From the NCBI RefSeq assembly GCF_003236175.1, contig NZ_QKTW01000019.1, positions 193,818 through 257,817 of the forward strand: a stretch of 64,000 nt of DNA, given 5' to 3'. Positions 1 to 64,000 of the stretch are shown piece after piece; the first letter of the stretch is position 1, and every line of letters starts with the position of its first letter. The DNA is from Taibaiella soli (GTDB lineage Bacteria; Bacteroidota; Bacteroidia; Chitinophagales; Chitinophagaceae). The translations under genes were made by a program, and so were the position numbers. Under the pieces are notes generated by a model, which saw only the letters and a list, made by a program, of their open reading frames with translations, ran no database searches and was not told the origin of the DNA.

Positions 1-1030
1 GCGGAATCGTTACGTGGCTTTCATCTACCACCAACAAGAAATCATCCGGGAAATAATCAAGTAAGCAGAACGGACGTGTGCCGGGCCTGCGGCGATCCAG
101 GAAGCGGGAATAGTTTTCAATACCGCTACAGAAGCCCAGTTCGCGGATCATTTCCAGATCATAGTTTACGCGCTCTTTAATACGCTGCGCTTCCAGCGGC
201 TTACCGATACTTTTAAAATAATCGACCTGCGCATTCATCTCATCCTGGATTTCGTGCAGGATCTGTATCATCTGATCTTTCGGCGCCAGATAAAGGTTAG
301 CAGGAAAGATCGCCGCATTGCCCATTTTACCTATACGCTTGCCTGACTCGATTTCGAAGCTTTCGATCTCTTCAATTTCATCTCCGAAGAAAGTAATACG
401 ATAACCATAATCTACATAAGGCAGGTTAATGTCTACCGTATCGCCCTGCACACGGAAACTACCTCTGGTAAATTCCAGCTGACTGCGGGTGTACAATGAA
501 TTCACCAACTTGTGCAGGAATTGATTACGACCTACAGAATCGCCCTGATTAATACGGATAATACCATTGGCATATTCGGTCGGGTTACCCATACCATATA
601 TACAAGACACCGAAGCAACCACTATAATGTCCCGGCGGCCGCTCAGCAAGCTGGACGTTGCCCGCAGACGTAGCTTTTCCAGTTCATCGTTAATGGAAAG
701 GTCTTTTTCGATGTATGTATCGGAAGTAGGCATATACGCTTCCGGCTGATAATAATCGTAGTAGGAAACGAAATATTCTACTGCATTGTTTGGAAAGAAT
801 TGGCGGAATTCGCCATAGAGCTGTGCCACCAGCGTTTTGTTGTGCGTGAGTACAAGCGTCGGCTTTTTCACCTCCTGTATCACATTTGCCATTGTAAACG
901 TCTTTCCCGACCCTGTTACCCCCAGTAATGTCTGAAACTGTTCTTCTTCATTAATTCCCTTCACCAACTGACGTATTGCTTCCGGCTGATCACCCGCCGG
1001 AGCATACGGACGTTCTATGTTAAAGCTCAT
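1..1030 (-). CDS. uvrB: UvrABC excinuclease subunit B (partial, N-terminal half)
   Basis: UvrB is the DNA-damage verification and loading subunit of nucleotide excision repair: it receives DNA from UvrA and recruits UvrC. I translated the reverse strand from the ATG at 1030; it begins MSFNIERPYAPAGDQPEAIR and has the P-loop GVTGSGKTFT, the helicase motif THNKTLVAQLYGEF and the beta-hairpin region YFVSYYDYYQPEAYMP that clamps DNA. The reading frame stays open to base 1, where DESH of the Walker B motif is visible, so about 343 residues are present of a family length near 670. The truncation is only the window edge. The 450-bp upstream spacer carries unusual repeats (1158-1432). No SOS-type operator was recognised. 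Confidence 0.97.
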   Translation of the reverse strand, partial: MSFNIERPYAPAGDQPEAIRQLVKGINEEEQFQTLLGVTGSGKTFTMANVIQEVKKPTLVLTHNKTLVAQLYGEFRQFFPNNAVEYFVSYYDYYQPEAYMPTSDTYIEKDLSINDELEKLRLRATSSLLSGRRDIIVVASVSCIYGMGNPTEYANGIIRINQGDSVGRNQFLHKLVNSLYTRSQLEFTRGSFRVQGDTVDINLPYVDYGYRITFFGDEIEEIESFEIESGKRIGKMGNAAIFPANLYLAPKDQMIQILHEIQDEMNAQVDYFKSIGKPLEAQRIKERVNYDLEMIRELGFCSGIENYSRFLDRRRPGTRPFCLLDYFPDDFLLVVDESHVTIP

Positions 1031-1157
1031 ATAAACGAATTTCGGCTTTTTTTGTCATTCCTCGCGCAAGGGCGGTTTCGTCAAAAGTGAAACGTCAAAC
1101 GTCAAAATACAGCGCATACACCGGTCGCATAAAACACTGCCCGGCGCGAGTTCTTCA

Positions 1158-1239
1158 ACTAGTACGTACTAGTCATAGAAATAGTACGTATTAGTTGGGC
1201 AAATAGTACGTACTAGTTGAGGAAATAGTACGTACTATT
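1158..1239. repeat. Four 22-bp iterons with palindromic core
   Basis: Cores TAGTACGTAYTAGT begin at 1160, 1182, 1204 and 1226, an exact 22-bp period. The first copy extends to the perfect 16-bp palindrome ACTAGTACGTACTAGT (1158-1173); the others have one or two changes. The spacers are A-rich (ending GAAA, CAAA, GAAA). The array lies 128-209 bp upstream of the uvrB start. Function unknown; it could be a multi-site protein-binding array. Confidence 0.85.
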
Positions 1240-1247
1240 TTTCAGTG

Positions 1248-1432
1248 CTGTTCGAGATGTTAGCGTCAGCGCATCTCGAACGACTGATGATAAGGATCTC
1301 TGATCCGTTTTTTTGAATAAAGACCAGGATTGAAAATCCGCTGTTCGAGATGTTAGCATCAGCGCATCTCGAACGACTGATGACGAGGATCTCTGATCCG
1401 TTTTTTTGAATAAAGACCAGGATTGAAAATCC
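1248..1432. repeat. Two 93-bp tandem direct repeats containing hairpins
   Basis: Copy 1 is 1248-1340 and copy 2 is 1341-1432; they differ at only a few positions. Each copy contains a 10-bp inverted repeat GTTCGAGATG/CATCTCGAAC with a 12-nt loop, a small hairpin GGATC-TCT-GATCC followed by seven T, and GGATT-GAA-AATCC. Because 93 is a multiple of three, reading frames stay open across both copies and make spurious repetitive ORFs. No coding signal is seen. Confidence 0.85.
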
Positions 1433-1482
1433 CACGTTAGCCGAACGGCAATAAGTTTTGACATTTCACGTTTGCCGTTTCA

Positions 1483-2517
1483 CTAACCTAGCACCCAGCA
1501 ACTATAGTGATTCAAATAGTGATTAATGAAAATAACTTTCTTAATCGAGGAGGGTTTTTCACCTGCGATCAGTAATTGATCCGGAACAATATTCTTTTGC
1601 ACCATCTCCGTAATGAACGCCAGGCCCAGCGCGCTGCTGGTTCCGAACTCACCCGTCTGATGTTTATAGGCAGCAATTGGTTGTTTGGAAAAATACTGTT
1701 GCTGTAACTCGTTGTACAAGCCCGTGTGTTCATCACCACTTTTACCAAAAACAACCAGATCAGCATTTACGTTTTCAAAACCCAGCGCGGCAAATTGTTC
1801 CAATGCCTGCTCTATATTTTTAGCTTTAAATAAATGCAGCTGTTCCACTTTCAGTGCATTTGCCGAAGGCTTTAAACTCACCGTCATAAACGCTGCACCT
1901 TCGCCCGCAACAGTTCCATTTAAAGACTGCTGCAATAAATACTCTGGTTTTACACTTTCAGTAGTATAAACACCTGCACGCTGCATCAGCGTTTCACTGG
2001 TATTAATTAATTCATCTAAACCACCAGCCAATACCACCTGGTCTGGATGCTGCTGCAGATATAATTGCGTATTGATGAGCGCGTGTTCAAATGAATGACC
2101 ACGATGCACATAAGTGAGATTATGTCCGTGACAGCCGAGTAACAACGCTATCTGTCCCGCTACGGTATTATGCGTAGATTGTATAAACGCCGTTGGTGTA
2201 AGCATTTGCTCGTTCTGCGTCACCAGTTTATTCAAGAAGGTTTCCGTGTCTTGCAGACAGCCCATTGCAGTACCAACAGATATTGCATCTGGCTGCTCAA
2301 TACCGGCATTTTTCAATGCAAGCCTGGTAGCAGCAATGCCCATACGCACTACTTTGCTCATACGACGCAATTGCATCGGCGGAATCATGCCTGTATAATC
2401 CGGTTCTTGCGCATTCAGACGATTACCTTCGTAAGAAAAAGCCTCCGGTAAAAATCCGTCTTCCTTTTGTGTGCCAGCTGCACTGATCCATCCTGCGCTG
2501 TGTATATACAAATCCAT
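1483..2517 (-). CDS. Ketosynthase-like chain length factor (no active-site Cys)
   Basis: This is a thiolase-fold beta-ketoacyl synthase homologue of 344 residues. The N-terminal domain fits the ketosynthase family (SVGTAMGCLQDTETFL, QSTHNTVAGQIALLLGC, VVLAGGLDEL), but where active enzymes have TACSS this protein reads LTYVHRGHSFEHAL, so there is no nucleophilic Cys. Such proteins usually pair with an active ketosynthase as the chain length factor that sets polyketide or polyene length, and the active partner lies immediately upstream (2520-3716). I chose the ATG at 2517, three bases past the upstream stop; ATG 2526 (MLNMDL) overlaps that stop and is a close alternative. Last gene of the five-gene minus-strand cassette. 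Partner role is inference. Confidence 0.85.
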   Translation of the reverse strand: MDLYIHSAGWISAAGTQKEDGFLPEAFSYEGNRLNAQEPDYTGMIPPMQLRRMSKVVRMGIAATRLALKNAGIEQPDAISVGTAMGCLQDTETFLNKLVTQNEQMLTPTAFIQSTHNTVAGQIALLLGCHGHNLTYVHRGHSFEHALINTQLYLQQHPDQVVLAGGLDELINTSETLMQRAGVYTTESVKPEYLLQQSLNGTVAGEGAAFMTVSLKPSANALKVEQLHLFKAKNIEQALEQFAALGFENVNADLVVFGKSGDEHTGLYNELQQQYFSKQPIAAYKHQTGEFGTSSALGLAFITEMVQKNIVPDQLLIAGEKPSSIKKVIFINHYLNHYSCWVLG

Positions 2518-2519
2518 GT

Positions 2520-3716
2520 TTAGCATTTTGAGAAAACCAAAGACGAACAATTACCACCGAAACCAAATGAATTGGAAAGTACATGCTGAATGTCCTGCCC
2601 GGTCTTTAATTCTGTAACCGGCTGCCAGCTGATATCTTCCATTGGCGTTTCAAAGCGGAGATTCGGATAAACAATACCATCACGAATGCTGAGCACGCTG
2701 AAAACGGCTTCTACTCCGGCGGCTGCACCTAGTGTGTGACCGGTGTATGCTTTGGTTGAAGACGCCATCGGAATATTACTGCCAAATATTTGCTCGATTG
2801 CTTTGCCTTCGGAACTATCATTGTTTGCCGTTCCCGTTCCGTGAAGATTGATGTAGCTGATATCTTTTGCCTCAATACCTGCAATCTTCATTGCGCCCTG
2901 CATTGCTAATTTATTGCCGATTCCATCTGGTGACGAAGCAGTCTGATGATACGCATCGTTGGCATTGGCATAACCGCTGAGCGTACAAATAGCTTTGGCG
3001 TTACATTGCTGCATCGCTTTCTCACTCATCAATACCACGTAACCCGCACCCTCTCCGAGATTCAAACCACGACGGTTTTGATCGAACGGTTGACAAGGCT
3101 GCTTATCGAGGATCATCAACGTATTAAATCCATTAAGTGTAAACTTCGACAAGCAATCCGCACCGCCTGCAATCGCAATATCAAGCATACCATTTCCGAT
3201 CATTTGCGCCGCCATCATAATACTGTTCGCAGAAGAAGAACAAGCAGTACTGATTGTCGTAACGAAATCGTGAATATCGAGTGCTTCAGCGACCAGCTCT
3301 GTTATGGCACCACATTCGTGATTGACGAACATGGCATTTTCACCAGTGTTATTGTCTTTTAAATATTCAGGATAAAATTGTTCGGTCAAATCCATTCCGC
3401 CAACAGTATTCGCAGAGAAAAAACCGGTGCGTAACCCTTTCGCAGTTTCCTGAAACGGTAACCATGCTTCTTTTGCAGCAATCATACTCAATAATGCGGT
3501 ACGTGGCCATTGTTGATCCACATCAGCCATTTTAGCAAGATCTTCGTTGCTGAATTTCACTTCCGCCACAGGCAATTCATCCTGCCAATGTGTTTGTAAA
3601 AAACGGGCTTTATCAATCCCCGGCGTTTTATTCACCAGCGAAGCAAGACAACTGGCCGTATTCATACCGATCGCGCTGATAATGCCTGTACCCACAATGT
3701 ATGCCGATTGTTTCAT
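2520..3716 (-). CDS. Beta-ketoacyl-ACP synthase, FabF-like
   Basis: This decarboxylating Claisen condensing enzyme extends an acyl chain on acyl carrier protein. All catalytic residues are visible: Cys159 in ISTACSSS, His292 in LHGTGTANND, Lys322 and His327 in SSTKAYTGHTLGA, and the C-terminal NSFGFGGNCSSLVF. Length 398, normal for FabF-type enzymes. The neighbours (Cys-less partner downstream, half-size ketosynthase-like protein, flavin enzyme and methyltransferase upstream) place it in secondary metabolism, most like flexirubin or aryl-polyene pigment clusters, rather than housekeeping fatty-acid synthesis. It starts 10 bp after the upstream stop. No acyl carrier protein or dehydratase is adjacent, so partners must be encoded elsewhere. 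Confidence 0.93.
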   Translation of the reverse strand: MKQSAYIVGTGIISAIGMNTASCLASLVNKTPGIDKARFLQTHWQDELPVAEVKFSNEDLAKMADVDQQWPRTALLSMIAAKEAWLPFQETAKGLRTGFFSANTVGGMDLTEQFYPEYLKDNNTGENAMFVNHECGAITELVAEALDIHDFVTTISTACSSSANSIMMAAQMIGNGMLDIAIAGGADCLSKFTLNGFNTLMILDKQPCQPFDQNRRGLNLGEGAGYVVLMSEKAMQQCNAKAICTLSGYANANDAYHQTASSPDGIGNKLAMQGAMKIAGIEAKDISYINLHGTGTANNDSSEGKAIEQIFGSNIPMASSTKAYTGHTLGAAAGVEAVFSVLSIRDGIVYPNLRFETPMEDISWQPVTELKTGQDIQHVLSNSFGFGGNCSSLVFSKC

Positions 3717-3726
3717 GAAGCTGTTC

Positions 3727-4344
3727 TTATTGTTTATAGAGCGTTTCTAAATGTGCTGCAGTGAATGCAACGCCCTGTTTATTTTTTTCAATCCAGAAAA
3801 GACAAAGGTCTGCACCCGCATCTGTTGCATCTACATAGCCACACAGGCAAGCATCTACATCTTTATTTTTCATCAGATCGTTTACCCAAAATTGAATGGA
3901 TTCACCGTCAAACCCGTCTGTAACCTGCGATAATTGTTCACCTTTAAAACCATGCCGGATACAGATTTCACCGAGCATGATGTTTGGCAAAGTATACACA
4001 AACAACGCCGGACTGGCTATCTGGGAAACGGTCTGCAAGTATTTCTTATCTACTTCCAGACAGCCTTGTGTCGTCATCAGCACTACGCCAATTTTATTTT
4101 TATCCAGTCCCTCGTAAATAAACCCTTCTTGTTTAGCTTGTTTGGAAAGCAAAATTTCAGCCCCAAGCCACGCCCATTTCGATAACACGTCCATCTTGAA
4201 AAATTTCAGGTACGGATGTTCCAATGCACGATACCATTCGTCGGGTTGCCAACCGGCTGTTGACGACAAAAGCGGAGTATTGTCTTTCTCCGCTTTTGTT
4301 TTATTAATGCGCACATAGTGCAATATGGTCAAATGATCATTCAT
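3727..4344 (-). CDS. Half-size ketosynthase-like protein
   Basis: A 205-residue protein that looks like the N-terminal half of a thiolase fold: GVVLMTTQGCLEVDKKYLQ, then PNIMLGEICIRHGFKGEQ, then VDACLCGYVDATDAG, in the order of the ketosynthase N-terminal domain. It has no TACSS nucleophile, no HGTGT and no C-terminal domain, so it cannot be an independent condensing enzyme. Small ketosynthase-like proteins of this sort occur beside the ketosynthase and chain length factor in aryl-polyene and flexirubin clusters; their role is not established. Its ATG at 4344 overlaps the stop of the upstream flavoprotein by one base (TAATG), indicating translational coupling. Alternative: a plain hypothetical protein. 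Confidence 0.75.
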   Translation of the reverse strand: MNDHLTILHYVRINKTKAEKDNTPLLSSTAGWQPDEWYRALEHPYLKFFKMDVLSKWAWLGAEILLSKQAKQEGFIYEGLDKNKIGVVLMTTQGCLEVDKKYLQTVSQIASPALFVYTLPNIMLGEICIRHGFKGEQLSQVTDGFDGESIQFWVNDLMKNKDVDACLCGYVDATDAGADLCLFWIEKNKQGVAFTAAHLETLYKQ

Positions 4345-5585
4345 TATGCATTCGTTTGCTGCGTATCGAGATAGCGCGCCAAAGTTCGCACATTCTTTTC
4401 GTGATTTTTTACAAACGGATTGTTTTCATCCCAAACATAACCTGCCAGTACAGAGCAAATCTGAGCCATGATGTCGGGATTGCGGTTTTCTGCGAAGAAC
4501 ACTTTAAACAAAGTACCGTCGTACCAGCCGTTTACATAAGTGCGGAATACATCTACGCCGAGCTGCATTTTCTTCATGTAATCGTTTTCCCAATCGATCT
4601 CTTCACCTTTCAGATGACGGATCACCAGGTTAGCAGCCATCTGCGCTGAAACCGAAGCCAGTGTTACACCTGAAGAGAATACCGGATCAAGGAATTCGGT
4701 AACGTTGCCCGTCAGCACAAAACCTTTTCCGTAGAAAGTATCTGTTGTTGAGCTCCAGCTCTGCAGTGTACGTGGCTGTTCCCACGCCAGTTCAGAATCA
4801 CCGAAACGATCCTTCAATTCAGGCTGTGCCGCAAGCAATTTGCGATACATCGTTGCCATATCTTCACTTTCGTACTTCTCAAAAAATTCCGGATCACCTA
4901 CATAACCGACCGATGTATTTCCGTTAGAGAAAGGAATTACCCAGATCCATGTTTTCGGATCGTGTACATAAATAATAATGCGGTTTGGTTCGAAAGCCTC
5001 GCTGCGTTTAGGATCGGTGATATGGCAGAAAACCGCTCTGCGCGGAGCCTGTGTAGATTCTCTGTTTAAACCGAACAGTGTGGGAATCACGCGGCCATAG
5101 CCACTGCCGTCAATAATAAACCGGGCTTGTATTTTTTCTTCACTGCCATCAGCCGTTTTCACCGTAGTGATACTATGGTCATCGAATATCTGAACGTCTG
5201 TAACTTCTGTCTGATAAGCAATATCAACGCCTTTGCGCACTATTTCATCCGCCAGCACTTTATCAAACTCTGCGCGGGGAACCTGCCAGGTCCAACGCCA
5301 GCCGTCGGTAAACTGCTGCGAAAAATTGAAATCGCAAATCTGATCATTCATCACAAATTTGGCGCCGTCCTTCTGCTGAAAGTTTTTCGCTTTCACAGCA
5401 TCCAGCAATTCTGCTTCTTCCAACGCTTCCATGCAGCGTGGCAATAAACTTTCGCCGATCACAAAGCGCGGAAAAGTCATTTTTTCTACTACCTGAACTT
5501 TCAACCCTGCCTTATGCAATATGGCGGCTGCAATACTTCCTGACGGACCTGCTCCAATTACCAGAACATCAACGTTTTTCTGCAT
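4344..5585 (-). CDS. FAD-dependent halogenase-like oxidoreductase
   Basis: A 413-residue flavoprotein of the tryptophan-halogenase / geranylgeranyl-reductase superfamily. The FAD-binding GAGPSG is at residues 11-16. The halogenase-type WxWxIP signature is present as WIWVIP (213-218), and FLDPVFSSGVTLAS matches the second flavin-contact region. A KDGAKF segment (72-77) lies about where halogenases carry the Lys that delivers HOCl, but I cannot align it without tools. In flexirubin-type clusters such enzymes are thought to halogenate or hydroxylate the aryl head group. First member of the coupled set with the half-size ketosynthase; the methyltransferase lies 39 bp upstream. Whether it halogenates or only oxidises is open. 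Confidence 0.87.
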   Translation of the reverse strand: MQKNVDVLVIGAGPSGSIAAAILHKAGLKVQVVEKMTFPRFVIGESLLPRCMEALEEAELLDAVKAKNFQQKDGAKFVMNDQICDFNFSQQFTDGWRWTWQVPRAEFDKVLADEIVRKGVDIAYQTEVTDVQIFDDHSITTVKTADGSEEKIQARFIIDGSGYGRVIPTLFGLNRESTQAPRRAVFCHITDPKRSEAFEPNRIIIYVHDPKTWIWVIPFSNGNTSVGYVGDPEFFEKYESEDMATMYRKLLAAQPELKDRFGDSELAWEQPRTLQSWSSTTDTFYGKGFVLTGNVTEFLDPVFSSGVTLASVSAQMAANLVIRHLKGEEIDWENDYMKKMQLGVDVFRTYVNGWYDGTLFKVFFAENRNPDIMAQICSVLAGYVWDENNPFVKNHEKNVRTLARYLDTQQTNA

Positions 5586-5624
5586 GCTAATAGAGATTAT
5601 ATTTTAGAAATAATTTCGGAACAG

Positions 5625-6716
5625 TTATTTTTTCTTCAACACCAATATAGTGTGACTCACCCCCAAATTATCAATATCTTTTGTTACTTCAAAACCTGCC
5701 CGATCGACCAATTTCAAAAAAACAGCACTATCGTACATCTGGCTGTTGCCATTGGCCATAGTGGTAAAATATAACGAAGTCATTTGCAGGCTAAATGCCG
5801 ATGCTTCAAACTTCTGACGATCCCAAAAAGTTTCGTTGATAAACACGTGGCCATTGTCAGGCAATGCTTCATGGCATTTCTGCAAAATCGAAACGATTTC
5901 GTCGTCAGCAAAGCAATCGAGAAACTGACTCATCCAGATAATATCAAATCCTGTGGGCAGTCTGGACGCTGCATCCAGCACATTGCAGGTATGATAAGAA
6001 ACACGGTCACCGAATCCTTCGGCTTCTATATTCTTCTGTGCTACGTTCAGTTGCACCTGCAAGTCCACTAAACCGACATGCACTTCTTTATCATAGTTCA
6101 GACAAGAGAGTGTAAATTTTCCAGTGTTTGCACCGATGTCCATTACTTTTTTCGGTGCAGATTCAAACACTATTGGTAACGCTTCAGGAAAAGCATTATC
6201 GGAATAATAATGGTCAAAGTTAAACCAGCTGCTATGCGCAGGTTCGGGGAGTATGGAAAGTCCCTGATAGATGGTATCCCAGCTGCCGAGATGTCTCAGG
6301 CCACGCGGTTTTCCGTCGGTCAGACTTTGATCCAGATCTTGCGCGCCATCATAACACACATCACGCATAAAATCGGCATTTACACGTGTCATCGGATGAT
6401 TCAGGAAGAAATGACCCAGTTTCGATAGAAAATATTTGTCTTCTTTGCGATAAACAAGCTTTATGCCCAGTCCTGCTTCCAGTAAAATCCGCAGCGTGTA
6501 GTGCGGCAAATTCAATTTTGCTTCCAGCGCTTCAATGGTGATTCCATTTTGGCGGGAGGCTTCTACTTCTTTCAGAATTCCTTTATCTCTCAAAAGCATG
6601 GAAGCCTGAAATACATATGGGGCAAATGCTATAAACTGCGCCTGCGAAATAGCTTCGAGGGCACTCATTTTATCGTCTTCAAACAATGCGGGCTTTTTTA
6701 CTGATACTTCCGACAT
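5625..6716 (-). CDS. SAM-dependent methyltransferase (O-methyltransferase-like)
   Basis: A 363-residue class I methyltransferase with an N-terminal winged-helix dimerisation region (about residues 25-100: LRDKGILKEVE, ILLEAGLGIKL) as in small-molecule O-methyltransferases, followed by the SAM fold. Motif I is VMDIGANTGKFTLSC; GLVDLQVQLNVAQ supplies the acidic residue for the ribose; CNVLD and FDIIWMSQFLDCF follow. It is the first gene of the five-gene minus-strand cassette and probably methylates an intermediate or the aryl head group of the product. The substrate cannot be deduced. No clear promoter was found in the short upstream spacer. Confidence 0.87.
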   Translation of the reverse strand: MSEVSVKKPALFEDDKMSALEAISQAQFIAFAPYVFQASMLLRDKGILKEVEASRQNGITIEALEAKLNLPHYTLRILLEAGLGIKLVYRKEDKYFLSKLGHFFLNHPMTRVNADFMRDVCYDGAQDLDQSLTDGKPRGLRHLGSWDTIYQGLSILPEPAHSSWFNFDHYYSDNAFPEALPIVFESAPKKVMDIGANTGKFTLSCLNYDKEVHVGLVDLQVQLNVAQKNIEAEGFGDRVSYHTCNVLDAASRLPTGFDIIWMSQFLDCFADDEIVSILQKCHEALPDNGHVFINETFWDRQKFEASAFSLQMTSLYFTTMANGNSQMYDSAVFLKLVDRAGFEVTKDIDNLGVSHTILVLKKK

Positions 6717-6854
6717 ACAATCTAATTATTTTAAAACAGGGAATCCTGGCGTTTTCAACGCGCAATTTAACTGAAACGTCGGAATCTCGGATCGCTGATG
6801 TTTGATTTTTTGATTTTCGGCGGCTGTTCGCAGCCAAACAGAAAACAAAGAAAA

Positions 6855-6886
6855 ACGGTCGGACGACTTTGGAGCCATCCGACCGT
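6855..6886 (-). terminator. Rho-independent terminator downstream of cytochrome c gene
   Basis: A 9-bp stem, ACGGTCGGA (6855-6863) with TCCGACCGT (6878-6886), has a 14-nt loop and is followed on the minus strand by TTTTTCTTTG. It ends the lepB-cytochrome c transcript. Its stem resembles the hairpin at 39681-39712. Confidence 0.8.
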
Positions 6887-6919
6887 GTACTTTTTTATTT
6901 TTGAATTTTGACTTCAAGT

Positions 6920-7315
6920 CTATATATCACCATTTTTCAGGTAATCCACAATCTTATTCAATTCATCATCCGTCAGATTCGGGAACGGTGTCATTACCGT
7001 ACTCGCCCATTTATGAAACAGATCCGTCGTATACTGATCGCCTGAAGCGATCACTGCGGAACTATTGCGGATAAAGGCTTTCATCTTCGTCGTGTCATTA
7101 TTCCATCTATCGAACACACCTTCCAGCTTCGGGCCGGTTTTATCTTGCTTCATATCGTGACAGATCGCACAGTTGTTGACAAAAAGAGCTTTTCCTTCAC
7201 TCATTTTAGGAGTCTCTGTATATGGATTAGAAGAAGTATTGTTTCCCGAATTGTTACAGGCAAAAAAATACGTACTTGCCACCAGTGCAGATAAGATCAA
7301 TAAACGTCGTTTCAT
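6920..7315 (-). CDS. Class I cytochrome c, lipoprotein
   Basis: A periplasmic electron carrier of 131 residues. The N-terminus is a lipoprotein signal (MKRRLLILSALVASTYFFAC) with Cys20 as the lipidated residue, so it should be membrane anchored. One haem-binding site, NCAICHDM (CxxCH), is present; the distal ligand is probably the Met in STVMTPFPNL. The rest (ALFVNNC, GPKLEGVF, LTDDELNKIVDYL) is the usual mono-haem cytochrome c fold. It lies four bases after signal peptidase I on the same strand, so the two are probably co-transcribed, and is followed by a terminator. The redox partner is unknown. Confidence 0.92.
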   Translation of the reverse strand: MKRRLLILSALVASTYFFACNNSGNNTSSNPYTETPKMSEGKALFVNNCAICHDMKQDKTGPKLEGVFDRWNNDTTKMKAFIRNSSAVIASGDQYTTDLFHKWASTVMTPFPNLTDDELNKIVDYLKNGDI

Positions 7316-7319
7316 GAAA

Positions 7320-8537
7320 CTATTTTTCTAAAGAATGAATACTACGGAAGATGCGGCGCCAGCGGAAATCTTTAAACATTCCTTCCTTGCCATAGCTCAG
7401 CCATACAAACCATGCCTTACCCACTACGTGATCTTCCGGCACAAAGCCCCAATAACGAGAATCCAGTGAATTATGACGGTTATCACCCATCATCCAGTAA
7501 TAATCCATTTTAAAGGTATAGCTCGTTGCAGCCTGACCATTGATGATAAACTGTCCACCTTTTTCTTCCAGCGTGTTGCCTTCGTACACACCAATGATGC
7601 GACGATAAATAGAAATATTTTGCGGCGTCAATGTGATCGTTGTTCCTTTTTTAGGAATCATCAGCGGACCATAATTATCGCGGTTCCATTTGTAGTTCGC
7701 TGTATCATAAGGGAACGGCAGATATTCTGCTTCTACAAAACCTTTAGGATAAAACGCAGGCGTTACAGAAGCCACGCCAGGTTGTTGTTTTACCACATCT
7801 ACCTGATCGTTTTCCATCATGTAGTAAAAGCTCTGCGCGTCGCCTGGCGCAAAAGATGGATCCTGATCAATATTGCTGCGCTCCATAAAATCAGCCGACA
7901 GACCGCCGGAATTTGATTTTACGAGGAAGGTTGTTTTTGAGTGTGGGAATGTTGGCGTTGGTTTATCATTGATGTAAGCGACACCATCTCTTACTTCCAG
8001 TTTATCACCCGGAATACCGATACAACGTTTAATATAGTTATCCGTTTTATCTACCGGACGTACAATAATATCACCAGAACTTAACACCGCATCGCGACCA
8101 AAACGGCGGCAAAGCGCATAATAATCGGCTTCTGGCTGTTCTTTCAAAACAGTATCACCATTTGGAAAGTTAAATACCACTACATCATAACGCTCTACAT
8201 CTCCAAAACCCCACCAGCGATGGTATTTCCATTTTACAGCATCAGTGTATGATTTACCGCCTGTAATAGGCATGGTATTATGAACGAGCGGAACTGCAAG
8301 CGGCGTCATCGGCACCCGCGGACCGTAAGATAATTTGCTGACAAACAAGTAGTCATTTACCAGCATACTGCCTTCCATGGACGGTGTAGGGATGGTGTAG
8401 GCTTCTACAAAAAACGTGCGTATAATGGTTGCTGCCACAATCGCAAAAACCGCAGCGTCTACCCACTCACGCCAAACAGGTTTCTTTTTTTTATTTTTTG
8501 TGTCCTTTTTATTCTTTTTCCAAAAGGCAAGTTGCAT
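7320..8537 (-). CDS. lepB: Signal peptidase I
   Basis: Membrane-bound serine protease (family S26) that removes signal peptides from exported preproteins. A Lys-rich N-terminus precedes one transmembrane helix (about residues 26-44). Catalytic Ser53 lies in IPTPSMEGSM and catalytic Lys170 in DNYIKRCIGIPGDKLEVRDG; box E is MMGDNRHNSLDSRYWGFVP. At 405 residues it is longer than proteobacterial LepB because of an insertion between the Lys and GDNR boxes, which is usual in Bacteroidota. A perfect -7 box TACTTTTG lies 21-28 bp upstream of the ATG. The cytochrome c gene follows with a four-base gap. Confidence 0.96.
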   Translation of the reverse strand: MQLAFWKKNKKDTKNKKKKPVWREWVDAAVFAIVAATIIRTFFVEAYTIPTPSMEGSMLVNDYLFVSKLSYGPRVPMTPLAVPLVHNTMPITGGKSYTDAVKWKYHRWWGFGDVERYDVVVFNFPNGDTVLKEQPEADYYALCRRFGRDAVLSSGDIIVRPVDKTDNYIKRCIGIPGDKLEVRDGVAYINDKPTPTFPHSKTTFLVKSNSGGLSADFMERSNIDQDPSFAPGDAQSFYYMMENDQVDVVKQQPGVASVTPAFYPKGFVEAEYLPFPYDTANYKWNRDNYGPLMIPKKGTTITLTPQNISIYRRIIGVYEGNTLEEKGGQFIINGQAATSYTFKMDYYWMMGDNRHNSLDSRYWGFVPEDHVVGKAWFVWLSYGKEGMFKDFRWRRIFRSIHSLEK

Positions 8538-8557
8538 AGAGAATGATATAATGTGGT

Positions 8558-8565
8558 CAAAAGTA
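8558..8565 (-). promoter_or_regulatory. -7 promoter element of lepB
   Basis: TACTTTTG on the minus strand, a perfect match to the Bacteroidota -7 consensus TAnnTTTG, 21 bp from the lepB ATG. No clear -33 TTG at standard spacing. Confidence 0.55.
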
Positions 8566-8736
8566 CGGCTAAAGATAAAAGATAAAAGTTAAAACTAAAT
8601 CGATTGCGGATGACGGAGAAATGCCATAGCCTTCTGATTACACAATGTTTGCCTCCTTTCGCCGCATGCCTGCTTTTTATATACTACCTGCTATGCTCCT
8701 TTTTGACTATTTTGCGAAAAAATAGGATTTAGTATC

Positions 8737-10116
8737 ATGCCTCGTTCCGTTACCATATTAGGAGCCGGCCTCGTCGGTTCCCTGCTCGCAATTATTTTAA
8801 GAAAGAAAGGATACAACGTTACCATTTACGAACGTCGCCCCGACATGCGTAAAGAAAACATTGGTGCAGGACGCTCTATCAACCTTGCGATGAGCACGCG
8901 CGGATGGCATGCACTGGAACTGGCTGGCTTGAAGGAAGAAATGGAAAAGATCGCTATTCCGATGAATGGCCGTTATCTCCATCAGGCAGACGGTACTGCG
9001 GCTTTCCAGCAATATGGCAAAAACAACGAAGCAATTTACTCTGTAAGTCGCGGCGAACTCAATAAAAAATTAATGACGCTGGCAGAAGAAAATGGTGCAA
9101 CCATCGTTTTCAACCAGCGTTGTCTGAAAGTAGATGTTCCGACAAATACGGTTCATCTGCAGGACGAAAACGGCAAAGAACAAACAGTAGTGGCTGATCT
9201 GCTCTTTGGCGCGGACGGCGCTTTCTCCGGCCTGCGTGCAAGTTATACGCACATGGACCGTGTGAATGCAGCACACCATTACATTGAGCATGGCTATAAA
9301 GAATTAAATATCCCTGCCGCAAAAGATGGCGGTTTTCAGATGGAAAAACATGCGCTGCACATCTGGCCGCGTAAAAATTTCATGCTGATAGCACTGCCAA
9401 ATATTGATGGTAGTTTCACTTGTACTTTGTTCTTCCCATTCGAGGGCAATCCTTCTTTTCAATCATTAAAAACAGAAGCAGAGGTAAAAGCATTCTTCGA
9501 AAAAGAATTCCCGGATGCTATCGGCATGATGCCAACATTCATTGAAGACTTCATGAACAACCCTACGTCTTCACTCATCACTACGCATATTTCTCCGTGG
9601 CATTATCAGGATAAGAGCGCATTGATTGGCGACGCGGCACATGCTATTGTTCCTTTCTACGGACAGGGCATGAACGCTGGCTTTGAAGACTGTTCGGTGT
9701 TATCTGCACTATTGGATGAATATGGCGACGACTGGAAAACAATCCTGGATGTGTACGAGAAAAAACGCAAACCAAATGGTGATGCGGTAGCTCAACTGGC
9801 GCTGCAAAACTTTATTGAAATGCGTGATAAAGTAGCAGAACCGGCATTCCTCGAAAGAAAGAAAATTGAAAAAGAATTAGGCAAACGATACCCGAATCAT
9901 TTCATTTCTGTGTATGAAATGGTATCCTTCAGCCACACACCATATCATACTGCACTCAGCTGTATTCAGGCGCAAGACAAATTGCTGGCGCGCATTATGC
10001 AGGAGGGCGACTTCTTCCATAATATACAGGAGCAGGAATTTGATCTGAAACTCGACCAGTGGATCAATGACTATCACCGGTCGGTACAACAACTGGACTT
10101 TGGCAACAATGCGTGA
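8737..10116 (+). CDS. kmo: Kynurenine 3-monooxygenase
   Basis: FAD- and NADPH-dependent hydroxylase converting L-kynurenine to 3-hydroxykynurenine in tryptophan breakdown, a route that can feed NAD synthesis in Bacteroidota. The 459-residue product has the dinucleotide fold ILGAGLVGSLLAIILRKKG, the family segments IGAGRSINLAMSTRGWHAL and YSVSRGELNKKLM, the FAD ribityl-binding ALIGDAAHAIVPFYGQGMNAG, and the KMO-type C-terminal region (SVYEMVSFSHTPYH). The other kynurenine-pathway genes are not in the window. The last 8 bases overlap the recJ start, implying a two-gene transcript. Confidence 0.95.
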   Translation: MPRSVTILGAGLVGSLLAIILRKKGYNVTIYERRPDMRKENIGAGRSINLAMSTRGWHALELAGLKEEMEKIAIPMNGRYLHQADGTAAFQQYGKNNEAIYSVSRGELNKKLMTLAEENGATIVFNQRCLKVDVPTNTVHLQDENGKEQTVVADLLFGADGAFSGLRASYTHMDRVNAAHHYIEHGYKELNIPAAKDGGFQMEKHALHIWPRKNFMLIALPNIDGSFTCTLFFPFEGNPSFQSLKTEAEVKAFFEKEFPDAIGMMPTFIEDFMNNPTSSLITTHISPWHYQDKSALIGDAAHAIVPFYGQGMNAGFEDCSVLSALLDEYGDDWKTILDVYEKKRKPNGDAVAQLALQNFIEMRDKVAEPAFLERKKIEKELGKRYPNHFISVYEMVSFSHTPYHTALSCIQAQDKLLARIMQEGDFFHNIQEQEFDLKLDQWINDYHRSVQQLDFGNNA

Positions 10117-11818
10117 TAAACGATGGACACTTAAACAGGCTGATTCATCATTTGTACAGCAACTTAGCAAAGATTTACCCAATGTAAGCCCTGCTATTCA
10201 TACGTTGCTCGCCGTTCGCGGCATCCATGATTTTGAATCTGCGAAAACATTCTTTCGCCCGGAATTAAGCCACCTGCATGATCCTTTCCTGATGAAGGGA
10301 ATGAAACAGGCAGTGCAACGTATTTCGGAAGCGATAGAATGGCACGAGCGTATCATGGTGTATGGTGACTATGATGTGGACGGCACTACTGCCGTTGCGG
10401 TGGTTTATGACTTCCTGAAAACACATTATAAGGGAGACCTTACTTATTATATTCCGCACCGTTACCGTGAAGGTTACGGTGTTTCGAAACAAGGTATCGA
10501 CTTCGCGCACGCGAATGGATATCACCTGATCATCACGCTCGACTGCGGTATCAAATCTGCGGAGCTGATCGGGTACGCGCAATCGCTGGGCATTGACGTG
10601 ATTGTCTGTGACCACCACTTGCCTGATAATAATTTACCACCGGCTCTGGCAATCCTGAATCCAAAGCAAACAGATTGCCCTTATCCATATAAAGAACTCA
10701 GCGGCTGCGGTATCGGTTTTAAACTGATCACAGCACTGGCAATGCACTGGAAATTACCAATGGAAAGTGCTTATCAATATCTGGATCTGGTGGCGACAAG
10801 TATTGCTGCTGATATCGTTCCAATTGATGAGGAGAACCGCGTGCTGGCTTTTTATGGCATGAAAAAAGTGAATGAAAATCCTTCACTGGCCATCAAAACG
10901 CTTAAGGAAACTGCAGGTACCAGTCGTACGTTGCATATCGCAGATCTGGTATTTGTCATCGGCCCGAGAGTAAACGCTGCCGGCCGGATGGACGATGCCA
11001 AGAAAGCAGTGGAACTTTTTATTGAGCGAGATGAAGAAAAAATAAAAGTGTTGGCGGATTCACTGCATTCCGACAATTTCGAGCGAAAGGAAATTGATAA
11101 AAACATCACGCAGGAAGCTCTTAATCTGATTCTAGGTGACGATGCAATGATGGCTCGTAAATCTACCGTACTCTTTCAGCCGCACTGGCACAAAGGAGTG
11201 GTCGGTATCGTTGCGTCCCGTTTAATTGATCATTTTTACCGCCCAACGATCATTCTTACTGAATCAAATGGAAAAGTAACCGGTTCGGCGCGCTCCATTA
11301 GCGGATTCAATATTTATGAAGCTATCCATGAATGCCGCGATTTATTGGAAAACTACGGTGGCCACTTCTATGCTGCAGGCATGACTATGCACCCTGACGT
11401 GGTAGCCGCCTTTGCAGAACGTTTTGAACAAGTCGTGTCTCAAACTATTTCACCGGAACTACTCATTCCCGAAATACAAATCGACGCAGAGCTGCGCATC
11501 AGCGATATCCGACCTTCGTTCTATAATATTCTGAAACAGTTTGAGCCATTCGGCCCAAATAACCTTCGTCCGGTGTTTCTTACCCGCAATGTTTATGACT
11601 TCAGAGGTCATTCACGCGTTGTGAAAGAACAGCATCTGAAATTTGTCGTACATCAGCATACGGGTGAAACAATTGACGGTATTGGTTTTGGCATTGGCGA
11701 GAAATATGAAATCGTAAATAACGGACCGTTTGATATGGTATATACGCTGGATGAAAATGAATTTAACGGTCAAACGAAATTGCAGATCAAAGTGCTGGAC
11801 ATTAAACCATCCAGATAG
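10109..11818 (+). CDS. recJ: Single-stranded-DNA-specific exonuclease RecJ
   Basis: A 5'-to-3' single-strand exonuclease used in recombinational, mismatch and base-excision repair. The 569-residue product carries the DHH-family motifs: DYDVDGTTA (from residue 87), LDCGI, CDHHLPD (Asp168-His-His), GRMDDA, and the DHHA1 RNA-binding segment GGHFYAAGMT; the C-terminal OB-like part contains FGPNNLRPVF. The start chosen is ATG 10109, overlapping the kmo stop by eight bases; a longer frame from 10067 would run through kmo and is unlikely. A strong terminator follows at 11859-11900. Confidence 0.96.
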   Translation: MRDKRWTLKQADSSFVQQLSKDLPNVSPAIHTLLAVRGIHDFESAKTFFRPELSHLHDPFLMKGMKQAVQRISEAIEWHERIMVYGDYDVDGTTAVAVVYDFLKTHYKGDLTYYIPHRYREGYGVSKQGIDFAHANGYHLIITLDCGIKSAELIGYAQSLGIDVIVCDHHLPDNNLPPALAILNPKQTDCPYPYKELSGCGIGFKLITALAMHWKLPMESAYQYLDLVATSIAADIVPIDEENRVLAFYGMKKVNENPSLAIKTLKETAGTSRTLHIADLVFVIGPRVNAAGRMDDAKKAVELFIERDEEKIKVLADSLHSDNFERKEIDKNITQEALNLILGDDAMMARKSTVLFQPHWHKGVVGIVASRLIDHFYRPTIILTESNGKVTGSARSISGFNIYEAIHECRDLLENYGGHFYAAGMTMHPDVVAAFAERFEQVVSQTISPELLIPEIQIDAELRISDIRPSFYNILKQFEPFGPNNLRPVFLTRNVYDFRGHSRVVKEQHLKFVVHQHTGETIDGIGFGIGEKYEIVNNGPFDMVYTLDENEFNGQTKLQIKVLDIKPSR

Positions 11819-11858
11819 CAGATGACGGATGTCCGATTTTAGATTTCGTCGATAAATT

Positions 11859-11900
11859 AAAGCAACGAGGTTGTCTCAGATGAGACAACCTCGTTGCTTT
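11859..11900 (+). terminator. Terminator of kmo-recJ
   Basis: A 20-bp perfect stem (11859-11878 with 11881-11900; arm begins AAAGCAACGAGGTTGTCTCA) is followed by a T-run ending at 11904. Very strong intrinsic terminator. Confidence 0.92.
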
Positions 11901-11975
11901 TTTTGTTGTACTCAGAGACTGGTGATAACCCGGACACAAAGTGCAGTGCTCTCCCGCGTCAATAGCTTAAAACAA

Positions 11976-12005
11976 AAAAGGTTGTTCCGATTGGAACAAC
12001 CTTTT
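11976..12005 (-). terminator. Terminator of the 12026-12748 gene
   Basis: Stem AAAAGGTTGTTCC (11976-11988) with GGAACAACCTTTT (11993-12005), four-base loop; on the minus strand it is followed by a T-rich tract. Confidence 0.85.
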
Positions 12006-12025
12006 CAAGTTTATATCGTAGTGAA

Positions 12026-12748
12026 TTACTGACGAGTGAATTTGCGTGTGTCAAGCACGTGATTTTGAGCATCCATCAGACGGATGAAATAAACACCTGC
12101 AGGAATATCGCTGATGTCCAGTTGTGCGCTGCTGCCGTTTACACGGAAAGTGCTCACTGGTTTACCGATCAGGTTGTAAACAGAAATCAGTTTAACACCC
12201 GCATTCGGATCAAACTCAACATTTACTGAGTTGTGAGCCGGGTTTGGATACAGTTTCACATCATCAGATGATTTACCAATGTTAGGAACCGCTGTCGATG
12301 TTGCTGTTCTGAACACGAATGTGATGTTTTTTGTACCACCACCTGTGCTTGACAGGTTAACCGTGATATAAAAAAGACCCTGTGTTGCAGTAAGCGGTGC
12401 ACTAAGCTGCAAGTGGAAATCACCATTTTTGCTATTCGGCGGATAATCTGCAGAAGTCACCGTATTAGCAATTGGATTACTTGTTGAATAACAAGTAACA
12501 TTATCGCAAAGACCCGTCCAGTTGCCTACCAACCAATCATTTGGTAAATTATGACTCACAACCTTCCAGTTGATCTTAATCGCGCTATTTGAAATATTGG
12601 TGATATCGTTAGCTACGTTCACTGTTCCCCCACCCAATACATAGTTTACGGTAACTGTATCGTAAGGAGTTGTAAATGATGTTTGTGCCTTAACTGTGCT
12701 ACCTGCAAGTGCAACACAACCAATAGCCATGAGTAAAAACTTCTTCAT
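12026..12748 (-). CDS. T9SS-exported protein of unknown function
   Basis: A 240-residue secreted protein. Residues 1-21 form a signal peptide ending in VKAQ. A beta-rich domain follows (about 22-155) with two Cys (GLCDNVTCYS) that could form a disulfide. Residues about 165-240 are a type A Por secretion tail: KLYPNPAHNSVNVEFD, ISVYNLIGKPV, DISDIPAGVYFIRL, then DTRKFTRQ, which targets the protein through the type IX secretion system to the cell surface or outside. The cargo domain matches nothing I recognise. It is divergent from the S41 protease gene. Confidence 0.85.
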   Translation of the reverse strand: MKKFLLMAIGCVALAGSTVKAQTSFTTPYDTVTVNYVLGGGTVNVANDITNISNSAIKINWKVVSHNLPNDWLVGNWTGLCDNVTCYSTSNPIANTVTSADYPPNSKNGDFHLQLSAPLTATQGLFYITVNLSSTGGGTKNITFVFRTATSTAVPNIGKSSDDVKLYPNPAHNSVNVEFDPNAGVKLISVYNLIGKPVSTFRVNGSSAQLDISDIPAGVYFIRLMDAQNHVLDTRKFTRQ

Positions 12749-12941
12749 AATCAGTATTCTAAATTAAATTAAGTTCTGTGTAATCATGCAAGTTAAAATG
12801 TTTATGAAATATCACCAAATATGATTTGACACGGCATTGTTAAAATATTGACCTGATAACGCGCATTTAATTTTCGTACATTGCTTTAGGTATTCGTGAT
12901 TTTAACCTACCGGGTACTTTTTCGTTAAAAAAACACTACAG

Positions 12942-14651
12942 ATGAAATCGGACAGCAATAAAAGCAGTAGCAAAAAAGGCAGCGGTAGAACGGTAAAAGG
13001 TTTTTTGGCTGGAATTGGTACAATGGCGGCAATTGGCTTTTTTATACAGGCTAAAACTCCAGATTCGTATTTCGAAACATCTAAAAATCTGGAAATATTC
13101 GCCAATCTCTTCAAAGAACTCAATACTTATTATGTAGATCCGATAGAACCAGGCAAAATGGTTAAAACAGGTATCGATGCCATGCTCGATGACCTGGATC
13201 CTTATACCAATTATATCACTGAAGCAGATATTGAAGACTATGAATTTCAGACCACAGGAAAATATGGCGGTATTGGAGCCACGATGCGTAAAAAAGGTGA
13301 CGATATCATCGTAGAAGATGTATATGAAACGAGTCCGGCGCAGAAAGCAGGCCTCCATCCCGGCGATCTGGTTATCTCTATTGATAATCAGCCAATGAAG
13401 GGAAAAACAATAGAAGACATTAGTTTGTTACTGAAAGGTTCTCCGGGAACCCAGGTGACCATAAAACTGAAGGATGTTTATTCTGGGGAAGAACAGCAAA
13501 AACAAATCACCAGAGGTGAAATCGAGCTTTCCAGTGTGCCGTATGCCGGTCTGGTAGGTAAGGATAAAAACATTGCATTCGTTCGTCTCAACCAATTCAC
13601 GCCTAATTGCAGCCGTTTACTGCGTAATGCCCTCGATAGCCTCAAAACAGCGCAACCATCTCTGAAAGGTGTTGTGTTGGATTTAAGAAATAATCCGGGC
13701 GGCTTACTAGATGAAGCCGTGAATACCTGCAATCTGTTTGTGGACCGCGGACAGCTAGTGGTAAGCACCAAAGGCAAAATGAAAGATTGGGACAAAGATT
13801 TCAAAACGAGCGGACCAGTTTGGGATGCACAAATTCCACTGACGGTACTTGTGAACCATTCCTCGGCATCCGCTTCTGAAATTGTTGCAGGCACTATGCA
13901 GGATCTGGATCGTGGGGTGGTTATCGGCGAGCGCTCTTATGGCAAAGGTCTGGTACAGACAACACGACCGCTGGAATATAACGCCCGTCTGAAACTCACT
14001 ACTGCCAAATATTATACGCCAAGCGGCCGTTGTATTCAGGCATTGGATTACACCCATCGCAATGCAGATGGCAGTGTAGGCGCCATTCCTGATTCTCTGA
14101 AGAAAGAATACAAAACCAAGGCCGGACGCAAAGTACTGAGCGGCGGCGGCGTTGAACCTGACATGAAAGTCGCAGATAATAGAGTGAGCAAGCTGTCTAT
14201 CACGCTGTACTCTAAAAATTACTTCTTCGACTATGCCACGCAATATGCAAAAGCACACAAAACAATTCCAAACGCGGGCGCATTTTCATTAACACCTGCG
14301 GAATTTACCGATTTCACGAAATGGCTGGAAGGAAAAGATTACTCATATAAGACAGAAACAGAAATTGCGCTGGATTCGCTGAAACAAATCGCCATTCGTG
14401 AAAAAAATTATGATGGTGCAAAAAATGAATTCACTGCGTTGCAAACAAAAGTAGCACACGACAAAAAGCAAGATCTGCTAAAACATCAGGACGAAGTAAC
14501 CCGTTTGCTGGAAAGCGAAATCATTTCCCGTTACTATTATCAGAAAGGCCGTATCGAATACAGCCTCCGCTCTGATGATGATCTGGCACAGGCGCTGAAA
14601 ATAATTGATCAGCCAACAAATTATCAGGCATTGCTGAAACCTGCTAAATAA
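12942..14651 (+). CDS. S41 carboxy-terminal processing protease (CtpA-like)
   Basis: A serine protease of 569 residues that cleaves exported proteins near their C-termini. Order: short Lys/Ser-rich cytoplasmic start, one transmembrane helix (about 18-36), N-terminal helical region with DDLDPYTNYI, PDZ domain (about 105-190, YGGIGATMR, AGLHPGDLVISIDNQPMKG), then the S41 catalytic domain. The Ser lies in NHSSASASEIVAGTMQD (308-312) and catalytic Lys335 in GERSYGKGLVQT. A long C-terminal extension (about 400-569) is Lys/Asp-rich with likely helices, common in Bacteroidota members. Transcribed alone, with a terminator at 14691-14717. Confidence 0.93.
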   Translation: MKSDSNKSSSKKGSGRTVKGFLAGIGTMAAIGFFIQAKTPDSYFETSKNLEIFANLFKELNTYYVDPIEPGKMVKTGIDAMLDDLDPYTNYITEADIEDYEFQTTGKYGGIGATMRKKGDDIIVEDVYETSPAQKAGLHPGDLVISIDNQPMKGKTIEDISLLLKGSPGTQVTIKLKDVYSGEEQQKQITRGEIELSSVPYAGLVGKDKNIAFVRLNQFTPNCSRLLRNALDSLKTAQPSLKGVVLDLRNNPGGLLDEAVNTCNLFVDRGQLVVSTKGKMKDWDKDFKTSGPVWDAQIPLTVLVNHSSASASEIVAGTMQDLDRGVVIGERSYGKGLVQTTRPLEYNARLKLTTAKYYTPSGRCIQALDYTHRNADGSVGAIPDSLKKEYKTKAGRKVLSGGGVEPDMKVADNRVSKLSITLYSKNYFFDYATQYAKAHKTIPNAGAFSLTPAEFTDFTKWLEGKDYSYKTETEIALDSLKQIAIREKNYDGAKNEFTALQTKVAHDKKQDLLKHQDEVTRLLESEIISRYYYQKGRIEYSLRSDDDLAQALKIIDQPTNYQALLKPAK

Positions 14652-14690
14652 CGGATCAAGTTTATAACTTAAAAGTGCTTTCAAATTATA

Positions 14691-14717
14691 AGAGGCTGTC
14701 TCCATGAGACAGCCTCT
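14691..14717 (+). terminator. Terminator of the S41 protease gene
   Basis: Stem AGAGGCTGTCTC (14691-14702) with GAGACAGCCTCT (14706-14717), three-base loop, followed by GTTTTT. It lies between convergent genes. Confidence 0.88.
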
Positions 14718-14746
14718 GTTTTTATGTCTTACTATTTGAAGCGCAT

Positions 14747-17056
14747 CTAACGAACAATGCGCAGTTTCGCATAGTTCAGCATGATCTTCTTCTGTCCATG
14801 GCCATCTTTAAACTCAATAGCCGCTATACGGTTATTAGCACCTCCTTCGAGTGTGAGAATTTTACCGAAACCAAATTTTTGATGTTCCACTTCCATACCC
14901 ACTTCCATTGCCATCGGATCATCAGCAATAAAATCGCCTGAAGGCTTGTGTTGTGGTACCGGCGCAGATTTCTGCTGAATTTTTTCCGCCAGTTTTTTTA
15001 ATGACGGCGTTTTTTCAAAAGCATTGCCATTCTTTGGAATCGAATTGCCAAAACCACCACCTATCTGACTTTGCGCTTTGTGACTTGCACCGGTAAAATT
15101 ACGTTCAAGATATTCTTCCGGAATTTCATCGACAAAACGACTTGGATCATTCTGTACCAACTGTCCGAAGCGATAACGGCTATTGGCATAAGTAACCCAA
15201 AGGCGAGACTTAGCACGTGTGATTACCACATAGAACAACCGACGTTCTTCTTCCAGATCTTCGCGGCTATACATACTCATGGCGCTCGGAAAAAGATTTT
15301 CCTCAAGACCTACCGCAAATACACATGGAAACTCCAGACCTTTTGCAGCGTGAATAGTCATCAGCTTCACTACATCCTGATCTTCGTCATTATTATTATC
15401 GGCATCTGTCAGCAAAGTAATCTGCTGCAAATAGCTGCCGAGCGATTTATCGAGCAATTCACCTTCTTCATCCGGCGTTTCGGTAAATTCTTTTATAGAG
15501 TTGAGGAGCTCCTGAACGTTCTCGTAGCGCGCCAGGCCTTCTACTGATTTATCATTGTACAATTCCTGCACAAGACCAGTGTGTTTACCGACTGCAAAAG
15601 CGACTTCATAAGCGTTGCCTTTTTCGAGCATCACCTGAAAACTCTTGATCATCACCACAAAGTTTTCGATAGCCGATGCACCGGCACCTTTAATGCCCAG
15701 CATATCCGGGAACTGCAGCATTTCCCACATGGTTTTATCATATTGGTTAGCCGCAATCTGAATGCGCTCAATGCTGGTTTTACCAATACCACGCGCGGGA
15801 TAGTTAATGATGCGTTTCAGGTTTTCCTCATCCTGCTGATTTACGATCAATCGCAGATAAGCGAGATAGTCTTTGATTTCTTTACGCTGATAAAAAGATA
15901 CGCCACCTACCAGACGATAAGGAATATTCATCCGGCGAAGACTTTCCTCAAACGAACGGCTTTGCGCATTGGTACGGTACAATACCACAAAATCTTTATT
16001 GTGGTAATGATTGCGCAATTTTTGTTCCGTAATTGCGTCTGCTACAAAACGACCTTCATCATTATCCGTCAGCGTACGAACTAAAGTGATTTTTTCACCG
16101 AGGTCGTTGCTGGTCCAGAGTGATTTCTCAATCTGGTTTTTATTATTGGCAATTACTTTGTTGGCAACATTCAGAATACTTTGCGTACTGCGGTAATTCT
16201 GCTCCAGTTTCACCACTTTCACATCATCATAGTCATCCTGAAACTGAAGAATATTTTTCACCGTTGCCCCACGGAATGAGTAGATACTTTGTGCATCATC
16301 ACCCACCACACAAATATTTTCATGCACTGCACCCAGCAGTTTGATGATCTGGTACTGCGCTTCGTTGGTATCCTGGTACTCATCGATCAATATATATTTG
16401 AAACGATGCTGGTATTTAGCCAATACATCCGGAAAGTTTACCAGTAGCACATACATTTTAAACAACAGATCATCGAAATCCATGGCGCCATTGCGGAAGC
16501 AACGTTTTGCGTAAGCGTCATAAATATCGCCGAGCAACGGACGGCTGCTTTTTGCATCTTCTGATGTTATATGCGGATCCAGTTTATAACGCACCGGATC
16601 TATCAGGCTGTTTTTGGCGGCCGAAATACGGTTGTAGATAAATGCAGGTTTGTAATGTTTATCATCCAGATTCATATCCTTTACGATATCTCTGATCACC
16701 CCCTTGGCATCATCGGTATCATAAATAGTGAAGTTGCTCGGATAACCCAGTTTATTCGCCTCAGCGCGCATAATTTTTGCGAACACCGAGTGGAATGTAC
16801 CGATATACAGATTACGCGCTTCAGAAGAACCGAGTATCTTTTCGATACGTTCCTTCATTTCCGCGGCTGCTTTATTAGTAAAAGTGAGCGCCAATATGTT
16901 GAATGCGTCCACACCACGGTTCATCAGGTGTGCAATGCGGGTAGTCAGTACTTTCGTTTTGCCACTTCCGGCGCCGGCTACAATCATGAGCGGTCCGTTT
17001 ATATGCTCTACTGCCTCTTTTTGCTGATCATTAAGTCCCTTCAGATATTCTTGCAT
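14747..17056 (-). CDS. pcrA: ATP-dependent DNA helicase, UvrD/PcrA type
   Basis: Superfamily 1A 3'-to-5' helicase of 769 residues acting in excision repair and removal of stalled replication or transcription complexes. Motifs in order: LNDQQKEAVEH (Q motif), AGAGSGKTKVLTTR (Walker A), ALTFTNKAAAEMKER, ILIDEYQDTNEAQ (Walker B), GDDAQSIYSFRGA, EQNYRS, VVLYRTNAQSRSFEE, MTIHAAKGLEFPCVF and VVITRAKSRLWV. The C-terminus (VGMEVEHQKFGFGKILTLEG ...) is the Tudor-like RNA-polymerase-binding domain typical of PcrA. A -7-like TAATTTCG sits directly before the ATG. Single gene on its strand. PcrA versus UvrD naming is a matter of convention. Confidence 0.95.
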   Translation of the reverse strand: MQEYLKGLNDQQKEAVEHINGPLMIVAGAGSGKTKVLTTRIAHLMNRGVDAFNILALTFTNKAAAEMKERIEKILGSSEARNLYIGTFHSVFAKIMRAEANKLGYPSNFTIYDTDDAKGVIRDIVKDMNLDDKHYKPAFIYNRISAAKNSLIDPVRYKLDPHITSEDAKSSRPLLGDIYDAYAKRCFRNGAMDFDDLLFKMYVLLVNFPDVLAKYQHRFKYILIDEYQDTNEAQYQIIKLLGAVHENICVVGDDAQSIYSFRGATVKNILQFQDDYDDVKVVKLEQNYRSTQSILNVANKVIANNKNQIEKSLWTSNDLGEKITLVRTLTDNDEGRFVADAITEQKLRNHYHNKDFVVLYRTNAQSRSFEESLRRMNIPYRLVGGVSFYQRKEIKDYLAYLRLIVNQQDEENLKRIINYPARGIGKTSIERIQIAANQYDKTMWEMLQFPDMLGIKGAGASAIENFVVMIKSFQVMLEKGNAYEVAFAVGKHTGLVQELYNDKSVEGLARYENVQELLNSIKEFTETPDEEGELLDKSLGSYLQQITLLTDADNNNDEDQDVVKLMTIHAAKGLEFPCVFAVGLEENLFPSAMSMYSREDLEEERRLFYVVITRAKSRLWVTYANSRYRFGQLVQNDPSRFVDEIPEEYLERNFTGASHKAQSQIGGGFGNSIPKNGNAFEKTPSLKKLAEKIQQKSAPVPQHKPSGDFIADDPMAMEVGMEVEHQKFGFGKILTLEGGANNRIAAIEFKDGHGQKKIMLNYAKLRIVR

Positions 17057-17060
17057 GCGG

Positions 17061-17068
17061 CGAAATTA
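17061..17068 (-). promoter_or_regulatory. -7-like element of the helicase gene
   Basis: TAATTTCG on the minus strand (consensus TAnnTTTG, one mismatch) ends four bases before the ATG at 17056, suggesting a leaderless or nearly leaderless transcript. The same TTCG variant occurs upstream of asd, 33483 and the hybrid kinase. Confidence 0.35.
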
Positions 17069-17418
17069 GTTAATTTGGTGAATGGTCAATCGTCAATGGT
17101 CAATTCCCTTATTTAACTTATAAATTCTGAGTAAAACAGGTGAGTTACCAGTTGTCCGTTGTGAACCTGATTGTTAGATAGCCTCTTGCCTATCAACCTT
17201 TCAATGTATCAACTTTCCTACATATTAATGTATCAATTTATCAACATCTCAACCGCGAAAAAGTTAATATGCTAATAGTTTATGCGTTGAGTGCTGAAAT
17301 TTAAAGATGCACAGAAAAGACTGATCATTCACCATTCACGATTGACCACTGCCCACCCAGCTCTGTTAAAGAAAATAAAATTCATACATTGAGTAATTAT
17401 AGAAATTACAACGCTTTA
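17069..17418. other. Intergenic spacer, no gene seen
   Basis: AT-rich spacer between divergent helicase and batB genes. It contains short degenerate reiterations: GGTCAAT words near 17084-17105 and an ATCAAC/TATCAA series near 17195-17255. No coding or RNA signal was found. Confidence 0.6.
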
Positions 17419-17426
17419 TAAATTTG
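17419..17426 (+). promoter_or_regulatory. -7 promoter element of batB-batC
   Basis: TAAATTTG matches TAnnTTTG exactly and ends 19 bp before the batB ATG. No -33 TTG at 19-21 bp spacing. Confidence 0.5.
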
Positions 17427-17445
17427 CAGGCAGAGACCAGAAGCT

Positions 17446-18456
17446 ATGTTACGTTTTCAACATGTATTACACTTGCTGGCGCTCGGAGCTATTCCCTTCC
17501 TGATTTTACTATTTGTGGGGATGCTTTTCTGGCGCAGAAAGAAACTGAAAAAACTCGGTGACGAATCACTCGTATCCGAACAATTGATCGGGTACATTCC
17601 CGGCAGAAACACTACACGTTTTATTTTGCTGAGTATTGCGCTGATTGCAGGCATATTTGGCTGGGCCAATTTACAAATGGGTGCGAAGACCGATAAAGTG
17701 CAGCGCAAGGGCGTTGACATGATTGTAGCACTTGATGTAAGTAAAAGTATGCTGGCCAATGATATACAGCCAGACCGCCTGACGCGCGCCAAGCAACTGA
17801 TCATGCGCATGCTTGATAAAGCAGACAATGATCGTGTGGGACTTGTTGTATTTGCTGGTCGTGCATATTTGCAGGTACCACTTACCATCGACTACAGCGC
17901 TATGAAAATGATGCTGGCGACTGTAAAGCCAGACATGATTCCGACACAGGGCACTGTGATTGGTGACGCAATTGATCTTTCATTAAAATCATTTTCGCAG
18001 AAAGAAAAAAAATACAAAAGCCTTGTAATCATTTCCGATGGTGAAGATCACGATGAGCATTCGCTGGCAAAAGCCAAAGAAGCAGCGGAAGCTGGTGTAA
18101 TCATTCATACAGTGGGTATCGGCTCTCCGCAAGGAGTTACGTTGATTGACCCTTCGACCAAAGCACCTAAACTGGATGAGAATGGAAATCCTGTAGTAAC
18201 CAAACTAAATGAAGCAGAATTGCAGAATATTGCAGCTGCTGGTCGTGGTACGTACAGCTTACTCAATAATACCGACGCTGTCGCAGAAAAAATTATGGGT
18301 GAGGTAGATGGTATGGAACAGAAAAATCTTGGCGCAGTTATTTTCACCGACTATAAAAGTTATTTCCAGTATTTCCTGATCATTGCATTTGCAGCATTGC
18401 TGATTGAATGGCTGATTCCTGCTGCAACGAAAAAAACAAAACCGACAACAGTATGA
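17446..18456 (+). CDS. batB: VWA-domain membrane protein BatB
   Basis: Inner-membrane protein of the Bacteroides aerotolerance (Bat) family, 336 residues. Two N-terminal transmembrane segments (about 8-29 and 58-77) precede a von Willebrand factor A domain with the metal-site motif DVSKS (97-101) and a second acidic loop, ISDGEDHDEHS; a third transmembrane helix lies near residues 303-322. Bat proteins are linked to oxidative-stress tolerance and cell-envelope integrity, with the VWA domain probably mediating protein-protein contact. Its stop overlaps the batC start (GTATGATGATGG). The usual MoxR and batA upstream neighbours are absent. Confidence 0.88.
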   Translation: MLRFQHVLHLLALGAIPFLILLFVGMLFWRRKKLKKLGDESLVSEQLIGYIPGRNTTRFILLSIALIAGIFGWANLQMGAKTDKVQRKGVDMIVALDVSKSMLANDIQPDRLTRAKQLIMRMLDKADNDRVGLVVFAGRAYLQVPLTIDYSAMKMMLATVKPDMIPTQGTVIGDAIDLSLKSFSQKEKKYKSLVIISDGEDHDEHSLAKAKEAAEAGVIIHTVGIGSPQGVTLIDPSTKAPKLDENGNPVVTKLNEAELQNIAAAGRGTYSLLNNTDAVAEKIMGEVDGMEQKNLGAVIFTDYKSYFQYFLIIAFAALLIEWLIPAATKKTKPTTV

Positions 18457-19217
18457 TGATGGCACGCAAGATAACCGGAACGTTTGCACTTGTCATCGCT
18501 GCACTGCCTGTTTTTGCGCAGGAACGCAAGCTGATGAAGGAAGGCAATAATCTCTACGAACAGAAAAAATATAAAGAAGCTGCTGCCGTGTATCAGCAAG
18601 CACTGCAAAAGAATCCGGCGTATACACCGGGCTTATTTAATCTTGGCAACGCGCAATATCAGGCGAAACAACTGGATGCTGCCCGCAACACATTGACGAC
18701 TACCGCGAAAAGCACAAGCAATCCGCTGGAAAAATCAGGCGCACAGTACAACATCGGCAACACATACATGGATGAAAAGAAATGGCAGGATGCCATCGAT
18801 GCATACAAACAAGCGCTGCGTAATAATCCACAAGATGCAGATGCGAAATACAATCTTTCTTATGCAACTGCGATGAAGAAAAAAGAAGACGAAAACAATA
18901 AGGATAAAAAGAAAGATCAGAAGGACAAGAATAAAGACCAGCAAAATAAGGATCAAAAGAATAAAGACAAGAAGGATCAGAATAAAGATCAACAAAACAA
19001 AGACCAGCAGAATAAAGATCAGCAAAACAAAGATCAGCAAAATAAAGACCAACAGGATAAAGATCAGCAAGACCAGCATCCGCAACCGAAGCCCGGAAAC
19101 TTATCGCAGAAACAAGCAGACCAAATCTTAAATGCACTACAGCAGGAAGAAAAAAATCTACAGGATAAAATGCAGAAGACAAAAGGCGTTCCGGTGAAAG
19201 TAGACAAAGACTGGTAG
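18453..19217 (+). CDS. batC: TPR protein BatC
   Basis: A 254-residue periplasmic protein with a signal peptide (MMMARKITGTFALVIAALPV, then FAQ). Tetratricopeptide repeats occupy about residues 25-140 (NNLYEQKKYKEAAAVYQQAL, AQYNIGNTYMDEKKWQDAI). A low-complexity segment of KDQQN/KDQKN units (about 150-210) separates them from the C-terminal signature QADQILNALQQEEKNLQDK, which is characteristic of BatC. It overlaps batB by four bases, so the two are translationally coupled. ATGs at 18456 and 18459 are equally possible starts. A terminator follows; batD and batE do not. Confidence 0.87.
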   Translation: MMMARKITGTFALVIAALPVFAQERKLMKEGNNLYEQKKYKEAAAVYQQALQKNPAYTPGLFNLGNAQYQAKQLDAARNTLTTTAKSTSNPLEKSGAQYNIGNTYMDEKKWQDAIDAYKQALRNNPQDADAKYNLSYATAMKKKEDENNKDKKKDQKDKNKDQQNKDQKNKDKKDQNKDQQNKDQQNKDQQNKDQQNKDQQDKDQQDQHPQPKPGNLSQKQADQILNALQQEEKNLQDKMQKTKGVPVKVDKDW

Positions 19218-19249
19218 CATATTTCAGCACTGTAAATGATAAAACGATA

Positions 19250-19285
19250 AGCTGTTACATCCGCAAAAATGTAACGGCTTTTTTA
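19250..19285 (+). terminator. Terminator of batB-batC
   Basis: Stem AGCTGTTACAT (19250-19260) with ATGTAACGGCT (19269-19279; one G-U pair), followed by TTTTTT. Confidence 0.85.
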
Positions 19286-19488
19286 TTACGCGTCGCAAAA
19301 AAACGTTGTGATTCTTTCAACATCATTCGATGATTTCTGTTTGATGAAGCAATCATTTTTTTGATTTTCACTTCTGGTTTGTTCACAAGTTTTCAACATC
19401 GTCAGAAAAAAAGTTGCAAGATTTTTTTTTAGTCGGAGAAATTATTTTTAATATTGTGTCAGGATTGTACTTGCTAACCCATCCTTAT
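19286..19488 (+). other. Spacer with possible small-RNA promoter
   Basis: AT-rich non-coding stretch between the batC terminator and a second plus-strand terminator. A -7-like TAATATTG (19449-19456) preceded by TTTT at 20-bp spacing could start an approximately 64-nt RNA ending at the 19489-19526 terminator. Nothing else is recognisable. Confidence 0.35.
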
Positions 19489-19526
19489 AAAAGTCCGACG
19501 GCATAAAAACCAGTCGGACTTTTTTC
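19489..19526 (+). terminator. Orphan rho-independent terminator
   Basis: Stem AAAAGTCCGAC (19489-19499) with GTCGGACTTTT (19513-19523), 13-nt loop, followed by a T-run. It lies upstream of rluE and after the batC terminator, so it does not end any recognised gene. Confidence 0.85.
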
Positions 19527-19577
19527 TTTTCTGCTGAAACATGCGCCAATTAAGCCTTTCAACGAACCTTCTTTTTT

Positions 19578-20168
19578 ATGTTGCACTATTATCTTTTTTA
19601 CAAGCCATTTCAAGTGCTCTGCCAGTTTTCTCAGGAGGGTGATAAAAAAACACTCGCGGACTATTTTCCCGGCATTGCAAAAGATATTTATCCGGTCGGC
19701 CGATTAGATTATGATAGTGAAGGTTTACTATTACTCACAAACGATAAAGCATTAACACACCGTTTGCTTGAACCGAAGTTTGCACATCATCGCACTTACT
19801 GGGTACAGGTAGAAGGTATTCCAGATGCACATGCATTGCAGCAATTAGAACGCGGCGTTATGATCAGTGCGAATGGCAAACAACACAAAACGCTGCCGGC
19901 AAAAGTGAAATTGTTTACGGAAGCACCGGAAGTTCCTGAAAGAAATCCGCCCATCCGTTTTCGCAAGGATATTCCCACTTCGTGGATTGCACTGACACTA
20001 ACTGAAGGCAAGAACAGACAAGTCCGGAAAATGACTGCCGCTACAGGTTTCCCCACACTTAGATTAATTCGTCACAGCATCGGAGATATTACACTTGGCG
20101 ATTTAACGCCGGGAAATTTTATTGAACTGAATGTGGAAGAAACAAAGAAGCTGACGAGGAATTTGTGA
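19578..20168 (+). CDS. rluE: 23S rRNA pseudouridine synthase, RluE-like
   Basis: A small RsuA-family pseudouridine synthase of 196 residues without an S4 domain, as in RluE, which modifies a uridine of 23S rRNA. Motif II is visible as YPVGRLDYDSEGLLLLTND with the catalytic Asp in GRLDYDSEG; KAYWVQV-like (RTYWVQVEGIP) and EGKNRQVRKMTAATGFPTLR follow, the latter the conserved RNA-contact segment. Start chosen at ATG 19578, which gives the family-typical N-terminus YYLFYKPFQVL. It stands alone on its strand. Site specificity cannot be proven from sequence alone. Confidence 0.9.
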   Translation: MLHYYLFYKPFQVLCQFSQEGDKKTLADYFPGIAKDIYPVGRLDYDSEGLLLLTNDKALTHRLLEPKFAHHRTYWVQVEGIPDAHALQQLERGVMISANGKQHKTLPAKVKLFTEAPEVPERNPPIRFRKDIPTSWIALTLTEGKNRQVRKMTAATGFPTLRLIRHSIGDITLGDLTPGNFIELNVEETKKLTRNL

Positions 20169-20398
20169 GTTGGTCAATGGTTAATGATGAATGATCAATG
20201 TTCGTGAAACGTTAAACATGAAACGTCAATGCTTGCGATCAAACACAGTTTTATTTCGCGAGATGTCTCCTGTCCTAGTCATGACAAACAGGAGTAACTC
20301 TTTCCGATTTAAAAGGTTTCCCGCATCCTCACACTTTGTTCAGGACAACACGCATAAGAATCAAAGGCTTCAACTTCGCACAGCCCAACATACGAAAT
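20169..20398. other. Intergenic spacer, no gene seen
   Basis: Contains reiterated words near 20166-20232 (GGTCAATGG, GTGAAACGTTAAAC, GAAACGTCAA) shared with other spacers of the window. An open frame here (from 20191) has no recognisable protein features and is not called. Confidence 0.55.
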
Positions 20399-20508
20399 TC
20401 TCTCACGGCGACGCAACGGCACAGCACTCTCATTTCGATAATAAACAATTTATGATGCCTGTTTTATCGTTGAATTAAAACTTCGCGTCTCCGTGCCGCC
20501 GCGAGAAA
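20399..20508. repeat. Inverted pair of degenerate GC-rich repeats
   Basis: TTCTCTCACGGCGACGCAAC (from 20399) and, inverted, CTTCGCGTCTCCGTGCCGCC with GCGAGAA (20481-20507) are diverged copies of one element in opposite orientation. They lie between convergent rluE and the ABC exporter gene. Confidence 0.5.
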
Positions 20509-20517
20509 GAAAACGAT

Positions 20518-22302
20518 TTACGCCAGGTTCGTTTCGGTTTGATGGCGATATAATTTCGCATAGCGACCGTTGAGTTGCATCAGTTCATCGTGAGTGCCTT
20601 GTTCAACGATTTGTCCATCATCCAGCATAATGATCTGATCGAAAACCCAACTAGTAAAAATACGGTGTGTAATTACAATAGCGGTTTTATTGCGGAGATA
20701 GTGATTCAGATTACCCAGAATTGTTTTTTCCGTTTTAGTATCCACAGCAGAAAGCGATTCATCCAACAGTAAAATGTTACTGTTTTTGAGCAATGCACGA
20801 GCCAGTACCATTCTCTGTTTTTGTCCCCCCGAAAGCATGACACCACGTTCTCCGATTACTGTTTCATACCCCTTCGCAAAAGTGGCTATGTCTTTCTCCA
20901 GATCAGCGAGTCTTGCTGCTTCTTTTACTTCAGACTCAGTAGCATCTTCCCGGCCGAATTTAATGTTGTTATAGATGGTATCGGAAAATAAAAAAGCTTC
21001 CTGCGGCGCATAAGCAATCTGTGCACGCAACCGCTGCAAATTGAAATCACGAACGGAAACACCATCAAGTTTTACATCTCCTTCCTGCGGATCATACATA
21101 CGCAGCAACATATGCGCAAGCGTTGATTTGCCAGAACCAGTTTTACCAATAACAGCAACTTTCTGTCCGACTTTGATGTGCAGATTAAAATCATTGAGTG
21201 CAAGAATACCCGTATGTGGATAGGTAAACTGAATATGGCTGAATTCGACATCCCCTTTTACAATACTTTCCGTTGCTTTTGCCGGAGAAACAATTTTCGG
21301 ATCGGTATCTAAAAATTCATTGATTCTTTTTTGTGAAGCCGCAGCACGCTGTGTAATAGAAGCCACCCAACCGATGCTTGAAATCGGAAACATCAGCAGA
21401 TTGATATAAATCACAAACTCAGCGATATTACCCGGCGTCACGTTCCCTTTGATCGCCATATAGCCACCGATCAAAACCGTAATGAGCATACTCAAACCAA
21501 TGAATAAGTTCATTGACGGAAAATAAATTGCCTCTGTAAGTGATAAATTGATTGCGCTTTCTTTGTATTGCTCAGAAGTGTTCCGGAAAAAGCCGAGCAT
21601 GTTTTTTTCCTGCACAAAAGATTTGATCACACGAATACCGGAGTAAGATTCCTGCGCTGTTGTTGTAAGATCAGAAAGCTGCGCCTGAATCTTTTCGCTC
21701 TTGCGGTAAATGACTCTGTTCACGAAATAAATAGAGAACGCAAGCAAAGGCAGCGGCGCTACCACATATAAAGTCAGCCACGCATCTACACGCACCATTC
21801 CCCAGATACACATCACAGACAAGACAAATAAGTTGACACTATACATGATCGCGGGACCTGTGTATTGGCGTACACGAGAGACATCTTCCGCCATGCGGTT
21901 CATTAAGTCGCCGGTAAAATGGGTTTTATAAAAATGAGTATCCAGCTGCTGATAATGATCGTAGATTTCATTCTTCTGATCATACTCTATCAAACGGGAC
22001 ATGACGATGATCGTCTGCCGCATAAAAAACATAAACACACCGCGCAGCAGAGCCAACCCAAGTAACAACAACCCATTCCACAATACGAGCGTGAAAATAT
22101 AGGACCGCATCCCATCAGCAAGTACCGAATTGGTAACCAGATGGTAGCTATCAATATTCGCCTGCACCTGATCGATCACATTACGGATAACCACAGGCGG
22201 CAATACAGCGAAAAGGTTGGAAATAGTGACGAATAAAATGCCCAGCAGCAAACGCCATTTGTAACGGACAAAATATTTATTGACAGCAGCAAGTTGTTTC
22301 AT
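20518..22302 (-). CDS. ABC exporter, fused permease and ATPase (MsbA-like)
   Basis: A half-transporter of 594 residues that works as a homodimer or heterodimer at the inner membrane. The N-terminal six-helix ABC type I exporter domain covers about 1-320; the ATPase domain follows with Walker A IGKTGSGKSTLAHM, Q-loop YAPQEAFLFSDT, signature MLSGGQKQRMVLARALL, Walker B NILLLDESLSAVD and the switch His in VITHR. Family members export lipids or drugs; the substrate is not predictable. ATG 22302 (MKQLAAV) is preferred; an upstream TTG codon is in frame but less likely. A perfect -7 box lies just upstream. Single gene. Confidence 0.92.
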   Translation of the reverse strand: MKQLAAVNKYFVRYKWRLLLGILFVTISNLFAVLPPVVIRNVIDQVQANIDSYHLVTNSVLADGMRSYIFTLVLWNGLLLLGLALLRGVFMFFMRQTIIVMSRLIEYDQKNEIYDHYQQLDTHFYKTHFTGDLMNRMAEDVSRVRQYTGPAIMYSVNLFVLSVMCIWGMVRVDAWLTLYVVAPLPLLAFSIYFVNRVIYRKSEKIQAQLSDLTTTAQESYSGIRVIKSFVQEKNMLGFFRNTSEQYKESAINLSLTEAIYFPSMNLFIGLSMLITVLIGGYMAIKGNVTPGNIAEFVIYINLLMFPISSIGWVASITQRAAASQKRINEFLDTDPKIVSPAKATESIVKGDVEFSHIQFTYPHTGILALNDFNLHIKVGQKVAVIGKTGSGKSTLAHMLLRMYDPQEGDVKLDGVSVRDFNLQRLRAQIAYAPQEAFLFSDTIYNNIKFGREDATESEVKEAARLADLEKDIATFAKGYETVIGERGVMLSGGQKQRMVLARALLKNSNILLLDESLSAVDTKTEKTILGNLNHYLRNKTAIVITHRIFTSWVFDQIIMLDDGQIVEQGTHDELMQLNGRYAKLYRHQTETNLA

Positions 22303-22310
22303 ACTCAACG

Positions 22311-22318
22311 CAAAGGTA
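22311..22318 (-). promoter_or_regulatory. -7 promoter element of the ABC exporter gene
   Basis: TACCTTTG on the minus strand, a perfect TAnnTTTG match, eight bases upstream of ATG 22302; implies a very short leader and supports that start. Confidence 0.55.
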
Positions 22319-22330
22319 GTTGATAATGGC

Positions 22331-22436
22331 TGATCGCTGATTTTCTGATCGCTGATTTGGTGAAACGTGAAAAGTCAAACGTCAATCGTGCCTGGGAAGA
22401 GAAATCGGACATCAGAAAATCAGACATCAGCGATTT
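22331..22436. repeat. Direct and inverted CTGATTT-type repeats
   Basis: TGATCGCTGATTT occurs twice at 15-bp spacing (22331-22343 and 22346-22358). A related 35-base inverted copy, AAATCGGACATCAG through CATCAGCGATTT, lies at 22402-22436. GTGAAACGTGAAAAGTCAAA sits between. It occupies most of the spacer between the divergent ABC exporter and asd genes. Confidence 0.65.
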
Positions 22437-22448
22437 GAATTGAATACG

Positions 22449-22456
22449 TACCTTCG
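22449..22456 (+). promoter_or_regulatory. -7-like element of asd
   Basis: TACCTTCG (one mismatch to TAnnTTTG) followed by CGCAAA, 25 bp before the asd ATG. Confidence 0.4.
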
Positions 22457-22481
22457 CGCAAATTTTTATCATTTATATAAT

Positions 22482-23471
22482 ATGAGAGTAGCTATTGTGG
22501 GCGCCACTGGGTTGGTGGGCAGCACGATGTTGCGTATCCTCGAAGAACGCAACTTCCCGATTACAGAACTGATTCCTGTTGCATCCGAACGTTCCGTAGG
22601 AACCAAGATCAACTATAAGGGCAAAGAACACACGGTAGTGTCTGTAGACGAGGCTATCTCTCGAAAACCGCAACTGGCGTTATTTTCTGCGGGTGGCAGC
22701 ATTTCCCTGGAACTGGCTCCAAGATTTGAAGCAATCGGCTGCTATGTAGTAGATAATTCATCTGCATGGCGTATGCATCCTGATAAAAAACTGGTAGTTC
22801 CTGAAGTGAACGGTCACGTGCTGAAACAGAATGATTATATCATTGCAAATCCAAACTGCTCTACGATCCAGATGGTGATGGTATTACAGCCATTACATAA
22901 AAATTACGGCATCAAACGCGTCGTAGTAAGCACTTATCAATCCGTGACCGGCACTGGCCAGAAAGCAGTAAAAGAACTGCTGGACGAGCGCGCAGGCGGC
23001 AAAGGCGATGGTGTATATCCACACCCGATTGATATGAACGTACTGCCGCATATAGATGTCTTTCAGGACAACGGTTATACCAAAGAAGAAATGAAAATGG
23101 TGTTGGAAACCTGCAAGATCATGGGTGACGACAACATCAAGGTAACAGCAACCACTGTACGCGTACCAGTAATGGGTGGACACAGCGAAAGCGTAAATGT
23201 GGAAATGAATAAAGATTTCGATGAAACGACCGTTAAACAGCAATTTAGTGAAATGCCAGGCGTTACCGTAATAGACAATCCGTCTAATAATGAATACCCA
23301 ATGCCATTGTTTGCAGCAGGTAAAGACGATGTCTTCGTTGGCCGTATCCGTCGCGACTATTCACAGCCAAACACTTTAAACTGCTGGATTGTGGCTGATA
23401 ACCTGAGAAAAGGCGCCGCTACGAATGCGGTTCAGATCGCAGAATACCTGCATCTTCAGGGCTGGATTTAA
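22482..23471 (+). CDS. asd: Aspartate-semialdehyde dehydrogenase
   Basis: NADPH-dependent reduction of aspartyl phosphate to aspartate semialdehyde, the branch-point step for lysine/diaminopimelate, threonine and methionine synthesis. The 329-residue product has the Rossmann motif AIVGATGLVGSTMLRIL (4-20), catalytic Cys126 in ANPNCSTIQMV, the substrate-binding TYQSVTGTGQKAV and His234 in MGGHSESVNVE. ATG 22482 gives the canonical N-terminus MRVAIVGATG; an upstream in-frame start at 22440 would overlap the promoter and is rejected. Transcribed alone, divergent from the ABC exporter. Confidence 0.97.
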   Translation: MRVAIVGATGLVGSTMLRILEERNFPITELIPVASERSVGTKINYKGKEHTVVSVDEAISRKPQLALFSAGGSISLELAPRFEAIGCYVVDNSSAWRMHPDKKLVVPEVNGHVLKQNDYIIANPNCSTIQMVMVLQPLHKNYGIKRVVVSTYQSVTGTGQKAVKELLDERAGGKGDGVYPHPIDMNVLPHIDVFQDNGYTKEEMKMVLETCKIMGDDNIKVTATTVRVPVMGGHSESVNVEMNKDFDETTVKQQFSEMPGVTVIDNPSNNEYPMPLFAAGKDDVFVGRIRRDYSQPNTLNCWIVADNLRKGAATNAVQIAEYLHLQGWI

Positions 23472-23540
23472 TACGCAAATCCACCCTGTCATACTATTGT
23501 AAATAATTGTATCTAATAGACTAATGGTGTAGCAAGGGGT

Positions 23541-23548
23541 TACCTTTG
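23541..23548 (+). promoter_or_regulatory. -7 promoter element of the 23570 gene
   Basis: TACCTTTG, exact match to TAnnTTTG, 21 bp before ATG 23570. It overlaps an upstream in-frame start codon (23546), so the start at 23570 is favoured. Confidence 0.5.
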
Positions 23549-23569
23549 TTGCACCAAATTTTTTTCTGC

Positions 23570-24886
23570 ATGAAATTGAGACCTATACTTTTAACGGCCG
23601 CCGCTGCATTTAGTTTACAAGCCAATGCCCAAACATGGGTAAGCGATTCAGTAAACACTACTCCGGGCTATGCAAATGATGTCTATTACAGCATGGACAA
23701 CGGATCTGTAAGCAGCGTTCCAAATACGAACTGGCATTTTGGCTTTCAGATGGTGCCACAATCAGGACCAAGCTCTACGGCAGGTATCATCGCGAATCAT
23801 GTAATGGGCAAGGTATCTGTTTACTCTATCAACAAACAAGCTACCGGCAATTTCGCTACGCTCACAGCAAACGATACTGTTGGCAAAATGAGCAACCCTC
23901 TGTACAACTCAGATACAGCATGGGGTTATGGCGCGTTCAACCAAAACCACGATCCGTCTAATCTGTTTGATTACGGCTGGGGACAATACAACCAGACGAC
24001 ACACTACCTGAATGGTGATTCTATTTATGTTGTCAAAGTAGATACCGCAACGTATAAAGTTTGGATGCAGGAATATGTTACTTATCCAAACGATTCTATC
24101 AGCTGGACTTTCCGCATTGCAAGATTTGACAACAGCAGCGATACTACAATCCTCGTTCCACGTCACGCAAACGGATTCGATTTTACCAATCGTCAATTCG
24201 CATACTTTAATGCAACTACCAATACAATTTTAGACCGCGAACCAGGCCGCGACACATGGGATATCCTGTTCACACGTTATGACGACAGCGCATCTCAAGG
24301 CCCGATGTTCCTGGCACATTATCCTGCTGCCGGCGTATTCAGCAACATGAACACTACTGTTGCAGAAGTACACAATATCAATCCGGATACAGCTGGCATC
24401 AACCAAAACTATTCTGCCAATACAAATGAAATTGGTTACGACTGGAAACATTATGACCAGACTACCAACACATGGAGTATCGACAGTACCGTTTATTTCA
24501 TCAAAAATGGCACAAGTGCTTATTACCAACTGCAGTTTACTGGTTTCGGTGGTTCTGCTACCGGCGTATATAATTTCCGTAAACGTACCCTGGTTCCTAC
24601 TGCAGTAAAAAATATCACTGCCAATAATGTAAATGCTGTAGCAATCGTTCCGAACCCTGCTCAAAACCAGACAGCGGTAATGATTGATGCATCAGAAAAT
24701 GTTGGTAGTGCACGTATCATCGTTGCAGACCTGAACGGCCGCCTGTTGCAGAACTACGCTGTAACTGTAAACAAAGGCATGAACGGTTTCGCGATCAATA
24801 CAATGGCAATTCCAACCGGCATGTACATGGTAACTGTTTCCAACGGCAGCTGGAAAGTAACAGAAAAACTGATGGTACAACACTAG
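23570..24886 (+). CDS. T9SS-exported protein of unknown function
   Basis: A 438-residue secreted protein. Signal peptide residues 1-21 (MKLRPILLTAAAAFSLQANA). The body (about 22-350) is beta-rich and full of aromatic, Asn and Thr residues (SNPLYNSDTAWGYGAFNQ, DTWDILFTRYDD, YYQLQFTGFGGSATGVYNF), resembling heme-binding-like or surface beta-sandwich proteins of Bacteroidota, but I do not recognise a family. Residues about 362-438 are a type A sorting tail (AIVPNPAQNQTAVMI, ADLNGRLLQNY, AIPTGMYMVTVSNG). A terminator-like hairpin separates it from the TonB receptor gene 80 bp downstream, which could be its functional partner. Confidence 0.83.
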   Translation: MKLRPILLTAAAAFSLQANAQTWVSDSVNTTPGYANDVYYSMDNGSVSSVPNTNWHFGFQMVPQSGPSSTAGIIANHVMGKVSVYSINKQATGNFATLTANDTVGKMSNPLYNSDTAWGYGAFNQNHDPSNLFDYGWGQYNQTTHYLNGDSIYVVKVDTATYKVWMQEYVTYPNDSISWTFRIARFDNSSDTTILVPRHANGFDFTNRQFAYFNATTNTILDREPGRDTWDILFTRYDDSASQGPMFLAHYPAAGVFSNMNTTVAEVHNINPDTAGINQNYSANTNEIGYDWKHYDQTTNTWSIDSTVYFIKNGTSAYYQLQFTGFGGSATGVYNFRKRTLVPTAVKNITANNVNAVAIVPNPAQNQTAVMIDASENVGSARIIVADLNGRLLQNYAVTVNKGMNGFAINTMAIPTGMYMVTVSNGSWKVTEKLMVQH

Positions 24887-24921
24887 TCTGTGTCACACTG
24901 ATCTTTAAAAATAAATAAGCG

Positions 24922-24954
24922 GTTCAGCTATCAGTGATGGTAGCTGAACTGTTT
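24922..24954 (+). terminator. Hairpin between T9SS protein and TonB receptor genes
   Basis: Stem GTTCAGCTA (24922-24930) with TAGCTGAAC (24941-24949), loop 10, then TGTTTT. It ends only 12 bp before the next ATG (24967), so it might act as an attenuator or a processing site as well as a terminator. Confidence 0.7.
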
Positions 24955-24966
24955 TAAAAAAGAAGA

Positions 24967-27261
24967 ATGAAAACGATTGCGCACTTGCTTTTTGTGTATG
25001 TTCTGGTACTGTTGTCGATTGATGCAGTAGCGCAAAATATTTTTGTAAAAACAGAAGACGGAACAAATAACACACCTGTAGCATTGGCATACGTCAATGT
25101 ATATAACGGTGAAAAGAATGTTCCCGCACAAACCGTGCAAACCGATGATGCAGGTAATGCTATGGTATCTTTATCATCATTTCCTTGTCATATCACTATT
25201 TCCGCCTTAGGCTACGAATCATACACACAAACGTTCGAGGCCTATCCTTCCAACAAAGAAATTAATATAGCGCTTACCCGCAAAAATACGGGGCTGAATG
25301 AAGTAGTAGTGACCGGCCTTACACGTCCTACTCAGTTGCAAAACGCGCTTTCTCAATACCGCATTATTTCCAGCAGCACACTTCAGGCTCAGGGAAGCAT
25401 TACACTTGCAGACGCCCTCAGTACACAACTCAACATGAACGTGAACAACGACGCCATACTTGGTGCAAACATCACGATGCAGGGTGTAACCGGCGATAAA
25501 GTAAAGATATTGATTGACGGCATGCCCGTTAATGGCCGTGAAAATGGCAACGTGGATCTGGGACAGATCAACATGAGCAACATAGACCATATAGAAATTG
25601 TACAAGGCCCGATGAGTGTGGTGTATGGAAGCGACGCACTGGGTGGTGTCATCAATCTGATTACAAAAAAGAATACGCGTCCGTTTTCGCTCAACGCAGG
25701 TTTCAACTATGAATCAGTTGGTAAATACAATGTTGATGTAAACGGAAGTATCAAGATCAAAAAAAGAAACCAACTCAGTATTGGCCTTGGCCGGAATTTC
25801 TTTCAAGGCTGGAAGTACAACGATACGCTGGTGAAAGCACAGGGCAACAATAACATGTATTTCCCTTATCATCGTAGCCTGCTTTTCAAACCGAAAGAAC
25901 AGTATTTTCTTAACCTGGATTATGTATACACCGCGCCCTCCGGCTTTAGACTGGAGCTCGCAAACGATTTCCTCAACGAAAAAATAACAGACCGTTCAGC
26001 ACCGAGTTCTTACAGCTCTTTTGGCTGCACCGCGCTGGATAATGTCTATAAAACCACCCGTTCACAAACCCGTTTCTTCATGGATGGCAAACTTGGCAAA
26101 ACCGGTCATTGGCAAAGCCAAAATAGCTACTCACTGTATTACCGGATCACCAATTCTTATGTGACCGATCTTACAACCATGAATGAAACATTGGCACAAG
26201 GCACACAAGGAGCACAAGACACTTCACGCTTTGATGACATTAATCTCCGCGCCAATTATAACAACAAATGGCATAAGCTCGATTATACAGCAGGTTATGA
26301 TGTGCTGCTGGAATACGCGCAAAGCACCAAGATCCAGGATGGCCGCAACAATATACAAGACTATGCCGCGTACACCAATCTGTCTATGCCTTTTGCCAAT
26401 GACCAGCTGGTCGCACAAATGGGCTTACGCGCATCATACAACACACAGTATTCAGCACCTGTAACACCATCATTCAATTTACTGTATCACCTTAACGATA
26501 AAGTACAGTTACGGGCATCTTATGCACGCGGATTCAGAGCGCCAACGCTGAAGGAATTATATCTTGAATTTATCGACGTCAACCACCATATCATTGGCAA
26601 TCCCGATCTGAAAGCTGAGACTTCGCACAACATGCAGGTTTCAGGCTCTTACCAGTTCTATAAAAAAGGAGCCGATTACGCACAGGTAATCGTAACCGGA
26701 TATTATAACGATATCAACAATGAAATTACGCTGGTCTATGATGGCCCGGCAAATACAAACACTGCCGACTACACCTATGGCAACGTCAATCATATGCGCA
26801 ATGCAATTGCAAATGTTATGACGGATGGCCAATTGAAAGATCTGCATGCACAACTGGGATACGCCTATACTTACACATTCGCAGAAACTGGCCAATACAG
26901 TGCTTACAGAGTATCAGAAATCACTGCTAATATCCAGTATGCCTGGGCAAAACCAAGACTTAAATTTTCTCTGTTTTATAAATTCTCCGGATCACAACCT
27001 GCCATGCAGCAAAATGGCGATGGTACTGTTACATTCAACGGCACCACCCCTTCTTACAATATGATGGATGCTTCTGTTGAAAGAAAATTCTGGAACCGAA
27101 AAATTTCTATCGTGGCAGGCGTGAAAAACATTTTCAACGTAACACAGCTTACACCTCAGGATGCGGTAGCAGTTACATCCGCTAACCCACACGGTGGCAA
27201 TGGCACGCTCAGTTTTCTGCCAAGAAGATTCTTTACAACGATCCGTTTGAATCTTTATTAA
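24967..27261 (+). CDS. TonB-dependent outer-membrane receptor
   Basis: A 764-residue outer-membrane active transporter. Signal peptide (MKTIAHLLFVYVLVLLSIDA, then VAQ), a carboxypeptidase-regulatory-like domain (about 25-105), a plug domain (GLNEVVVTGLTRPTQLQNAL, ITMQGVTGDKVKILIDGMPV, IEIVQGPMSVVYGSDALGGV) and a 22-strand barrel with the TonB-receptor segment RASYARGFRAPTLKELYLEF. The C-terminal residues RRFFTTIRLNLY end in an aromatic as outer-membrane proteins do. The architecture fits siderophore, heme or cobalamin-type receptors (FepA/BtuB class) rather than SusC. The substrate is unknown; there is no adjacent inner-membrane transporter. Confidence 0.9.
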   Translation: MKTIAHLLFVYVLVLLSIDAVAQNIFVKTEDGTNNTPVALAYVNVYNGEKNVPAQTVQTDDAGNAMVSLSSFPCHITISALGYESYTQTFEAYPSNKEINIALTRKNTGLNEVVVTGLTRPTQLQNALSQYRIISSSTLQAQGSITLADALSTQLNMNVNNDAILGANITMQGVTGDKVKILIDGMPVNGRENGNVDLGQINMSNIDHIEIVQGPMSVVYGSDALGGVINLITKKNTRPFSLNAGFNYESVGKYNVDVNGSIKIKKRNQLSIGLGRNFFQGWKYNDTLVKAQGNNNMYFPYHRSLLFKPKEQYFLNLDYVYTAPSGFRLELANDFLNEKITDRSAPSSYSSFGCTALDNVYKTTRSQTRFFMDGKLGKTGHWQSQNSYSLYYRITNSYVTDLTTMNETLAQGTQGAQDTSRFDDINLRANYNNKWHKLDYTAGYDVLLEYAQSTKIQDGRNNIQDYAAYTNLSMPFANDQLVAQMGLRASYNTQYSAPVTPSFNLLYHLNDKVQLRASYARGFRAPTLKELYLEFIDVNHHIIGNPDLKAETSHNMQVSGSYQFYKKGADYAQVIVTGYYNDINNEITLVYDGPANTNTADYTYGNVNHMRNAIANVMTDGQLKDLHAQLGYAYTYTFAETGQYSAYRVSEITANIQYAWAKPRLKFSLFYKFSGSQPAMQQNGDGTVTFNGTTPSYNMMDASVERKFWNRKISIVAGVKNIFNVTQLTPQDAVAVTSANPHGGNGTLSFLPRRFFTTIRLNLY

Positions 27262-27652
27262 ATCTCTGATGACTAATGGCTGATTTGTTTCCTGCAAATC
27301 GCAGCTATGTCTTTCCCCCACTACACTAATGCATGCGCATGCGGCTCTGTTTCCCGCGCACTTCGCTCAGAACAACAAGCAAGCAAATACGCAAAAATCC
27401 TCTTGTTTTAATAGCACCCAGCAAAGTTCCATTGTAATTACGTGAGCCTTCCCTCATCTGAGTGACCTCACTAGTATTTAATCACCTGGTCATCCCGTCT
27501 ATTCGTTTGTTGCGATGACGCAAACAACAAACCAATCTCGAATTCATCTGATGTTTCGCCGCTGTCAATTGATCAGTTTAATCCGGAATATTATCTAATT
27601 GTTGTCTTCCCACACTTAACGCGGCCGTAATACTGCCATAATACTACCCTTC
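27262..27652. other. Intergenic spacer, no gene seen
   Basis: Contains a palindromic GCATGCGCATGC near 27333, a short inverted pair around GTTTGTTGCG/CGCAAACAAC (about 27506-27535), and CTGATG words at the 5' end. No open frame with protein features and no RNA signature was seen. Confidence 0.55.
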
Positions 27653-27660
27653 TACTTTTG
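27653..27660 (+). promoter_or_regulatory. -7 promoter element of the 27762 gene
   Basis: TACTTTTG, exact TAnnTTTG match, 101 bp upstream of the ATG. The leader contains a six-codon reading frame, ATG 27687 to TGA 27707. Confidence 0.4.
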
Positions 27661-27761
27661 CCCCACTCTATTATTTCTGACTACCTATGGCCAAAATTGA
27701 CTACTGAACGCCCCCGGGACTTATTTCTTCTAAGAAAGCATTTTTCAAATACTATATAATT

Positions 27762-30575
27762 ATGGCAAAAAATTACTCCAAGTTCTTTTACACCCTCATC
27801 GTTTTGTTGCTACCGATATTCGGCATGGCACAATCGACCATTATTTCGGAAAATTTTCAAGGCTGGACATCCGTAGGCAGCTATTCGTCCAGTACAGCGG
27901 CAGGCCCTGGTAATGCCTGGGCATACACCAATTGCATCATTGCTCCTGGCGGAGTTTCCAGTGGTGTCGGCTCTGCGGGGTACGTACAAGCGCAGGCAAG
28001 CGGCGGCATCCTTACTTTGCCAGTCGTTGCAAACGGCGGCGTCGGAACACTGAACATTAATGCCCGCGTATCGGGCACCAGCGGCGGCTTTGTTGTTGAA
28101 AAGAAAATCGGCAGCGGTTCCTGGACAAGCGTACAAACGGTAACTACCTCTGCTACCAGCGGCACTGCATTTTCAGTACCGGTAAATGACAACAGCGCCA
28201 GTCTCCAACTGCGTATCAACAACAATACCAGTCGTGCTTTGTACATCCACGATGTTTCTGCAACATCATCTGCGCCGGTAATCACCGTTTCAACAACTTC
28301 ACTGGCTGCATTCAGCACAGGTTTGGGCGCGTCTTCTGCCACACAATCTTATACGGTTTCTGCTATCAATATGACGGCGAATTTGTCGATCACTGCACCG
28401 GCAGGATTTACAATCTCTACCAGCAGCACCAGCAATTTCGGTTCCACATTATCATTGACGCCAACGAGCGGCAACCTCGCAACAACTACTATTTATGTTC
28501 GTATGACCGGCGCTGCTATTGGCAGTTTCAACGGCAATATTGTACATGCAACAACGGGAGCAACAAGTGCAAATGTAGCAGTGACCGGCGCTGTAGCATA
28601 TGCGGCACCAGTTGTAAAAGTGGCGTCAAACATCGGTGCCACAAGCTTTTCCGCCAACTGGAGCCCGGTAACCGGCGTCACATCTTATTTGCTGGATGTA
28701 AGCACCAATGCACAATTCGCCACAACAACCTCATCCTCGATAACTGAAGGATTTGACACTTATACGGGTTCAGCTCTTTATAACGGATGGGTGTTTGATA
28801 ATACGATCAGCAATTATACCTCCGGCGCATCGCCAAACTCCGTAAAATTCCTCAACTCCGGTACTGTGGGAACAGGCTATGCACCTGCGCTCCCAGCGAA
28901 CAGCACGGCGACTGAATTGAAATTCACACTTGCCAATAATGGATCTTCAGGCTCCAGCTTTTTAGTAGAAGGGCTAGTAAACGGCACCTGGACTACCGTT
29001 GCCACCGTTCTCAGCGCAGCAGTACCTACCAGCGGAACCGCTACATTTACTTACAATGCCACCACTTCACCGGCATTACCAGCGGGCATCACGCAATTCC
29101 GTTTTACCTATAACAAAAATACCGGCAACTTCGGCCTGGACGATGTAATGACCAAATACAACACAGCTGTATCATCTATGATTAGCGGCTACAACGGTTT
29201 ACAGGTAAATGACACCACAGCAACGGTAAGCGGCCTTACAACCGGTACTCCTTATTACTACCGTGTCCGCGCTACTGATGGCACCATTACATCGCCCAAT
29301 TCAGCAACGATAAAAGTTACGCCACTCGTCTTCAATAAATACCATTCTATTGCCAGTGGTGATTTCGACGATACTTACAACTGGCAGGGATGGGATGGTG
29401 CACAATGGATCAACTACCCATTACCACCGCATGATGTACTCGACAGCATTGCCATCGACCATAACATCAAAGTAAAAAATGACATCACCGTCAAAAATCT
29501 GGCACTGAGCAACAACGTCCTTTCATTGGGTGATAATAACCTTACTGTTACCAATCAAATTACAGGAGGCAGCGCAAGCTCTTATGTAAAAACAGACGGC
29601 AACGGAACGCTGAAAATGAGTGTAGGCAATACTCCTGTATTTTTCCCGGTTGGTAATGGCAGCTACAATCCAGCAACATTGACAAATGCAGGCTATGATA
29701 ATTTCTCGATCAAAGTAGGCGATGTAGTATATGAAGATGGTCATGGTGCAAGTAGTACAACTGTTACAAATCCGGTTGTAAACCATACCTGGTATATTAC
29801 TCCGGATGGCGCAGGCAATAATGTGACTATGACTTTGCAGTGGAATGCCGCTGATGAAATCAATGATTTTAATCGCAACCATACTTACATCAGACACTAC
29901 AACGGAACCGCATGGGAAGATTATCTCACTGCTTCGGGATATACAGAAGTAACAGTACCCGGTGGTCATTTCGTGAGCAATAATGTTTATGATGTAATAC
30001 AGGCAAATATTTCAAACTTCTCTCCATTTACAGTCGGTGCAGCACATGTAGCACCACTGGCCATTACACTGACCGATATCAATGCAGTAAACAAAGGCAA
30101 TGCAAATCTTATTTCCTGGAAAACTGCCAGTGCCGACGCTTCGGATATCTTCACGCTGGAGCGTAGCCAAAATGGTAAAGACTTCGTCGCTATTACATCT
30201 TTGCCCGTTCAAAAAAGCATTTCCGATTATCAGTACACAGATACTAAACCATTCAACGGCGTAAACTACTATCGCCTTAAGATGACCGACAAAACGCTGC
30301 AAGCCAGCTACAGTAAGGTTGTAATTGCAAATACAGTTGTCGACAATGCTGCTTCACTGAATGTATACCCAAATCCAGCAACAGATAACGTAACTGTATA
30401 TACTGGAAAATCGGCTGGCACAATTACAATCGCTGATTTAAATGGCAAAATATTGAAAGCAGCTGCCGCAAACACTGAAGCTACCACCATCAATACAAAC
30501 GATCTTGCAAAAGGTGTCTACATCCTTCGTTATACGGAGGGCACGAGCACACAGCAAACCAAACTTGTTAAATAG
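27762..30575 (+). CDS. Large multidomain T9SS-exported surface protein
   Basis: A 937-residue secreted protein. Signal peptide 1-24 (ends FGMAQ). A Gly/Ser/Thr-rich beta domain (about 25-170) is followed by an Ig-like domain (VITVSTTSLAAFSTGLGASS), a fibronectin type III half (APVVKVASNIGATSFSANWS), an inserted jelly-roll or choice-of-anchor-like domain (GFDTYTGSALYNGWVFDN), the rest of the fibronectin domain ending TPYYYRVRATDGT, a further beta region and a type A sorting tail from about residue 865 (SLNVYPNPATDNVTVYTG, DLAKGVYILRYTEG). Likely an adhesin or surface glycan-interacting protein; the exact role is unknown. It ends at a strong bidirectional terminator. Confidence 0.85.
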   Translation: MAKNYSKFFYTLIVLLLPIFGMAQSTIISENFQGWTSVGSYSSSTAAGPGNAWAYTNCIIAPGGVSSGVGSAGYVQAQASGGILTLPVVANGGVGTLNINARVSGTSGGFVVEKKIGSGSWTSVQTVTTSATSGTAFSVPVNDNSASLQLRINNNTSRALYIHDVSATSSAPVITVSTTSLAAFSTGLGASSATQSYTVSAINMTANLSITAPAGFTISTSSTSNFGSTLSLTPTSGNLATTTIYVRMTGAAIGSFNGNIVHATTGATSANVAVTGAVAYAAPVVKVASNIGATSFSANWSPVTGVTSYLLDVSTNAQFATTTSSSITEGFDTYTGSALYNGWVFDNTISNYTSGASPNSVKFLNSGTVGTGYAPALPANSTATELKFTLANNGSSGSSFLVEGLVNGTWTTVATVLSAAVPTSGTATFTYNATTSPALPAGITQFRFTYNKNTGNFGLDDVMTKYNTAVSSMISGYNGLQVNDTTATVSGLTTGTPYYYRVRATDGTITSPNSATIKVTPLVFNKYHSIASGDFDDTYNWQGWDGAQWINYPLPPHDVLDSIAIDHNIKVKNDITVKNLALSNNVLSLGDNNLTVTNQITGGSASSYVKTDGNGTLKMSVGNTPVFFPVGNGSYNPATLTNAGYDNFSIKVGDVVYEDGHGASSTTVTNPVVNHTWYITPDGAGNNVTMTLQWNAADEINDFNRNHTYIRHYNGTAWEDYLTASGYTEVTVPGGHFVSNNVYDVIQANISNFSPFTVGAAHVAPLAITLTDINAVNKGNANLISWKTASADASDIFTLERSQNGKDFVAITSLPVQKSISDYQYTDTKPFNGVNYYRLKMTDKTLQASYSKVVIANTVVDNAASLNVYPNPATDNVTVYTGKSAGTITIADLNGKILKAAAANTEATTINTNDLAKGVYILRYTEGTSTQQTKLVK

Positions 30576-30658
30576 TCGATTCGGTTAAATGGTTAAATAA
30601 GTCATTTATTTCCCTGGCTAAAACAACAAGATTCAATTATTTCAAGTGCACCAAACAG

Positions 30659-30692
30659 AAAAGGTCAGATGTTTTAAAACATCTGACCTTTT
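30659..30692. terminator. Bidirectional terminator between convergent genes
   Basis: A perfect 34-bp palindrome: AAAAGGTCAGATGTTTT (30659-30675) and its complement (30676-30692), giving U-tracts in both directions. Confidence 0.9.
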
Positions 30693-30773
30693 AATTCTTA
30701 AATACGCAATACTGGAGAACACATTTATCACATTTCCCCCATTCACCACATTTTCCATTATCGCATTAAAAAG

Positions 30774-31439
30774 TTACTTTTTCTTGCTAAAAAAATCTTT
30801 CAACTCCTTACTCATATCCTCGCCGCGTTTTTTCAGATCTTGTAATTCGTTGCTCATATTGCGGGCAATGTCGTGAAAATTGAGCGGTTCGCCGCCCTGC
30901 ATATAACTAAGCTCCTGAGGAGTACGCGCCAGCGGAATCGCGATCCAAGCAATGATATAAGCCAATAAACCAACGCCACCAACCAATACACAAACGGCAA
31001 CTATCAGACGAACAATCACTGGATCAATATCGAAATAGCTGGCAATACCACCACATACACCACCAAGAATCTTCTCGTAAGGGTTACGATATAATCTTCG
31101 TTTCTGGTTTTGCGCCTGGCCGTTATTGTACTGTTGCTTTTTAGACTCATAACGAACCGGTAGATTCTGTACAGGAGTTCCACCAAGATCACTTGCATGT
31201 CCCAATGTTTCCATTACTTTTTTTACATCGGCACGATCAATAGCAGGCGCACCACCGCTGAGACGGATACCGAACAATTCGGCGATACGGTATTCTATAT
31301 CCTGGATAATTTCTTCTCTGCCTTCTTCGTTGGCAAATTGTCTTTCCAGCGAACTGATATAATCTCTCAGGATCATGTAGGCGTCTTCTTCAATCGGAAT
31401 GACGCGTTGTGCTATATTGATCTGAATAATGCGTTGCAT
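30774..31439 (-). CDS. PspC-domain membrane protein
   Basis: A 221-residue inner-membrane protein. An N-terminal soluble region (about 1-110; YMILRDYISSLERQFANEEG, EYRIAELFG) precedes a PspC domain (about 117-175: LYRNPYEKILGGVCGGIASY, FDIDPVIVRLIVAVCVLVGG, then a second hydrophobic helix ending in AIPLAR). A Lys-rich helical tail (ELQDLKKRGEDMSKELKDFF) closes it. PspC-domain proteins act in envelope-stress sensing. It lies 10 bp after a PadR regulator gene, a recurrent pair in Bacteroidota, so PadR probably controls it through the operator at 31821-31841. Confidence 0.9.
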   Translation of the reverse strand: MQRIIQINIAQRVIPIEEDAYMILRDYISSLERQFANEEGREEIIQDIEYRIAELFGIRLSGGAPAIDRADVKKVMETLGHASDLGGTPVQNLPVRYESKKQQYNNGQAQNQKRRLYRNPYEKILGGVCGGIASYFDIDPVIVRLIVAVCVLVGGVGLLAYIIAWIAIPLARTPQELSYMQGGEPLNFHDIARNMSNELQDLKKRGEDMSKELKDFFSKKK

Positions 31440-31449
31440 ATACTTTGTT

Positions 31450-31788
31450 TTATATGGTGCTTGTTAAATGGTTGACTGCATAACTTAATTCTTCCCAGTT
31501 ATTGCGGAGCTGTGTATAAAACAGAACGCCGCCTTCTGTGAGTGAATAATATTTCCTTGGCGGACCGGAACTGGATTCTGCCCAACGGTAATCGAGCATA
31601 CCTGCATTTTTGAGCCGGGTCAGCAACGGATACAAGGTTCCTTCCAAAACAACCAGCTGTGCCTTTTTCAATTGTTCCAGGATATCGCTGGGATAGGCTT
31701 CTTTTTCCCGCTGTATAATACCCAGGATACATAGCTCCAGCAACCCTTTGCGCATTTGTGACGCTGTATTATCAATGTTCATTGCCAT
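31450..31788 (-). CDS. PadR-family transcriptional regulator
   Basis: A 112-residue winged-helix repressor. Typical PadR features are LLELCILGIIQREKEAYPSD, the recognition helix region VVLEGTLYPLLTRLKNAGML and the wing SSGPPRKYYSLTEGG. Short PadR proteins of this subfamily bind DNA as dimers and commonly repress their own operon, here padR-pspC. A perfect -7 box lies 14-21 bp upstream of the ATG and a 21-bp palindrome sits just beyond it. ATG 31782 (MNIDNTA) is an alternative start. The inducer is unknown. Confidence 0.92.
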   Translation of the reverse strand: MAMNIDNTASQMRKGLLELCILGIIQREKEAYPSDILEQLKKAQLVVLEGTLYPLLTRLKNAGMLDYRWAESSSGPPRKYYSLTEGGVLFYTQLRNNWEELSYAVNHLTSTI

Positions 31789-31801
31789 GTATTTTCAAAA
31801 G

Positions 31802-31809
31802 CAAATATA
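31802..31809 (-). promoter_or_regulatory. -7 promoter element of padR-pspC
   Basis: TATATTTG on the minus strand (exact TAnnTTTG) with ATTG 19 bp upstream inside the palindrome at 31821-31841, a plausible -33 element. Confidence 0.55.
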
Positions 31810-31820
31810 TGTCATCAATA

Positions 31821-31841
31821 GTATTATGCAATGCATAGTAC
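31821..31841. promoter_or_regulatory. Candidate PadR operator
   Basis: A 21-bp near-perfect palindrome, GTATTATGCAATGCATAGTA plus C, with one mismatched pair around a central base; the inner 13 bp TATGCAATGCATA is perfect. It overlaps the probable -33 region of padR-pspC, as expected for autorepression. Confidence 0.55.
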
Positions 31842-31914
31842 CTAGTTTAACCTAAAAAATACCCCTTTTCTACAAAAAATGGAGATTACCGTTTCGCTTT
31901 CATCAAAATATCGC

Positions 31915-31922
31915 CAATTTTG
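31915..31922 (+). promoter_or_regulatory. -7-like element of glcD
   Basis: CAATTTTG (one mismatch to TAnnTTTG) ends four bases before ATG 31927; the transcript would be leaderless or nearly so. Confidence 0.3.
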
Positions 31923-31926
31923 CAGT

Positions 31927-33330
31927 ATGAGTTTCAGCAAAATACAGTCGTCCGATATAACTTTTTTTCAATCGCTGAGCGATGTTCGCGTACTTACCGA
32001 TGAAGAAAATCTTAAGCGTTGTGCTTCTGATGAAACAGAAGACCTGACGTATCTGCCAGAAATAGTATTGCAACCCGAAACCGTTCCCGCAGTGAGTCAG
32101 ATCATGCGTTATTGCAACGAACATAATATTCCCGTAACACCACGGGGCGCCGGAACCGGCCTCAGCGGCGGTGCGCTGGCTATAATGGGCGGTGTGGTAC
32201 TAGACATGAAACGATTCAACAAAATCGTAAACATGGATATGCGCAACCTGCAGGTAACAGTAGAGCCAGGCATGATCACGCAGGAATTGCAGGACTTTGT
32301 AAAAGAAAAAGGACTCTTCTACCCTCCAGACCCTGCCAGCAAAGGATCTTGTTTTATCGGCGGCAATGTATCTGAAAACTCAGGCGGCCCGCGTGCTGTG
32401 AAATATGGAGTGGTAAAGGATTATGTACTGAATCTCGAAATGGTTTTGGCCGACGGCTCCGTAATCTGGACTGGCGCCAATGTGCTGAAAAATGCTACCG
32501 GTTATAATCTCACCCAATTAGTAGTAGGTAGTGAAGGGACACTCGGTGTAATCACAAAAATTGTGTTGCGCTTAATTCCAGCGGTACAACATGATATGCT
32601 GATGCTCGTACCATTTCGTAAAGCAGAAGAAGCTTGCGCCGCTGTGAATGCCATATTCATGGCGGGTTACACACCTTCGGCAATGGAATTTATGGAACGT
32701 GATGCGTTGGAATGGTCTATGAAATATGTACAGTCTTCCGGCGTTTCATTACCTGATGATATTGCGGCACACTTACTGATTGAAGTAGATGGCAATCATT
32801 ACGACCAGCTTTATAAGGAAATGGAAGCGATTGGCGACATCGTACAGCAATATGATATTGATGAAATTCTTTTTGCGGACAGCGCCGAGCAAAAACAAAT
32901 GCTCTGGACCTTACGCCGCAAAGTGGGCGAAGCTGTAAAAAGCAATTCGATCTACAAAGAAGAAGATACTGTAGTGCCGAGAGCCGAATTACCTGAATTA
33001 CTCCGCATCATCAAACAGCTCGGGAAAGAATATGGCTTCGAATCTGTATGCTACGGCCATGCCGGCGATGGCAATCTCCACGTAAACATTGTGAAAGGGA
33101 ACATGAGCGACTCTGACTGGAATGAAAAACTACCGCAAGGCATCAAAGCATTGTTTAAAGAGGTGATTCGCATGGGCGGAACAATTTCCGGAGAACACGG
33201 CATCGGGCTGGTTCAGAAAGAATACATGAATATAGCATTCAATGACATACAGCTTGGATTGATGAAGCAGATAAAGAACATTTTTGACCCGAAAGGCATT
33301 TTAAACCCAGGTAAGATCTTTTTGTCCTAA
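31927..33330 (+). CDS. glcD: FAD-linked oxidase, GlcD / D-lactate dehydrogenase type
   Basis: A flavoenzyme of 467 residues oxidising a 2-hydroxy acid (glycolate, D-lactate or similar) to the 2-oxo acid. The PP-loop of the VAO-type FAD domain is PVTPRGAGTGLSGGALAI, followed by the pyrophosphate-binding SEGTLGVITKIVLRL and, in the C-terminal cap, CYGHAGDGNLHVNI and GTISGEHGIGLVQKEYM, which identify the GlcD/DLD family. No adjacent glcE or glcF is present, so it may act as a single-subunit enzyme with an unknown electron acceptor. ATG 31927 (MSFSKIQ) gives the usual N-terminal length; the frame extends to 31879 but that segment is not conserved-looking. Confidence 0.88.
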   Translation: MSFSKIQSSDITFFQSLSDVRVLTDEENLKRCASDETEDLTYLPEIVLQPETVPAVSQIMRYCNEHNIPVTPRGAGTGLSGGALAIMGGVVLDMKRFNKIVNMDMRNLQVTVEPGMITQELQDFVKEKGLFYPPDPASKGSCFIGGNVSENSGGPRAVKYGVVKDYVLNLEMVLADGSVIWTGANVLKNATGYNLTQLVVGSEGTLGVITKIVLRLIPAVQHDMLMLVPFRKAEEACAAVNAIFMAGYTPSAMEFMERDALEWSMKYVQSSGVSLPDDIAAHLLIEVDGNHYDQLYKEMEAIGDIVQQYDIDEILFADSAEQKQMLWTLRRKVGEAVKSNSIYKEEDTVVPRAELPELLRIIKQLGKEYGFESVCYGHAGDGNLHVNIVKGNMSDSDWNEKLPQGIKALFKEVIRMGGTISGEHGIGLVQKEYMNIAFNDIQLGLMKQIKNIFDPKGILNPGKIFLS

Positions 33331-33401
33331 ATTTTAACAGATTTCGTCGTTGTATTATGACTAGAACCAGAATACAACGGTTTTTGGAATAAGGTTTTGC
33401 T

Positions 33402-33409
33402 TAATTTCG
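33402..33409 (+). promoter_or_regulatory. -7-like element of the 33483 gene
   Basis: TAATTTCG, the TTCG variant of TAnnTTTG, 73 bp before the ATG. Confidence 0.3.
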
Positions 33410-33482
33410 TAGCGAGAATTATAGGGGCGTTGAATATTGAATAATGTATATTCGTTCCATAACCACATTAAAAAATCTTCGG

Positions 33483-34127
33483 ATGAAATATTTAATAACG
33501 GTGATCATGCTCTGCATTGGTCTGCAGGCGGCACAGGCACAGGATGTATATACCAGCAGCGGCCGCTCAATGCGACAGATACAAGCAAAGAAGAAGCAAG
33601 AGAACAAGGGGTTTGATCCGTCTAAGATTATTGCAGGCGGTTTTCTCGGTCTATCTTTTGGAACGTCAACGAGCGTTTATGTAGCACCAGTGATAGGCTA
33701 TCGAATTACAGACAAGCTCGCTGCGGGTATTGATTTCAGTTACACTTATTATAAGTATAAAGACTACTTCTACCTCCAAAATCCAATTACAGGAGAGTCT
33801 AACTACTATGATCTTTCATCGGACATATTATCTATTGGCGTTTGGGCACGTTATCTTGTTTTTAGCGGTTTGTTTGTGGGCGCTCAGTTCGACCAAAACT
33901 ATATGAGCTATACAGATCCGGGCTTTGACCCAAATGGCTCCGGCAATATTGTAAATCAAAAAGTGAAGTATGATGCCCCTTCACTATTACTGGGTGCTGG
34001 TTATCGTGCGCCTATAGGCGACAGAGCATCGGTCAACTTCTCGCTGATGTATGACGTTCTTCAGAACCAGTATAGTCCTTATTACGGACGCGTGGTTCCG
34101 ATGATTGGCTTCATGTACGGTTTTTAA
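33483..34127 (+). CDS. Outer-membrane beta-barrel-like protein
   Basis: A 214-residue exported protein. Signal peptide residues 1-20 (MKYLITVIMLCIGLQAAQAQ). After a Lys/Gln-rich linker (MRQIQAKKKQENKG) the chain shows alternating hydrophobic/aromatic strands (FLGLSFGTSTSVYVAPVIGY, KLAAGIDFSYTYYKYKDYFY, LSIGVWARYLVFSGLFVGAQ, LLLGAGYRAPIGDRASVNFS) and ends in Phe, as expected of a small eight-strand outer-membrane barrel (OmpA/OmpX-like). ATG 33483 is chosen because it gives the signal peptide; the open frame begins at 33444. No specific function is assigned. Confidence 0.75.
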   Translation: MKYLITVIMLCIGLQAAQAQDVYTSSGRSMRQIQAKKKQENKGFDPSKIIAGGFLGLSFGTSTSVYVAPVIGYRITDKLAAGIDFSYTYYKYKDYFYLQNPITGESNYYDLSSDILSIGVWARYLVFSGLFVGAQFDQNYMSYTDPGFDPNGSGNIVNQKVKYDAPSLLLGAGYRAPIGDRASVNFSLMYDVLQNQYSPYYGRVVPMIGFMYGF

Positions 34128-34152
34128 TTTTACCTCCTCTAAATAATTACCG

Positions 34153-34183
34153 GACTTTGCCTTTAAAAAGGCAAAGTCTTTTT
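34153..34183 (+). terminator. Terminator close to the symporter start
   Basis: Stem GACTTTGCCTTT with AAAGGCAAAGTC (34153-34178), followed by TTTTT. It ends 10-15 bp before ATG 34194, leaving no room for a promoter downstream. Confidence 0.8.
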
Positions 34184-34193
34184 ATTTTCACAT

Positions 34194-35762
34194 ATGGGCT
34201 CTGCAGTACTCCTTACAATTATACTTGCCTATTTCGCACTCTTAATGGGCATCGCGTTTTATACTTCCCGTCATTCCAATAATGAATCATTCTTTATTGG
34301 CAACCGGAACAGCAAATGGTGGGTGGTCGCATTTGGTATGGTGGGCACTTCCCTCTCGGGCATGACATTTATCTCTGTGCCTGGAACAGTTGGCAGATCA
34401 GGGTTTGATTATTTTCAGGTTGTGATCGGATACTGGCTCGGCTATTTCGCAGTCGCGTATATTTTACTGCCACTTTATTACAAGCTACAGCTCACTTCCA
34501 TCTATACTTATCTGGAGAAAAGACTTGGCACCACTGCTTATAAAACCGGTGCATTGTTCTTTATTCTTTCGCGCACGCTGGGTGCAACTTTACGGCTTTA
34601 CCTTGTTATTAAGGTGCTACAGCTATTCGTGCTGGACAATATGGGTATTTCATTTGAAGTCACTGCTATTGTGATCCTGGCGCTGATTCTGCTGTATACC
34701 TATCGCGGCGGCGTAAAAACAATCGTATGGACCGACACCTTGCAAACGACCTTTATGCTGCTGGCATTACTCGTGTGTATTGGTTACATCATGCACGCGC
34801 TGGGCATGGGCGTAGGCGATACCTGGCATGCACTTACAGGGAATGGCTATACCAAAATGTTCCATTTTGATCCTTTACCCGGCAATTTCTTCCTGAAGCA
34901 ATTATTCGGCGGCGCTTTTATTACCATTGCCATGACGGGCCTTGATCAGGAAATGATGCAGAAAAATATCAGCGTAAAAACGTTGAAAGACTCGCAGAAA
35001 AACATGCTGACCCTAAGCTTCCTTCAGGCCTTCGTGGTATTCATTTTCCTGATGCTCGGAGGTTTGTTATACCTCTACGGGATGAGTAAAGGTGGCAGCT
35101 TCCAGCAAGTGATGACGAACGGCAAAATGGACACGCAGTTCATCCTCGATGGCAAAAACATTATGGGTGATAACATTTTCCCGACGATCGCATTCCATTA
35201 TCTGCCGCCGTTTATCGGTATCATTTTTATCATTGGGCTGATCTCCGCACTGTTTCCAAGTGCTGACGGCGCATTGACCGCGCTTACATCTTCCTACTGT
35301 ATCGATATCATCGGGCTCAAGCGCAGAACAGATCTTACGGAAAAGCAACGCTCCCGCAAACGTCTGATCGTACACAATATGTTTGCCATTATCTTCCTCG
35401 GATTTGTATTTCTTTTCCGCGAAGTAGATAACGGCTCTTTAATACAAACCTTGCTAGTAGTAGCCGGATACACTTATGGACCGCTGCTTGCTTTGTTTGC
35501 TTTTGGTATTTTTACAAAACGAAAAGTGATGGACAATGCATTGCCGATTGTTTGTATTGCAGCACCGATACTTTGTTACATCATCAAAGAACACGACAAA
35601 CAATGGCTCGGGGGTTATGTAATTGGCAATGAGTTACTCATCCTTAACGCGGCCTTGACATTTTTGCTGTTAATTTCGTGCTCCCGTCGTGAAGAAAGAG
35701 AAATTCCTTTTGTAAAGGCGTCCAACGAAACAATGACGGTGAAACAGGACGTAGACCTGTAA
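34194..35762 (+). CDS. Sodium:solute symporter family protein
   Basis: A 522-residue inner-membrane protein with about 13 transmembrane helices, member of the SSS family (sodium-driven uptake of sugars, amino acids, vitamins or other organic solutes). Diagnostic segments are the N-terminal YFALLMGIAFYTSRHSNNES and GNRNSKWWVVAFGMVGTSLS (unwound helix 1), FISVPGTVGRSG, TYRGGVKTIVWTDTLQTTFM and SALFPSADGALTALTSSY, which holds the Na2-site Ser/Thr. The substrate cannot be named. It heads a run of closely spaced plus-strand genes (gaps 39, 3, 20 and 25 bp) through hpt. Confidence 0.92.
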   Translation: MGSAVLLTIILAYFALLMGIAFYTSRHSNNESFFIGNRNSKWWVVAFGMVGTSLSGMTFISVPGTVGRSGFDYFQVVIGYWLGYFAVAYILLPLYYKLQLTSIYTYLEKRLGTTAYKTGALFFILSRTLGATLRLYLVIKVLQLFVLDNMGISFEVTAIVILALILLYTYRGGVKTIVWTDTLQTTFMLLALLVCIGYIMHALGMGVGDTWHALTGNGYTKMFHFDPLPGNFFLKQLFGGAFITIAMTGLDQEMMQKNISVKTLKDSQKNMLTLSFLQAFVVFIFLMLGGLLYLYGMSKGGSFQQVMTNGKMDTQFILDGKNIMGDNIFPTIAFHYLPPFIGIIFIIGLISALFPSADGALTALTSSYCIDIIGLKRRTDLTEKQRSRKRLIVHNMFAIIFLGFVFLFREVDNGSLIQTLLVVAGYTYGPLLALFAFGIFTKRKVMDNALPIVCIAAPILCYIIKEHDKQWLGGYVIGNELLILNAALTFLLLISCSRREEREIPFVKASNETMTVKQDVDL

Positions 35763-35801
35763 CATCAGGCAGGCAGTTTTGCCACACAAGACATACATCA
35801 G

Positions 35802-36500
35802 ATGAAAGAACAACTGACGAAAATAAAACTCCGTGACTGGACGGAAACAAAAGCGCATTCAAGCTGGCAGATCTTTAAGATAATGGCAGAATTTGTGCAG
35901 GGATTTGAAACGCTGGCGAAAATCGGTCCGTGTATTTCCATATTTGGATCGGCACGTACACAGCCGGGGCATAAATATTATGAGCTTACTGTTGAAATTG
36001 CACGCAGGCTGGTGGAAGAAGGTTTTGGCGTGATTACCGGCGGCGGACCGGGCATTATGGAAGCAGGTAATAAAGGTGCAAACCTTGCAGGTGGCATTTC
36101 TGTAGGATTAAATATTGACCTGCCTTTCGAACAACATTCGAACCCCTACATCGCCCGTGATAAGACCTTAAACTTTGATTATTTCTTTGTTCGTAAGGTA
36201 ATGTTCACCAAATATTCGCAAGGCTTTATCATGATGCCGGGCGGATGGGGCACGATGGATGAATTTTTCGAAGTGGCCACATTGATACAGACCCGTAAGT
36301 TTACGGCAACGCCGATGATCTGTATGGGCAGCACGTATTGGAACGGGTTGTTTAACTGGATGCGGGAAGCCATGCTGGAAGGCGAAGGGAACATTAGTCC
36401 CGGCGACCTGGAACTGATAAAAATATTTGATACCGCTGATGAAGTAGTGGCATATATTCGCGAATTTTATACTCATAATAAACTGCAACCAAATTTCTAG
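35802..36500 (+). CDS. LOG-family Rossmann-fold protein (TIGR00730 type)
   Basis: A 232-residue protein of the family often annotated as lysine decarboxylase-like and shown in several organisms to be a cytokinin riboside 5'-monophosphate phosphoribohydrolase (nucleotide N-glycosidase). The signature GGGPGIMEAGNKGA and the hallmark PGGWGTMDEFFE are both present, as is ISIFGSARTQPG at the nucleotide-binding start. It lies between the symporter and an O-methyltransferase gene, three bases upstream of the latter. In bacteria the role is probably nucleotide salvage or clean-up; true decarboxylase activity is unlikely. Confidence 0.9.
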   Translation: MKEQLTKIKLRDWTETKAHSSWQIFKIMAEFVQGFETLAKIGPCISIFGSARTQPGHKYYELTVEIARRLVEEGFGVITGGGPGIMEAGNKGANLAGGISVGLNIDLPFEQHSNPYIARDKTLNFDYFFVRKVMFTKYSQGFIMMPGGWGTMDEFFEVATLIQTRKFTATPMICMGSTYWNGLFNWMREAMLEGEGNISPGDLELIKIFDTADEVVAYIREFYTHNKLQPNF

Positions 36501-36503
36501 CCG

Positions 36504-37160
36504 ATGTCGAAGCTGTTGATTCCCGCCGATCTCAACGATTACGCAGAAAAATATACCACACCGGAAACTCCGGTGCTTGCTGCGCTGAATCGCGAAACGT
36601 ATGAAACCGTACCGCAACCGAAAATGTTATCGGGCCATTTGCAAGGTGCGTTTCTTCAGATGATTAGTAAAATGATACAGCCGCACCGCATCCTTGAATT
36701 GGGAACCTATACCGGCTATTCGGCTATTTGCCTGGCTCAGGGCCTGACTCCCGACGGGCATCTGCATACCATAGACATCAATGAAAATCTGGAACCCATG
36801 ACACGGAAATATTTTACCGAAGCATGGGTAGACCAGAAAATAACACGTCACTACGGCAAGGCTGCCGATATTATCCCTACTCTTGAAGACTCTTTTGATC
36901 TCGTATTTATCGATGCAGACAAGAGAAATTACAGTCTTTATTTCGATCTCGTTTTTGATAAAGTACCTATTGGCGGGTATATTCTTGCAGACAATGTTTT
37001 ATTTGAAGGTGAAGTAACCTGGCCGGAAGAAGACCGCGGCAACGCTGCTAAAGCGATGCACGCTTACAACGAAAAGCTGAGCAAAGACCCAAGAATAGAA
37101 CAAATGCTGCTGCCGCTGAGAGATGGCATTATGATTGCAAGGAAGATTGCAGCGGTATAA
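36504..37160 (+). CDS. Class I SAM-dependent O-methyltransferase
   Basis: A 218-residue methyltransferase of the catechol/caffeoyl-CoA O-methyltransferase family (Pfam Methyltransf_3). Motif I is ILELGTYTGYSAICLAQGL, the acidic ribose-binding residue follows in HTIDINENL, and the metal-binding/active-site segment is VFIDADKRNYSLYFD with ILADNVLFEGEV. The substrate is unknown. It starts three bases after the LOG gene and precedes a cell-wall hydrolase, a common but functionally unexplained arrangement. Confidence 0.91.
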   Translation: MSKLLIPADLNDYAEKYTTPETPVLAALNRETYETVPQPKMLSGHLQGAFLQMISKMIQPHRILELGTYTGYSAICLAQGLTPDGHLHTIDINENLEPMTRKYFTEAWVDQKITRHYGKAADIIPTLEDSFDLVFIDADKRNYSLYFDLVFDKVPIGGYILADNVLFEGEVTWPEEDRGNAAKAMHAYNEKLSKDPRIEQMLLPLRDGIMIARKIAAV

Positions 37161-37180
37161 CCAACTAAATTTTTTGATTG

Positions 37181-38971
37181 ATGAAGAAATGGATATTTAC
37201 ATCTCTATTTGCTTTTTTGTGTGCGCATACTGCGGTGAAAGCGCAGAGCTACCAGGAAAAAGTCAATAAATATATACAACAACATAAAGCACTGGCTATT
37301 GCAGAGCAACGCAGAAGCGGCATTCCCGCAGCCATCACATTGGCACAGGGCGTTTTTGAAACGGCGGCTGGCTGTAGCGAATTGATGACGCAGGCTAATA
37401 ATCACTTCGGGATTAAATGCAGAAAAGAATGGAAAGGGGAAACATTTGCTCATGATGATGACGCACCACAAGAATGTTTCCGCAAATACTCCTGTGCTTA
37501 TGATTCTTACAAAGACCACTCAGAATATCTTCACTCCGGAACACGCTATGCAGCTTTATTCAATTTGAAAGTAACGGATTACTCCGGCTGGGCTCATGGA
37601 TTGAAACGTTGTGGTTATGCAACGAATCCAAAATATGCACCACAACTGATCAAGCTGATTGAAGATTTTCATCTGCAGGACTATACCTATATGGCAATGA
37701 AAGCCGATGATGCAAACACCGCGCAAGCCCTCGCGGTAGCAGTAGTGCCACATCAGACTTCTTACCAGTCTGCTCAGCGCGTGGTAGACACTCCCGAAAT
37801 ACAAAGACAAACGACGGAAGTGGTTCCTGATAATGACAAAGTAGATGTGGGTAATGCAGAAGGTACACTTACCGTAAATGGACTCAAAGCTTTTTATGGC
37901 CACAGAGGTGATGTACTGCTGGAAGCTGCCATGAGATATAATATCCGCTACATTCGTCTGCTAGAGATCAATGATCTGCCAGATGCACCACTCGAAGCAG
38001 ACATGTTTGTTTATCTCGAAAAGAAAAACAGCAAAGGGACACACCGTCGCCATATTCTGCAAAAAAATGAAACCCTGCTGCAGGTAGCTCAGGCAGAAGG
38101 CATGCAATTAAAACAACTCCGCACATACAATCAGCTGGGACCAGATGAAGTGCCGGTTGCAGGAAGTACTCTGTATTTGCAGGAACAGTCGAATTCAAAA
38201 CCAGAGCTTGCAGATCCTGCGATAGTCGCTGCCGCCAGAACTTCTAAAATAAAAGTGACAACAGACGACAACACCTACGTATACAAAAAACCAGAGATAC
38301 CTGAGACCGCCAAGGCAGCAACCGCAACCAATGCAGCACCAGCTGTGGTTGTTACCGAGTCTGCAAAACCGGCGGAAACCAACGCTCCGAGACAACCTGC
38401 AACTCCTGTTGCAACTCCGGTAGATAATGCAACTCCAGCTCCTCAAGAACCGCCCGGCACACAACCGGTGCCAACGCAACCTGCTGCTGCACCTGTACCG
38501 GCACCAACTACCACACCAGTTCCTGTTACCGCATCCAAAACAGATACGACGGTCAATATTGCAAAGGAAAAAGCCGTCGGTGAAGAAGATGACGATGATG
38601 ACGATACGGATCAGCCACATCCTGCCGCTAAAACAGCCGAACCGGAAGATGAATTATCACGCCTGAAAGCAAAGCTTGATAAAGTTGTATATGCCACGGA
38701 CAACAAAACGACTACGCAAGCAGCGAACGTTCCAGCTAAAACTACTCCAACGCCGCCGGCTCCAACAGTAGCCACCAGCACGCAAACCGCTCCTGCAGCA
38801 GCTACAACCAGCGCATCTGCAGACGGCGATAAATTCTATACGGTCCAAAAAGGCGATACCGCTTTTGCCATTGCAAAGCGCAACAATATTACAATGCGCC
38901 AGCTGATGGACTGGAATCACCTCAATTTCGAAGATCTTAAAGTGGGGCAGAAACTTCGTGTAAAACCATAA
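37181..38971 (+). CDS. LysM-containing N-acetylglucosaminidase (peptidoglycan hydrolase)
   Basis: A 596-residue exported cell-wall hydrolase. Signal peptide ends VKAQ (about residue 22). The glucosaminidase domain (about 28-170) has GIPAAITLAQGVFETAAGCS with the catalytic Glu and ANNHFGIKCRKEW. Two degenerate LysM-like segments follow (about 230-340: GHRGDVLLEAAMRYNIRYIR, LQKNETLLQVAQAEGMQLKQ), then a long Pro/Ala/Thr-rich linker with an acidic tract, and a canonical C-terminal LysM (FYTVQKGDTAFAIAKRNNIT). It cleaves or remodels peptidoglycan in the periplasm. ATG 37181 is preferred over the preceding in-frame TTG. Confidence 0.92.
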   Translation: MKKWIFTSLFAFLCAHTAVKAQSYQEKVNKYIQQHKALAIAEQRRSGIPAAITLAQGVFETAAGCSELMTQANNHFGIKCRKEWKGETFAHDDDAPQECFRKYSCAYDSYKDHSEYLHSGTRYAALFNLKVTDYSGWAHGLKRCGYATNPKYAPQLIKLIEDFHLQDYTYMAMKADDANTAQALAVAVVPHQTSYQSAQRVVDTPEIQRQTTEVVPDNDKVDVGNAEGTLTVNGLKAFYGHRGDVLLEAAMRYNIRYIRLLEINDLPDAPLEADMFVYLEKKNSKGTHRRHILQKNETLLQVAQAEGMQLKQLRTYNQLGPDEVPVAGSTLYLQEQSNSKPELADPAIVAAARTSKIKVTTDDNTYVYKKPEIPETAKAATATNAAPAVVVTESAKPAETNAPRQPATPVATPVDNATPAPQEPPGTQPVPTQPAAAPVPAPTTTPVPVTASKTDTTVNIAKEKAVGEEDDDDDDTDQPHPAAKTAEPEDELSRLKAKLDKVVYATDNKTTTQAANVPAKTTPTPPAPTVATSTQTAPAAATTSASADGDKFYTVQKGDTAFAIAKRNNITMRQLMDWNHLNFEDLKVGQKLRVKP

Positions 38972-38996
38972 TAACACCAATAGTCAAAACTCATAC

Positions 38997-39530
38997 ATGT
39001 CAAAGATTCAAGTACACGACAAGTTCTTTCAACCCTATATCAGTAAAGAGAAAATCGCCGAACGCATTAATGAGCTCGGCACCCAGATCAGCACCGACTA
39101 TGCCGACAAAAATCCATTAGTATTGGCCATCCTAAATGGTTCTTTTGTTTTCGCAGCAGATCTGTTCAGAGCATTGACAATCGATGCAGAGATCTCTTTT
39201 ATTAAACTGGCATCTTATAAAGGCACTACTTCTACCGGAAATGTCATCACCGCCATCGGTATGGAAGAAGATCTTTACCAGCGCCATCTCATCATAATGG
39301 AGGATATCATTGATACAGGAAAAACACTGAGTTCATTTATCCCTGACCTGATTCACCGCCAACCCGCATCTTTACGCATTGCAACGTTTCTTACGAAACC
39401 AGAAGCATTGAAATACGATGTCAAAGCAGATTATGTAGGTTTTGAAATCCCGGACAAATTTGTGGTCGGATACGGTTTGGATTATGACGGCCATGGCCGG
39501 AACCTTCCGGAGCTATTTCAACTCGCATAA
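38997..39530 (+). CDS. hpt: Hypoxanthine phosphoribosyltransferase
   Basis: Purine salvage enzyme that joins hypoxanthine or guanine to PRPP to give IMP or GMP. The 177-residue product has the PRPP-binding loop LIIMEDIIDTGKTLSS, the N-terminal LAILNGSFVFAADLFRAL and the base-binding C-terminal DYVGFEIPDKFVVGYGLDYD. It is the last gene of the plus-strand run that begins with the symporter; a terminator follows at 39592-39619. Confidence 0.96.
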   Translation: MSKIQVHDKFFQPYISKEKIAERINELGTQISTDYADKNPLVLAILNGSFVFAADLFRALTIDAEISFIKLASYKGTTSTGNVITAIGMEEDLYQRHLIIMEDIIDTGKTLSSFIPDLIHRQPASLRIATFLTKPEALKYDVKADYVGFEIPDKFVVGYGLDYDGHGRNLPELFQLA

Positions 39531-39591
39531 ATACCTGACTGCAGAAACCTGATTTTCTGATTCAGCCATCTCTGACAATTAATTATAAAAG

Positions 39592-39625
39592 ATGGTCCCC
39601 GCATGATTGTGGGGACCATTCTTTT
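39592..39625 (+). terminator. Terminator of hpt
   Basis: Stem ATGGTCCCC (39592-39600) with GGGGACCAT (39611-39619), loop 10, followed by TCTTTTT. Confidence 0.88.
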
Positions 39626-39680
39626 TATAACATCTGATGTTTGGCTTACCGGCACACGCAATTCGATTGACAATAAAAAA

Positions 39681-39717
39681 AACGGTCAGACGAAGTGAAG
39701 CGTCCGACCGTTTTTTT
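39681..39717. terminator. Terminator of the M36 protease gene (bidirectional)
   Basis: Stem AACGGTCAGACG (39681-39692) with CGTCCGACCGTT (39701-39712), one mismatch, flanked by A-run and T-run so it can work on both strands. Confidence 0.85.
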
Positions 39718-39778
39718 ATTCTGGTCTGTGTAATATGGGCAGTGAAAAATTTATTCCCCGTTGACCATTTACATTGAC

Positions 39779-42742
39779 CTAGTGAACTACACTGATCTTA
39801 CTAGTCTGGATAGTGTGATTATCCGTTTTAATTACCAGCAGGTACTGACCAGCAGGCAATTGACTTGTACCGATATGGTAGTTTGTATTCGTTCCATCCA
39901 GTGTCAGTTCGTAGATCACTTTACCGGTGATATCATAAACACCCATTGAACCTTTTGTATTAGCAGGCAACGAAATATTTACCACGCCATCTGCCGGATT
40001 CGGATAGATTTTTGCTTTCTCTGCCGGAGCAACATTATTCACAGAAGCTGGATTAGTGCTCACCTTATCATAAATAAAGAAGTCGTCAATACCCGCTTCC
40101 ACTACGCTTTGTCCATTGCCGGTTAAATTCTGATTAACAGCATCGTATGCGGTAAATTGCAGTTGAACGTGCGCCGTGCTTGTCAGGAATTCGCTTACGG
40201 AGAAAATTCTTCTTCTCCAGACATAATCAGACTGATAAGTATACTCTACGTTTTTCCAAAGTGTATTAACAGTATCTCTCACCTGCACCTGCCATTGGTC
40301 CTTACGTGGATTGCTACCACGATCGTTTGAATACCAGCGGTAATACTCGATAATTGGTTGCTGATAACCAGTGAGGTCAAATGCTGGCGTTATCACTGTA
40401 GTTTTACCACTCAACACAGCGTTTGTTGTGATAGACTGAGAGCTTGATGAAGCATTACCGGTAATGAGACATTTCCCGGAACCTGTAGTATGGTCGTTAC
40501 CCGTCTGGCAAATCAATGAGCCCAACGCTGCTGATGTGTAAGAAGCGAGCGGTACAGCCTGCACCCAGATACCACGGGTTGTATTATCATTTGTATTGTT
40601 ACCGATTCTCCAGCCTGTAGTTGCACCTTCAAACTGATTGCTATCTACTGCAACCAGACCAATGCCGAACTGGTAAGGAATATTGGATTGCGAATAAGTG
40701 ACTGGTGATGTATTAGCAGCAAGTATTGGATTAAAAAGCGTTGGCGCATATGCACTGGTTGTACCTGTGATATCAGACACAGCAATATAGTAGTCGATCA
40801 GCTTGCCCCCTGTATCTATTCCCGGAATCTGCGCAGAGAAATTCATGTTGCCGTTATTCGTCATAGCCAACGTATCCCATGCTTTTCCACGGACGCGGTA
40901 TACCAGTTTTACATCTTGCAACCAGCTTTGGTAAGTCAACGACACAGATGCATTGACGCTAACTGGTGTACTTATTGGCTGATGTGCAATTTCCTGGTGT
41001 GTAATTGTTGCATCGCTCAGCAGATAAATGCCATGTTTTGCAAACGCTTTTACGATTTCTGTAAAATGCGGAGTACCATTACTGAGGTTGTTGTCATCGT
41101 CATCACTCATCAAAGCTGAGATGAGCACATCATGGTAAACGACTCCTTCCGTTCCGTTAGGGCCATCCGGAGTATCATAATAAACGTCTGTAAACAGTTT
41201 TGTCATTGTATCCACACTACCTGTGTTTACAGCCACATCCCACCAGGCGCCTGCAATGATTTCACCGTCTGCATGCACTTCATGCTGAATATCCTGCGGA
41301 TATACCTTCGGCGTTTGATCATAACGACGGATATAAGAATTAGGCTGATTGGTATAACAATACTGGCCGAGAATAGGATTGTGCGTAATACTGATTGCCC
41401 AGATATCTGAACTTGCTTCGTTCAGTGCACCATTTCTGATTGTAGAACCATTAGGACTGTGTGCCTGATAAAACTTGTCAGAAATGCCGTGTCCGTATTC
41501 GTGATAAATGATATCGCCGATCTCTGCGAATGATTTACAGCCACCGCCTGCAGCATAGAAATTAATGGAGTTGCCATTATAGAATGCATTACACGTACCA
41601 CTGGTAAGATCAACATTGGTCGGCAACATGATATCCATACCTGTAAAAGTAGGATAGTAGCCTTTCATGAAATCATGTACCCGGTTTACGTGATAATAAG
41701 AGTTCACCAGACGACTGTTAGATGTACCTGTAGCCGGGTAAACAAATTGTGTACCGGCTGCGTTGATGGTATCATTTACTGTAGGTGTGAGTGAACCGTT
41801 GTTTATATCGAAAACTTTTGACCATTTGCCTTGCAGCGGAATGGTAGCCACAGCAGGAAGTGTCAGGTTTGGATCATTAAAATACCCGGCACTGTCACTA
41901 TAATAAATAGCACCATTGATCGTAACCGCGAGATCAGTTAGCGGCTCATCGGTAGCTGCATTTAACGTACCATTTTTATAAACAGTTCCTTTTATCGTAA
42001 GATCGCCGCCTTCTTTGATTTCGTTAGTACGATACAAGATATCGCCAGAAATCGCGTCCACGAAACCTGTAAGTTTCAACGGACCGTCATTTTTAGTGGC
42101 TGCTTCTATAGTGTAAGACCACACAGGACGCAGCTTATAACCGTTTGCAGACGGAACCGGGAACCAGGACCAATCCGCACCTGTAGTTTTTGAAGTAATC
42201 ACCGCATCTGTGAGATCGCTGCCCGCCGCTTCGAGTGCTGCTGCAGCTGAGATAACCGGTGTTTGTGTAATGCCGTCTTGTCCGTAAGATTTAAGATTGA
42301 TGCGCACCAGTTTCCCATCGTTGGTAAAGCGGAAACTGATTCTGGAGAATTGAACTTCCTGGCCGTTTAATGTTTGTTGAAATTCTACGAAAGTAGCACG
42401 TGGCGTTACTTCATTGCGTGTCAATTGCCAATCATTTTTGTTGAGACCGGCGGATGTGAGATAGTTGTCAAAACAATACTGTGCTTTTTGCACCAGCGTG
42501 CTTCCGGGAACAGTGATGGCAGGACCAAAAAAATCATTTACCGTAATGTTGGCCGTATTGATACCCCAACCTGGAATAATGATGCGTCCTTCCTGTGTAC
42601 GCATGTTTGCTGCGTTACCTGTCTTAGCCTGCGTTACCGGGGCATTAGCATTCCTAAATACAGATACTTCGTAAGAGCTTTTCTGAGCTACCGCCGGTAA
42701 AAACGCGGCAGACAATCCCAGAAGGATTAGAGATCTTTTCAT
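39779..42742 (-). CDS. M36 (fungalysin-type) zinc metalloprotease with T9SS tail
   Basis: A 987-residue secreted protease. Signal peptide 1-20 (MKRSLILLGLSAAFLPAVAQ). An FTP-like propeptide (about 60-230) precedes the M36 catalytic domain, with zinc ligands His414 and His418 and catalytic Glu415 in DIIYHEYGHGISDKFY and the third ligand Glu in NEASSDIWAIS. A beta domain, a MAM-like or jelly-roll domain (WYSNDRGSNPRKDQWQVQVR) and a type A sorting tail from about residue 915 (KIYPNPADGVVNISL, SQLPAGQYLLVIKT) follow. Likely self-processed extracellular protease feeding peptide scavenging. The ATG at 42742 gives the signal peptide; the frame is open further upstream. Confidence 0.92.
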   Translation of the reverse strand: MKRSLILLGLSAAFLPAVAQKSSYEVSVFRNANAPVTQAKTGNAANMRTQEGRIIIPGWGINTANITVNDFFGPAITVPGSTLVQKAQYCFDNYLTSAGLNKNDWQLTRNEVTPRATFVEFQQTLNGQEVQFSRISFRFTNDGKLVRINLKSYGQDGITQTPVISAAAALEAAGSDLTDAVITSKTTGADWSWFPVPSANGYKLRPVWSYTIEAATKNDGPLKLTGFVDAISGDILYRTNEIKEGGDLTIKGTVYKNGTLNAATDEPLTDLAVTINGAIYYSDSAGYFNDPNLTLPAVATIPLQGKWSKVFDINNGSLTPTVNDTINAAGTQFVYPATGTSNSRLVNSYYHVNRVHDFMKGYYPTFTGMDIMLPTNVDLTSGTCNAFYNGNSINFYAAGGGCKSFAEIGDIIYHEYGHGISDKFYQAHSPNGSTIRNGALNEASSDIWAISITHNPILGQYCYTNQPNSYIRRYDQTPKVYPQDIQHEVHADGEIIAGAWWDVAVNTGSVDTMTKLFTDVYYDTPDGPNGTEGVVYHDVLISALMSDDDDNNLSNGTPHFTEIVKAFAKHGIYLLSDATITHQEIAHQPISTPVSVNASVSLTYQSWLQDVKLVYRVRGKAWDTLAMTNNGNMNFSAQIPGIDTGGKLIDYYIAVSDITGTTSAYAPTLFNPILAANTSPVTYSQSNIPYQFGIGLVAVDSNQFEGATTGWRIGNNTNDNTTRGIWVQAVPLASYTSAALGSLICQTGNDHTTGSGKCLITGNASSSSQSITTNAVLSGKTTVITPAFDLTGYQQPIIEYYRWYSNDRGSNPRKDQWQVQVRDTVNTLWKNVEYTYQSDYVWRRRIFSVSEFLTSTAHVQLQFTAYDAVNQNLTGNGQSVVEAGIDDFFIYDKVSTNPASVNNVAPAEKAKIYPNPADGVVNISLPANTKGSMGVYDITGKVIYELTLDGTNTNYHIGTSQLPAGQYLLVIKTDNHTIQTSKISVVH

Positions 42743-42834
42743 TTTATGGAGAAAATATAAAACGAAAAAATAGCAAAAATCCGCCATTCTCTAGGCAAAA
42801 CGCGGCAAACATTTACATTAGCAAGACAAAACGG

Positions 42835-45819
42835 CTAAGCACCCTCCGGTTTGTTCCGGTCACGCTCCGCAATTAATAAAGGATGCGCTTCTTTAAATGT
42901 AGCGACAATTTGGTCCAGTATTACAGGTATCTGCCCCAGGTTTTCTTTCTTCTTCGCATAGTCTTCTATCTCAGCAAGACTATCATACATATTCCTAATC
43001 TTAACAATACTTACGCTTGATTTCAAAAAATGCGCCTGACGGTAAATCGAATCCCAGTCTTCTGTGTTACGAATCAATCCTTCCAGCTTTTCCAGTCCTT
43101 CCGGCATGTTACTCAGGAAGATCTGCATCACTTCATACATATAAGCCGGGTCATTGCCGGAAAGTTCGTCGAGATAACTGAGGTCAATTAATGGTTCCGT
43201 TGTTTCAGGTCCGCTTTGAGTTGTCATGGTATTGATCGTTTTGGCATTAGTGATTTTAAGCAATTGCTGATAAAGGTCGTTCGGATCAAATGGTTTTGAA
43301 ATAAAGCCGCTCATTCCCGCATCAAAACATTTTTCGGCTTCACCCTTCAATGCATCTGCGGTCATAGCGATTACAGGCACATCTATTTTTAATACCTGCC
43401 GTATATGCCTTGTCGCTTTATAACCGTCCACTTCCGGCATTTGCAGGTCCATCAGTATTACATCATAGTATTGCTGCTGCGCCAATGCTATTGCTTCGCG
43501 ACCGTTCGATGCGATGTCGACAACGGCGCCCTGCTTGGAGAGTGTGTTCTTAACTACTTTCTGATTAATAACGTTGTCTTCGGCAACGAGTATCTGCATG
43601 CCTTTCAGCAATAGCATACCATCGGCAGAAATAGGTTTATTTTCCTGAACTACAGGCATTTCCTTTCCGATTTCAAAAGGAATTTCTACCGTAAATTCAG
43701 AACCTTTACCCAACTTACTCGCTACAGTAATCTGGCCATGCTGCATTTCCGCCAGCTGTTTCACAATGGCCAGGCCAAGCCCGGTACCACCATATTGACG
43801 CGAAGTGTTGACATTATTCTGGGTGAAACTTTCGAAGATATAATCGAGTTTATTTTCCGGAATACCGATACCCGTATCAACTACACTCAGCCTAAGGTTG
43901 ATCGCATTATTCTGAATGAGTTTACCACTCACGGTAATCGTCACCGACCCCTCTGAGGTAAACTTAATTGCATTCCCCATCAGATTGATGACGATCTGCT
44001 GCAAACGCAGCGGATCTCCGATAAGTATTTCCGGAATATCGTCTGCAATGTTAATGTTCAGACCAATACGCTTTTCTTCTGCCTTAAACTGCAGCGGATA
44101 AATTGCTTTGCGGATTACATGGCGAGGACGGAATGGCACATATTCAAACATGAACTTGCCTGATTTGATTTTCGAAAAATCAAGCAGATCATTAATAATG
44201 GAAAGCAGGTTGCTCGAAGATTCTAAAATAGTTTCTGTGAATTCTTTTTGCTCCGCGTCTTGTTTGGTACTCAGCAGCAAATTACTCATGCCAATAATTC
44301 CGTTCATTGGTGTACGGATCTCATGGCTCATGTTTGCAAGGAATGTTTCCTGTGCGGTTTTAGCTTGTTCAGCGGTTTTACGCGCGGCACGCAATTCGTT
44401 TTCAGATTCACGGTGCTCGCTGATATCGGTGGTGATGCCACAAATATGCGTTACTTCTCCGGCTTCATTCAGCAATGGAAACTTTACAATCTGGAAATAA
44501 TGAGTCACACCATTTACCGGATATTTCTCTTCAAATGAAACCACCGCTTTGTTGTTCAATACCTGCCAATCAGACTCGCTATACTTGTCCGGAACATTTT
44601 CCTGTTTTACAAAGTTGCTTATTTTAATTCCGATATCGTCCGGAGAACCTACATCAAGCAGTTCTTTCAGCTTTTTATTTGCAAGCTGATATTTGCCTGC
44701 AGCATCTTTTACAAAAACAAAGTTGGGCAAATTATCAAGGATATTCTGAAGCAATACCTGCTGATTTTTTTGCTCCACTTCCAGTTGTTCCAGCTCCATC
44801 CGCACCTTCATTTCTTCATCCATGTCCCAGAACGCCACCTGTAATTCCTCTATCTCATTATTGTTTTTAAATAAAGGAGCGATGCGGCAGTTAATCCATT
44901 TATTAACTCTGGAGAATGTGAAAATTTCCAGTTCCAATACATTGCTGTAATTACCGCTTGCAACTACATTTTTTATCGCCTCCATTACCCCATCCCGGTA
45001 CGCCCGCGGCATACATTGTGCAATAGGGACACCTTTCAGATCGGACGCCGAATACCCCGTTAATGCTTGTACGTTTTTACTGATAAAACGGATATTACCT
45101 TCTGTATCCGAAATAATGGAAGTAATGGCAGAATCATCTATGAGCGATTGATATTTTTTGCTGCTCAATTTTGCTTTTTCTTCAGCCAGTTTGTTGCGGC
45201 GAATATAAACACCTACCTGATAAATGGCCAGAAACACCAGCGCCCCCATGATCAGATAACCAGAAACGGAAAAAAAGAATCTTGTTGTATTATAGAAGAT
45301 AAGGTCGTCAGTACGCCTGTTCCAGAGTATTTTCTCTGTCATCGTCATATTCTCGATAGCCTTGGCAGTTTGCTCGTGCAGTTCATCAAGCGAAGTGATA
45401 TGCCCGGCTTGTGCACTGCTTGAAACCGTTAGCGCGGTATCGGTTTTAATCTTTTTGATCAAGGGGAAAAAACCGTCTTTAAAATAACCGCTTAGCTGCC
45501 CCAGCATTAGCTGCTGATCAGGATTGTCTTTAGTTAGTTTTTTCAGCGAATAAAGATGCTGATTGATATCTTCGGTATCGTTGGTAAGCTGTTCTTTATG
45601 CTTCGTTGTAGGCGCCGCTATATAACTTTTTGTAGCAGATTCATATTTGTGAAATGCATTATTAAGGATGGTAAGCTCATTGAGCACACTATCGGTATGA
45701 TACACCCTGTAATGCAGCTTCGTCGATCTCTGGTAAAGGAGATACGCCTGGTATATATAGCCCAGAAAAAAGACAGCAATTACAGCCCCTGTAAGTTTTA
45801 ATTTATCTTTTAATTGCAT
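42835..45819 (-). CDS. Hybrid sensor histidine kinase/response regulator with HPt
   Basis: A 994-residue phosphorelay protein holding a whole relay in one chain. Two transmembrane helices (about 11-29 and 183-206) bracket a CHASE3-like periplasmic sensor. Two PAS domains follow (about 222-335 and 355-470), then the histidine kinase with phospho-acceptor His499 in FLANMSHEIRTPMNGIIG, ATPase motifs NLMGNAIKFTSEG and GGTGLGLAIVKQL, a receiver domain with Asp791 in VILMDLQMPEVDGYKA, and a C-terminal HPt domain with His930 in QAHFLKSS. The output regulator is not adjacent. ATG 45819 is preferred to the preceding GTG. The stimulus is unknown. Confidence 0.94.
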   Translation of the reverse strand: MQLKDKLKLTGAVIAVFFLGYIYQAYLLYQRSTKLHYRVYHTDSVLNELTILNNAFHKYESATKSYIAAPTTKHKEQLTNDTEDINQHLYSLKKLTKDNPDQQLMLGQLSGYFKDGFFPLIKKIKTDTALTVSSSAQAGHITSLDELHEQTAKAIENMTMTEKILWNRRTDDLIFYNTTRFFFSVSGYLIMGALVFLAIYQVGVYIRRNKLAEEKAKLSSKKYQSLIDDSAITSIISDTEGNIRFISKNVQALTGYSASDLKGVPIAQCMPRAYRDGVMEAIKNVVASGNYSNVLELEIFTFSRVNKWINCRIAPLFKNNNEIEELQVAFWDMDEEMKVRMELEQLEVEQKNQQVLLQNILDNLPNFVFVKDAAGKYQLANKKLKELLDVGSPDDIGIKISNFVKQENVPDKYSESDWQVLNNKAVVSFEEKYPVNGVTHYFQIVKFPLLNEAGEVTHICGITTDISEHRESENELRAARKTAEQAKTAQETFLANMSHEIRTPMNGIIGMSNLLLSTKQDAEQKEFTETILESSSNLLSIINDLLDFSKIKSGKFMFEYVPFRPRHVIRKAIYPLQFKAEEKRIGLNINIADDIPEILIGDPLRLQQIVINLMGNAIKFTSEGSVTITVSGKLIQNNAINLRLSVVDTGIGIPENKLDYIFESFTQNNVNTSRQYGGTGLGLAIVKQLAEMQHGQITVASKLGKGSEFTVEIPFEIGKEMPVVQENKPISADGMLLLKGMQILVAEDNVINQKVVKNTLSKQGAVVDIASNGREAIALAQQQYYDVILMDLQMPEVDGYKATRHIRQVLKIDVPVIAMTADALKGEAEKCFDAGMSGFISKPFDPNDLYQQLLKITNAKTINTMTTQSGPETTEPLIDLSYLDELSGNDPAYMYEVMQIFLSNMPEGLEKLEGLIRNTEDWDSIYRQAHFLKSSVSIVKIRNMYDSLAEIEDYAKKKENLGQIPVILDQIVATFKEAHPLLIAERDRNKPEGA

Positions 45820-45870
45820 CACGTTACGTGCTCTCTCCCAGCACTGTTATTTCATGATATACAGTAAAAA

Positions 45871-45878
45871 CGAAGGTA
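45871..45878 (-). promoter_or_regulatory. -7-like element of the hybrid kinase gene
   Basis: TACCTTCG on the minus strand, identical to the element upstream of asd, 52 bp before ATG 45819. Confidence 0.35.
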
Positions 45879-45948
45879 AAATTATTTTTATAAAATTCCG
45901 TTGATCGACTTCTTTGCGGAACAAACAATCTCTTATACACCAAATAAT

Positions 45949-47046
45949 TTAATAAACAGACAAGCGGGCAGTCTGATGAATAACTGTATTCTGCAGTTGC
46001 AGTATATAGTTGCCTGCTGTCATTTGCGGCAGCAATACCTGAATATCATTATTACCTGCATTCAGTATTACGTCTTCTGACCAGATTGCACGACCGCTCA
46101 TATCGGAAATAATCGCACGCGCTGTTGCATTTTCTGCTGATGTGTAAGCAATATGAACATTTCCTTTGGCTGGATTTGGATAAATGCTCATGAGGTCGCC
46201 GGAATATTCGCGCGCAATGTTAATTACCTGACTGTAACTCCATTCACCATTATTGTTTTTCATTGCCAGACGATAAAAGTTAGTGCCGGAAAGCGGACGC
46301 TCATCTGTAAATGCAAAATTATTTCCTGCTGTATTTGCAACAGTTCCGAGATCACTGAAAGATCTGCCATCCGCTGAACGCTGCACGATAAACGGATTAT
46401 TATCGTCATTACCAGAAACGACCCAGTACAAATTATTTACGGCATTGCTCGCCTTTCCGTTAAAGCTAAGCAGATGCATTTCTAGCGGTGCAATTGCAAA
46501 TGTCACGATGTAATCGCGGGCTTCGCCAAGGTTGGTACTGCCACACGGCGTCAGCGAAGAAAGAGAAGGATCTACGTTTACCCGCACGCGCATTCTGTAA
46601 CTACCCTGCACAATGCCAGATGGAAAGGTAACCTGCAAAGTGGAAGTTGTATTTTTTATCAGTGTGGATGAACCAACCAGCTCGCCCGGATCAGAGAATG
46701 TTTTATCGTTATTAAAATCGACCCAGACTTTTGCATTGTCATAACCGCTGATTGCATTGGTATGCAGACTCAAAGTATAGGAAGCATTGGCGTGTACTGT
46801 TACACCGAGTGCAGTTTTGTCTACATAATAACTGCCGCCGCTGGCGCAACTCGCAGCCGGATCATACAGAACAGATCCGTTATCGCCGTTTAAGGTTAAT
46901 GCTTCGATCCGGTCACCAAGAGAACAACCGGTAGTATAAGCAGGTGTGCAATAGGTTTGGGCTTGCGCCATTTGTGGCATTGCCAGGCAGCACAAAGAAA
47001 ACATTGCAGCAACGCGCGCCAAATTCTTAGCGTACATATTTCTCAT
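45949..47046 (-). CDS. GEVED-domain T9SS-exported protein
   Basis: A 365-residue secreted protein. The signal peptide ends in QMAQAQ (about residue 30). Residues about 30-185 form a GEVED domain (YCTPAYTTGCSLGDRIEALT, NAKVWVDFNNDKTFSDPGEL, YRMRVRVNVDPS, GEARDYIVTF), a beta-sandwich found in Bacteroidota surface proteins. A second beta domain follows (about 190-285) and a type A sorting tail ends the chain (MSIYPNPAKGNVHIAYTSAE, LPQMTAGNYILQLQN). Start set at ATG 47046; ATG 47037 is also possible and a longer frame begins at 47070. Binding partner unknown. Confidence 0.85.
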   Translation of the reverse strand: MRNMYAKNLARVAAMFSLCCLAMPQMAQAQTYCTPAYTTGCSLGDRIEALTLNGDNGSVLYDPAASCASGGSYYVDKTALGVTVHANASYTLSLHTNAISGYDNAKVWVDFNNDKTFSDPGELVGSSTLIKNTTSTLQVTFPSGIVQGSYRMRVRVNVDPSLSSLTPCGSTNLGEARDYIVTFAIAPLEMHLLSFNGKASNAVNNLYWVVSGNDDNNPFIVQRSADGRSFSDLGTVANTAGNNFAFTDERPLSGTNFYRLAMKNNNGEWSYSQVINIAREYSGDLMSIYPNPAKGNVHIAYTSAENATARAIISDMSGRAIWSEDVILNAGNNDIQVLLPQMTAGNYILQLQNTVIHQTARLSVY

Positions 47047-47070
47047 AAGCTTGATTTTCGCCGTCCCCAC

Positions 47071-47412
47071 ACGGCAGTAAAAAAATTAAAACTTGTAGAG
47101 GTATGCTAGTGTATGTTCGCAGATTTTACAAAACGTAATTGTAACCGCATGGATCACATTTGGTGATCTTATACAGAAAAACAATGAAATATGTATTGTA
47201 AAAAACGGAGTACGACGGTTTTATTTTACTCCCCAGTTAAATAAAACCTTATATTTTAAACGCTTTCGCGCTGCTTTCTTTCCAAATATCTGCGTAAGAT
47301 AGACATTCATTTCTGATAATACAAAATGATTTTTAAAATAAGATGCCCCAATTACGGAAAAGTCGTTTTGGTAATAGTTTGCTAAACATGTGAGTGCCCG
47401 TTTTTATTTACC
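47071..47412. other. Intergenic spacer with two palindromes
   Basis: Non-coding stretch between the divergent GEVED-protein and tatC genes. It holds the inverted repeats TTACAA-N7-TTGTAA (47126-47144) and GATCAC-N5-GTGATC (47152-47168), both 80-125 bp upstream of the GEVED gene, and a small hairpin GCCGT/ACGGC at 47060-47075. The remainder is AT-rich with nothing recognisable. Confidence 0.5.
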
Positions 47413-47420
47413 TACCTTTG
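47413..47420 (+). promoter_or_regulatory. -7 promoter element of tatC
   Basis: TACCTTTG, exact TAnnTTTG match, with TGTG 20 bp upstream (47389-47392) as a weak -33 element; 23 bp before the GTG start. Confidence 0.5.
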
Positions 47421-47443
47421 CGCCACGTTAAGCAACACGTACA

Positions 47444-48301
47444 GTGAGCCTTTTAGACAACTTCATAAAAAACAGGCAAAAAAATCCGCTGGCAGAAATG
47501 ACATTTCTCGATCATATCGAGGATCTGCGCTGGCATATTGTAAGATCTTTGATCGCCATTCTTGTTATGGCCATCTTTGTCTTTATCAAAGTAGAATGGA
47601 TTTTTGACCACATCATCCTCGGACCTACACATTCGAGCTTCATTTCCTATAGATGGCTTTGCGAATTGGGAAACATACTTCACATCGACGCACTTTGTCT
47701 GCCAGATGTGAAAATGAAATTCCAAAACACGGAACTCGCCGGTCAGTTCATCATGGCCTTTTCGGTATCGTTCATGCTCGGCTTTATTATGGCGTTCCCA
47801 TATGTATTTTGGGAATTCTGGAAGTTTATCCGCCCGGCATTAAAACCTACTGAATTAAAATATGCGCGTGGTATCGTTTTTTGGTGCTCACTCCTGTTTT
47901 TTGCGGGGGTATTCTTTTCCTACTTCCTGATCTTTCCTTACACGATCAACTTCTTTGCCGGCTACCAGTTAAGTCCGTCATTTGAAAATATCATTACTAT
48001 AGATAACTACTACGAAAACCTCAGCGATCTGATCATCGGCATGGGTATTGTTTTCGAGCTGCCTGTTGTCATCTTTTTCCTTTCGCGCATTGGCATTGTG
48101 ACACCGGGAATGCTCCGCAAACAGCGCCGTTATGCGATTCTGATATTACTTATTCTTTCTGAGGTAATTACGCCGCCAGACTGGTTTAGCTGTTTCCTCG
48201 TATTTATTCCTTTGTACTTTTTGTACGAACTTTCCATTGTAATCAGCGAGCGTGCGGTAAAAGCACGTAAGAAACGCCTGGCTGCAAAAGAACTTGAATA
48301 A
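47444..48301 (+). CDS. tatC: Sec-independent protein translocase TatC
   Basis: Core receptor of the twin-arginine translocation pathway, which exports folded proteins. The 285-residue product has the hallmark cytoplasmic N-terminus MTFLDHIEDLRWHIVRS with its Glu, six predicted transmembrane helices, the FSVSFMLGFIMAFPYVFWEF segment and the conserved periplasmic and cytoplasmic loop FELPVVIFFLSRIGIV. The start is GTG 47444: no in-frame ATG occurs before the conserved MTFLDH motif. TatA is not in the window. rpiB follows after 14 bp. Confidence 0.95.
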   Translation: MSLLDNFIKNRQKNPLAEMTFLDHIEDLRWHIVRSLIAILVMAIFVFIKVEWIFDHIILGPTHSSFISYRWLCELGNILHIDALCLPDVKMKFQNTELAGQFIMAFSVSFMLGFIMAFPYVFWEFWKFIRPALKPTELKYARGIVFWCSLLFFAGVFFSYFLIFPYTINFFAGYQLSPSFENIITIDNYYENLSDLIIGMGIVFELPVVIFFLSRIGIVTPGMLRKQRRYAILILLILSEVITPPDWFSCFLVFIPLYFLYELSIVISERAVKARKKRLAAKELE

Positions 48302-48315
48302 AAAACAAACATCAT

Positions 48316-48768
48316 ATGCAATCTGTATTTAACAAAGAACTGCCGATAGCAATCGGTGCCGATCATGCCGGTTTCGACTACAAAGAAGCCATCAAAAACA
48401 TGCTGGAAAAAGACGGCTGGAAAGTAGAAGACAAAGGCACCTACAGCCTGGACAGTGTTGACTATCCTGATTTCGCTCATCCGGTAGCTACAATGGTAGA
48501 AAACGGTACAGCAGCGGCAGGTATTCTAGTTTGTGGCAGCGGTAACGGTGTAGCTATTACAGCTAACAAACACGAAGGTGTACGTGCAGCTCTTTGCTGG
48601 AATGAAGAACTGGCTGCGTTATCCCGTCAGCACAACAACGCAAACGTACTGTGTGTTCCGGCTCGTTTTGTAGCGCAAGATCTGGCAGATAAAATGGTAA
48701 ATACATTCATCGACACAGCATTCGAAGGCGGTCGTCATGAACGTCGTGTTGAAAAAATCAGCAAGTAA
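48316..48768 (+). CDS. rpiB: Ribose 5-phosphate isomerase B
   Basis: Interconverts ribose 5-phosphate and ribulose 5-phosphate in the pentose phosphate pathway. The 150-residue product shows the LacAB/RpiB family signatures IAIGADHAGFDYKEAI, VDYPDFAHPVA, GILVCGSGNGVAITANKHEG (active-site Cys) and ALSRQHNNANVLCVPARF. Normal length. It lies 14 bp after tatC and is followed by a strong terminator shared with the convergent isochorismatase-like gene. Confidence 0.96.
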   Translation: MQSVFNKELPIAIGADHAGFDYKEAIKNMLEKDGWKVEDKGTYSLDSVDYPDFAHPVATMVENGTAAAGILVCGSGNGVAITANKHEGVRAALCWNEELAALSRQHNNANVLCVPARFVAQDLADKMVNTFIDTAFEGGRHERRVEKISK

Positions 48769-48844
48769 AATCGCAGATGGCTCTTTTTTGATCACGGATT
48801 TTTGTGCGTTGTGAGCAGTCAGTCGTGAGTCATCTCATATAATA

Positions 48845-48886
48845 AAACGAACGTCCTCGCCAAATGGCGGGGACGTTCGTTTTTGT
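48845..48886. terminator. Bidirectional terminator between rpiB and 48898 gene
   Basis: A 17-bp stem (48845-48861 with 48866-48882; arm starts AAACGAACGTCCTCGCC, one G-U pair), loop four, T-tract on both sides. Confidence 0.9.
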
Positions 48887-48897
48887 ATCATAGAAAA

Positions 48898-49464
48898 TTA
48901 AAGAGATTTCGCCCAAGCGTCTACGGTCGTTACATTCGCATAAGAAGGGAATAATGTCTGCGTCAGAAACTGATGCATGCCTTCTTTGTTGTCCGCGCAA
49001 GCGTCTTCCAGCACTGTAACTGCATAATCTTTATCAAGCGCCTCACGCAATGTGCTTAATACAATGCCACTGGTAGAAAGCCCTAACATTACCAGATTTT
49101 CTGCGCCATAGCCGCGCAAGATCATTTCCAGATCGCTACCTGCAAAACCACTGATACGTTTTTTATTGACGATTACTTCACCTTCTTTCGGTGTAATAGA
49201 ATCCGGCATTTCTGTTGTTTCGTGCCCCTCAATAAAAAGATCTGCCTGCCCTTTCATTGGCCCGAACAGGCGATTCGCAGCGTTTACTTCCGGATGACCT
49301 TTACGGAAACATAATCTCACAAAAACTACCGGAACACCTGCACCACGTGCTGCTGCTACAGCCTGCTCCACTTTTGTCATCAATGACGCAGATTCAGGCA
49401 GACGGCTGAGAATTCCCTTTTGAATGTCCATCACCAAAAGGACTGTTTTGTTTTGCATACTCAT
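48898..49464 (-). CDS. Isochorismatase-like hydrolase without catalytic Cys
   Basis: A 188-residue member of the isochorismatase/nicotinamidase superfamily. Asp13 of the catalytic triad lies in VLLVMDIQKGI and the Lys in VIVNKKRISGF, but the third position, Cys in amidases (GxxTxxCVxxT), is Ile134 in GLSTSGIVLSTLREA. Loss of the Cys is known for true isochorismatases and for a common uncharacterised subgroup, so amide hydrolysis is unlikely. ATG 49464 is used; ATG 49458 is possible, and the longer frame would need a TTG. It is downstream of a MarR gene and a promoter overlapped by a large palindrome, so it is probably MarR controlled. Confidence 0.85.
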   Translation of the reverse strand: MSMQNKTVLLVMDIQKGILSRLPESASLMTKVEQAVAAARGAGVPVVFVRLCFRKGHPEVNAANRLFGPMKGQADLFIEGHETTEMPDSITPKEGEVIVNKKRISGFAGSDLEMILRGYGAENLVMLGLSTSGIVLSTLREALDKDYAVTVLEDACADNKEGMHQFLTQTLFPSYANVTTVDAWAKSL

Positions 49465-49535
49465 GCTTTGTTTTAATTTGTTCAGAGTGGTGTTTTCTGA
49501 CAAATGCAATGTGACATAAGCGCATCACAACGCTA

Positions 49536-49571
49536 TTTATCAAAATAACTTTGCAAAGCTACTTTGATAAA
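49536..49571. promoter_or_regulatory. 36-bp palindrome, candidate MarR operator
   Basis: TTTATCAAAATAACTTTG (49536-49553) and CAAAGCTACTTTGATAAA (49554-49571) are inverted copies matching at 16 of 18 positions. Each half also contains CAAA-N5-TTTG, itself a small palindrome. The site covers the -7 element of the isochorismatase-like gene and the initiation region, and lies 30 bp beyond the MarR stop codon. Confidence 0.7.
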
Positions 49572-49585
49572 TTTTATACAGCAAA
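49554..49585 (-). promoter_or_regulatory. Promoter of the isochorismatase-like gene
   Basis: Minus strand: -33 TTTG (49585-49582), exactly 20 bp, then -7 TAGCTTTG (49561-49554). Both are exact consensus matches with ideal spacing, the best promoter in the window. The leader to ATG 49464 would be about 80 nt. Confidence 0.7.
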
Positions 49586-49600
49586 TTATTTTATCGTTAG

Positions 49601-50038
49601 TTACAGATCGGGAAGATTACTCAGCAGATCTAATGCTTTTTGTATCACTTTTTTTTGTTCCGCATCGAAATGCTCGGCGATCAGATTGGCAAGCCATTCT
49701 TCTTTTTGCTGGCGCATTTCATCAATTTTGGCAAAACCGGTCTTACTAAGGGAAATCAAAACTTTTCTTTTATCAGCCGGAGAAGGTTTACGTACCAGAA
49801 AACCGATACTATCAAGCCGGTTCAGGATTTGAGACATAAACTGTGACGAGATATTCAACTGCGCACATAGTTCAGACGGCGAAACAGGTTCCTGACTATG
49901 CATCAGCACAGATACCACATTGACTTCCGTAAGCGATATCTGATCTGGTGTGTTTACCTGTCTGCGCAGACGTTTATGCATTCTGGAAACCAGTTCCCGA
50001 ATTCCGTATGCTACTGCTTTATCCGTTTTTGAAGCCAT
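49601..50038 (-). CDS. MarR-family transcriptional regulator
   Basis: A 145-residue winged-helix regulator. Helix-turn-helix and wing are VSPSELCAQLNISSQFMSQI, LNRLDSIGFLVRKPSPADKR and KVLISLSKTG; dimerisation helices flank them. MarR proteins usually repress neighbouring genes and release DNA on binding small phenolic or oxidant ligands. The next gene on the strand is the isochorismatase-like gene with the palindromic operator. ATG 50038 is used; its -7 box TATCTTTG ends three bases upstream, implying a leaderless transcript. Ligand unknown. Confidence 0.92.
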   Translation of the reverse strand: MASKTDKAVAYGIRELVSRMHKRLRRQVNTPDQISLTEVNVVSVLMHSQEPVSPSELCAQLNISSQFMSQILNRLDSIGFLVRKPSPADKRKVLISLSKTGFAKIDEMRQQKEEWLANLIAEHFDAEQKKVIQKALDLLSNLPDL

Positions 50039-50041
50039 GCG

Positions 50042-50049
50042 CAAAGATA
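50042..50049 (-). promoter_or_regulatory. -7 promoter element of marR
   Basis: TATCTTTG on the minus strand, exact TAnnTTTG match, ending three bases before ATG 50038. Confidence 0.45.
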
Positions 50050-50177
50050 ATTGTAAGTTCTAAGTTGTAAGTACTAAGTTTCACGTTCTAAGGAGGCACA
50101 ATTTACACTTGAGGGTGCAATCAAATTGCGCAATCCGTCACTTAAATCCCACGATAATCACAACTTATAACTCATAA

Positions 50178-50209
50178 TTTAAAAGTCATAACTCAATTAC
50201 GTATCTTTG
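50178..50209 (+). promoter_or_regulatory. Promoter of the ABC-F gene
   Basis: -33 TTTA (50178-50181), 20-bp spacer, -7 TATCTTTG (50202-50209). This gives a leader of about 110 nt before ATG 50327. Confidence 0.6.
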
Positions 50210-50249
50210 TCATCACTTCACGAAGTACGTATCCAGCATGTAGAAACAA

Positions 50250-50325
50250 ATTTCTTTCGATAGACATAAAACAGGCGCACCAACAGGGCGGCCCGTTATC
50301 TGTTCATTTCTCTCAGGAAAGAAAT
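50250..50325 (+). promoter_or_regulatory. Possible structured leader of the ABC-F gene
   Basis: ATTTCTTTC (50250-50258) is perfectly complementary to GAAAGAAAT (50317-50325), which includes the only Shine-Dalgarno-like GGAAAG and abuts the ATG. Upstream lies a start-stop codon pair ATGTAG (50238-50243). Pairing would mask the ribosome site. Confidence 0.35.
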
Positions 50326-50326
50326 C

Positions 50327-51928
50327 ATGCTTACGTTACAAAATCTTACGTACGTACATCCTAATAAGGATTTACTGTTCGACAATTTAAATATCACGAT
50401 CAATAAACAGGAAAAGATTGCACTGATCGGCAATAATGGTATTGGTAAATCTACACTACTCCGCATTATGGCGGGTATTTTGGCGCCCACATCCGGCACA
50501 GTTAAAACTGATTCTAAACCATACTATATTCCGCAGCATTTCGGCCAGTACAATGAACTGAGCGTTGCGGCAGCTTTGCGCATTGATGATAAACTGCGCG
50601 CGCTTCGGGCCATTCTCAACGGCGATGTTACAGAAAAAAACATGACGCTGCTGGATGATGACTGGACGATTGAAGAAAGATGCCAGGAGGCACTCCGATA
50701 TTGGGATCTTGCAGGCCTCGATTTGTTCCAGCGTATGGACAAACTGAGCGGCGGCCAAAAAACAAAAGTGTTTCTGGCCGGCATCATCATTCATGAACCG
50801 GAAATTGTTTTGCTGGATGAACCGAGTAATCACCTGGATGCCACAAGCAGAATTGCTTTGTACAACTACATAGAATCTACGAACGAAACGCTGATAGTTG
50901 TAAGTCACGATCGTACACTGCTCAATCTCTTGCCAGAAGTATTTGAACTCAGTAAAAAAGGCATTACTGCTTACGGTGGCAATTATGAATTTTATGTCAC
51001 TCAAAAAGCTGTTGAGGCGAATGCATTCAGTGAGGATCTGAAGAGTAAGGAAAAAGCATTGCGCAAAGCAAAAGATGTAGAAAGAGAATCCATAGAAAGA
51101 CAGCAAAAACTAGATGCACGCGGCAAAAAGAAACAGGAAAAAGCAGGCCTGCCAACCATTTCCATGAACACGCTACGCAACAATGCAGAAAAAAGCACCG
51201 CTAAGACAAAAGATGTACATGCCGAAAAAGTAAGTTCAATTTCAGATGAATTGAATCAACTGCGTAAAGAAATGCCGGACAAAGACAAAATGAAAATCGG
51301 CTTTGATGATTCCGCATTGCACATCGGAAAAGTTTTGATTACCGCGGGTGATATCAATTATGACTACGGCAGCCGTCCCCTATGGCAACAACCGCTGAGT
51401 TTCCAGATTATTAGTGGTGACCGGATTGCCATTAAAGGAACAAATGGCTCGGGCAAAACCACATTGATAAGGATAATATTGGGCGAGCTGCAACCAACAT
51501 CCGGCACTATTCAGCGCGCAGATAGTTCTTCTATTTATATTGACCAGGATTATTCGCTTATCGATAATAAACGTACCGTTTATGAACAGGCAGAATCGTT
51601 TAATACCGGGCATTTACAAGAGCACGAAGTAAAAAGCAAACTCACACATTTTCTGTTTACAAAAAAATACTGGGATAAGCCTTGTTCGGCTTTAAGCGGC
51701 GGCGAAAAGATGAGATTGATACTTTGCTGCCTTACTATAAAAAATACGGCACCGGACGTGATCATCCTGGATGAACCAACAAACAATCTCGATATCCAGA
51801 ACATCGAAATTCTAACTGCTGCCATCAATGAATACATAGGAACAATCATCGTAGTTTCTCACGATGCCTATTTCCTGGAACAGATCGGCATCAGCCGGGA
51901 GATAGCAGTTGCCACAATTGAAAGTTGA
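50327..51928 (+). CDS. ABC-F family ATPase
   Basis: A soluble 533-residue protein with two ABC ATPase domains and no membrane segments; ABC-F proteins act on the ribosome, some rescuing stalled ribosomes or giving resistance to ribosome-targeting antibiotics. Domain 1 (about 1-230): IGNNGIGKSTLLRIMAG, KLSGGQKTKVFLAGI, IVLLDEPSNHLDA. A Lys-rich linker (about 225-320, KSKEKALRKAKDVERES) is the P-site-tRNA interaction motif region. Domain 2: IKGTNGSGKTTLIRIILG, ALSGGEKMRLILCCL, VIILDEPTNNLD. It lacks the C-terminal extension of Uup. The regulatory-looking leader would fit an antibiotic-responsive member, but that is inference. Confidence 0.9.
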   Translation: MLTLQNLTYVHPNKDLLFDNLNITINKQEKIALIGNNGIGKSTLLRIMAGILAPTSGTVKTDSKPYYIPQHFGQYNELSVAAALRIDDKLRALRAILNGDVTEKNMTLLDDDWTIEERCQEALRYWDLAGLDLFQRMDKLSGGQKTKVFLAGIIIHEPEIVLLDEPSNHLDATSRIALYNYIESTNETLIVVSHDRTLLNLLPEVFELSKKGITAYGGNYEFYVTQKAVEANAFSEDLKSKEKALRKAKDVERESIERQQKLDARGKKKQEKAGLPTISMNTLRNNAEKSTAKTKDVHAEKVSSISDELNQLRKEMPDKDKMKIGFDDSALHIGKVLITAGDINYDYGSRPLWQQPLSFQIISGDRIAIKGTNGSGKTTLIRIILGELQPTSGTIQRADSSSIYIDQDYSLIDNKRTVYEQAESFNTGHLQEHEVKSKLTHFLFTKKYWDKPCSALSGGEKMRLILCCLTIKNTAPDVIILDEPTNNLDIQNIEILTAAINEYIGTIIVVSHDAYFLEQIGISREIAVATIES

Positions 51929-51968
51929 AGATTTTCGATGGTCGGATTTTGAGCTATTATTAAAAACG

Positions 51969-52008
51969 AAAGACGTCAGATGTTACACAATAAACATCTG
52001 ACGTCTTT
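51969..52008. terminator. Bidirectional terminator, ABC-F / 52032 genes
   Basis: Stem AAAGACGTCAGATGTT (51969-51984) with AACATCTGACGTCTTT (51993-52008), loop eight, between convergent genes. Confidence 0.88.
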
Positions 52009-52031
52009 ATAAACAGCTTTTAGAAAGCACC

Positions 52032-52871
52032 TCATTCATCAGTATCCTCGTCTTCTTCTTTCTTTGGAGGATGCGTTTTCTTAATCGGACTAGTGAGTTT
52101 TCCGAGTTTAATTCCTTTAAGACAAACGAATGGCGGAGAGAAAAGCATGATGCCAAATTCGAATCCTGCGCCATTGGTGCCTTTAAATTCATTTCCGTAC
52201 GTAAACGCGAAAACAGCATGCTGACTAGGCTCCCAGCGGATACCAGCTTTATATTCAGGTAATGTCCCTGCTTCTCCGGTAGTGCCAAATATTTCGCCAA
52301 CTGCCGCCCATTCCATATTAAACGGATACCAGGCCACCCTTGTGGAATAAGTGAACCCCCAGGCATCATCCTGATCCTTGCCGCCGAAATTCCGGGTAAC
52401 ACTCGCGCCGGGCATTAAATCCAGCGAAAGTTTATTATTAAAAAACGGAATGGTGCATGGAACATTCATCCAGTAAGTCTTAAACGCATCTTTTGTCCGG
52501 TCTTCGCCCGAAATAGTACCCGGGCGCATACCTGTTCCGACTTTGACAGCAGCGCCGCCCGTCTGGCTTTTGTTCTCATAAAACATATACTTGGCATAGA
52601 GCGAAGTCGAATAGCCATCGTCCGTACGTGGATCACCATCATTGTTATACATATATCCGGCGACCGTAAATTCCCACCGGGGAAATAGTGAAAACGTCGT
52701 CATCAGCATAGAATTCCGTTGCCCTAGCGTGGGGATCAGCGTCACCATACCGCAAGGTTTTGAAAGCCAGCTGTCTGAATTGAATTGCTGCCCCGCTACC
52801 CGTTCGTTCCCAAAAATCAATATTGCAGCCAAAATGAGGCCTAATAAACGCATTCCGGGTAGTCGTTTCAT
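52032..52871 (-). CDS. Exported outer-membrane protein of unknown function
   Basis: A 279-residue exported protein. Signal peptide about 1-27 (MRLLGLILAAILIFGNERVA). The remainder is strand-rich with many aromatic residues (LFPRWEFTVAGYMYNNDGDP, STSLYAKYMFYE, WGFTYSTRVAWYPFNMEWAA, HAVFAFTYGNEF), consistent with a beta barrel, ending in a charged tail of KKTHPPKKEEDEDTDE outside a barrel. I recognise no family. It is divergent from an AraC-type regulator gene with a 288-bp spacer in which no clear -7 element was found. Confidence 0.7.
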   Translation of the reverse strand: MKRLPGMRLLGLILAAILIFGNERVAGQQFNSDSWLSKPCGMVTLIPTLGQRNSMLMTTFSLFPRWEFTVAGYMYNNDGDPRTDDGYSTSLYAKYMFYENKSQTGGAAVKVGTGMRPGTISGEDRTKDAFKTYWMNVPCTIPFFNNKLSLDLMPGASVTRNFGGKDQDDAWGFTYSTRVAWYPFNMEWAAVGEIFGTTGEAGTLPEYKAGIRWEPSQHAVFAFTYGNEFKGTNGAGFEFGIMLFSPPFVCLKGIKLGKLTSPIKKTHPPKKEEDEDTDE

Positions 52872-53159
52872 TTTGATGTGTGTTTAATGATGTTATAAGT
52901 CGCCTACACAAATATCTGATAAGTTACTATTTATTACAGAAATTTTAGATGTATTGGCAAAGAAAAATATAGAAAGGAAAAAGTTCTTCTGACCGGTGCA
53001 GTGTAACTTCGGGAAAGATTTCTGCTCAGGCAAACCCTACAACATCTTTTCCGTCTAAAAAATACTACGGAGTATCTCAGAAAAAACTTGTTTCTGGCAT
53101 CCGATTTGATAATCTTTTTATGACACAGTTTTAAAAGAACGACGAACCAAGCAAACGGC

Positions 53160-54062
53160 ATGCAAAAACCACTTCTGATTCTTAGTAGCTATGAGTACAA
53201 AAAGCAATTTCTGCCAGACATCAATACGCGGATATTGTATGACAAATCTCATCTGCAACTGTACCGGATAGAGCATTATCTAAAGGAGATTGTGATTCCC
53301 GTACCTCCTTACCGCACGTCATTTAACTTTATGGTGTTCGTTACAAAAGGATTTTTGCGCCAGCAGCTGGAAAGCGAAAATTATATTGTCGGTCCGGGAC
53401 AGATCTTAAATATAAAGAGAGGCAGCATTACCCGAACCCATGAACTTTCGGATGATATTGAAGGCTTTTATCTGATCTATGAAAGTGATGTGGTCACAAC
53501 GGTAACGCTAAGTCAGCAGGACTTTACGTTCTTTTCATCCAGTCCGTTTGCAAACATTCCCGAGCAGCTGCACAGCTGGATGACGAAGGCTTTTGAATTA
53601 CTGGAAGAAGAACTGCACGCAGCGGCAACACAAGATGCTGTAAGCATTGCCCTTTTTCGCTCGATACTGCTTAAGATCATTGCACAGCTGCCACATAAAC
53701 CGCTGGCTATAGCACGTGAGCTGGAGATTATGCATAAATTCAGAGAGCTGGTACAGCAACAACATTCAGAACATAAAGAAGTATCTTTTTATGCACGCAC
53801 TTTAAATATTTCAGAGACTTATCTCAATAAATGTGTAAAGAAAGCTACTGGAAAACCGCCCAAACAGTGGATCAATGAAGTCTGTATTTTGCACAGTCAG
53901 ATCCTGCTTCGCGATATGGGCCGTGATATTGCAGATGTAGCCGATAGCCTCAATTTCCAATCGCTGTCGCATTTTTCGCGCATGTTTAAGAAAGTGACCG
54001 GCAAATCACCGTCGGCTTTCAGAGCGGACAATACTTCTGGCGAACAGGCAAAGAGCGTTTAA
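53160..54062 (+). CDS. AraC-family transcriptional regulator
   Basis: A 300-residue regulator. The N-terminal half (about 1-180) is a cupin-like effector domain (YRTSFNFMVFVTKGFLRQQL, YIVGPGQILNIKRGS). The C-terminal AraC/XylS domain has two helix-turn-helix units: EVSFYARTLNISETYLNKCV with KKATGKPPKQWI, and DIADVADSLNFQSLSHFSRM with FKKVTGKSPSAF. Usually an activator responding to a small ligand. It ends three bases from the convergent TonB receptor gene at the 3' end of the urease run, and is divergent from the 52032-52871 outer-membrane gene; either could be its target. Confidence 0.93.
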   Translation: MQKPLLILSSYEYKKQFLPDINTRILYDKSHLQLYRIEHYLKEIVIPVPPYRTSFNFMVFVTKGFLRQQLESENYIVGPGQILNIKRGSITRTHELSDDIEGFYLIYESDVVTTVTLSQQDFTFFSSSPFANIPEQLHSWMTKAFELLEEELHAAATQDAVSIALFRSILLKIIAQLPHKPLAIARELEIMHKFRELVQQQHSEHKEVSFYARTLNISETYLNKCVKKATGKPPKQWINEVCILHSQILLRDMGRDIADVADSLNFQSLSHFSRMFKKVTGKSPSAFRADNTSGEQAKSV

Positions 54063-54065
54063 TGA

Positions 54066-56297
54066 TCAGAAGCAGTAAGTCAGGCCTCCTTTAAGAAAGA
54101 AAGGAGTGCCTGGTGTAAAGGTAAGATCTTCGACACCGGCTGCTGGTTCGCCTTTCAACCTCGTGGTTTCCGCAAACATTGCCTCATTCCACTGTACGTT
54201 AAACAGATTCTGGACCTGCATACTCAGTTCCCATTTCCGCCAGCGATAAGCCGCTAAAAAATCGTTTACAAAATAGCCTTTAGCCACAACGCTATTGTCT
54301 TGCGTAGCAGGACGGTCATGCATGTAACGATAACGGAGATTAAAAGTAAATCCATTTTTCGTCTGCACACCAATGCCACCTGTACTAGTGAGCGTGGGTG
54401 CCAGTTCCACATAATTATCGCCTTTAGGTGCATCTATCAAACGCGGCACCGCCCAGTTGAGATCAGCATCGAAATACAGAAATGGAAATGGTTGATAGCG
54501 TACCGAAAAATCAGCACCAAACCTGCGCGTAGCACCTACATCACTAACACCGTATTCATCACCATTCCAGACATACTCACTACTCATATAAGTGTACCAG
54601 AGTATAGGCCGAATGATCAGACCTTTTGCAGGTTTAATCGCCGCCCCCAAATCAGCACCCGCCGAATGAGGGAGAATATCAGCACCTTGCTGCAGCACCA
54701 CATCGCGCACGTCATTGGAATGAAAACCTAAACCTGTTTTTACATACAGGCTAACGTTATCTGAAAGATTGTAAAAAACGCTGAATTTAGGACTTACACG
54801 GGCTTTATTGTAGGAGGTACTATTGTAGTCTGGCTGCAGTTTATCATAATAGTTAAAGTAAAACCAATCGGCGCGCACACCGCCATAAATCCGCCATCTT
54901 CCAGAGGTAAGTTCTGCGGAAGTATAGGCATTCAGATTTCCTTCTTGTGCTTTGCCCCAGGCGAGTCGCTCATTCAGCGTGTTTCTGGCCGTTACATAAC
55001 TGAGCTCCAGATCATGAATATCATCAAAACGACCACCAATGCCTGATGTCCAGTCCAACTTGTAGTGATTGAAAAAGAAATGCTGCGTGTAGCTATGATT
55101 CATGCCATAGACATCGCGGTTATCGTACTGACGGATTTCATCACCCAGATCCGGGTGCACCAGATAAAAAGTGAAATTGGAATAAAGATTGAACACATAA
55201 TGAGAATAGTAAAAACTGCTTTTCCATTCCTCGCGACTATTGGGTCGATATGTGTAGCTGGCCGACACGTTGATTCGTGAAGTACTACCACCTTCTGTTG
55301 TATCAATAGATCCAAATCGGTCAATCAGCCCTTCCGATACCGCACGTTCGGGAATCTGCCCCGATGCATTCCAGCTTGAATTGAATACCGAGGCCTGCAC
55401 ATTAAATCTTCCGAAGCGACCTACATTCTGATTGTATTTCCCGAAAAGATTTAATCGGCCGAAATCTTGTTTTACATGAAACGGCCCGTCTGTATAGTTG
55501 TATTCACCTGCAATGTAAGCATTGCGCTGCGCAGAATCTTTATGTAATAAATTCACCACACCCATAATCCGGGCGGTATTAAAACTGCCTCCTTCTATTT
55601 TCACCATGCTATTGCTGACAGCATCAAAAGTGTGGAAAGTGACGTACCCGGATGTATTAAAATCACCTTTATCCGCATAATAAGATCCTTTACCAAAATC
55701 TATACTTTCAATGGTTTCCGGAATCAGGAAATGAAGATCGGAATAGCCTTGACCATGTGCATGTGAAGGCATATTCACGGGAATATCATCTGCGCTGATA
55801 GCAATATCTGTTCCGTGATCGTTGTCGAAGCCGCGCAAAAAAATCTGTTCTGCTTTTCCGCCGCCGGCATGTTGTGCAATAAAAAGTCCGGGCACTTTCC
55901 GCAACAAATCCTGTGCTGTATTTGCAGGTGTTTTATCCAGGTCAATTTTCATCAACTGTCCTTCAGCCTGCTTAGAAGTAATCACCACCTCGTTCAAAGC
56001 ACCATCATAAGAATGCATAGCTATATGCAGTTCTGCGCGCTGTAACACCGGGTAATATTGACTTTTAAAGCCGGCAAGTGACACAATCAACGTATCGGGC
56101 AAATGTTGCAGCGTGATCTGAAAACTTCCGTCCTGTTGGGTCATTGTGGTGGCGCCATTGCTGCTGCAAGACACAATGGCACCTACCAACAAATGTTTTT
56201 TATCATCTGTAACAATTCCGTTTATTTTTTGCTGCGCGAAAAGCGGAGTAAAACAACAGAACAACAACACTAGTATAACAACAGACCTCTTACCCAC
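54066..56297 (-). CDS. TonB-dependent receptor with histidine-rich plug
   Basis: A 743-residue outer-membrane active transporter. Signal peptide ends FAQQ (about residue 22); carboxypeptidase-like domain about 23-105; plug about 115-230; barrel after that, ending in YCF. The plug contains an unusual histidine cluster, FDNDHGTDIAISADDIPV with His161 and NMPSHAHGQGYSDLHF with His179, His181 and His189, suggesting transition-metal binding. It is the last gene of the urease run, 11 bp after the porin gene, so nickel is the obvious candidate substrate (compare nickel TonB receptors of ureolytic Helicobacter). The start is GTG 56297; no suitable ATG is available. Substrate is inference. Confidence 0.88.
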   Translation of the reverse strand: MGKRSVVILVLLFCCFTPLFAQQKINGIVTDDKKHLLVGAIVSCSSNGATTMTQQDGSFQITLQHLPDTLIVSLAGFKSQYYPVLQRAELHIAMHSYDGALNEVVITSKQAEGQLMKIDLDKTPANTAQDLLRKVPGLFIAQHAGGGKAEQIFLRGFDNDHGTDIAISADDIPVNMPSHAHGQGYSDLHFLIPETIESIDFGKGSYYADKGDFNTSGYVTFHTFDAVSNSMVKIEGGSFNTARIMGVVNLLHKDSAQRNAYIAGEYNYTDGPFHVKQDFGRLNLFGKYNQNVGRFGRFNVQASVFNSSWNASGQIPERAVSEGLIDRFGSIDTTEGGSTSRINVSASYTYRPNSREEWKSSFYYSHYVFNLYSNFTFYLVHPDLGDEIRQYDNRDVYGMNHSYTQHFFFNHYKLDWTSGIGGRFDDIHDLELSYVTARNTLNERLAWGKAQEGNLNAYTSAELTSGRWRIYGGVRADWFYFNYYDKLQPDYNSTSYNKARVSPKFSVFYNLSDNVSLYVKTGLGFHSNDVRDVVLQQGADILPHSAGADLGAAIKPAKGLIIRPILWYTYMSSEYVWNGDEYGVSDVGATRRFGADFSVRYQPFPFLYFDADLNWAVPRLIDAPKGDNYVELAPTLTSTGGIGVQTKNGFTFNLRYRYMHDRPATQDNSVVAKGYFVNDFLAAYRWRKWELSMQVQNLFNVQWNEAMFAETTRLKGEPAAGVEDLTFTPGTPFFLKGGLTYCF

Positions 56298-56308
56298 GGA
56301 TATTTTGT

Positions 56309-57574
56309 CTAAAAGCCCACCATAATGCCAGCAGCAATACGGTTGACCGCAGAGCTCTGGTTGACGGTATTAATAATTTGTTTGGAACCTGTATTATATT
56401 CCACACCGATGGTGAAATTCTTGGTAACATCCCACATCGCATTCAGCGCGACAAAGGTGAGCCCAACATGCGTTGTAGATTCGGTATTCTTATTTACGAA
56501 ATCACCCGCCGCATTGTCATTAACGACACTGCTCTGTACCAATGATGCCGGAGTTGCATTGTATGACATACTTGTGTAACCGAGTACCAGATTGGAATGC
56601 AATCTTTTCTTCGCTCCGAAGAAATATTCAATACCTGCAGAACCGCCCAATACGGGAACAGTTTTGAAAGCGCCTGTCTGATCGTAAATACCATCGTACA
56701 TATTGCCAGCACCGCCATTGCCAAACAACTCACCGGAGAGCGTATACGAACCGGCAATACCAGAGCCTGCAAGCCCTTGCACCATTACGTTGCTCTTCTC
56801 ATCTATTTTTGCTTTGAAATTGGCATTAACTCCCCAGCCCATCGTCATTTTGTTGGTAGTCGGATTTTCTTCATAACGAATGCTGCGACCCATTACTGCT
56901 AAACGCGCAAAACCCCAGTCGGACAAGCCTTTGGTAACTGCCACAATCGGATCAACAGAAAACTGACCAGGTGTAGGACCACCAGCGATTTTGAGATATT
57001 GAGCGGTAGTCTCAATACCACCTTCTATTTTCCAGGACTTATCTTCCCCGAAGTTGTTATAATATTTCACCTGCAGATGTCGTGCCCAGGTACCCGAATT
57101 CGGGCCTTCCCAATCAAGTGTGTTGTACCAGGTAGGCACACCGCCACCGAAGAATGTCCAGTCCTGACCTATATGCCAGTGATTGTAATCAACGTAAGCC
57201 ACACGCAGCTGCAAATTACCGCCGGCACCCGGCGCGCCCCACCATTGGCCTTCTACATAAGTAACCAAAGGGCCTTTTGCAAAACCATTGTAAGTTGTCT
57301 TCCACGCAAGTTGCGTCTGATACATATTACCATCTGCATTTTTGTCTTTCAACGGATTATATGGATCCGCGGAATTCGCATTCAGCGATTGCGATGTATT
57401 GATATCATTGCCACCCAAATTCAGGTAGCCATTCAATTTTAATCTTGGTGAAAATTCCATCTCGTATAATGGCTTGCCATCGGCAGTCTGCGCCTTCGAC
57501 GAGAATGAGATCTGGGAATATGCGGCCTGACCTGCTGCCAGACATAATACGCACAATAATGTATGTTTTTTCAT
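56309..57574 (-). CDS. DcaP-like outer-membrane porin
   Basis: A 421-residue outer-membrane protein. Signal peptide about 1-20 (MKKHTLLCVLCLAAGQAAYS). The body has features of DcaP-type trimeric porins: FSPRLKLNGYLNLGG, VTYVEGQWWGA, LQLRVAYVDYNHWHIGQDWT and WEGPNSGTWARHLQVKYYN, and closes with MVGF (C-terminal Phe). DcaP proteins pass small polar or anionic solutes. Placed between the urea channel and the TonB receptor genes with 38- and 11-bp gaps, it may serve urea entry across the outer membrane. Family assignment is by motif recall and is moderately sure. Confidence 0.75.
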   Translation of the reverse strand: MKKHTLLCVLCLAAGQAAYSQISFSSKAQTADGKPLYEMEFSPRLKLNGYLNLGGNDINTSQSLNANSADPYNPLKDKNADGNMYQTQLAWKTTYNGFAKGPLVTYVEGQWWGAPGAGGNLQLRVAYVDYNHWHIGQDWTFFGGGVPTWYNTLDWEGPNSGTWARHLQVKYYNNFGEDKSWKIEGGIETTAQYLKIAGGPTPGQFSVDPIVAVTKGLSDWGFARLAVMGRSIRYEENPTTNKMTMGWGVNANFKAKIDEKSNVMVQGLAGSGIAGSYTLSGELFGNGGAGNMYDGIYDQTGAFKTVPVLGGSAGIEYFFGAKKRLHSNLVLGYTSMSYNATPASLVQSSVVNDNAAGDFVNKNTESTTHVGLTFVALNAMWDVTKNFTIGVEYNTGSKQIINTVNQSSAVNRIAAGIMVGF

Positions 57575-57612
57575 ACTAGTACTTTTATAAAAAACTCAGC
57601 GGTATTAAAATA

Positions 57613-58479
57613 TTAATTGGTGGATTGTGGTATCAATTTTTTGATTGGAATCGTGATCCAACAGGCTGCCACAAATGGGAACGTGAGATACGGCGTAAAA
57701 GAAAGTTTGATCATGAACACTTCAATAGCGATCGCCAACAGCACAGAAATCAAAACAAATATGCCATCTTTCTGTTTAACGCCTGCAAATGTAATGGCAC
57801 ACAAAACTGCATTGAAACTGAACATCCCCTGTGAAATACCAGCTATTGGCTCTGCCAGATAAAAAGCTACAACAGCGCTGATTACGGAACCTGCCAGACC
57901 ATACAAAGCAGCAATAGGACTAGAAAGAAAAACACCGATGATAAATAACACCCCAGCGACAATACTAGCCTGGAAAATAACCTCGCCAAATCCGCGGCTG
58001 GAGAGCACCAGATCATCCAGATCATGATCGGCGGGAACTATGCTGGCTACAGGTGCATTAACTTTATACACGTGGGTGAAAACATAATACAGTATCCACG
58101 TCACCAATATAAAAGGGAATGTAAAACCCGGCACTTTCCTGCTAATAAATAAATGCTGCAGTATCGTTGCAACAACGGAGCCAACAACAATAGCAATCCA
58201 AACGATGAGCGCCGGTTCAAAAAAAGTAACCATGCCCACGCCAACAAGTGTGGCGCTAAAGCCATACAAGCCCATATTAATATTTTCTTCCGGGTACTTT
58301 AGCACCTTCGCAGTAAGCGTACCGACTACAACGGCGAGTACAGCTGCCAGCCCAAGGATATAAGAATCGAAAAAGATACCTGCCAGAAAAAACAAACCTG
58401 TCCAGGCGCTATCCTGAAGCATGATCTGCCCAACACCTTTCAGGTAAGGTGTTGCGAAAAATGTTTTGTTTTCGTTCAT
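57613..58479 (-). CDS. Urea transporter (UT family)
   Basis: An inner-membrane channel of 288 residues with about ten helices. UT-family repeats are visible: MGLYGFSATLVGVGMVTFF in the first half and GMFSFNAVLCAITFAG in the second, each carrying the conserved small-residue loop that lines the urea filter. It passes urea into the cytosol for urease. ATG 58479 (MNENKTFF) is preferred because the frame upstream to 58590 overlaps the preceding gene. It lies 43 bp after the nickel-permease-like gene and 38 bp before the porin gene. Confidence 0.9.
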   Translation of the reverse strand: MNENKTFFATPYLKGVGQIMLQDSAWTGLFFLAGIFFDSYILGLAAVLAVVVGTLTAKVLKYPEENINMGLYGFSATLVGVGMVTFFEPALIVWIAIVVGSVVATILQHLFISRKVPGFTFPFILVTWILYYVFTHVYKVNAPVASIVPADHDLDDLVLSSRGFGEVIFQASIVAGVLFIIGVFLSSPIAALYGLAGSVISAVVAFYLAEPIAGISQGMFSFNAVLCAITFAGVKQKDGIFVLISVLLAIAIEVFMIKLSFTPYLTFPFVAACWITIPIKKLIPQSTN

Positions 58480-58522
58480 CGTTTTGATGTTTTTAATGAA
58501 GCGTGTGTGTGATTTTATCTTT

Positions 58523-59224
58523 TTACCAGCCAAGGAATAAAACGCCGACGCCACAGATAGTAACGACAGCGCCGCCAATGGCGTGAACATAACGTTCCAG
58601 TTTGTCTGTCTTGAAAAATGAATAGCCGTAACAACCGATCAGTACCATAGTAAGCATGGTGAGCACTGTAAACACTGCAAAGACGGTTATAAGCACAATA
58701 ATTTCTAATGAAGAACGACGCACGCCAGAATAAAACAATAGCGGAACAAGCGGTTCACTGGGTCCCATTACAAAAATGGCAAACAATATCCAGGGTGTAA
58801 TCTTCACCCGGTTTTGCGGCAACACTGCCTCGCCATGCCGGTGCTCATACACATAAATATCTTCGTTGTTGTACACTTCGAAATGCTTGTGCGGCTTGTT
58901 GAGATACGCTTTACGAAGTCCCCACAACAAATAGGCAATACCAAACAGTAACAGGCACCAGCCTGAAACATTCCCCCTGATATCCTGAAATACAGACAAG
59001 CGGGAGAGTTGCCAGCCTACCAGCACGCCAATAAGTCCGAGCAATACTGAACTCAAAATATGTCCGATACCACAAATGACCGTCCACCAGATTGTTTTAG
59101 AAATACTCCATTTTCTGGATCGCGACAATACAATAAACGGCAGATAATGATCCGGACCGGAAGCGGTGTGCAGACAGCTAATCGTAATTGCTGACAGTAT
59201 GAGTGTGGTTAATGTAGTATTCAT
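58523..59224 (-). CDS. Nickel-permease-like membrane protein (UreH/NicO type)
   Basis: A 233-residue inner-membrane protein with about six helices. The second-half-first motif HTASGPDHYLPFIVLSRSRK matches the HxxxxDH-type metal-binding helix of nickel/cobalt permeases and UreH, with GIGHILSSVLLGLIG as the following GH motif. A central His-containing loop (KPHKHFEVYN, YEHRHGEAV) faces the cytosol or periplasm. Within a urease operon, this protein most likely supplies nickel to UreE/UreG. ATG 59224 is preferred to an adjacent GTG. It lies 26 bp after ureD. A TauE/SafE-type label is an alternative. Confidence 0.83.
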   Translation of the reverse strand: MNTTLTTLILSAITISCLHTASGPDHYLPFIVLSRSRKWSISKTIWWTVICGIGHILSSVLLGLIGVLVGWQLSRLSVFQDIRGNVSGWCLLLFGIAYLLWGLRKAYLNKPHKHFEVYNNEDIYVYEHRHGEAVLPQNRVKITPWILFAIFVMGPSEPLVPLLFYSGVRRSSLEIIVLITVFAVFTVLTMLTMVLIGCYGYSFFKTDKLERYVHAIGGAVVTICGVGVLFLGW

Positions 59225-59250
59225 CACTTATTCTTTTGCGCCATCATTTT

Positions 59251-60090
59251 TTATGCTGTCACTGCTGCTACGACGGGAGTAATTTCTTTATGAGCTAGCA
59301 TTGTCGGGACCGCGTCGTTCCAGAGTTGTCGTTGTATTTGCCGGAATGCGTTATACAATTGCTCTCCGCCATTTCCCAAAACACGCACCATCATACAAGA
59401 AGCAAATGGTTGGGAAACACCAAAAGCAATGTCTTCTTCTCCTTCCAGGAAATGATAGGTACGCTCTATCACTTCTTCCAGATCCTGCGCGCCGGTATTG
59501 ATGTGTATCAATGTAGCCTGATGCGTAAAGCCTTCCATTTGTCCAATCGTCATCATATCTGCCAGTTGTGGTTGCAGCAGCACATTGTCTTTCAAAACGA
59601 TTTTATTTTTGTAAAAGACTTCTGTCAGATTCTGAAACTTTGTGTAACGAAACACTTCGCCGGAATGTTTTCTGCCACAGGTTATGATTTCGCCCAGCGT
59701 AAAACTGCTGTTATCTGCCAGCTGAACAATATTATGAGCTTTGAAGATGGACTGTTCGTGCGGTACCACCGGGTGCTGGATATAGCTGAAAGTACTTTCT
59801 GACGAAAGATTAATCTTCATTTCCTGCTGTGCACCGGTCTGCATATTAAACAACCGCTGGTAAGACTGTGACTCCAGCAGCAGTCGGCTACCGGGTTCCA
59901 GCTGGATGTTTATATCGTAATGATCATTATCCAGTATACCCGGAGAAGAGCTCATCACCATCAGATACAAAGACGGATCCGATCTGTCTTCTCCAATATT
60001 GGCAACGCGGAACGGGCGGGTAAAGAAGGTGTCTTTCAGATAAGAACGCCCTTCTTTATATCCCGTAGTTATATTTAGTCTGTTGATCAT
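59251..60090 (-). CDS. ureD: Urease accessory protein UreD
   Basis: Scaffold of the urease activation complex: UreD binds apo-urease and recruits UreF and UreG. The 279-residue product shows UreD features FTRPFRVANIGED, LMVMSSSPGILDNDHYDINI, SRLLLESQSYQRLF and HPVVPHEQSIFKAHNIVQL, as well as FTLGEIITCGRKHSGE. Typical length. It follows ureG by 30 bp, giving the order E-F-G-D on the minus strand. Confidence 0.93.
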   Translation of the reverse strand: MINRLNITTGYKEGRSYLKDTFFTRPFRVANIGEDRSDPSLYLMVMSSSPGILDNDHYDINIQLEPGSRLLLESQSYQRLFNMQTGAQQEMKINLSSESTFSYIQHPVVPHEQSIFKAHNIVQLADNSSFTLGEIITCGRKHSGEVFRYTKFQNLTEVFYKNKIVLKDNVLLQPQLADMMTIGQMEGFTHQATLIHINTGAQDLEEVIERTYHFLEGEEDIAFGVSQPFASCMMVRVLGNGGEQLYNAFRQIQRQLWNDAVPTMLAHKEITPVVAAVTA

Positions 60091-60120
60091 TTTTGTGTCG
60101 TTGAATTGCTGTACAATGCA

Positions 60121-60759
60121 CTATCTCACTAATTCCGGCTCCTCTACGCTTTCAAGCAGCGCATATTTCTTAATCCAGCCAATCACTTTATCTAATCCTT
60201 GCAGACTCATAAGATTGGTGAATACGAATGGCTGACCGTTGCGCATTTTACGTGCATCACGTTCCATAACACCGAGATCTGCATTTACATAAGGCGCGAG
60301 GTCAATTTTATTGATCACGAGCAAATCTGATCGGGTAATGCCAGGACCACCTTTGCGTGGAATTTTATCACCTTCGGCAACATCAATAACGAAAATGGTA
60401 ACGTCTGCAAGATCCGGACTGAAAGTAGCTGAAAGATTATCACCACCGCTTTCAATCAATATCAGTTCTATTTCAGGAAAGCGGGATGCCATTTCTTCTA
60501 CTGCTTCCAGATTCATACTCGCGTCTTCACGGATAGCAGTATGCGGGCAACCACCTGTTTCTACGCCGATAATGCGTTCTTTAGGCAAGGAACTGTTTTT
60601 GGTAAGGAACTCGGCATCTTCCTTTGTGTAAATATCATTGGTGATAACGCCGAGACTGTATTCATTCATAAGTTTGCGGGAAAGGCGTTCCAACAATGCA
60701 GTTTTACCTGATCCTACAGGACCTGCCACACCAATTTTTACATATTTTCTCTCTTGCAT
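60121..60759 (-). CDS. ureG: Urease accessory GTPase UreG
   Basis: SIMIBI-class GTPase that powers nickel insertion into urease. The 212-residue product has the P-loop [16 protein letters not shown] (about 11-26), the metal-binding CPH motif in [18 protein letters not shown], the switch [17 protein letters not shown] and the guanine-specificity [11 protein letters not shown]. No N-terminal His-rich extension is present, so UreE and the permease would provide nickel storage. It follows ureF by 67 bp. Confidence 0.97.
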
Positions 60760-60826
60760 TTTTTAGGTTTTAAACGTTTTGTAATGTTTGAAAAATCAGC
60801 TGATGTTTGAAAAATGTCTTGATCAT

Positions 60827-61513
60827 TTAAGACATGTACAATCTGGAATAAAGTCGCTCGTGCTGCATACAACGGACATCCAGGCCGATATTACAAAGCC
60901 CTACCAGATTGCGATCCAGTTGCAAAACATTTTCTACAAGCGTTCCGATAACAGGCTGCATATCACACAAAATATCCTGGCCGTCAAGCTGGCCGAGCGG
61001 CACTAATTTCACGGCATTAGTAACCATGCCCACTGTGGCGTTATAAAAGAAAGCGTACAACGCTTCATGAACAGGTATATTCAGCAAGGCGGCATAGATG
61101 CCAAATGCAATGCAATAATGGCCTTCAGACTTCTTTGAAACAATTGCTGCTTCGTATGCGTCAATAATTTCAGACGCCTGCTGACGCTTAAATATTTTTA
61201 TCAACCGGAGACCTAGTTTCTGGCTTGCCTGTCTGATTTCACGTGCCGTCTTCAATGCAGCACATTCATCGTCGAGTTGCTGCAACATAGTAATGTCTCC
61301 ATTTTGTGTTGCCTCATAAGCCAGCCGTACAAATGCAGCATCATTATACTGCAGATTGTTGGTTAGCATATTGCGCACAAATAATGCAGCTGTTGCTGTA
61401 TCCTTTACCAACTTTTGCTGTACATAAGTTTCCAATCCGTTAGAATGACTGTAACCGCCGATCGGTAAGGTTGGATCACTCAGATGAAGTAAACTTCCGA
61501 TAAAATTTTTCAT
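60827..61513 (-). CDS. ureF: Urease accessory protein UreF
   Basis: All-helical partner of UreD and UreG in the urease activation complex, acting as an activator or gate for UreG. The 228-residue product has the N-terminal signature LLHLSDPTLPIGGYSHSNGL and GLETYVQ, and the C-terminal ALYAFFYNATVGMVTNAVKL with PLGQLDGQ, typical for UreF. It begins four bases after the ureE stop, so it is translationally close-coupled. Confidence 0.94.
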   Translation of the reverse strand: MKNFIGSLLHLSDPTLPIGGYSHSNGLETYVQQKLVKDTATAALFVRNMLTNNLQYNDAAFVRLAYEATQNGDITMLQQLDDECAALKTAREIRQASQKLGLRLIKIFKRQQASEIIDAYEAAIVSKKSEGHYCIAFGIYAALLNIPVHEALYAFFYNATVGMVTNAVKLVPLGQLDGQDILCDMQPVIGTLVENVLQLDRNLVGLCNIGLDVRCMQHERLYSRLYMS

Positions 61514-61517
61514 AGCC

Positions 61518-62015
61518 TTATTTTCCGAGATTCATGATTTTAAAGAAAAGCGAACTGTTGCTTCCATGTCCGTGCGGCTGCACGGTAGCATTGAGCAGGT
61601 TCATCAGGCGTGTATGTGTTTTCTGCGTATTATAACCACTTACGGTCAGCCATTTAAAAATCGGTTCTTCGAATGGCAGCAGTACTTCATCATTCTGAAT
61701 GAACATCGGCAAATGCTTATTGCCAATTTCATAGCAAACACTGCCCATTTCCAGTAAAGACGCAGGTTTCACGACAATGGCATCACAAGGAATAATATCA
61801 ACTACAACAACAGTTTCATCGTCGATCAGCAAAATATCATCCTGTCTTAAGCGTTGCCCCTCTTTCAGAAATTTGATGGCGATGTCTCTTCCGCTTTTTG
61901 TCTTCTTTCGCTGAATACGCTTTGTAGCTTCAAACCATTCTATCTGCAACAAATCCACCACACGGTTTCCGGGATCGAATTGTTTCAGATTGCCTGCTAC
62001 TTCATTTATGATCAT
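61518..62015 (-). CDS. ureE: Urease nickel metallochaperone UreE
   Basis: Dimeric chaperone that delivers nickel to the UreG/UreD/UreF complex. The 165-residue product has the N-terminal peptide-binding domain and the metal-binding domain with the conserved YEIGNKHLPMFIQ (the central nickel His). The tail contains QPHGHGS, a short His-bearing end rather than the long His tail of some UreE proteins. It follows ureC by 111 bp, with an intercistronic hairpin between. Confidence 0.94.
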   Translation of the reverse strand: MIINEVAGNLKQFDPGNRVVDLLQIEWFEATKRIQRKKTKSGRDIAIKFLKEGQRLRQDDILLIDDETVVVVDIIPCDAIVVKPASLLEMGSVCYEIGNKHLPMFIQNDEVLLPFEEPIFKWLTVSGYNTQKTHTRLMNLLNATVQPHGHGSNSSLFFKIMNLGK

Positions 62016-62057
62016 GTGTTAGCTCTTTTAAAACGCGTTTTTTAATGTCTGAAATCC

Positions 62058-62094
62058 GGAGAATGAGTTGCAGGCAATGCCTGCAACATTCTCC
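62058..62094 (-). other. Intercistronic hairpin between ureC and ureE
   Basis: A 16-bp stem with a two-base bulge: GGAGAATG-AG-TTGCAGGC (62058-62075) pairs with GCCTGCAA and CATTCTCC (62079-62094), loop of three. On the minus strand it is not followed by a T-run, so it is unlikely to be a simple terminator; it could stabilise or process the polycistronic mRNA and lower accessory-gene expression relative to structural genes. Confidence 0.7.
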
Positions 62095-62126
62095 TTTGTC
62101 TTATCAATAAGACAGCCCCAGATATT

Positions 62127-63848
62127 TTAGAACAAGAAATAACGCTGTGCCAATGGCAATTCCTTGGCTGGTTCGCAGGTTATCTTCTCGCCATCTACAC
62201 GTACTTCGTAGTTTTCCGGATTTACTGTGATCTCCGGAGTTTTATCATTATGAATGAGATGCTTTTTAGAAATATTGCGACAACCGACTACCGGCAATAC
62301 CATTTTTTTCAAACCGTATTCTTCCACAATATTATTTTTCAGCGAAGCCTGAGATACAAACGTAGCGCAGGTTGTAGACAATGCATTACCAAACGCGCCA
62401 AACATATTGCGGTAGATAACCGGTTGCGGCGTTGGAATAGATGCGTTCGGATCGCCCATGCGTGCTGCGATAATCATGCCGCCTTTAATGATGATTTCCG
62501 GTTTTGCACCGAACAGCATTGGCTTCCACAATACGATATCGGCCATTTTACCTGGTTCGATAGAACCTACGTATTGAGAGATACCGTGTGCAATTGCCGG
62601 ATTGATGGTGTATTTTGCTACGTAACGTTTTGCGCGGAAGTTGTCATTTTTATGACCTTTATCTTCTTCCAGTTCGCCGCGTTGTTTGCGCATTTTATCC
62701 GCAGTCTGCCAGGTGCGCGTCACTACTTCACCCACACGGCCCATTGCTTGTGAATCCGAACTCATAATGCTGAATACGCCCATATCGTGCAGGATATCTT
62801 CTGCTGCGATGGTTTCCGGACGGATACGTGAATCCGCGAAGGAAACATCTTCCGGAATATTTTTACTCAGGTGGTGACATACCATCAGCATATCCAGGTG
62901 CTCATCGATTGTATTTACAGTATACGGACGAGTTGGATTGGTAGATGCAGGCAGTACATTCGGGTACATTGCCGCTTTGATGATATCTGGCGCGTGACCG
63001 CCACCAGCACCTTCTGTATGGAAGGTATGTATTACACGACCGTTGATGGCGTTCATCGTATCTTCCAGGAATCCCGCCTCATTGAGTGTATCAGTATGGA
63101 TGGCAATTTGCACATCGTATTTATCCGCCACTTTCAGTGACGCATCGATTACAGCAGGTGTTGCACCCCAATCTTCATGAATTTTCAAACCAAGCGCACC
63201 AGCTTCGATTTGTTCTTCCAAAGGAGCTTCTGTAGAGCAGTTACCTTTACCGAAGAAACCGAGATTCATCGGGAACGCTTCAGCTGCCTGCAGCATTTTT
63301 TCAATGTACCATTTACCAGGGGAAATAGTAGTTGCATTAGTTCCGTCTGCCGGACCAGTACCACCACCTATCATGGTTGTAACACCACTGTACAAAGCTG
63401 TTTCAATTTGCTGCGGACTGATGAAGTGAATATGCGTATCAATACCGCCGGCCGTTGCAATCAGGTTTTCACCACCATGCGCTTCTGTACTGGCACCAAT
63501 GATCATGTTCGGATGCACGCCGTCCATTGTATCCGGATTACCGGCTTTACCAATACCTACGATCTTACCGTCTTTGATACCGATATCCGCTTTCACGATA
63601 CCCCAGTGGTCGATGATGGTTACGTTTGTAATAACGAGATCCAGCACACCCTGATCACGAGTAGCCGTGCTCGACTGAGACATACCATCACGGATGGTTT
63701 TCCCACCGCCAAATTTATTTTCATCGCCATAAACAGTATAGTCCTTTTCTACTTCGATGATAATATCCGTATCGCCAAGGCGCACTTTATCACCAGTTGT
63801 GGGCCCGTACATGCCGGCATATTTCAGCTTACTTATTTTGAGGCTCAT
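62127..63848 (-). CDS. ureC: Urease subunit alpha
   Basis: Catalytic subunit that hydrolyses urea to ammonia and carbamate at a di-nickel centre. The 573-residue product has all ligands: His139 and His141 in [11 protein letters not shown], carbamylated Lys222 in [12 protein letters not shown], His251 in [10 protein letters not shown], His277 in [15 protein letters not shown], catalytic His325 beside flap Cys324 in MVCHHLSKN, and Asp365 in SSDSQAMGR. Numbering is offset by five from the Klebsiella enzyme. It starts one base after the ureB stop. Structure and length indicate an active urease. Confidence 0.98.
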
Positions 63849-63849
63849 G

Positions 63850-64000
63850 CTATTTGTTTTTGAAGTTTTCTGATTTGAGTTTAGCTAAGCTGTGTTGTTT
63901 ATTGACCTCAAGTGTGGTGTCTCCGTTGACCAGATTATTGATACCAAATGCGCGTCTGCCACCTCCGAAAGCAACGAGCTCCACTTCTTTTTCTTCACCG
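63850..64000 (-). CDS. ureB: Urease subunit beta (partial, C-terminal end)
   Basis: I translated the reverse strand from the window edge: [20 protein letters not shown] and [10 protein letters not shown], then a Lys-rich end with stop TAG at 63850-63852. This is the conserved C-terminus of the UreB beta subunit, which packs on UreC. Only about 49 residues are present; the N-terminal part and ureA lie beyond the window. The stop is one base from the ureC ATG, showing tight coupling. A fused UreAB protein cannot be excluded. Confidence 0.93.

Follow-up and report, generated by a model that had tools for sequence, protein, structure and literature searches.

Does the urease operon of Taibaiella soli encode, besides the enzyme and its assembly proteins, a route for urea and nickel across both membranes? 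The question arose from a window of 64,000 nucleotides (the whole stretch of DNA that was analyzed). At its end, and shortly past it, the minus strand carries the closely spaced genes ureA-B-C-E-F-G-D, behind which come the genes of four membrane proteins: a permease resembling UreH, a urea channel of the UT family, a porin resembling DcaP and a TonB receptor (Table 1). Structural genes and the accessory genes ureE, ureF, ureG and ureD are all present, which is the full set of a nickel-dependent urease operon. The first-pass annotation had described the run from ureB to the receptor gene, and open reading frames and family matches bore it out. The gaps of 1 to 111 bp that it gave agree with the coordinates (18 bp from ureA to ureB, then 1, 111, 4, 67 and 30 bp down to ureD and 23 bp to the permease gene; 38 bp from UT to porin and 11 bp from porin to receptor), the one departure being an overlap of 68 bp between the called frames of permease and UT. 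The true start of UT probably lies about 37 codons inside the called frame.

Table 1. Genes of the urease locus of Taibaiella soli (positions in the window)
Feature	Position	Strand	Evidence or remark
ureA	64237-64539	-	past window end; read on same contig
ureB (urease beta)	63850-64218 (63850..64000 in window)	-	truncated by window end; rest read on same contig
ureC, urease alpha subunit, 573 aa	62127..63848	-	PRK13207 and TIGR01792 above cut-off
ureE, nickel chaperone, 165 aa	61518..62015	-	PF02814 2.4e-13; NF009754 above cut-off
ureF, 228 aa	60827..61513	-	PF01730 7.7e-44
ureG, GTPase, 212 aa	60121..60759	-	TIGR00101 2.8e-114
ureD, 279 aa	59251..60090	-	PF01774 9.9e-44
UreH-like inner-membrane permease, 234 aa, probable nickel importer	58523..59227	-	PF13386 via alignment members; recurs beside ureD
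UT-family urea channel, 325 aa as called	57613..58590	-	PF03253 6.2e-67, residues 49-315
DcaP-like outer-membrane porin, 421 aa	56309..57574	-	fold match of predicted model
TonB-dependent receptor, 743 aa, GTG start	54066..56297	-	barrel, plug, CarbopepD_reg_2
AraC-family regulator	53160..54062	+	PF12833 2.7e-21

Co-transcription of the urease genes through the TonB receptor is very likely. Separate promoters for the porin and receptor genes had been named beforehand as speaking against a common unit, and on this point the motif scan is divided: the intergenic gaps of the operon contain no Bacteroidota-type promoter motif, yet a site within UT, about 0.2 kb ahead of the porin gene, matches it with one mismatch, and the porin and receptor might additionally be transcribed from there. 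Scans for consensus sigma-70 promoters (32 against a mean of 27.4) and for terminators (12 against 11.8) gave counts near background and were set aside as evidence.

An AraC-family gene, overlooked in the first-pass annotation, is convergent with the operon, 3 bp from the stop codon of the receptor gene. Of 35 urease loci in Flavobacterium, 24 have a homologue covering at least 94% of its length, and control of the operon by this protein appears reasonably probable. In enterobacteria, urease operons are activated by UreR, a urea sensor of the AraC type. In the Providencia plasmid locus used for comparison an AraC-family gene likewise stands beside urease genes, but our AraC protein has no homology to UreR beyond the HTH domain. 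The Providencia protein (taken as UreR) was matched over 32 residues at the HTH end only (E 0.011), and outside that domain a kinship of the UreR type was rejected.

The permease contains an HTASGPDH motif, with conserved histidines at positions 113, 115 and 129, and is present in 23 of the 35 Flavobacterium urease loci. PF13386, which we take to be the family containing UreH, was matched by 10 of the 31 members of its alignment (best 1.3e-7), the window permease not being among them. Since the latter has no match above a Pfam cut-off, the earlier label "nickel-permease-like" is weakened. A permease encoded between hypB and nikR in Afipia gave a weak colinear match (E 0.005, probability 7%). 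As in the descriptions of UreH and NiCoT nickel permeases consulted (passages of PMC2667541 and PMC7689651), the protein is small, located in the inner membrane, has an H...DH motif and is encoded beside a nickel enzyme; its place next to ureD corresponds to the adjacency described there for UreH permeases (PMC2667541). It differs in that the NiCoT signatures given for TM2, (R/K)HAXDADH(I/L), and TM5, LGX(D/E)T(A/S)(T/S)E (passages of PMC7689651), are absent, HTASGPDH and GPSEP standing in their stead, and in that no structural match was found for the model (nothing better than E 0.26 in the structure search, with uninformative VIA Z scores of at most 7.3). A NiCoT identity was rejected, profile comparison with four NiCoT/NicO proteins giving a probability of 0.7%. 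Judging by sequence and neighborhood, the permease is probably a nickel importer.

The next protein belongs to the UT family over its length (PF03253, 6.2e-67, profile positions 4-289 of 292) and matches the PDB urea transporter 3k3f at E 6e-39, in agreement with the original call of a urea channel, with a score below the TIGR03441 "yut" cut-off (170 versus 274.6 bits).

At the outer membrane, the receptor matches the TonB plug PF07715 and the barrel PF00593 above cut-off, plus CarbopepD_reg_2, and shows the conserved motifs QH, DHGTD, HAHGQG and FHSND; a PDB sequence search with it retrieved nothing. All 16 urease-linked receptors examined form a single clade (99/97 and 100/99 in two trees) that spans the family of T. 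soli and Flavobacterium. The urease link of porin and receptor is a recurring one, and the urease-linked receptors are a clade of their own. A search for His, Cys or Met positions peculiar to these receptors found none, and the idea of a sequence mark of nickel specificity was dropped.

Gene context makes nickel the likely cargo of the receptor. Among 13 annotated plasmid contexts of receptor relatives (ten with flanks of 8 kb, three with 6 kb), seven had hydrogenase genes, nikR or a permease of the HoxN or HupE kind, although this may overstate the true rate, the first ten having been partly picked by organisms known for nickel enzymes. With five unannotated contexts, one of which had nikR and NicO homologues, they make up the 18 examined out of 49 matching records. 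In a control siderophore receptor family, none of the seven contexts examined had such metal genes (p 0.02). A Bradyrhizobium relative, presumably of the same kind as Bll6948, lies between HoxN and hydrogenase genes. Other contexts speak against a metal cargo: of 20 non-urease copies sampled in Flavobacterium (from 80 match rows), only three are near the nickel/cobalt genes tested for (L110, L114 and L119; hydrogenase and hypB homologues in the case of L114), while nine are beside DUF4331/TPR genes and eight beside neither, and both Adhaeribacter plasmid copies adjoin DUF4331.

Cobalt is the metal that competes with nickel here. The receptors nearest to the urease clade in the tree are found in cobalamin and cobalt-type nitrile hydratase clusters, L119 beside NicO, CbiX, CobD and a tetrapyrrole methylase, and L141, from the T. 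soli genome itself, beside NicO and the nitrile hydratase; one plasmid copy also lies about 3 kb from cobalamin genes. The receptor might then carry cobalt or a multi-metal chelate, a general nickel/cobalt role explaining its place in the urease operon. We consider this unlikely, considering that urease needs nickel, that the operon contains no cobalt enzyme and that its permease belongs to a group standing beside ureD in many urease loci. Moreover, no [NiFe] hydrogenase was found in the T. soli genome, so that of the two nickel-enzyme families tested it has urease alone.

The porin has no sequence match in Pfam (down to E 10, PF19577 included), NCBIfam or the PDB, but the label "DcaP-like" was upheld by its predicted fold. 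The best PDB match of the AlphaFold2 model, whose confidence is modest (pLDDT 58.6, pTM 0.63), was DcaP of Acinetobacter, 6eus (Foldseek E 7.6e-11), which VIA also ranked first of 999 chains (Z 22.5 over 314 residues; next OmpK36, 20.8), matching model residues 21-419 at 17% identity. A relative with about 25% identity (L069) matches the DcaP family PF19577 at 1.6e-8. The presumed substrates of the solved DcaP are dicarboxylates, which speaks against urea, and unlike it our protein, at this low identity and with no direct Pfam DcaP match, is encoded within a urease operon. A scan of 249 Flavobacterium genomes gave six matches of full length (one is interrupted by a stop), all 5.9-7.3 kb from ureC; since only 35 of these genomes have ureC, the link is not due to chance (5e-6). 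The six relatives recovered by scanning genome contigs were likewise all urease-linked, with one full-length copy per genome. The distant relatives L069 and L070 have no homologue of other operon proteins within 19 kb, and hence the wider porin family is not urease-linked.

From this location, the case for urea as the cargo of the porin is evenly balanced. AraC and RidA genes often belong to catabolic clusters, and their presence at these loci (RidA in Flavobacterium), together with a fold that denotes a small-solute porin and does not define its substrate, would suit a porin, and perhaps a receptor, importing some other nitrogen compound (short amides or ureides, for example) for conversion to urea inside the cell. 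That route seems improbable, as the neighbor of the porin is a urea channel and a search of six flanking genes (a MarR regulator, an ABC ATPase, an amine-oxidase-like flavoprotein and three unknowns that gave no family) detected no amidase or ureide-degrading family.

The outer-membrane genes are not a general feature of urease loci. Among the 35 Flavobacterium urease loci, 13 have the receptor, one with an internal stop, and six the porin; the receptor is missing from 22, of which four are truncated at a contig end. L050 and L078 repeat the order permease-UT-porin-TonB, as do L052-L055, where RidA is inserted ahead of the porin gene and after UT; the full set is also carried by Flavobacterium sp. 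245. The receptor gene follows UT after 2-6 bp in five other loci and after 19 bp in L081, and overlaps it in L049. Decayed or partial forms are seen in L051 (porin present, receptor absent), L076 (receptor absent, porin interrupted by a stop), L083 (47 residues left of the porin) and L089 (receptor interrupted by a stop). In the family of T. soli, 47 of 195 genomes matched at E 0.001, of which 19 strong matches (E below 1e-50) were counted and 28 weak partial ones dropped. Of the 18 urease loci besides the one described here, five are truncated by contig ends; among the remaining 13, whose downstream flanks are intact, the receptor was found in one and the porin in none. The co-occurrence with ureC that the first-pass annotation proposed to look for exists in part: in Flavobacterium every full-length porin match is urease-linked, and in the organism's own family there is the one locus with the receptor. 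The receptor/porin module is a minority form, sometimes broken or lost, and its outer-membrane parts are dispensable in evolution.

Identity between T. soli and Flavobacterium is 71% for rpoB and 93-94% for ureC; such values strongly indicate transfer of the block from one distant lineage to another. Such transfer, the patchy presence and the broken copies would also be expected if the outer-membrane genes were passengers of a mobile urease cluster that add little to it. We consider this unlikely, since the receptor clade is urease-linked in all 16 sequences examined from both lineages, gaps to the operon are short in most loci, and a DUF2490 protein follows the receptor in six of the seven receptor-bearing, porin-free loci of the 249-genome sample.

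We thus regard it as fairly probable that a single operon combines urease and its assembly proteins with a supply route through two membranes. Nickel would cross the outer membrane through the TonB-powered receptor and the inner membrane through the UreH-like permease, to be inserted into urease by UreE, UreG, UreF and UreD; urea would diffuse through the porin and then the UT channel to the cytosolic enzyme, and the adjacent AraC-type protein would control the unit. The matched outer- and inner-membrane steps for substrate and cofactor proposed in the first-pass annotation are partly supported, the two cargoes being assigned from gene context. More tentatively, and with slightly less than even confidence, the receptor family could be that of outer-membrane nickel/cobalt receptors of many Gram-negatives, with copies beside urease, hydrogenase, nitrile hydratase and B12 synthesis genes, one branch being dedicated to urease and, with the DcaP-like porin, completing a line for substrate and cofactor from outer membrane to enzyme that passed between distant lineages as a unit.

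A comparable operon is ure2 of Brucella abortus, ureABCEFGDT-nikKMLQO, which forms one transcript and in which mutants in the urea transporter and nickel importer showed, in certain conditions, effects on urease activity or on resistance to acid (PMC2868824, in the part consulted). There too, genes for urea transport and nickel import come after those for urease, but the importer is of the ECF type, in place of which T. soli has the UreH-like permease, plus the porin and receptor; outer membrane, TonB and porin are not mentioned in the consulted part of that account (PMC2868824). The TonB-dependent outer-membrane receptors tied to nickel, FrpB4, FecA3, NikH, CntO, Bll6948 and others, resemble ours, which is tied to it by the gene context of its relatives, but are not placed in a urease operon in the passages describing them (PMC11247825, PMC7689651), and ours forms a distinct clade with those of Flavobacterium. 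A literature search (with few subscription journals) found no title or abstract reporting a porin or a TonB receptor within a urease operon. The suggestion of an unusual and perhaps new module applies, then, to the outer-membrane porin and receptor, a minority form, and not to the union of urease, urea transporter and nickel importer, already known from ure2.

Little is known of how nickel and cobalt pass the outer membrane. According to a review of 2021, no outer-membrane receptor specific for cobalt had been confirmed, while for nickel it names those of Helicobacter (PMC7689651), and a 2024 paper adds a few more nickel receptors, as far as its consulted part goes (PMC11247825). The urease locus and the nitrile hydratase cluster of T. 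soli place two related receptors, predicted to take different metals, in the same genome and so allow a direct comparison, and the operon makes the outer-membrane step for urea testable by single-gene deletion, in a block much of which recurs beside the urease genes of more distantly related bacteria.

The urease unit comprises 11 genes, counting ureA, which lies with the rest of ureB beyond the window end on the same contig. In transcription order, the genes inside the window are ureB (cut), ureC, ureE, ureF, ureG, ureD, a small permease, the urea channel UT, a porin and a TonB-dependent receptor. The first-pass annotation had described a minus-strand run of urease and supply genes with gaps of 1 to 111 bp, and this is present as described, with one overlap besides (the UT-porin gap is 38 bp and the porin-receptor gap 11 bp). 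All the genes that it named are there, but it overlooked an AraC-family gene, whose end is 3 bp from the receptor stop. As to separate promoters for porin and receptor, the Bacteroidota -7 promoter element (TAnnTTTG) is found in none of the gaps between operon genes. The longer TTTG-N-TAnnTTTG, with one mismatch, does occur within UT, roughly 0.2 kb ahead of the porin, and might serve as an internal promoter. Between ureC and ureE there is an inverted repeat (GTTGCAGGC...GCCTGCAAC) that no T run follows on the transcribed strand; it may form a hairpin acting in RNA processing or stability.

Coordinates of the features discussed (window positions unless a locus is named)
Feature	Position	Strand
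Urease operon, ureB (cut) to TonB receptor	54066-window end	-
AraC-family gene	53160-54062	+
TonB receptor	54066-56297	-
Porin	56309-57574	-
UT urea channel	57613-58590	-
Permease	58523-59227	-
Promoter-like motif in UT gene	L002 (same contig) 5604-5635	
ureC-ureE gap (contains the inverted repeat)	62016-62126	
Nitrile hydratase cluster, own genome	L141 4111-8848 (G000:C10, ~274-279 kb)	
Fused [2Fe-2S]-TonB receptor frame	L119 5998-8619	
DUF4331/TPR-linked receptor copy	L104 3267-5978	
DUF2490 gene	L082 14513-15316	
Three-RidA-domain gene	L052 8498-9775	

Similarity within the operon runs opposite to that of rpoB. The rpoB of the window genome is 71% identical to that of three Flavobacterium genomes, which we therefore place in another family, and 84 to 86% identical to that of four members of its own family, whereas its ureC is 93 to 94% identical to that of three Flavobacterium urease loci (L050, L076, and L078) and at most 85% within its own family. 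Most other operon genes are likewise closer to Flavobacterium, and the sequences strongly indicate that the operon moved horizontally between lineages. The exception is the UT protein, only 49 to 53% identical to its counterparts in the same three loci while the other genes are far closer, which suggests that the UT gene was separately replaced.

No family match was obtained for the window porin. The first match of its AlphaFold2 model (pLDDT 58.6, pTM 0.63) is DcaP (Foldseek E value 7.6e-11; VIA Z 22.5 over 314 residues, the next being 20.8), which is a porin fold for small solutes; the DcaP family in Pfam is matched by L069, a distant relative. A scan of GTDB genome contigs, which reaches close relatives only, gave six porin relatives, all in Flavobacterium and all within a urease locus, with one full-length copy per genome (one genome adds a distant partial match). 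Among 249 Flavobacterium genomes sampled, 35 carry ureC and six a full-length porin, of which one has an internal stop. Each of the six genomes is one of the 35, an outcome with a chance probability of 5e-6, distance left aside, and the porin lies 5.9 to 7.3 kb from the ureC match. A seventh urease locus keeps a 47-residue porin remnant in the same place. When 395 genomes sampled from the phylum were scanned with the porin model, only the window genome and two distant relatives matched, and no other operon genes were found near those relatives.

Of the 35 Flavobacterium urease loci (31 fetched and 4 already at hand), 27 have UT, 24 an AraC homologue, 23 the permease and 13 the receptor, although absences in L072, L074, L079, and L080, which are cut by contig ends, are uncertain. 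Within these loci, porin and receptor tend to co-occur: the receptor is present in 6/7 with any porin versus 7/28 without (p = 0.006). The expected co-occurrence with ureC holds in part of the Flavobacterium loci and is rare in the organism's own family, where 19 of 195 genomes, the window genome included, have a strong ureC match and, among the 13 of the other 18 with intact downstream flanks, only G176 (locus L049) carries the receptor, together with UT, and none has the porin. In 6/7 loci of the 249-genome sample with a receptor and no porin trace (L082 and five others), the receptor is followed by a DUF2490 protein, presumably an outer-membrane barrel, that could be a stand-in for the porin. 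A protein with three RidA (YjgF) domains, not found in the window, recurs in Flavobacterium at varying positions, within the urease loci or next to them.

Plug and barrel of the receptor are of the ordinary kind. Among 54 receptors placed in a tree, all 16 urease-linked sequences (one each from the window genome and G176, the others from 14 Flavobacterium loci) group in a single clade with support of 99/97, or 100/99 when the tree was redone with the own-genome paralogue and minus seven plasmid rows; by this phylogeny they appear to be a dedicated lineage. The rows nearest from outside, L119 (a non-urease Flavobacterium copy) and L141 (the paralogue), have long branches, and their exact placement is uncertain. 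Q142, H143, D160, H161, D164, H181, Q183, and H526 (window numbering) are among the residues conserved in all 16, in >90% of 20 non-urease Flavobacterium copies (sampled from 80 further match rows, best-scoring ones included) and in >85% of 18 plasmid sequences; they might be metal ligands.

Receptor relatives occur in 49 plasmid records, of which 18 were opened (13 annotated, 5 unannotated). Nickel-type neighbors were found in 7/13 annotated contexts: hydrogenase and HoxN (Cupriavidus, Bradyrhizobium), hyp genes and nikR (Afipia), HupE/UreJ (Hymenobacter), nikR and HoxN (Paraburkholderia) or nikR (Methylomagnum, Polymorphobacter). A control siderophore receptor family gave 0/7 opened contexts by the same procedure (p = 0.02). 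No such link was counted for two Adhaeribacter plasmids (DUF4331 beside the receptor), Methylorubrum CM4 (cobalamin genes ~3 kb off), Sphingobium, Methylobacterium XJLW, or Indioceanicola. Among the five unannotated records, homologues of nikR and NicO were seen in one, from Novosphingobium RL4. Just one further receptor copy was found in the window organism's own genome, in a cluster that encodes a nitrile hydratase, a NicO permease and a thioredoxin-like [2Fe-2S] protein; the hydratase alpha subunit carries VCTLCSC, the cobalt-type motif. The C-terminal part of beta, alpha, and the N-terminal part of beta are separate genes in this cluster. The [2Fe-2S] and receptor frames overlap here, and in L119 they are fused in one 873-aa frame. 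In Flavobacterium, the L119 copy is accompanied by NicO, CbiX, CobD, and a tetrapyrrole methylase; homologues of hydrogenase and hypB genes lie ~2 to 5 kb from the L114 copy, and L110 has a HupE homologue. The family is therefore enriched in nickel/cobalt neighbors, yet not confined to them, since 9 of the 20 non-urease copies have DUF4331/TPR genes beside them and 8 have neither kind. An ECF sigma factor gene is often near the DUF4331/TPR-linked copies (L104 and like loci).

The window permease has no match above the cut-off; 10/31 members of its alignment match PF13386, which we assume to be the UreH family, and it is taken as UreH-like, UreH permeases having long been noted adjoining nickel enzymes (PMC2667541). 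The NiCoT signatures are lacking. As the permease and UreE/UreG are encoded in the same operon, nickel is probably the receptor's cargo, the most economical reading. The proposed supply line for cofactor and substrate is backed on the nickel side by the neighbors of receptor relatives; urea through the porin is pointed to only by its place beside UT and its strict urease link, and no amide or ureide pathway was found among six flanking genes tested.

Helicobacter has known TonB receptors for nickel (PMC7689651), and further ones are listed elsewhere (PMC11247825). The combination had been called unusual and possibly new. In the literature searched, no published urease operon was found to include an outer-membrane step for urea or nickel; urease with a urea transporter and a nickel importer is known, the closest published operon found being ure2 of Brucella abortus, whose single transcript takes in UreT and the NikKMLQO importer (PMC2868824). 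The operon is therefore a variation on a known theme, and what appears to be new is that outer-membrane genes are joined to it.
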